Assembly: GCA_024400895.1 (NCBI GenBank)
Contig: JAKSMA010000050.1
Location: 1 to 12,038, forward strand
Length of the DNA: 12,038 nucleotides
Direction: 5' to 3'
Source of the DNA: Muribaculaceae bacterium
GTDB lineage: Bacteria > Bacteroidota > Bacteroidia > Bacteroidales > Muribaculaceae
Below the pieces are notes generated by a model. That model worked only from the letters and a program-made list of their open reading frames with translations, searched no databases and had not been told where the DNA came from. Numbering within the stretch: position 1 is the first letter of the stretch; each line of letters opens with the position of its first letter. The translations under genes and the position numbers were made by a program. Positions 1-12,038 of the stretch are shown one piece after another.

Positions 1-84
1 TTTAAGGTACATAATTAATTCATTATATAATAGCAATCCTATTTTTTTCAACACTGCAGTTACCAAAAAAATGGAGAGATTGGA

Positions 85-115
85 GCGGAATGTGTGGAAA
101 AATCACACATTCCGC
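85..115. other. Perfect 12-bp inverted repeat (hairpin)
   Basis: GCGGAATGTGTG at 85-96 pairs perfectly with CACACATTCCGC at 104-115 across a 7-nt loop. Read leftward (minus strand), a run of seven T (66-72) follows about 12 nt after the stem. It could therefore be a distant or second terminator for leftward transcription, although the gap between stem and T-run is longer than in a canonical intrinsic terminator. It lies just outside the palindromic element at 129-488 and no gene is visible beside it. Confidence 0.45.
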
Positions 116-128
116 TTGCATTTCGGGG

Positions 129-488
129 AGGCTGTCCGAAAACTTAAAATTACAGAATTGCAATTTACTGATTGAAAATAGAGGTTTTGGAGTTCAGGCT
201 GGAGGCCTGCACTTGTGAGTAACCGGGTACGCAGTGCCCGGATAAAAGAAGGAAAAGTATTCAGGCTGGAGGCCAGTACTTTGCAAATTGCTCGCAAACG
301 TGCGAGTATCTGGAAATCTTTGTGTTTGTAGGTACTGGCTTCCAGCCAGGGGGGGCGTTTTCCGTGGGCAAAATCTCCTTCATCGATTTTCCCCACGGTT
401 ACTCAACTGCTGGCTTCCAGCCAGAACATGGCACCTCTTTACAATTTGTAACTTTTTAGTGTACCCCGTTTTAGTTCTCGGACAGCCT
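129..488. mobile_element. MITE-like nested palindromic element, non-coding
   Basis: AGGCTGTCCGA at 129-139 recurs as its exact reverse complement at 478-488. The similarity continues inward imperfectly: AAACTTAAAA against GAACTAAAAC, then TTACAGAATTG (150-160) against TTACAAATTG (450-441). A second inverted pair is GGCTGGAGGCC..TGAGTAACCG (198-225) against its counterpart at about 396-423. A third is CAGGCTGGAGGCCAGTAC (262-279) against GTACTGGCTTCCAGCCAG (332-349). At the centre is CTCGC/GCGAG (291-306). One side also holds a separate hairpin at 362-398 (CCGTGGG..CCCACGG with AAAATC/GATTTT, one mismatch), and the other side has CCGGG/CCCGG (223-241). The whole 360 bp can fold as one long imperfect palindrome. 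It encodes no plausible protein; the open frames crossing it are fortuitous. Terminal repeats without a transposase fit a MITE mobilised in trans by a DDE-type IS. No clean target duplication is visible, so an IS remnant or a REP-like repeat cluster remains possible. Confidence 0.55.
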
Positions 489-505
489 GTGGAGGGAGGG
501 AGTGG

Positions 506-543
506 CACAAAAAGCACGGCTGGGTGAGAACACCGCCGTGCTT
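506..543 (-). terminator. Intrinsic terminator of nhaD
   Basis: On the minus strand AAGCACGGC and GCCGTGCTT form a perfect 9-bp stem (535-543 with 512-520) around a 14-nt loop, followed directly by TTTTTG. It lies about 50 bp after the nhaD stop codon and has the classic GC stem plus U-tract form. Confidence 0.85.
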
Positions 544-593
544 GATATTATTCCAAAAATTTTCTGGGTAATTAATTTCTATGTTTTCGCTGA

Positions 594-1922
594 TTAGTGG
601 AGCATTGCCACGATGTAGTTTTGTACCCAGTAGGTGAATATACCTGCAAAGTAACCTACTGCCACGAGCCAGCTGATGCGCTTCATGTACCAACCGAAAC
701 TGATGCGTTCGAGACCCATCACCACTACACCAGCAGCTGAGCCTACGATGAGAATACTGCCACCAACACCGGCACAGTAAGCAAGGAGTTGCCAGAAGAG
801 TCCGTCGACTGCATAATCGCCCACGAGGTTGGTGTACATACCCATGCAGCCTGCAACCAGTGGCACATTGTCGACAATACTTGAAACCACGCCGATGATA
901 CCTGTCACGAGGTAGTGGTTGCCGCACGACACTTCGTTGAGCCATTCACCCGCAAGTCCGAGCACCTTGATTTCTTCGAGGCAGCTCACAGCCATGAGGA
1001 TACCGAGGAAGAAGAGGATTGTACTCATATCGATGCGGCCGAGCACTTTGCTCACGCGGCGTTTCATGCTGTCGTGGCGATAGCGCTCTTTGCGGTAGAA
1101 GATTTCGATGGTGGTCCAAAGTACACCCAGCACGAGGAGAATGCCCACAAATGGTGGGAGGTTGGTGAGGTTATGGAACACTGGCACGAAGCACAAACCG
1201 CCTACGCCAAGGCAGAAAATGGTTTTGCGTTCACGGCTTGTGAACGATTCTTCCTCTTTCGTAGAGGTCGATGCAGGCGCGTCAAGTCGTCCTTTGAGCA
1301 TCCATTGCATAATCAATGCCGGTACCACTGCCGAAACGAGCGATGGCAAGAAAATTTCGGTGATTACGCCCGCTGCAGTGAGCAAGCCTTTGTTCCAGAG
1401 CATGATGGTGGTCACGTCGCCGATTGGCGAGAATGCGCCACCGGAGTTGGCCGCAATAATCACAAGCGAAGCAAAGGTCAAACGGTCTTGACGATTGTCG
1501 ACGAGCTTGCGCAGCACCATCACCATCACGATGCTGGTGGTCATATTGTCGAGGATGGCGCTGAGGAAGAAGGTGATAAACACGATTCGCCACATCAGTC
1601 GGCGCTTGCTGGTGGTGCGCAGTGCATCGCGCACAAAATTGAAGCCACCGTTTTGGTCCACGATTTCTACGATGGTCATTGCGCCCATCAAGAAGAAGAG
1701 TGTGGTGGCGGTGCTGCCAAGATGCTTCTCGATTACGGCATTTATCAGCTCGTGAGAGAAGTTAGGGATGTAGCTGGCAGGATCCATCATGAAGAGGGTC
1801 CATGTGGCCACAAACATGAGAAGTGCAATGGCAGCCTTATTGACACGGGTAACGCTTTCAAGGGCGATACATGCGTAGCCCAAGACAAACACCACAACAA
1901 TGGCAATGGTTAATGTAGTCAT
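594..1922 (-). CDS. nhaD: NhaD-type Na+/H+ antiporter
   Basis: A 442-residue integral membrane protein of the ion transporter (IT) superfamily, by its motifs a member of the NhaD family of inner-membrane Na+(Li+)/H+ antiporters that export sodium in exchange for protons. About a dozen hydrophobic segments cover the chain. The paired signatures of the inverted-repeat fold are visible: SAILDNMTTSIVM (121-133) and NSGGAFSPIGDVTTIMLW (159-176) in the first half, and SSIVDNVPLVAG (347-358) and GGSILIVGSAAG (387-398) in the second. The LDN-T and VDN-P elements with their Asp-Asn pairs are the expected ion-path residues. A hydrophilic cytosolic loop (about 212-233) joins the halves. Length is normal and the ATG start directly precedes the first membrane segment. 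It appears monocistronic, with its own promoter (2027-1997) and a strong terminator. Sodium or pH homeostasis is the likely role; the ion specificity is inferred from family membership. Confidence 0.9.
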   Translation of the reverse strand: MTTLTIAIVVVFVLGYACIALESVTRVNKAAIALLMFVATWTLFMMDPASYIPNFSHELINAVIEKHLGSTATTLFFLMGAMTIVEIVDQNGGFNFVRDALRTTSKRRLMWRIVFITFFLSAILDNMTTSIVMVMVLRKLVDNRQDRLTFASLVIIAANSGGAFSPIGDVTTIMLWNKGLLTAAGVITEIFLPSLVSAVVPALIMQWMLKGRLDAPASTSTKEEESFTSRERKTIFCLGVGGLCFVPVFHNLTNLPPFVGILLVLGVLWTTIEIFYRKERYRHDSMKRRVSKVLGRIDMSTILFFLGILMAVSCLEEIKVLGLAGEWLNEVSCGNHYLVTGIIGVVSSIVDNVPLVAGCMGMYTNLVGDYAVDGLFWQLLAYCAGVGGSILIVGSAAGVVVMGLERISFGWYMKRISWLVAVGYFAGIFTYWVQNYIVAMLH

Positions 1923-1996
1923 GCAAAATGCTTAATTTAAAAATATCATACAAATAATAACACTGATTCGGAACTTTCGATTTCCGAGATCGATGA

Positions 1997-2027
1997 CAAA
2001 GGTAGACTTTTTTCCTAACCTGACCAA
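1997..2027 (-). promoter_or_regulatory. Bacteroidetes-type promoter of nhaD
   Basis: On the minus strand TACCTTTG (2004-1997) matches the -7 consensus TAnnTTTG, and ATTGG (2028-2024) provides a -33-like TTG about 20 nt upstream. The predicted start is near 1990, giving a leader of about 70 nt. A small inverted repeat, TCGGAA/TTCCGA (1968-1987), falls at the beginning of that leader. Confidence 0.6.
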
Positions 2028-2099
2028 TTATATCGGCCTAAAAATGTAAAAATATGTTTAAATAGCTACTACTTGCGAAATAAACACCAATTTGGGGAG

Positions 2100-2195
2100 G
2101 GGATTTATAGGATTTTATAGGGCCAATAGGAACAATAGGATTTATAGGATTTATAGGACCTATAGAACTAATAGGGCTTTTAGGATTTAGGGGGA
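2100..2195. repeat. Degenerate A/T-rich tandem repeat (ATAGGATTT-type)
   Basis: About ten imperfect copies of a 9-11 bp unit around TTATAGGA / AATAGGA follow one another (for example GGATTTATAGGATTTATAGG at 2138-2157). The repeat lies between the terminator of the secreted-protein gene and the nhaD promoter. The rest of the 1923-2272 gap contains that promoter and short A/T-rich sequence; I see no gene there. My impression is that similar TCCTAT-rich arrays occur between genes in other Bacteroidales. No function is evident. Confidence 0.6.
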
Positions 2196-2208
2196 GGGAG
2201 AAATGGAG

Positions 2209-2240
2209 GCAGCAGTCGCTCTTGGGAGGGCGACTGCTGC
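2209..2240 (-). terminator. Terminator-like hairpin after the secreted-protein gene
   Basis: GCAGCAGTCGC (2209-2219) pairs perfectly with GCGACTGCTGC (2230-2240) over a 10-nt loop, starting about 33 bp after the stop codon at 2273. On the minus strand the stem is followed by pyrimidine-rich sequence, not a real U-run, so the termination mechanism is less certain than for nhaD. Confidence 0.6.
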
Positions 2241-2272
2241 ATTGCGGGTGATATGCGTTTGAGAGGCGGTGA

Positions 2273-4576
2273 TTACTTCACTGCCACTTTTGTGGCTGAG
2301 CCATCGGTGTAGCGAACGACAAACACGCCACGGCCTTCTGGCACTTGTGAGCCAAGGTATTGGCCAGTGATACTGTAAACGCCAGCTACAGCCTTCACGC
2401 CGCCGTCAATGTTCACGTCCTTCACGCCAGTCACAAGACCTTCCTGTACTATCACATTTGTGAGGCTGTGGTAGGTGGGAGCAAGACCCGACTCTTCGGT
2501 GTAGACAGCTTTCACGTAGAAGGTGAATGTTTCAAGCTCATTCTTGTGCTCACCATCCAGTGGCACTGAAAGCACTTTGGTGTAGCGAGGAAGAGTGGTT
2601 GTAATCATGTGCTTGTCTTCTGGAGCCTGAGCAGGAGTTTCCAACTCGAATGCTTCGTAGTGGCCAGTTTCGTTCTTTGGAAGAACATAGGTGGCTGCAG
2701 GAGTCATGATTTCGTTGAGTTTGCTGTTTGGATCGGCAAAGATAGCATCGCTTGCGTCTTCCACTGGGTGTTCGAGATCTTTAGTGTGGTATGCGCACAC
2801 TTCGTAGTGGTCAACGAATTGTTCGTTTGCAGTAACATCGAACATTACAGGGCAAGCCACATAGTGCTTATCCACTGTTTGACCACCAACCGTTTCGGTA
2901 ATCTTATACTGGCAAATGCTTGCTTTGAGCAAAGTGGTGATTACACCATCAACCGCCACTTCATGGTTATCAATAGCGAGTTGGAGAGTGATGTCTTCAG
3001 AATCGTGGGCTGTTTCGATGTCGATGAGCTCGTAGATGCCGCCACGCTTGTAGTTGTCGTCGCTATCGAAGAGAGCCAAACCAGATGCTGTTCCATTTTG
3101 GCCAGCTTGCAGCTGTTCGTCGGTGCAATACACGTATGGGTCGATGTGCAAATGCTTTGTGCTAATGGTGCGGCAAGTACCGCCGTCAGACACCCATGGG
3201 TTGGTTGCTTCTGATGCTTCGCCATTATCGGCGTGGTGGTGGCGTTGGCCATTGGTCCAAGTGCCTTCCACTCTATCCTTGAGAGCAGTGATACTTTCTG
3301 GGATAATGTGACCATCAGCATCACGGCTGTATGCACCTTCCACGAGGCCAGCGATACGGTTGTCGTGCCAAAGAGTGATGGCATGGTTGTATTTATTGGC
3401 TTCAATCTGTGCGGCAGTCACGCCTTCCACATTCTTGATGGCTTCGTAAGCACGGTGATAGTGGGTGAAGCCTGCAGGGTTTTCTTCGCGGGTGATGAGA
3501 ATCTTGCTTCCATCAGCTTTGAGATAACCAGTGAGAGGGTGAATTTCAGATTTAAGTCCTTCACCATAACCACGATTTACTTGAGTCAAGCCAGTGCCAG
3601 CGAGAAGTTGGTCGAGGTCTGCATCTGTTTGGGTGCCAAGAGTTTGGGTGTAAAGAGGTCCAAAACCAGAGAAATTGTGCATCCAGAACTGGGTGTCGCC
3701 ATTGGCTTTGTCCTCATAGTCGGCAATCGCTTCAAATGAGCGGCCTTCACCATTATGAGTGTCGTTGACAACGGTGTTAGGGTTATAGTGACGGAACTCT
3801 GCATAAAGGAAATCGTAGTGAGTTTCCTCAAAGTCGTCAGCAGTGCCGCGGATGCCATCGACACCATCGTTCTTAACTGCTAAACGCATGAAGTAGTGGC
3901 GCTGTCCCCAATATGGCGCAAGCATCAAGCTTTCGTCGAAGTGGGCATGCCCCCATGGAGTGACACCCAACCATTCAAAGTTGCTAATATCAGTCTGGCT
4001 AAGCCATACCTGAAGCGCGACATCTGAGATTAATGATGTCTCTGTTGTCAATTCTTCAACACCAGTTCTTCTCTTGATGCCTTCTTCTGCGTATGTAAAG
4101 TCGTCGGGTTGCATCATATGAATGCGCACATATTTGTGTTCGTTACCAGTCCCTTTGATCTGGTATTTTTTGTCAACAGGCTGAGCCATCACGTTGCAAT
4201 AGTCATCGCTAATAACGAAATCCCAGTCAAAAAGACCACCGAATGCATTTTCAAGGGTCACCATTTTGGCACTTGTTCCAGCGTTACCATCAAAATCATG
4301 CCAATCAACATCCGCAGTGCTTTTCTGAACAAAGCGACCTTTTGCAAAGCTATCTTTGATCCACATATTATTAGTGAATACCCGGTCTTTTGTAGAGCAG
4401 GCATCGCTTTGGTAGCTTGCTGAATAGAAAAGAGACTGACAATGACCACCATTTGCTGTGAGGATGTCGATAACTTCTTGAGCGGTTTGAGTACGTCCAA
4501 AGATGTCTTGTGCTTGTACGTTTGACGTTGCGAGAGCGCAAAGTGCGAGTAATAATAGTCCTTTAAATTTCTTCAT
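2273..4576 (-). CDS. Large secreted protein of unknown function with C-terminal sorting domain
   Basis: 767 residues from the ATG at 4576. I chose this start over one 22 codons upstream because it opens a clean signal peptide (MKKFKGLLLLALCALATSNVQAQ, cleavage near AQA-QD). I do not recognise the roughly 500-residue core, which is acidic, rich in aromatic residues and His, and contains an HHH near the middle (GQRHHHADNGE). The last 250 residues look like beta-sandwich modules, with segments such as EQFVDHYEVCAYH and ETFTFYVKAVY that resemble fibronectin-III strands. The final 36 residues (GVYSITGQYL..RGVFVVRYTDGSATKVAVK) match the pattern of type-A-like Bacteroidetes C-terminal domains used by the type IX secretion system. 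It is therefore probably exported and surface-attached or released. It has its own promoter (4789-4758), a leader of about 170 nt and a terminator, so it is likely monocistronic despite following the TPM operon closely. Confidence 0.8.
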   Translation of the reverse strand: MKKFKGLLLLALCALATSNVQAQDIFGRTQTAQEVIDILTANGGHCQSLFYSASYQSDACSTKDRVFTNNMWIKDSFAKGRFVQKSTADVDWHDFDGNAGTSAKMVTLENAFGGLFDWDFVISDDYCNVMAQPVDKKYQIKGTGNEHKYVRIHMMQPDDFTYAEEGIKRRTGVEELTTETSLISDVALQVWLSQTDISNFEWLGVTPWGHAHFDESLMLAPYWGQRHYFMRLAVKNDGVDGIRGTADDFEETHYDFLYAEFRHYNPNTVVNDTHNGEGRSFEAIADYEDKANGDTQFWMHNFSGFGPLYTQTLGTQTDADLDQLLAGTGLTQVNRGYGEGLKSEIHPLTGYLKADGSKILITREENPAGFTHYHRAYEAIKNVEGVTAAQIEANKYNHAITLWHDNRIAGLVEGAYSRDADGHIIPESITALKDRVEGTWTNGQRHHHADNGEASEATNPWVSDGGTCRTISTKHLHIDPYVYCTDEQLQAGQNGTASGLALFDSDDNYKRGGIYELIDIETAHDSEDITLQLAIDNHEVAVDGVITTLLKASICQYKITETVGGQTVDKHYVACPVMFDVTANEQFVDHYEVCAYHTKDLEHPVEDASDAIFADPNSKLNEIMTPAATYVLPKNETGHYEAFELETPAQAPEDKHMITTTLPRYTKVLSVPLDGEHKNELETFTFYVKAVYTEESGLAPTYHSLTNVIVQEGLVTGVKDVNIDGGVKAVAGVYSITGQYLGSQVPEGRGVFVVRYTDGSATKVAVK

Positions 4577-4757
4577 TAATTGATTTTTGTAATTTGTTAT
4601 ATTAGTAATTATTTGTAATCCCAAAATTAAAAAATCACCCAATTAGCCTTTTTCAAGTATACTACAAAAAGATACAGTATTAGTGAAAATATCAAATTCT
4701 GCTATTTGTCAGGGGAGAAGTATATTAGTAATAGTGCCGACTCAATCATCGGCAATA

Positions 4758-4789
4758 CAAAGATACAACCGCAAACGTTGGTTTGCAAA
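4758..4789 (-). promoter_or_regulatory. Consensus Bacteroidetes promoter of the secreted-protein gene
   Basis: On the minus strand TTTG (4789-4786), 20 nt, then TATCTTTG (4765-4758) match both consensus boxes exactly. The predicted start is near 4750, giving an unusually long A/T-rich leader of about 170 nt. An inverted repeat GCAAAC/GTTTGC (4771-4786, 4-nt loop) fills the spacer and touches the -33 box, so it could be an operator. A second one, GCCGA/TCGGC (4736-4753), lies at the predicted RNA 5' end. The promoter begins only about 45 bp after the last TPM gene, and no clear terminator lies between them. Confidence 0.7.
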
Positions 4790-4833
4790 CAAATGCACAC
4801 CCATTTACAGTTTATTAACTAAAAAACTGAAAG

Positions 4834-5469
4834 TTACGAGAAAGTTTTCGATGTGTTTTTTTGGCGGCGAGGGAAAAGAATAGCCACAAGAATGAGCGCA
4901 ATCCCTGCGCCAATATACCATTGCCACCACTTGCCCGTGCGCGCCACGCGATAGTCGTCGGCAGTATAGGTGCCTTCCATCACCCCTTTTACATAGGGCA
5001 GCACATTGCGGATGGCATATTCCACGGAATGGCCGTCGTAGATAGGTCCTCGCACCTTGTCGGTGCACAGATTCCGTGCAAATTTTCTGGGGAAACGAGC
5101 AGCAAGTTGAGGCGATGGAAAGAGGAACACTTCAGGCCGCTTGTTCTCGCCAAGCATCTGTATGGCAATCACCACGGTGGGCTTTTGTGCGGAGTGAATC
5201 GTACGGAAAACATCTTCCGCCACAACGCTGACGTGGCGAGGCATCGACACAGAGTCGACCACAGCCACAGCAATCACATTGCCGGTTGTTTTTTCATAGT
5301 CGAGCAGTTCCTGCTGCAAACGCGCAGCTGAATCGGGGTTGATGGCGTGGATGAGGTCGCTGACACGAGTCGACGAGAGTGCACTATCGGCAGCACGCAT
5401 CGCTGATGAGCAAAAGCCCACCAGCGACACAATCGTTGCCAATAATATTTTCTGTGCGAAAGGTTTCAA
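4834..5469 (-). CDS. Divergent, degenerate TPM-like membrane protein (last of array)
   Basis: 211 residues. No ATG exists between the preceding in-frame stop (5491-5493) and the signal peptide, so I take the TTG at 5469. It starts 1 nt after the TGA of the preceding gene, which suggests translational coupling. Residues 1-26 form a signal peptide (ILLATIVSLVGFCSSAMRAADS). Residues about 35-165 keep the outline of a TPM domain (VSDLIHAINPDSAARLQQEL, VIAVAVVDSV), but the hallmark W-G-V-G, D-N-G and G-R-G-L-E segments of its neighbours are missing. A membrane segment at about 184-199 (WYIGAGIALILVAILF) is followed by a short basic tail (RRQKNTSK), which places the C-terminus in the cytosol. It lacks the glycine/tryptophan tail. 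Assignment to the TPM superfamily rests on layout, operon position and weak similarity. It may be a structural, non-catalytic subunit. Confidence 0.7.
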   Translation of the reverse strand: MKPFAQKILLATIVSLVGFCSSAMRAADSALSSTRVSDLIHAINPDSAARLQQELLDYEKTTGNVIAVAVVDSVSMPRHVSVVAEDVFRTIHSAQKPTVVIAIQMLGENKRPEVFLFPSPQLAARFPRKFARNLCTDKVRGPIYDGHSVEYAIRNVLPYVKGVMEGTYTADDYRVARTGKWWQWYIGAGIALILVAILFPRRQKNTSKTFS

Positions 5470-5470
5470 A

Positions 5471-6037
5471 TCACTTTGCTTGCGCCTTGTCTAAGCGCTC
5501 GTAGATTTCGTCGAGAGCAGCCTTCACAGCACCGTAATAGTCGCCAGCCTGAAGGCAAGGAGTCATCTTCTTGTTGATAATGTCTTGGCAAATTGGGTAA
5601 GGAAGAGTGCGCTGCACGCCCACGCCTGTGGCAATAGCCAACTGACCTTGCGACTTTTCAGTTTTAGGCTTGATGAGAATCACCACGCCATCTTGCTTTT
5701 CCTTGTCGCCAACGCCCCACTTTTCGCCCACTTTTTTGGCGAAATCCAATGGCACATCGCCGCCGATGCCGTCGACAGTGACCACAGTCACAGGATATTC
5801 CTTCGAACGAATGTAGTCTTCGATTTCTCTTGCGCTGTCGGTAAGCACTTGCGCGAAGTCGTTCAGTGCCATGTTGGAAGATTGGGGCACATCGGTCAGA
5901 CGCATAACTGTTGGAATAGATGGGTCTTTCACATTTTCTGATGCGCTGCCACTATTCTCAGAACCAGATTTTGTGCACATGGTGAAAGTCATCACCATTG
6001 CCACCATCATAAAGATGGAAAAAACGATTTTTTTCAT
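5471..6037 (-). CDS. TPM-domain lipoprotein
   Basis: 188 residues. The N-terminus has a lipoprotein signal peptide ending at a lipobox-like F-T-M-C with Cys21, followed by a Ser/Gly/Asn linker; Bacteroidetes lipoboxes are often loose. The TPM domain spans about 57-180 and shows ALNDFAQVLTDSA, VTVVTVDGIGG, EKWGVGDKEKQDGVVILIKP and IATGVGVQRTLP. The usual G-R-G-L-E is replaced by G-V-G-V-Q. Unlike its neighbours it ends right after the domain, with no membrane segment or glycine/tryptophan tail. It is therefore predicted to be tethered by lipid in the periplasm, on the inner or outer membrane. A 202-bp gap separates it from the preceding TPM gene, and it is coupled to the next one by a 1-nt gap. 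Some TPM proteins (plant TLP18.3) have been reported as acid phosphatases; whether this one has activity cannot be told. Confidence 0.85.
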   Translation of the reverse strand: MKKIVFSIFMMVAMVMTFTMCTKSGSENSGSASENVKDPSIPTVMRLTDVPQSSNMALNDFAQVLTDSAREIEDYIRSKEYPVTVVTVDGIGGDVPLDFAKKVGEKWGVGDKEKQDGVVILIKPKTEKSQGQLAIATGVGVQRTLPYPICQDIINKKMTPCLQAGDYYGAVKAALDEIYERLDKAQAK

Positions 6038-6239
6038 TGCAGAATTGGGTTTGTGATTTTATTGTTAATTATTTTTTTTAGGGGGAAGTTAAGAAGTTAT
6101 GAAGTTAAAGAAGTTAAGACGATACCTGGAGCTGTTGATATTTCTTTGTGTGTGGGGGTCTCCTTCATCAGCTTTGACATTCGTCTCAATTTCTTAACAT
6201 CTTCAATCCCTAAACTTCCAAAAGAATCTTCTCCTCCAA
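6038..6239. repeat. Intra-operon gap with GAAGTTAA tandem repeat
   Basis: The only large gap in the TPM operon. Four consecutive copies of GAAGTTAW lie at 6085-6117. A related inverted copy, TCTTAACATCTTC (about 6192-6204), could pair with them. No TAnnTTTG promoter is present on the minus strand, no ORF is credible, and no strong terminator is visible. The hairpin potential could make it an RNA-processing or attenuation site that sets the level of the last two genes, but this is speculative. Confidence 0.5.
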
Positions 6240-6986
6240 TTACCAAGAGCCACCGGCACCGCCACCGCCGAAGGAGCCACCGCCAAAGCCGCCCCAGCTG
6301 CTACTCGAACTGCTTGAGAAGCCTGATGAGCCGCTGGAAGTGTAGGAGCCACTACCATCAGACCCGTATATCCACAATCCAATAATCACCACAAATATGA
6401 TGATCGCGATTATCCAATCGGTGAGGGAGAGGTCGTTATCATCTTGGTAGGTTTCGAAATTGTATTCGCCACGGCAAACCGGCATAATCACATTCAGGGC
6501 AGCCCATGTGGCAGCGGTGTAGTCGTTGTCTTCTTTGAGGCATGGAATCATCTTGTCCTCAACGATTCGATGGCAGAACACATCGGGCAACGCGCCTTCC
6601 AGACCTCGGCCTGTGGCAATATATACCTCACCTTTCGAGAAGGTGGTCTTCTCCTTAAAGAGAATCACGATGCCGTTGTCTTCCTTTGCCTGACCCACGC
6701 CCCAGCGGTCGCCAATTTCGGTGGCGAATTGGTTGGGGGTGAAGCCGTGCAAATCGTCAACGGTCACAATCACCACCTGGTTGGATGTCTGGTTGGAAAG
6801 CGCACGCAAACTGTCTTCCAGCTCCAGAACGGTCTCGGCGCTGAACAAATTAGCGAAGTCGTTGACCAATCTCGGAGGATATGGGCGCTCGGGAATGCCA
6901 TCGCCACCCTTCGCCGATGCCGCTACCGACGCCAACAAGAGCGCCATCACGCAGCAAATTCTGAACAGATAGAAATTCTTTTTCAT
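6240..6986 (-). CDS. Membrane-anchored TPM-domain protein with Ser/Gly tail
   Basis: 248 residues from the ATG at 6986. An in-frame start 9 codons upstream would spoil the signal peptide MKKNFYLFRICCVMALLLASVAASA, cleaved near residue 25. The TPM domain (about 40-172) is complete: LVNDFANLFSAE, SNQVVIVTVDDLHG, IGDRWGVGQ, EDNGIVILF, TGRGLEGALPDVFCHRI and VCRGEYNFETY. A membrane helix (190-206) follows, then a low-complexity tail (209-248) in which aromatic residues Y215, F223 and W231 separate Ser/Gly blocks of seven. The tail ends in WGGFGGGSFGGGGAGGSW, a typical YgcG-type ending. The TPM domain should be periplasmic and the tail cytosolic. DNA and protein identity to the 405-residue gene upstream is high, pointing to tandem duplication. 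Confidence 0.9.
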   Translation of the reverse strand: MKKNFYLFRICCVMALLLASVAASAKGGDGIPERPYPPRLVNDFANLFSAETVLELEDSLRALSNQTSNQVVIVTVDDLHGFTPNQFATEIGDRWGVGQAKEDNGIVILFKEKTTFSKGEVYIATGRGLEGALPDVFCHRIVEDKMIPCLKEDNDYTAATWAALNVIMPVCRGEYNFETYQDDNDLSLTDWIIAIIIFVVIIGLWIYGSDGSGSYTSSGSSGFSSSSSSSWGGFGGGSFGGGGAGGSW

Positions 6987-7022
6987 ATCACTTGGTAAAA
7001 TTCTTGAAATCATAAATATGGA

Positions 7023-8240
7023 TTACCATTCGCCACTGGCGCCGCCGCCGCTGAAAGAGCCACCGCCAAAATCGCCCCAGTCGCTGTCGTAATCGCTGTC
7101 GCTATCGCTATCCCAACCGCTACTGGTCCAACTGCCGCCCAAGGTGGAAGACAGTCCCACTTTCTTTAAGAGGCGGCCTCCGTAGAACAGACTGTCGACA
7201 ATCGCTAAAATCATTGGCCCCATCACGCACAGCATGCATATCCAAGCCAAAATCATCGTCAGCAAATCCTTCGAATCCATTTCCTGTTCGTAGGATTCAA
7301 AATTGTATTCGCCCCGACACACCGGTATGATGACATCCAGGGCTGCCCAAGTGGCTGCGGTGTAGTCGTTGCCGTCTTTCAGGCATGGAATCATCTTATC
7401 GTCGATGATTCGATGGCAGAACACATCGGGCAATGCACCTTCCAGACCACGCCCCGGCGCTATCGCCACCTTGCCTTTTTCATAGTCGGTCTTTGGCTTG
7501 ATGAGAATCACCACACCATTGTCGATTTTTTTCTGACCCACACCCCATTTGTCGCCAAGTTTGGCAGCAAACATCGTGGGGTCTTCATCCTTCAGGTCGG
7601 TGACCGTGACCACCACAATCTGGTTGGAGGTGTGTTTAGCCAAAGCGCGCAGCGAATCCTCCATTGCTTGGATATCGCGGTCGGAAAACACGCAAGCGTA
7701 GTCGTTGACAAGCGTGTGTGGAGTAGGCAATGCAAACACATCTCCGGTGAAAGGCTTTCGGTCAGTGCCCACACTCTCGGCCGCCGACAAAGGACTACCT
7801 TCTATGCTGTCGCCCGGATTTTGAGCCGAGGCTGTGGCAAAAGTTTCATCGTCCACAGCGCTGCCTTGCTCATCTTTCACGCTTTCAGCATACTCGTATT
7901 TCCTCGAAGGCTCGCTGCCAGATGATGAAGAGTCATCGTCGTCGCCACTAACAACCGCAGCTATCACAACAAAAGCCATGAAAATGCCGAATACCCAAAA
8001 AAACTCTTTCCGCGCTTTGCGTTTCTCCTCCTGAGAAGCGCTGGTGGCATCGGGAGGAGTGCTTGGTGGCACTTTCCCTGCATTTGCGCTGACAGGCGAA
8101 GGAACGTCTTTGCCAGTTGGCGCGGGCATAGGTGGAGGAGCAGGAGGTGTGGCCGCGCGTCGTGCTACCCTCTCTGCATCAAAGGGTGGAGGCACAGCTG
8201 CCCCACCCTTTTGCGCATATTCTGTTTCCTTCTTGTTCAT
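7023..8240 (-). CDS. Two-span TPM-domain protein with Pro-rich N-terminus and Ser/Asp tail
   Basis: 405 residues. There is no cleavable signal. A proline-rich cytosolic N-terminus (1-79) opens with the motif QKGGAAVPPPFDAE, which is shared with the next paralog upstream. It is followed by a membrane helix (about 80-98, preceded by the basic run KRKARK), an acidic/Ser linker (99-170), a TPM domain (177-310; LVNDYACVF, LGDKWGVGQKK, DNGVVILIKP, GRGLEGALPDVFCHRI, VCRGEYNFESY), a second helix (327-352) and a tail. The tail has W-spaced Ser/Asp dipeptides (WDSDSDSDYDSDW) and ends GDFGGGSFSGGGASGEW. The positive-inside rule puts both termini in the cytosol and the TPM domain in the periplasm. The gene starts 4 nt after the stop of its upstream paralog. 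Cysteines 183, 275, 286 and 308 lie in the periplasmic domain. Confidence 0.88.
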   Translation of the reverse strand: MNKKETEYAQKGGAAVPPPFDAERVARRAATPPAPPPMPAPTGKDVPSPVSANAGKVPPSTPPDATSASQEEKRKARKEFFWVFGIFMAFVVIAAVVSGDDDDSSSSGSEPSRKYEYAESVKDEQGSAVDDETFATASAQNPGDSIEGSPLSAAESVGTDRKPFTGDVFALPTPHTLVNDYACVFSDRDIQAMEDSLRALAKHTSNQIVVVTVTDLKDEDPTMFAAKLGDKWGVGQKKIDNGVVILIKPKTDYEKGKVAIAPGRGLEGALPDVFCHRIIDDKMIPCLKDGNDYTAATWAALDVIIPVCRGEYNFESYEQEMDSKDLLTMILAWICMLCVMGPMILAIVDSLFYGGRLLKKVGLSSTLGGSWTSSGWDSDSDSDYDSDWGDFGGGSFSGGGASGEW

Positions 8241-8244
8241 TCAA

Positions 8245-9507
8245 TTACCACGAGCCGCTGGCGCCACCGCCGCTGAAAGAGCCGCCGCCAAAGCCGCCCC
8301 AGCTACTGCTTGAGCTACTGCTGCTCCAACTGCTACTGCTGCTCGAGCTACTATAGCTACTGCTTGAGCTGCTACTGCTCCAAGTGCCGCTACCGCTGCC
8401 AGAGTTGAGTCCCCATTTTTTAGAGAAACGATCTTTCAAGAACACGCCATCGATGATTAAGAAAAGGATTGGGCCCCAAATGAGAAGCAAGCAAGTCCAT
8501 CCAATCCATCCGAGCACTTCGTCTTCCTCATCCTTTGCTTTTTCGTAGCTTTCGTAGTTGTATTCGCCACGGCACACTGGCATAATCACATCCAGCGCAG
8601 CGCGTGTGGCAGCCACATAGTCGTTGCCTTTTTTGAGTTCTGGAATCATCTCGTCTTGGATGATTCTGTTACAGAACGCATCAGGAAGCGCGCCTTCCAA
8701 TCCACGACCTGGCGCTATAGCCACCTCACCCTTGGATGTGTCAGTTTTGGGTTTGATGAGGATAATTAAGCCATTGTCTTCCTTTTTCTGACCCACGCCC
8801 CACTTGTCGCCAAGTTTAGCGGCATAGATATTAGGATTTTCGCCATAGAGGTCGGTTACCGTAACCACCACGATTTGGTTGGAAGTGGCGCCCGAGAATG
8901 CTTTCAGTTCGTAGTCCATCGTCTTAACCACCGAGTCGGGGAACACGCAGGCAAAGTCGTTGACCAACGCGTCGGGTCTTGGGAGGTCGAGGATGTCGCC
9001 TTCGTATGGCTCGCGAACAGGTTCTGCGGCAGAAGCCTTTGCTGCGGTGTTCGCACCATCTTCTTTTGAAGCCAATGCTGGGCTCGACTCTCCGTCTTCG
9101 GCAGATGCCTGATTCGAGCTTTTGGCTTTCACCGTCTGCTCAACCTGCGACTTTACATCTTTGTTTTGATTCGTGGACTTGGGTCGGTTTTTGTCATCCT
9201 GTGTGAATTGACCTATCACGCCCAACACCAAAAAGATGCCCACAATCCACACCCAAGTCTTGACTTTTTTCTTTGGGGGCTCGGTCGTGAGCTTAACGCC
9301 GGTCGCCGCCTTTTGCTTTTGTTTATTCGCCTTTGGGGCTTCGGTCGACGAGAGTTTCATGCCTTCGCCAGAAGTAGCAGGCACAGTCGATTCGTCACCC
9401 TCTGGGAATGGAGGCGGAACTGTTTGCTTTGCCGCCTTTTCTGCATTAAAAGGGGCAGGCACGGCTGCCCCACCCTTTTGTGTATGATTGTGTTTGTTTT
9501 TGCTCAT
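8245..9507 (-). CDS. Two-span TPM-domain protein with perfect Ser-8/aromatic repeat tail
   Basis: 420 residues with the same architecture as the 405-residue gene downstream. The cytosolic N-terminus opens with QKGGAAVPAPFNAE, then come a Lys/Pro-rich stretch, a membrane helix (about 84-101), a hydrophilic linker with Ala/Ser/Glu (102-178), a TPM domain (181-314; LVNDFACVF, SNQIVVVTVTDLYGE, LGDKWGVGQKKEDNG, GRGLEGALPDAFCNRI, VCRGEYNYESY) and a second helix (331-356). The tail is exceptionally regular: W376, eight Ser, Y385, eight Ser, W394, eight Ser, W403, then GGFGGGSFSGGGASGSW. Basic residues after helix 2 (KDRFSKKW) predict a cytosolic tail. The second TPM cysteine found in the 405- and 248-residue paralogs is Glu here (IPELKK), as in the 298-residue paralog. 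It starts 12 nt after that gene's stop codon. Confidence 0.88.
   Translation of the reverse strand: MSKNKHNHTQKGGAAVPAPFNAEKAAKQTVPPPFPEGDESTVPATSGEGMKLSSTEAPKANKQKQKAATGVKLTTEPPKKKVKTWVWIVGIFLVLGVIGQFTQDDKNRPKSTNQNKDVKSQVEQTVKAKSSNQASAEDGESSPALASKEDGANTAAKASAAEPVREPYEGDILDLPRPDALVNDFACVFPDSVVKTMDYELKAFSGATSNQIVVVTVTDLYGENPNIYAAKLGDKWGVGQKKEDNGLIILIKPKTDTSKGEVAIAPGRGLEGALPDAFCNRIIQDEMIPELKKGNDYVAATRAALDVIMPVCRGEYNYESYEKAKDEEDEVLGWIGWTCLLLIWGPILFLIIDGVFLKDRFSKKWGLNSGSGSGTWSSSSSSSSYSSSSSSSSWSSSSSSSSWGGFGGGSFSGGGASGSW
8299..8382. repeat. In-frame 27-bp tandem repeat encoding (W/Y)-Ser8 units
   Basis: Three 27-bp units encode aromatic-Ser8 blocks, bounded by tryptophan codons at 8299-8301, 8326-8328 and 8380-8382 and a tyrosine codon at 8353-8355. 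The serine codons within units vary (AGC, AGT, TCA, TCG), so the array is ancient or selected at protein level, not a recent slippage product. Confidence 0.8.
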
Positions 9508-9519
9508 AACTGATTGTTA

Positions 9520-10416
9520 TTACCATTCGCTGCTGGCACCGCCACCATCGAATGTACCACCACCGAATTTTTCTGCATTTGCACGCTTGCGACGCTCTTC
9601 TTCTTCTTGCTTTTCGCGCGCCGACTTGAATACGCCTTTGGCCGCAGCTGCAGCACCAGCAATGGCACGCTCAGCTTCACGCTTTTTGCGTTCTTCTTCA
9701 AGTTCTTTTTTTCGTTGTTCTGCCGCAGCAAGGCGAGCAGCACGCTCTTCGGGCGTTTCGGTTGCTTCCCGAAGTGCCTGTTTTTTCTTTGCACGGTTGT
9801 TGCTGTAGGCCACGCCACCAACTATTGCGCCGAAAATACCCACAAACCACATCCAGCCGTTGCCATCACCGCCCGAAGATTTCTTCTTCATTGCATCTTC
9901 CGCCGAGATTTCGCCCGCGCAGATAGGCATCACGGTTTTCAACACAGCCCAAACAGCGGCGTCATAGTCGCCTTTCTTGAGTTCTGGAATAGCCTTGCCA
10001 TCGACGATGCGCTTACAGGCGACATCTGGCAAGGCGCCATTCAAGCCACGGCCAGGACAAAGCGCGAACTGTCCTTTAGAATCATTGGTTTTGGGCTTGA
10101 TAAGGATAATCATACCGTTGTCGAGTTTCTTCTGACCCACACCCCAACGGTCGCCAAGTTCGGCAGCATACATTTTGGGGTCGTAGTCGCCAAGATCCTT
10201 CACGGTAATCACCATAATCTGGTTGGTGGTGCGCTTTGAGAAAGCACGGAGCGAATCGTCCATTGCCTTCACCTGGTCGGCTTTAAGCATACCGGCAAAG
10301 TCGTGCACGAAAATCGCAGTATCGGGGCGAGCAGGGAAGTCGGCATCGGCAGCATAACTGGTAGCCGACATCATCACAGCCACAGCCGCGAGCAATAAGA
10401 ATTTAATTTTCTTCAT
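9520..10416 (-). CDS. Membrane-anchored TPM-domain protein with charged coiled-coil tail
   Basis: 298 residues from the ATG at 10416, which opens a signal peptide (MKKIKFLLLAAVAVMMSATS, cleaved after SYA near residue 22). An upstream ATG at 10458 would add 14 residues that do not fit a signal. The TPM domain (33-167) shows FVHDFAGMLKADQ, TNQIMVITVKDLGDYD, LGDRWGVGQKKLDNG, CPGRGLNGALPDVACKRI and GDYDAAVWAVLK. A membrane helix (187-205) is followed by a Lys/Glu/Arg/Ala-rich segment (207-282) that is very likely a long helical coiled coil, in place of the serine tail of the other paralogs. It still ends with the shared FGGGTFDGGGASSEW. This conservation across unrelated linkers suggests the terminal motif itself is functional, for example as a docking or assembly signal. 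It is the second TPM gene after lemA and the closest to the classical YgcG partner. Confidence 0.9.
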   Translation of the reverse strand: MKKIKFLLLAAVAVMMSATSYAADADFPARPDTAIFVHDFAGMLKADQVKAMDDSLRAFSKRTTNQIMVITVKDLGDYDPKMYAAELGDRWGVGQKKLDNGMIILIKPKTNDSKGQFALCPGRGLNGALPDVACKRIVDGKAIPELKKGDYDAAVWAVLKTVMPICAGEISAEDAMKKKSSGGDGNGWMWFVGIFGAIVGGVAYSNNRAKKKQALREATETPEERAARLAAAEQRKKELEEERKKREAERAIAGAAAAAKGVFKSAREKQEEEERRKRANAEKFGGGTFDGGGASSEW

Positions 10417-10461
10417 TGTTGTAGGTTTTTGTAGTTGAAAGAACGAAGTGAGCGTCAACGC

Positions 10462-10914
10462 CTATTCGTCGTCTTCGTCGTCGGAGAACGAAACTTCGTT
10501 GCTCAGTTCGTCCACATCGTCGTCCACTGGTGGGAAGTAAGCAGCAAGTGCATCGCCAATTTGCGACACCACTTCACAAAGGCCATCGGCAGGTTTGCCT
10601 TGAGAAAGATATTTTCCCAAAGTTTCCTTTTCATCGTGCCAATAGTCGTCGGGCACCACATCGTTGATGCCTTGATCGCCTAAAATAGCAAACTTTTTGC
10701 TCTTGTAGGCCACATAGATGAGCACACCATTGCGGCGCTCGGTTTTGTAGAGACCGAGTTTGTTGAACTTCTTCTCTGCCGCTTCCATCACATCTCCGCG
10801 GCACTTGGGCGTAACATGCACGCATATTTCGCCCGAAGTGCGCTTTTCAGCCATAGTTATGGCCTCGGTGATGCGGGTTTGGTCATCTTTTGGAATAAAA
10901 TCGCTAAGACCCAT
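10462..10914 (-). CDS. Small cytosolic TPM-domain protein with acidic tail
   Basis: 150 residues with no signal peptide or membrane segment. The short TPM form covers about 8-128 (RITEAITMAEKRTSGEICVHV, AAEKKFNKLGLYKTERRNGVLIYVAYKSKKFAILGDQGI, SQGKPADGLCEVVSQIGDAL). This is the version usually found directly after lemA in Bacteroidetes, which supports co-function. The C-terminal 20 residues are strongly acidic (PPVDDDVDELSNEVSFSDDE), a possible interaction surface for the basic juxtamembrane segments of the other operon members. The start codon is 25 nt after the lemA stop, in A/T-rich sequence without a Shine-Dalgarno. Confidence 0.9.
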   Translation of the reverse strand: MGLSDFIPKDDQTRITEAITMAEKRTSGEICVHVTPKCRGDVMEAAEKKFNKLGLYKTERRNGVLIYVAYKSKKFAILGDQGINDVVPDDYWHDEKETLGKYLSQGKPADGLCEVVSQIGDALAAYFPPVDDDVDELSNEVSFSDDEDDE

Positions 10915-10939
10915 TTATTGATAATCTAAATAATGTGAA

Positions 10940-11593
10940 TTAGTCGAAGTTAACGGTTGGAGCGTTTTCAGCACCTTCTTTAGCCTTGAAGTGAGGCTTG
11001 GTCTTGAAACCGAACATGCCAGCGAAAATGTTGGTTGGGAAGCGACGAACCTTGGTGTTGTATTCTTGAGCACCTTCGTTGAAGTCGGTCACAGCCTTAG
11101 TAATGCGGTTTTCAGTACCTTCGAGTTGAGATTGGAGGTCGAGGAAGTTTTGGTTAGCCTTCAATTCTGGATATGCTTCACTCACTGCCATCAACTTGCT
11201 AAGAGCGCCGCTCATTTGTTCTTGAGCCTTTTGGAACTTTTCAAGTTGTTCGTCGGTCATGTTTTCAGCGTTGATGTTGATTTGACCAATCTTGGTACGA
11301 GCTTCAGTCACTTCAGTGAATACCTTTTCTTCGTGCTTAGCATAGCCCTTAACCACATTCACGAGGTTAGGAACGAGGTTGGCACGACGGTCGTACTGTG
11401 CTTCCACATTTGCCCAATATTTTTCTACATCTTCTTCTTGAGCTACGAGTCCGTTGTAAGAGCTGATGCACCACATAACAAAAATACCTACTGCACCGAT
11501 GATGAGCCATTTCGACATGCCACCGCGAGATGCAGGAGCAGATTGTTGTTGAGGAGCTGGATTAGGGTTTGCGTTGTTGCCCAAAGTGTTCAT
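10940..11593 (-). CDS. lemA: LemA family membrane protein
   Basis: 217 residues, near the family's usual length. A short Asn/Pro/Gln-rich N-terminus (1-25) precedes one membrane helix (about 29-45, WLIIGAVGIFVMWCISSYN). The LemA signature follows: YNGLVAQEEDVEKYWANVEAQYDRRANLVPNLVNVVKGYAKHEEKV (46-91). The rest is helical (AYPELKANQNFLDLQSQLEGTENRI, 140-164) and ends with RRFPTNIFAGMFGFK, a conserved LemA terminus. An internal ATG at codon 26 would also give a typical LemA start. I keep the long form because its frame is open and begins 62 nt after the promoter's -7 box. LemA proteins are envelope proteins of unclear biochemical role, often encoded with TPM proteins. This is the first gene of the operon. 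Confidence 0.93.
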   Translation of the reverse strand: MNTLGNNANPNPAPQQQSAPASRGGMSKWLIIGAVGIFVMWCISSYNGLVAQEEDVEKYWANVEAQYDRRANLVPNLVNVVKGYAKHEEKVFTEVTEARTKIGQININAENMTDEQLEKFQKAQEQMSGALSKLMAVSEAYPELKANQNFLDLQSQLEGTENRITKAVTDFNEGAQEYNTKVRRFPTNIFAGMFGFKTKPHFKAKEGAENAPTVNFD

Positions 11594-11654
11594 AATTTCT
11601 AAGTTTTAAAAAGTTATTAATTTGATTATTTCTATTCGTTATAATTCTATAATG

Positions 11655-11687
11655 CAAAGATAATGATTTTGAGGAAATACTTGCAAC
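11655..11687 (-). promoter_or_regulatory. Bacteroidetes-type promoter of the lemA-TPM operon
   Basis: On the minus strand TATCTTTG (11662-11655) matches the -7 consensus TAnnTTTG, and GTTG (11687-11684) is a one-mismatch -33 box 21 nt upstream. Transcription should begin near 11648, with a leader of about 55 nt before the lemA ATG. It starts only about 15 nt after the stop of the gene to the right, and no terminator is visible between them, so read-through from that gene is possible. Confidence 0.7.
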
Positions 11688-11701
11688 TTTCGTGCCACAA
11701 A

Positions 11702-12038
11702 TCAATATCTGTTACCGTTCTGATAGTCGCGATATTTGTTGCCGCTATAGGTGTTGCGCCCGAAAGCGTTGCTTCCGAATTCGTCTTCCTCCTCGTCGTC
11801 GTTCTTCGTCTCTTGTCGTTCAAGTGAGTCTCTGCGACGCTCTGGCTTGTTCTTTCTAATCTTCTCAGGCTTCTGCTGGTTGAGCGGAGTGGAATAGATG
11901 TCCCAAGTTTCCTCACGACCCCAACTCTTGCGCACACGCAGTTTTTCGCCGAACGGATAGTAGTACACTTCCTCTGGCTGACGGTGGTCGGTGTAGTAGC
12001 CTGGATCCCAGCGGTCGTTGCCGTTGGTGTCGATAACC
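11702..12038 (-). CDS. C-terminal part of a putative Ig-like-domain envelope protein (5' end outside window)
   Basis: The reading frame is open to the right edge, giving at least 112 codons before the TGA at 11702-11704. The visible segment starts VIDTNGNDRWDPGYYTDHRQPEEVYYYPF and continues with LRVRKSWGREETWDIYSTPLNQQKPEKI. This resembles the C-terminus of Bacteroidetes proteins carrying a bacterial Ig-like (Big_5) domain: the D-x-N-x-N-x-x-W-D loop, the PEEVYYYP strand and PLNQQKP. The last 50 residues are charged (RKNKPERRRDSLER, NDDEEEDEF) and then Asn/Gly/Tyr-rich. Such proteins are usually lipoproteins or cell-surface proteins, but the N-terminus is not in view. Assignment is by recollection of the motif pattern. 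Confidence 0.65.
   Translation of the reverse strand, partial: VIDTNGNDRWDPGYYTDHRQPEEVYYYPFGEKLRVRKSWGREETWDIYSTPLNQQKPEKIRKNKPERRRDSLERQETKNDDEEEDEFGSNAFGRNTYSGNKYRDYQNGNRY

Follow-up and report, generated by a model that had tools for sequence, protein, structure and literature searches.

A row of one lemA gene and seven TPM-domain genes in Muribaculaceae, and its possible role at the cell envelope

Why would a bacterium keep seven genes for TPM-domain proteins behind a single lemA gene, and what might their products do together? The question is raised by contig JAKSMA010000050.1 of a Muribaculaceae bacterium, the full 12,038 nucleotides of which we refer to as the window. It is one contig of an assembly that is 67% complete, and TPM and LemA counts for this genome are therefore lower bounds; no TPM or LemA match was found in the assembly outside the window. 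Relatives of its proteins are named as Sodaliphilus sp. or Muribaculaceae, so the genus is probably Sodaliphilus. The row lies on the minus strand and is composed of lemA (10940-11593) followed by seven genes (4834-10914) that we number T1 to T7 in reading order downstream of lemA. As an earlier note on this DNA had described, all eight genes share one strand; their frames are intact, and all seven TPM products score above the PF04536 cut-off. The tight spacing that it reported (mostly 1-45 bp) is found in six of the seven gaps: 25 bp for lemA-T1, 45 for T1-T2, 12 for T2-T3, 4 for T3-T4, 9 for T4-T5 and 1 for T6-T7. The remaining gap, T5-T6 (6038-6239), spans 202 bp. RNA families and tRNAs were searched for in the window and none was found.

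The lemA product (217 residues) contains one N-terminal span (residues 24-47), scores 193.7 bits against PF04011 (cut-off 26.2) and matches structure 2etd_A (E 7.8e-41). T1 (10462-10914) encodes a stand-alone TPM domain with an acidic end that is predicted to be cytosolic, having no span by simple hydropathy; it falls in the clade of BA42, the cytosolic TPM protein of Bizionia argentinensis, and matches its structure (4oa3_A, E 1.1e-30). T2 to T5 are of the type of the membrane protein BA41 from the same organism, in which a TPM domain is followed by a span and a glycine-rich tail with a terminal Trp. T2 (9520-10416, with the ATG at 10416 taken as the start; orthologues P0124-P0153) has a signal peptide, the domain, one span and a charged coiled-coil-like linker. 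T3 (8245-9507) and T4 (7023-8240) each have a Pro-rich head and a span on either side of the domain, as judged by hydropathy, with a Ser-rich linker in T3 and a Ser/Asp linker in T4. T5 (6240-7013; the ATG at 6986 is a possible alternative start) has a signal peptide, the domain, one span and a Ser/aromatic linker, and matches the whole BA41 chain including its tail (5anp_A, E 1.9e-26). T6 (5471-6037) is an exported single-domain protein, and T7 (4834-5469) combines a signal peptide and a degenerate TPM domain with a C-terminal span; both lack the tail. The claimed division by location is thus borne out as a prediction from simple hydropathy, with cytosolic, one-span, two-span and exported forms. 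BA41 and BA42, which presumably adjoin lemA in Bizionia, are one named protein each, whereas the present row holds four canonical copies and two degenerate ones.

The seven proteins differ widely in how much of the TPM core they retain. Scores against PF04536 (cut-off 22.1) are 72.9 bits for T1, 111.4 for T2, 111.3 for T3, 120.1 for T4, 114.7 for T5, 88.6 for T6 and 23.7 for T7, the last only 1.6 bits above the cut-off; most members failing to match the TPM domain, an outcome that the earlier note had named as refuting its reading, did not occur. Counted over 15 key positions, drawn from an alignment (A2) rich in T2-T5-like rows and so favouring those copies, T3, T4 and T5 keep all 15 canonical residues, T2 keeps 14, T6 8, T1 7 and T7 4. 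The pattern in T1 is that of its own subfamily, and many conserved TPM residues are gone from T6 and T7. Structure models were made for T4 and T7, and a TPM fold is predicted for both. The T7 model (mean pLDDT 84.8) has 5anp_B as its best structure match (E 4.7e-7), so T7 is strongly degenerate yet predicted to adopt the TPM fold. T6 had been called a lipoprotein. It may be one, and it belongs to an exported, mostly lipoprotein-like clade of the genus; the lipobox is atypical: Met precedes the Cys in T6 and in its orthologue in a more distant species (genome G042), where 17 other related short TPM proteins have Ala, Ser or Gly.

A shared element marks the C-terminal end of the four canonical copies. 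T2 to T5 all terminate in the 14-residue sequence GGGxFxGGGAxxxW, encoded on the minus strand at 9523-9564, 8248-8289, 7026-7067 and 6243-6284, respectively. The proposal that the copies are diversified by tail therefore holds for the linkers, which are charged, Ser-rich, Ser/Asp or Ser/aromatic, and fails for the ends, which are invariant. Alignment A2, whose rows were chosen by us, has 16 invariant columns, 7 of them in this motif. A TPM protein with a tail of this type is also encoded in 72 of the 77 TPM-bearing loci among the best 80 of at least 578 confirmed named lemA loci, from Bacteroidota to Acinetobacter and Neisseria, and several of the other five carry near variants. In the same set (best 80 of at least 578), 42 loci combine lemA with a tail-bearing and a cytosolic TPM gene, the latter recognized as a product with no span by simple hydropathy. 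T1 was considered as a required receptor for the tail; this idea is weakened by the 30 of 72 tail-bearing loci (again from the best 80 of at least 578) that have no linked cytosolic TPM gene.

The side of the membrane on which the tail lies is predicted differently by two lines of evidence. Charges after the last span, read by the positive-inside rule, lead us to infer that linker and tail are cytosolic in T2, T3 and T4; T5 has little charge in this region. In the T4 model (mean pLDDT 70.7, with domain blocks at 88-97), the tail forms a strand (pLDDT 80-97) that presumably lies on the protein's own domain. The model would then contradict a cytosolic tail, because such a tail could not reach that domain.

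Restriction of the row to one assembly, another refuting outcome named in the earlier note, did not occur either. Genome G043 (JAUNNJ010000070.1, L068/L148) carries the complete row, its eight genes ordered alike and ~96% identical, with the spacing nearly kept. The lemA proteins are identical (dN/dS 0), and dN/dS between the two genomes is 0.11 for T1, 0.09 for T2, 0.22 for T3, 0.20 for T4, 0.03 for T5, 0.04 for T6 and 0.13 for T7, indicating purifying selection that extends to the degenerate T7. Because another assembly also has the row and purifying selection acts on every copy, we regard it as a maintained set. An assembly artefact or one-genome oddity could be suspected from the incompleteness of the window's assembly (67%) and from a G042 contig with a broken lemA start; the same eight genes in the independent assembly G043 lead us to reject it as exceedingly improbable. 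In G042 (recA dS 1.3), T7, T6 and two T3-T5-type genes adjoin the same antiporter gene as in the window. The lemA start there contains an internal stop and reads on into a TPM gene (L161 5001-6400), which could reflect a genuine deletion or a fault of the assembly. Repeats around TATAACAAAGGGACGGTTC lie between the TPM genes in the same interval (L161 5001-6400). Two contigs known from their proteins alone, one of 7,704 bases (P0142, P0005 and P0031, T5 type included) and one of 7,077 bases (P0033, P0006 and P0017), point to T2-type and two-span TPM proteins occurring together in further species, provided that each trio does come from one contig.

That the array had recently passed between the window's genome and G043 was suspected from a dS of 0.02 for lemA and 0.45 for the antiporter gene. 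Background values are 0.143 for recA, 0.071 for a gyrB/parE-type gene and 0.066 for an 826-residue gene. We dropped the transfer because these lie near the values of the array genes; it is the part at 504-4500 that diverges unusually. Most 300-bp bins in that part of the window are 55-92% identical to G043 (~96% in the array), which suggests a replacement by recombination at 504-4500. An exported protein of 789 residues encoded at 2273-4642 has an N-terminal part strongly diverged from its G043 counterpart, and gave no match in Pfam or NCBIfam.

How common is such a row? The statement that lemA is often accompanied by one or two TPM genes is confirmed by 75 of the best 80 of at least 578 confirmed named lemA loci, in which TPM genes were sought by a profile of the seven TPM proteins of the window: two TPM genes are present in 47, one in 28, none in three, three in one (Niastella) and seven in one (G043). 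Numbers in the window's genus (101 genomes) range more widely, with no TPM gene in 14 genomes, one in 1, two in 59, three in 6, four in 6, five in 12, six in 1 and seven in 2, these last being the window's genome and G043. Elsewhere in the family (182 genomes), TPM genes are absent from 14 genomes, number four in G101 and one or two in the rest; a further 147 genomes from the phylum, each at least 90% complete, have at most five. Generality of the expanded array in Bacteroidales is not supported, as the complete row was found in 2 of 101 genomes of the genus and was missing from every other genome searched. The lemA-TPM unit is common and its seven-fold form is not. Among the literature matches listed, no title concerns an expanded lemA-TPM row, and no paper was found for LMTP1 (9h70) or 7tbr.

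Other arrangements occur in the genus and family. In thirteen genomes of the genus an extra TPM gene encodes a Ser-tailed product, and the sequence retrieved around it contains no lemA (L150, L152, L156, L165, L167, L170, L171, L173, L176, L178, L181, L182 and L185). Two adjacent LemA-like genes precede five TPM genes in G030 (L157 11096-12507). Outside the genus, the family's best 30 TPM loci (L038-L067) encode proteins of 411-453 residues with two spans after the domain and a glycine-Trp tail, and no lemA was seen within 3.4 kb of them.

The tail-bearing copies of the row group together within the TPM family. T1 was placed in the cytosolic TPM clade by a first tree alone, one with many open forks. 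A more careful tree used 102 of its 172 rows, with cytosolic rows, some far outgroups, fragments and near duplicates removed. In this tree T2 to T5 belong to one clade of 27 rows (support 100/99), within which T2 and T5 each join an orthologue group of their own and no such group emerges for T3 or T4. T6 groups with short exported TPM proteins of other genus members, while T7 forms a long branch with its G042 copy; a protein search for T7 found three clusters. Other expanded rows in the genus (such as those of G006, G026, G097, and G030 with its five linked TPM genes) likewise encode LemA with cytosolic, short exported and tail-bearing TPM proteins, but their copies are less numerous and include no two-span form, and their BA41-like members belong to another clade. 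A topology that places T5 with the BA41-like members of that other lineage is rejected (AU p 9e-7), so either the radiation was separate or the copies were made alike by exchange. A 78-bp repeat (91% identity) between the T3 and T4 starts of G043 hints at exchange between these two copies. A convergent origin of the charged linker of T2 and the acidic tails of other genus members was set aside, as a tree that joins the T2 group to the acid-tail clade is not excluded by the AU test (p 0.20).

These data bear on whether the extra copies reflect recent duplication with no division of labour, serving dosage or simply drifting. T2 to T5 are young compared with T1 and T6, the TPM copy number in the genus runs from 0 to 7, and the apparent exchange at the T3/T4 starts would fit such a history. 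Set against this are the selection on every copy, the orthologue groups of T2 and T5 in other species and the different head, span and linker types, and we consider the explanation quite improbable.

The eight genes are candidates for a single operon, as judged by their gaps and by promoter motifs. The one promoter that had been proposed ahead of lemA has a counterpart in a pattern scan of the window, which found TTG-N21-TATCTTTG at 11655-11686 on the minus strand, 62 bp upstream of lemA and at the same position in G043. The motif is of the type seen in Bacteroidota promoters. The only other paired matches in the window lie at 4765, just past the row, and at 2004, ahead of the antiporter gene; all three are also present in G043, and the scan found none inside the row, the T5-T6 gap included. 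Since 16 of 200 shuffled sequences also reach three matches, their number alone is not rare, and it is their placement that fits. The eight genes might instead form two modules, lemA-T1-T5 and T6-T7, the latter with a start of its own. The sole long gap separates the two groups, nearly unchanged in G043 and with a 173-bp gap before T6 in G042, and the degenerate copies, T6 and T7, are placed in other clades. The gap nevertheless has no paired promoter motif, while such a motif precedes each of the three remaining gene blocks, and a short TPM gene of T6's clade sits within the lemA row in other genus members; two modules are accordingly a rather improbable arrangement.

Genes beside the row appear less informative. 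The NhaD-like antiporter gene beside the row recurs in 4 of 50 loci searched (L148, L161, L163 and L187) besides the window, so we place little weight on this neighbour. In G004 and G044 (L187 8989-13567 and L163 8049-12660), lemA and two TPM genes are followed by what we take, from its start, to be a secDF-like gene and by an NhaD-like antiporter gene, and the gene upstream of the lemA row is presumably FeoAB-like.

A link between LemA and TPM proteins is also suggested by their joint absence. Among 198 genomes of the family, LemA is absent from 14, TPM from 14 and both from 7 (p 4e-6, with kinship ignored). When only the 140 high-quality genomes are considered, LemA is absent from three, representing three genera, and all three also lack TPM (p 8e-5, with kinship ignored); TPM alone is absent from four and LemA alone from none. 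The genes are adjacent in some genomes and distant in others (at 1.76 and 0.26 Mb on one contig in G188), and linkage alone therefore does not explain the joint loss.

We tentatively propose that the seven TPM proteins act with LemA as adaptors, for most of which a membrane anchor is predicted, and that they would help to assemble or protect envelope protein complexes, although we would put this at somewhat under an even chance. A common unit of lemA, a cytosolic TPM gene and a tail-bearing membrane TPM gene would have been enlarged by tandem duplication. The TPM domains of T2 to T5 would be periplasmic and their linkers and tails cytosolic, following the positive-inside rule. The invariant tail may serve as a common docking element while the variable linkers set reach or partner, and T6 and T7 may be non-catalytic or regulatory subunits. 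Counting against adaptors, T2 to T5 retain 14-15 of the 15 key residues, as enzymes would, and 4 of the 140 high-quality genomes have LemA without TPM. The 30 of 72 tail-bearing loci that lack a linked cytosolic TPM gene, and the ordered strand predicted for the tail of T4, also weigh against this proposal. A more specific and unlikely version is a hetero-oligomeric TPM machine, with the T2-T5 domains outside and the 14-residue tails inside docking on LemA or T1; linkers that differ in length and charge and the pseudo-TPM proteins T6 and T7 would tune what the assembly holds, making the row a modular transmembrane scaffold to which duplication adds subunits.

Alternatively, T2 to T5 could be enzymes tethered to the membrane, periplasmic phosphatases or nucleotidases that have diversified in substrate; T1 would then be a cytosolic phosphatase, with T6 and T7 as inactive regulators. 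Titles in the reference list of PMC9478572 name ATPase/ADPase and phosphatase activity for the cold-adapted Bizionia proteins BA41 and BA42. T1 is close to BA42 and T5 to BA41, and the conserved core is kept in T2 to T5 but not in T6 and T7. On the other side, a phosphatase role is doubted in two comparative papers, TPM proteins are structural partners in large complexes, and the row contains no substrate or pathway gene. We consider enzymes somewhat unlikely, and retain adaptors as the preferred reading.

Comparison with better-known relatives sets the row apart. The photosystem II factors Psb32 and TLP18.3 are matched weakly, the best score being 52.2 bits (T5) against an NF047379 cut-off of 160, and there is no photosystem here. 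MamQ, a magnetosome relative of LemA, belongs to the same family as the window's lemA product, which scores 110.5 bits against an NF040966 cut-off of 250; no magnetosome genes were found in the window. A close counterpart is the common lemA-TPM-TPM row of Bacteroidota and Acinetobacter. Among the best 80 of at least 578 loci, 75 have no more than two TPM genes and at least one, whereas seven are found only in the window and G043.

LemA and TPM proteins occur widely, and the row offers a natural dissection of the pair: a single genome keeps one tail constant while its TPM forms are separated into cytosolic, canonical, two-span, exported and degenerate ones. The joint loss of TPM with LemA across the family makes their partnership testable in cultured Bacteroidota.
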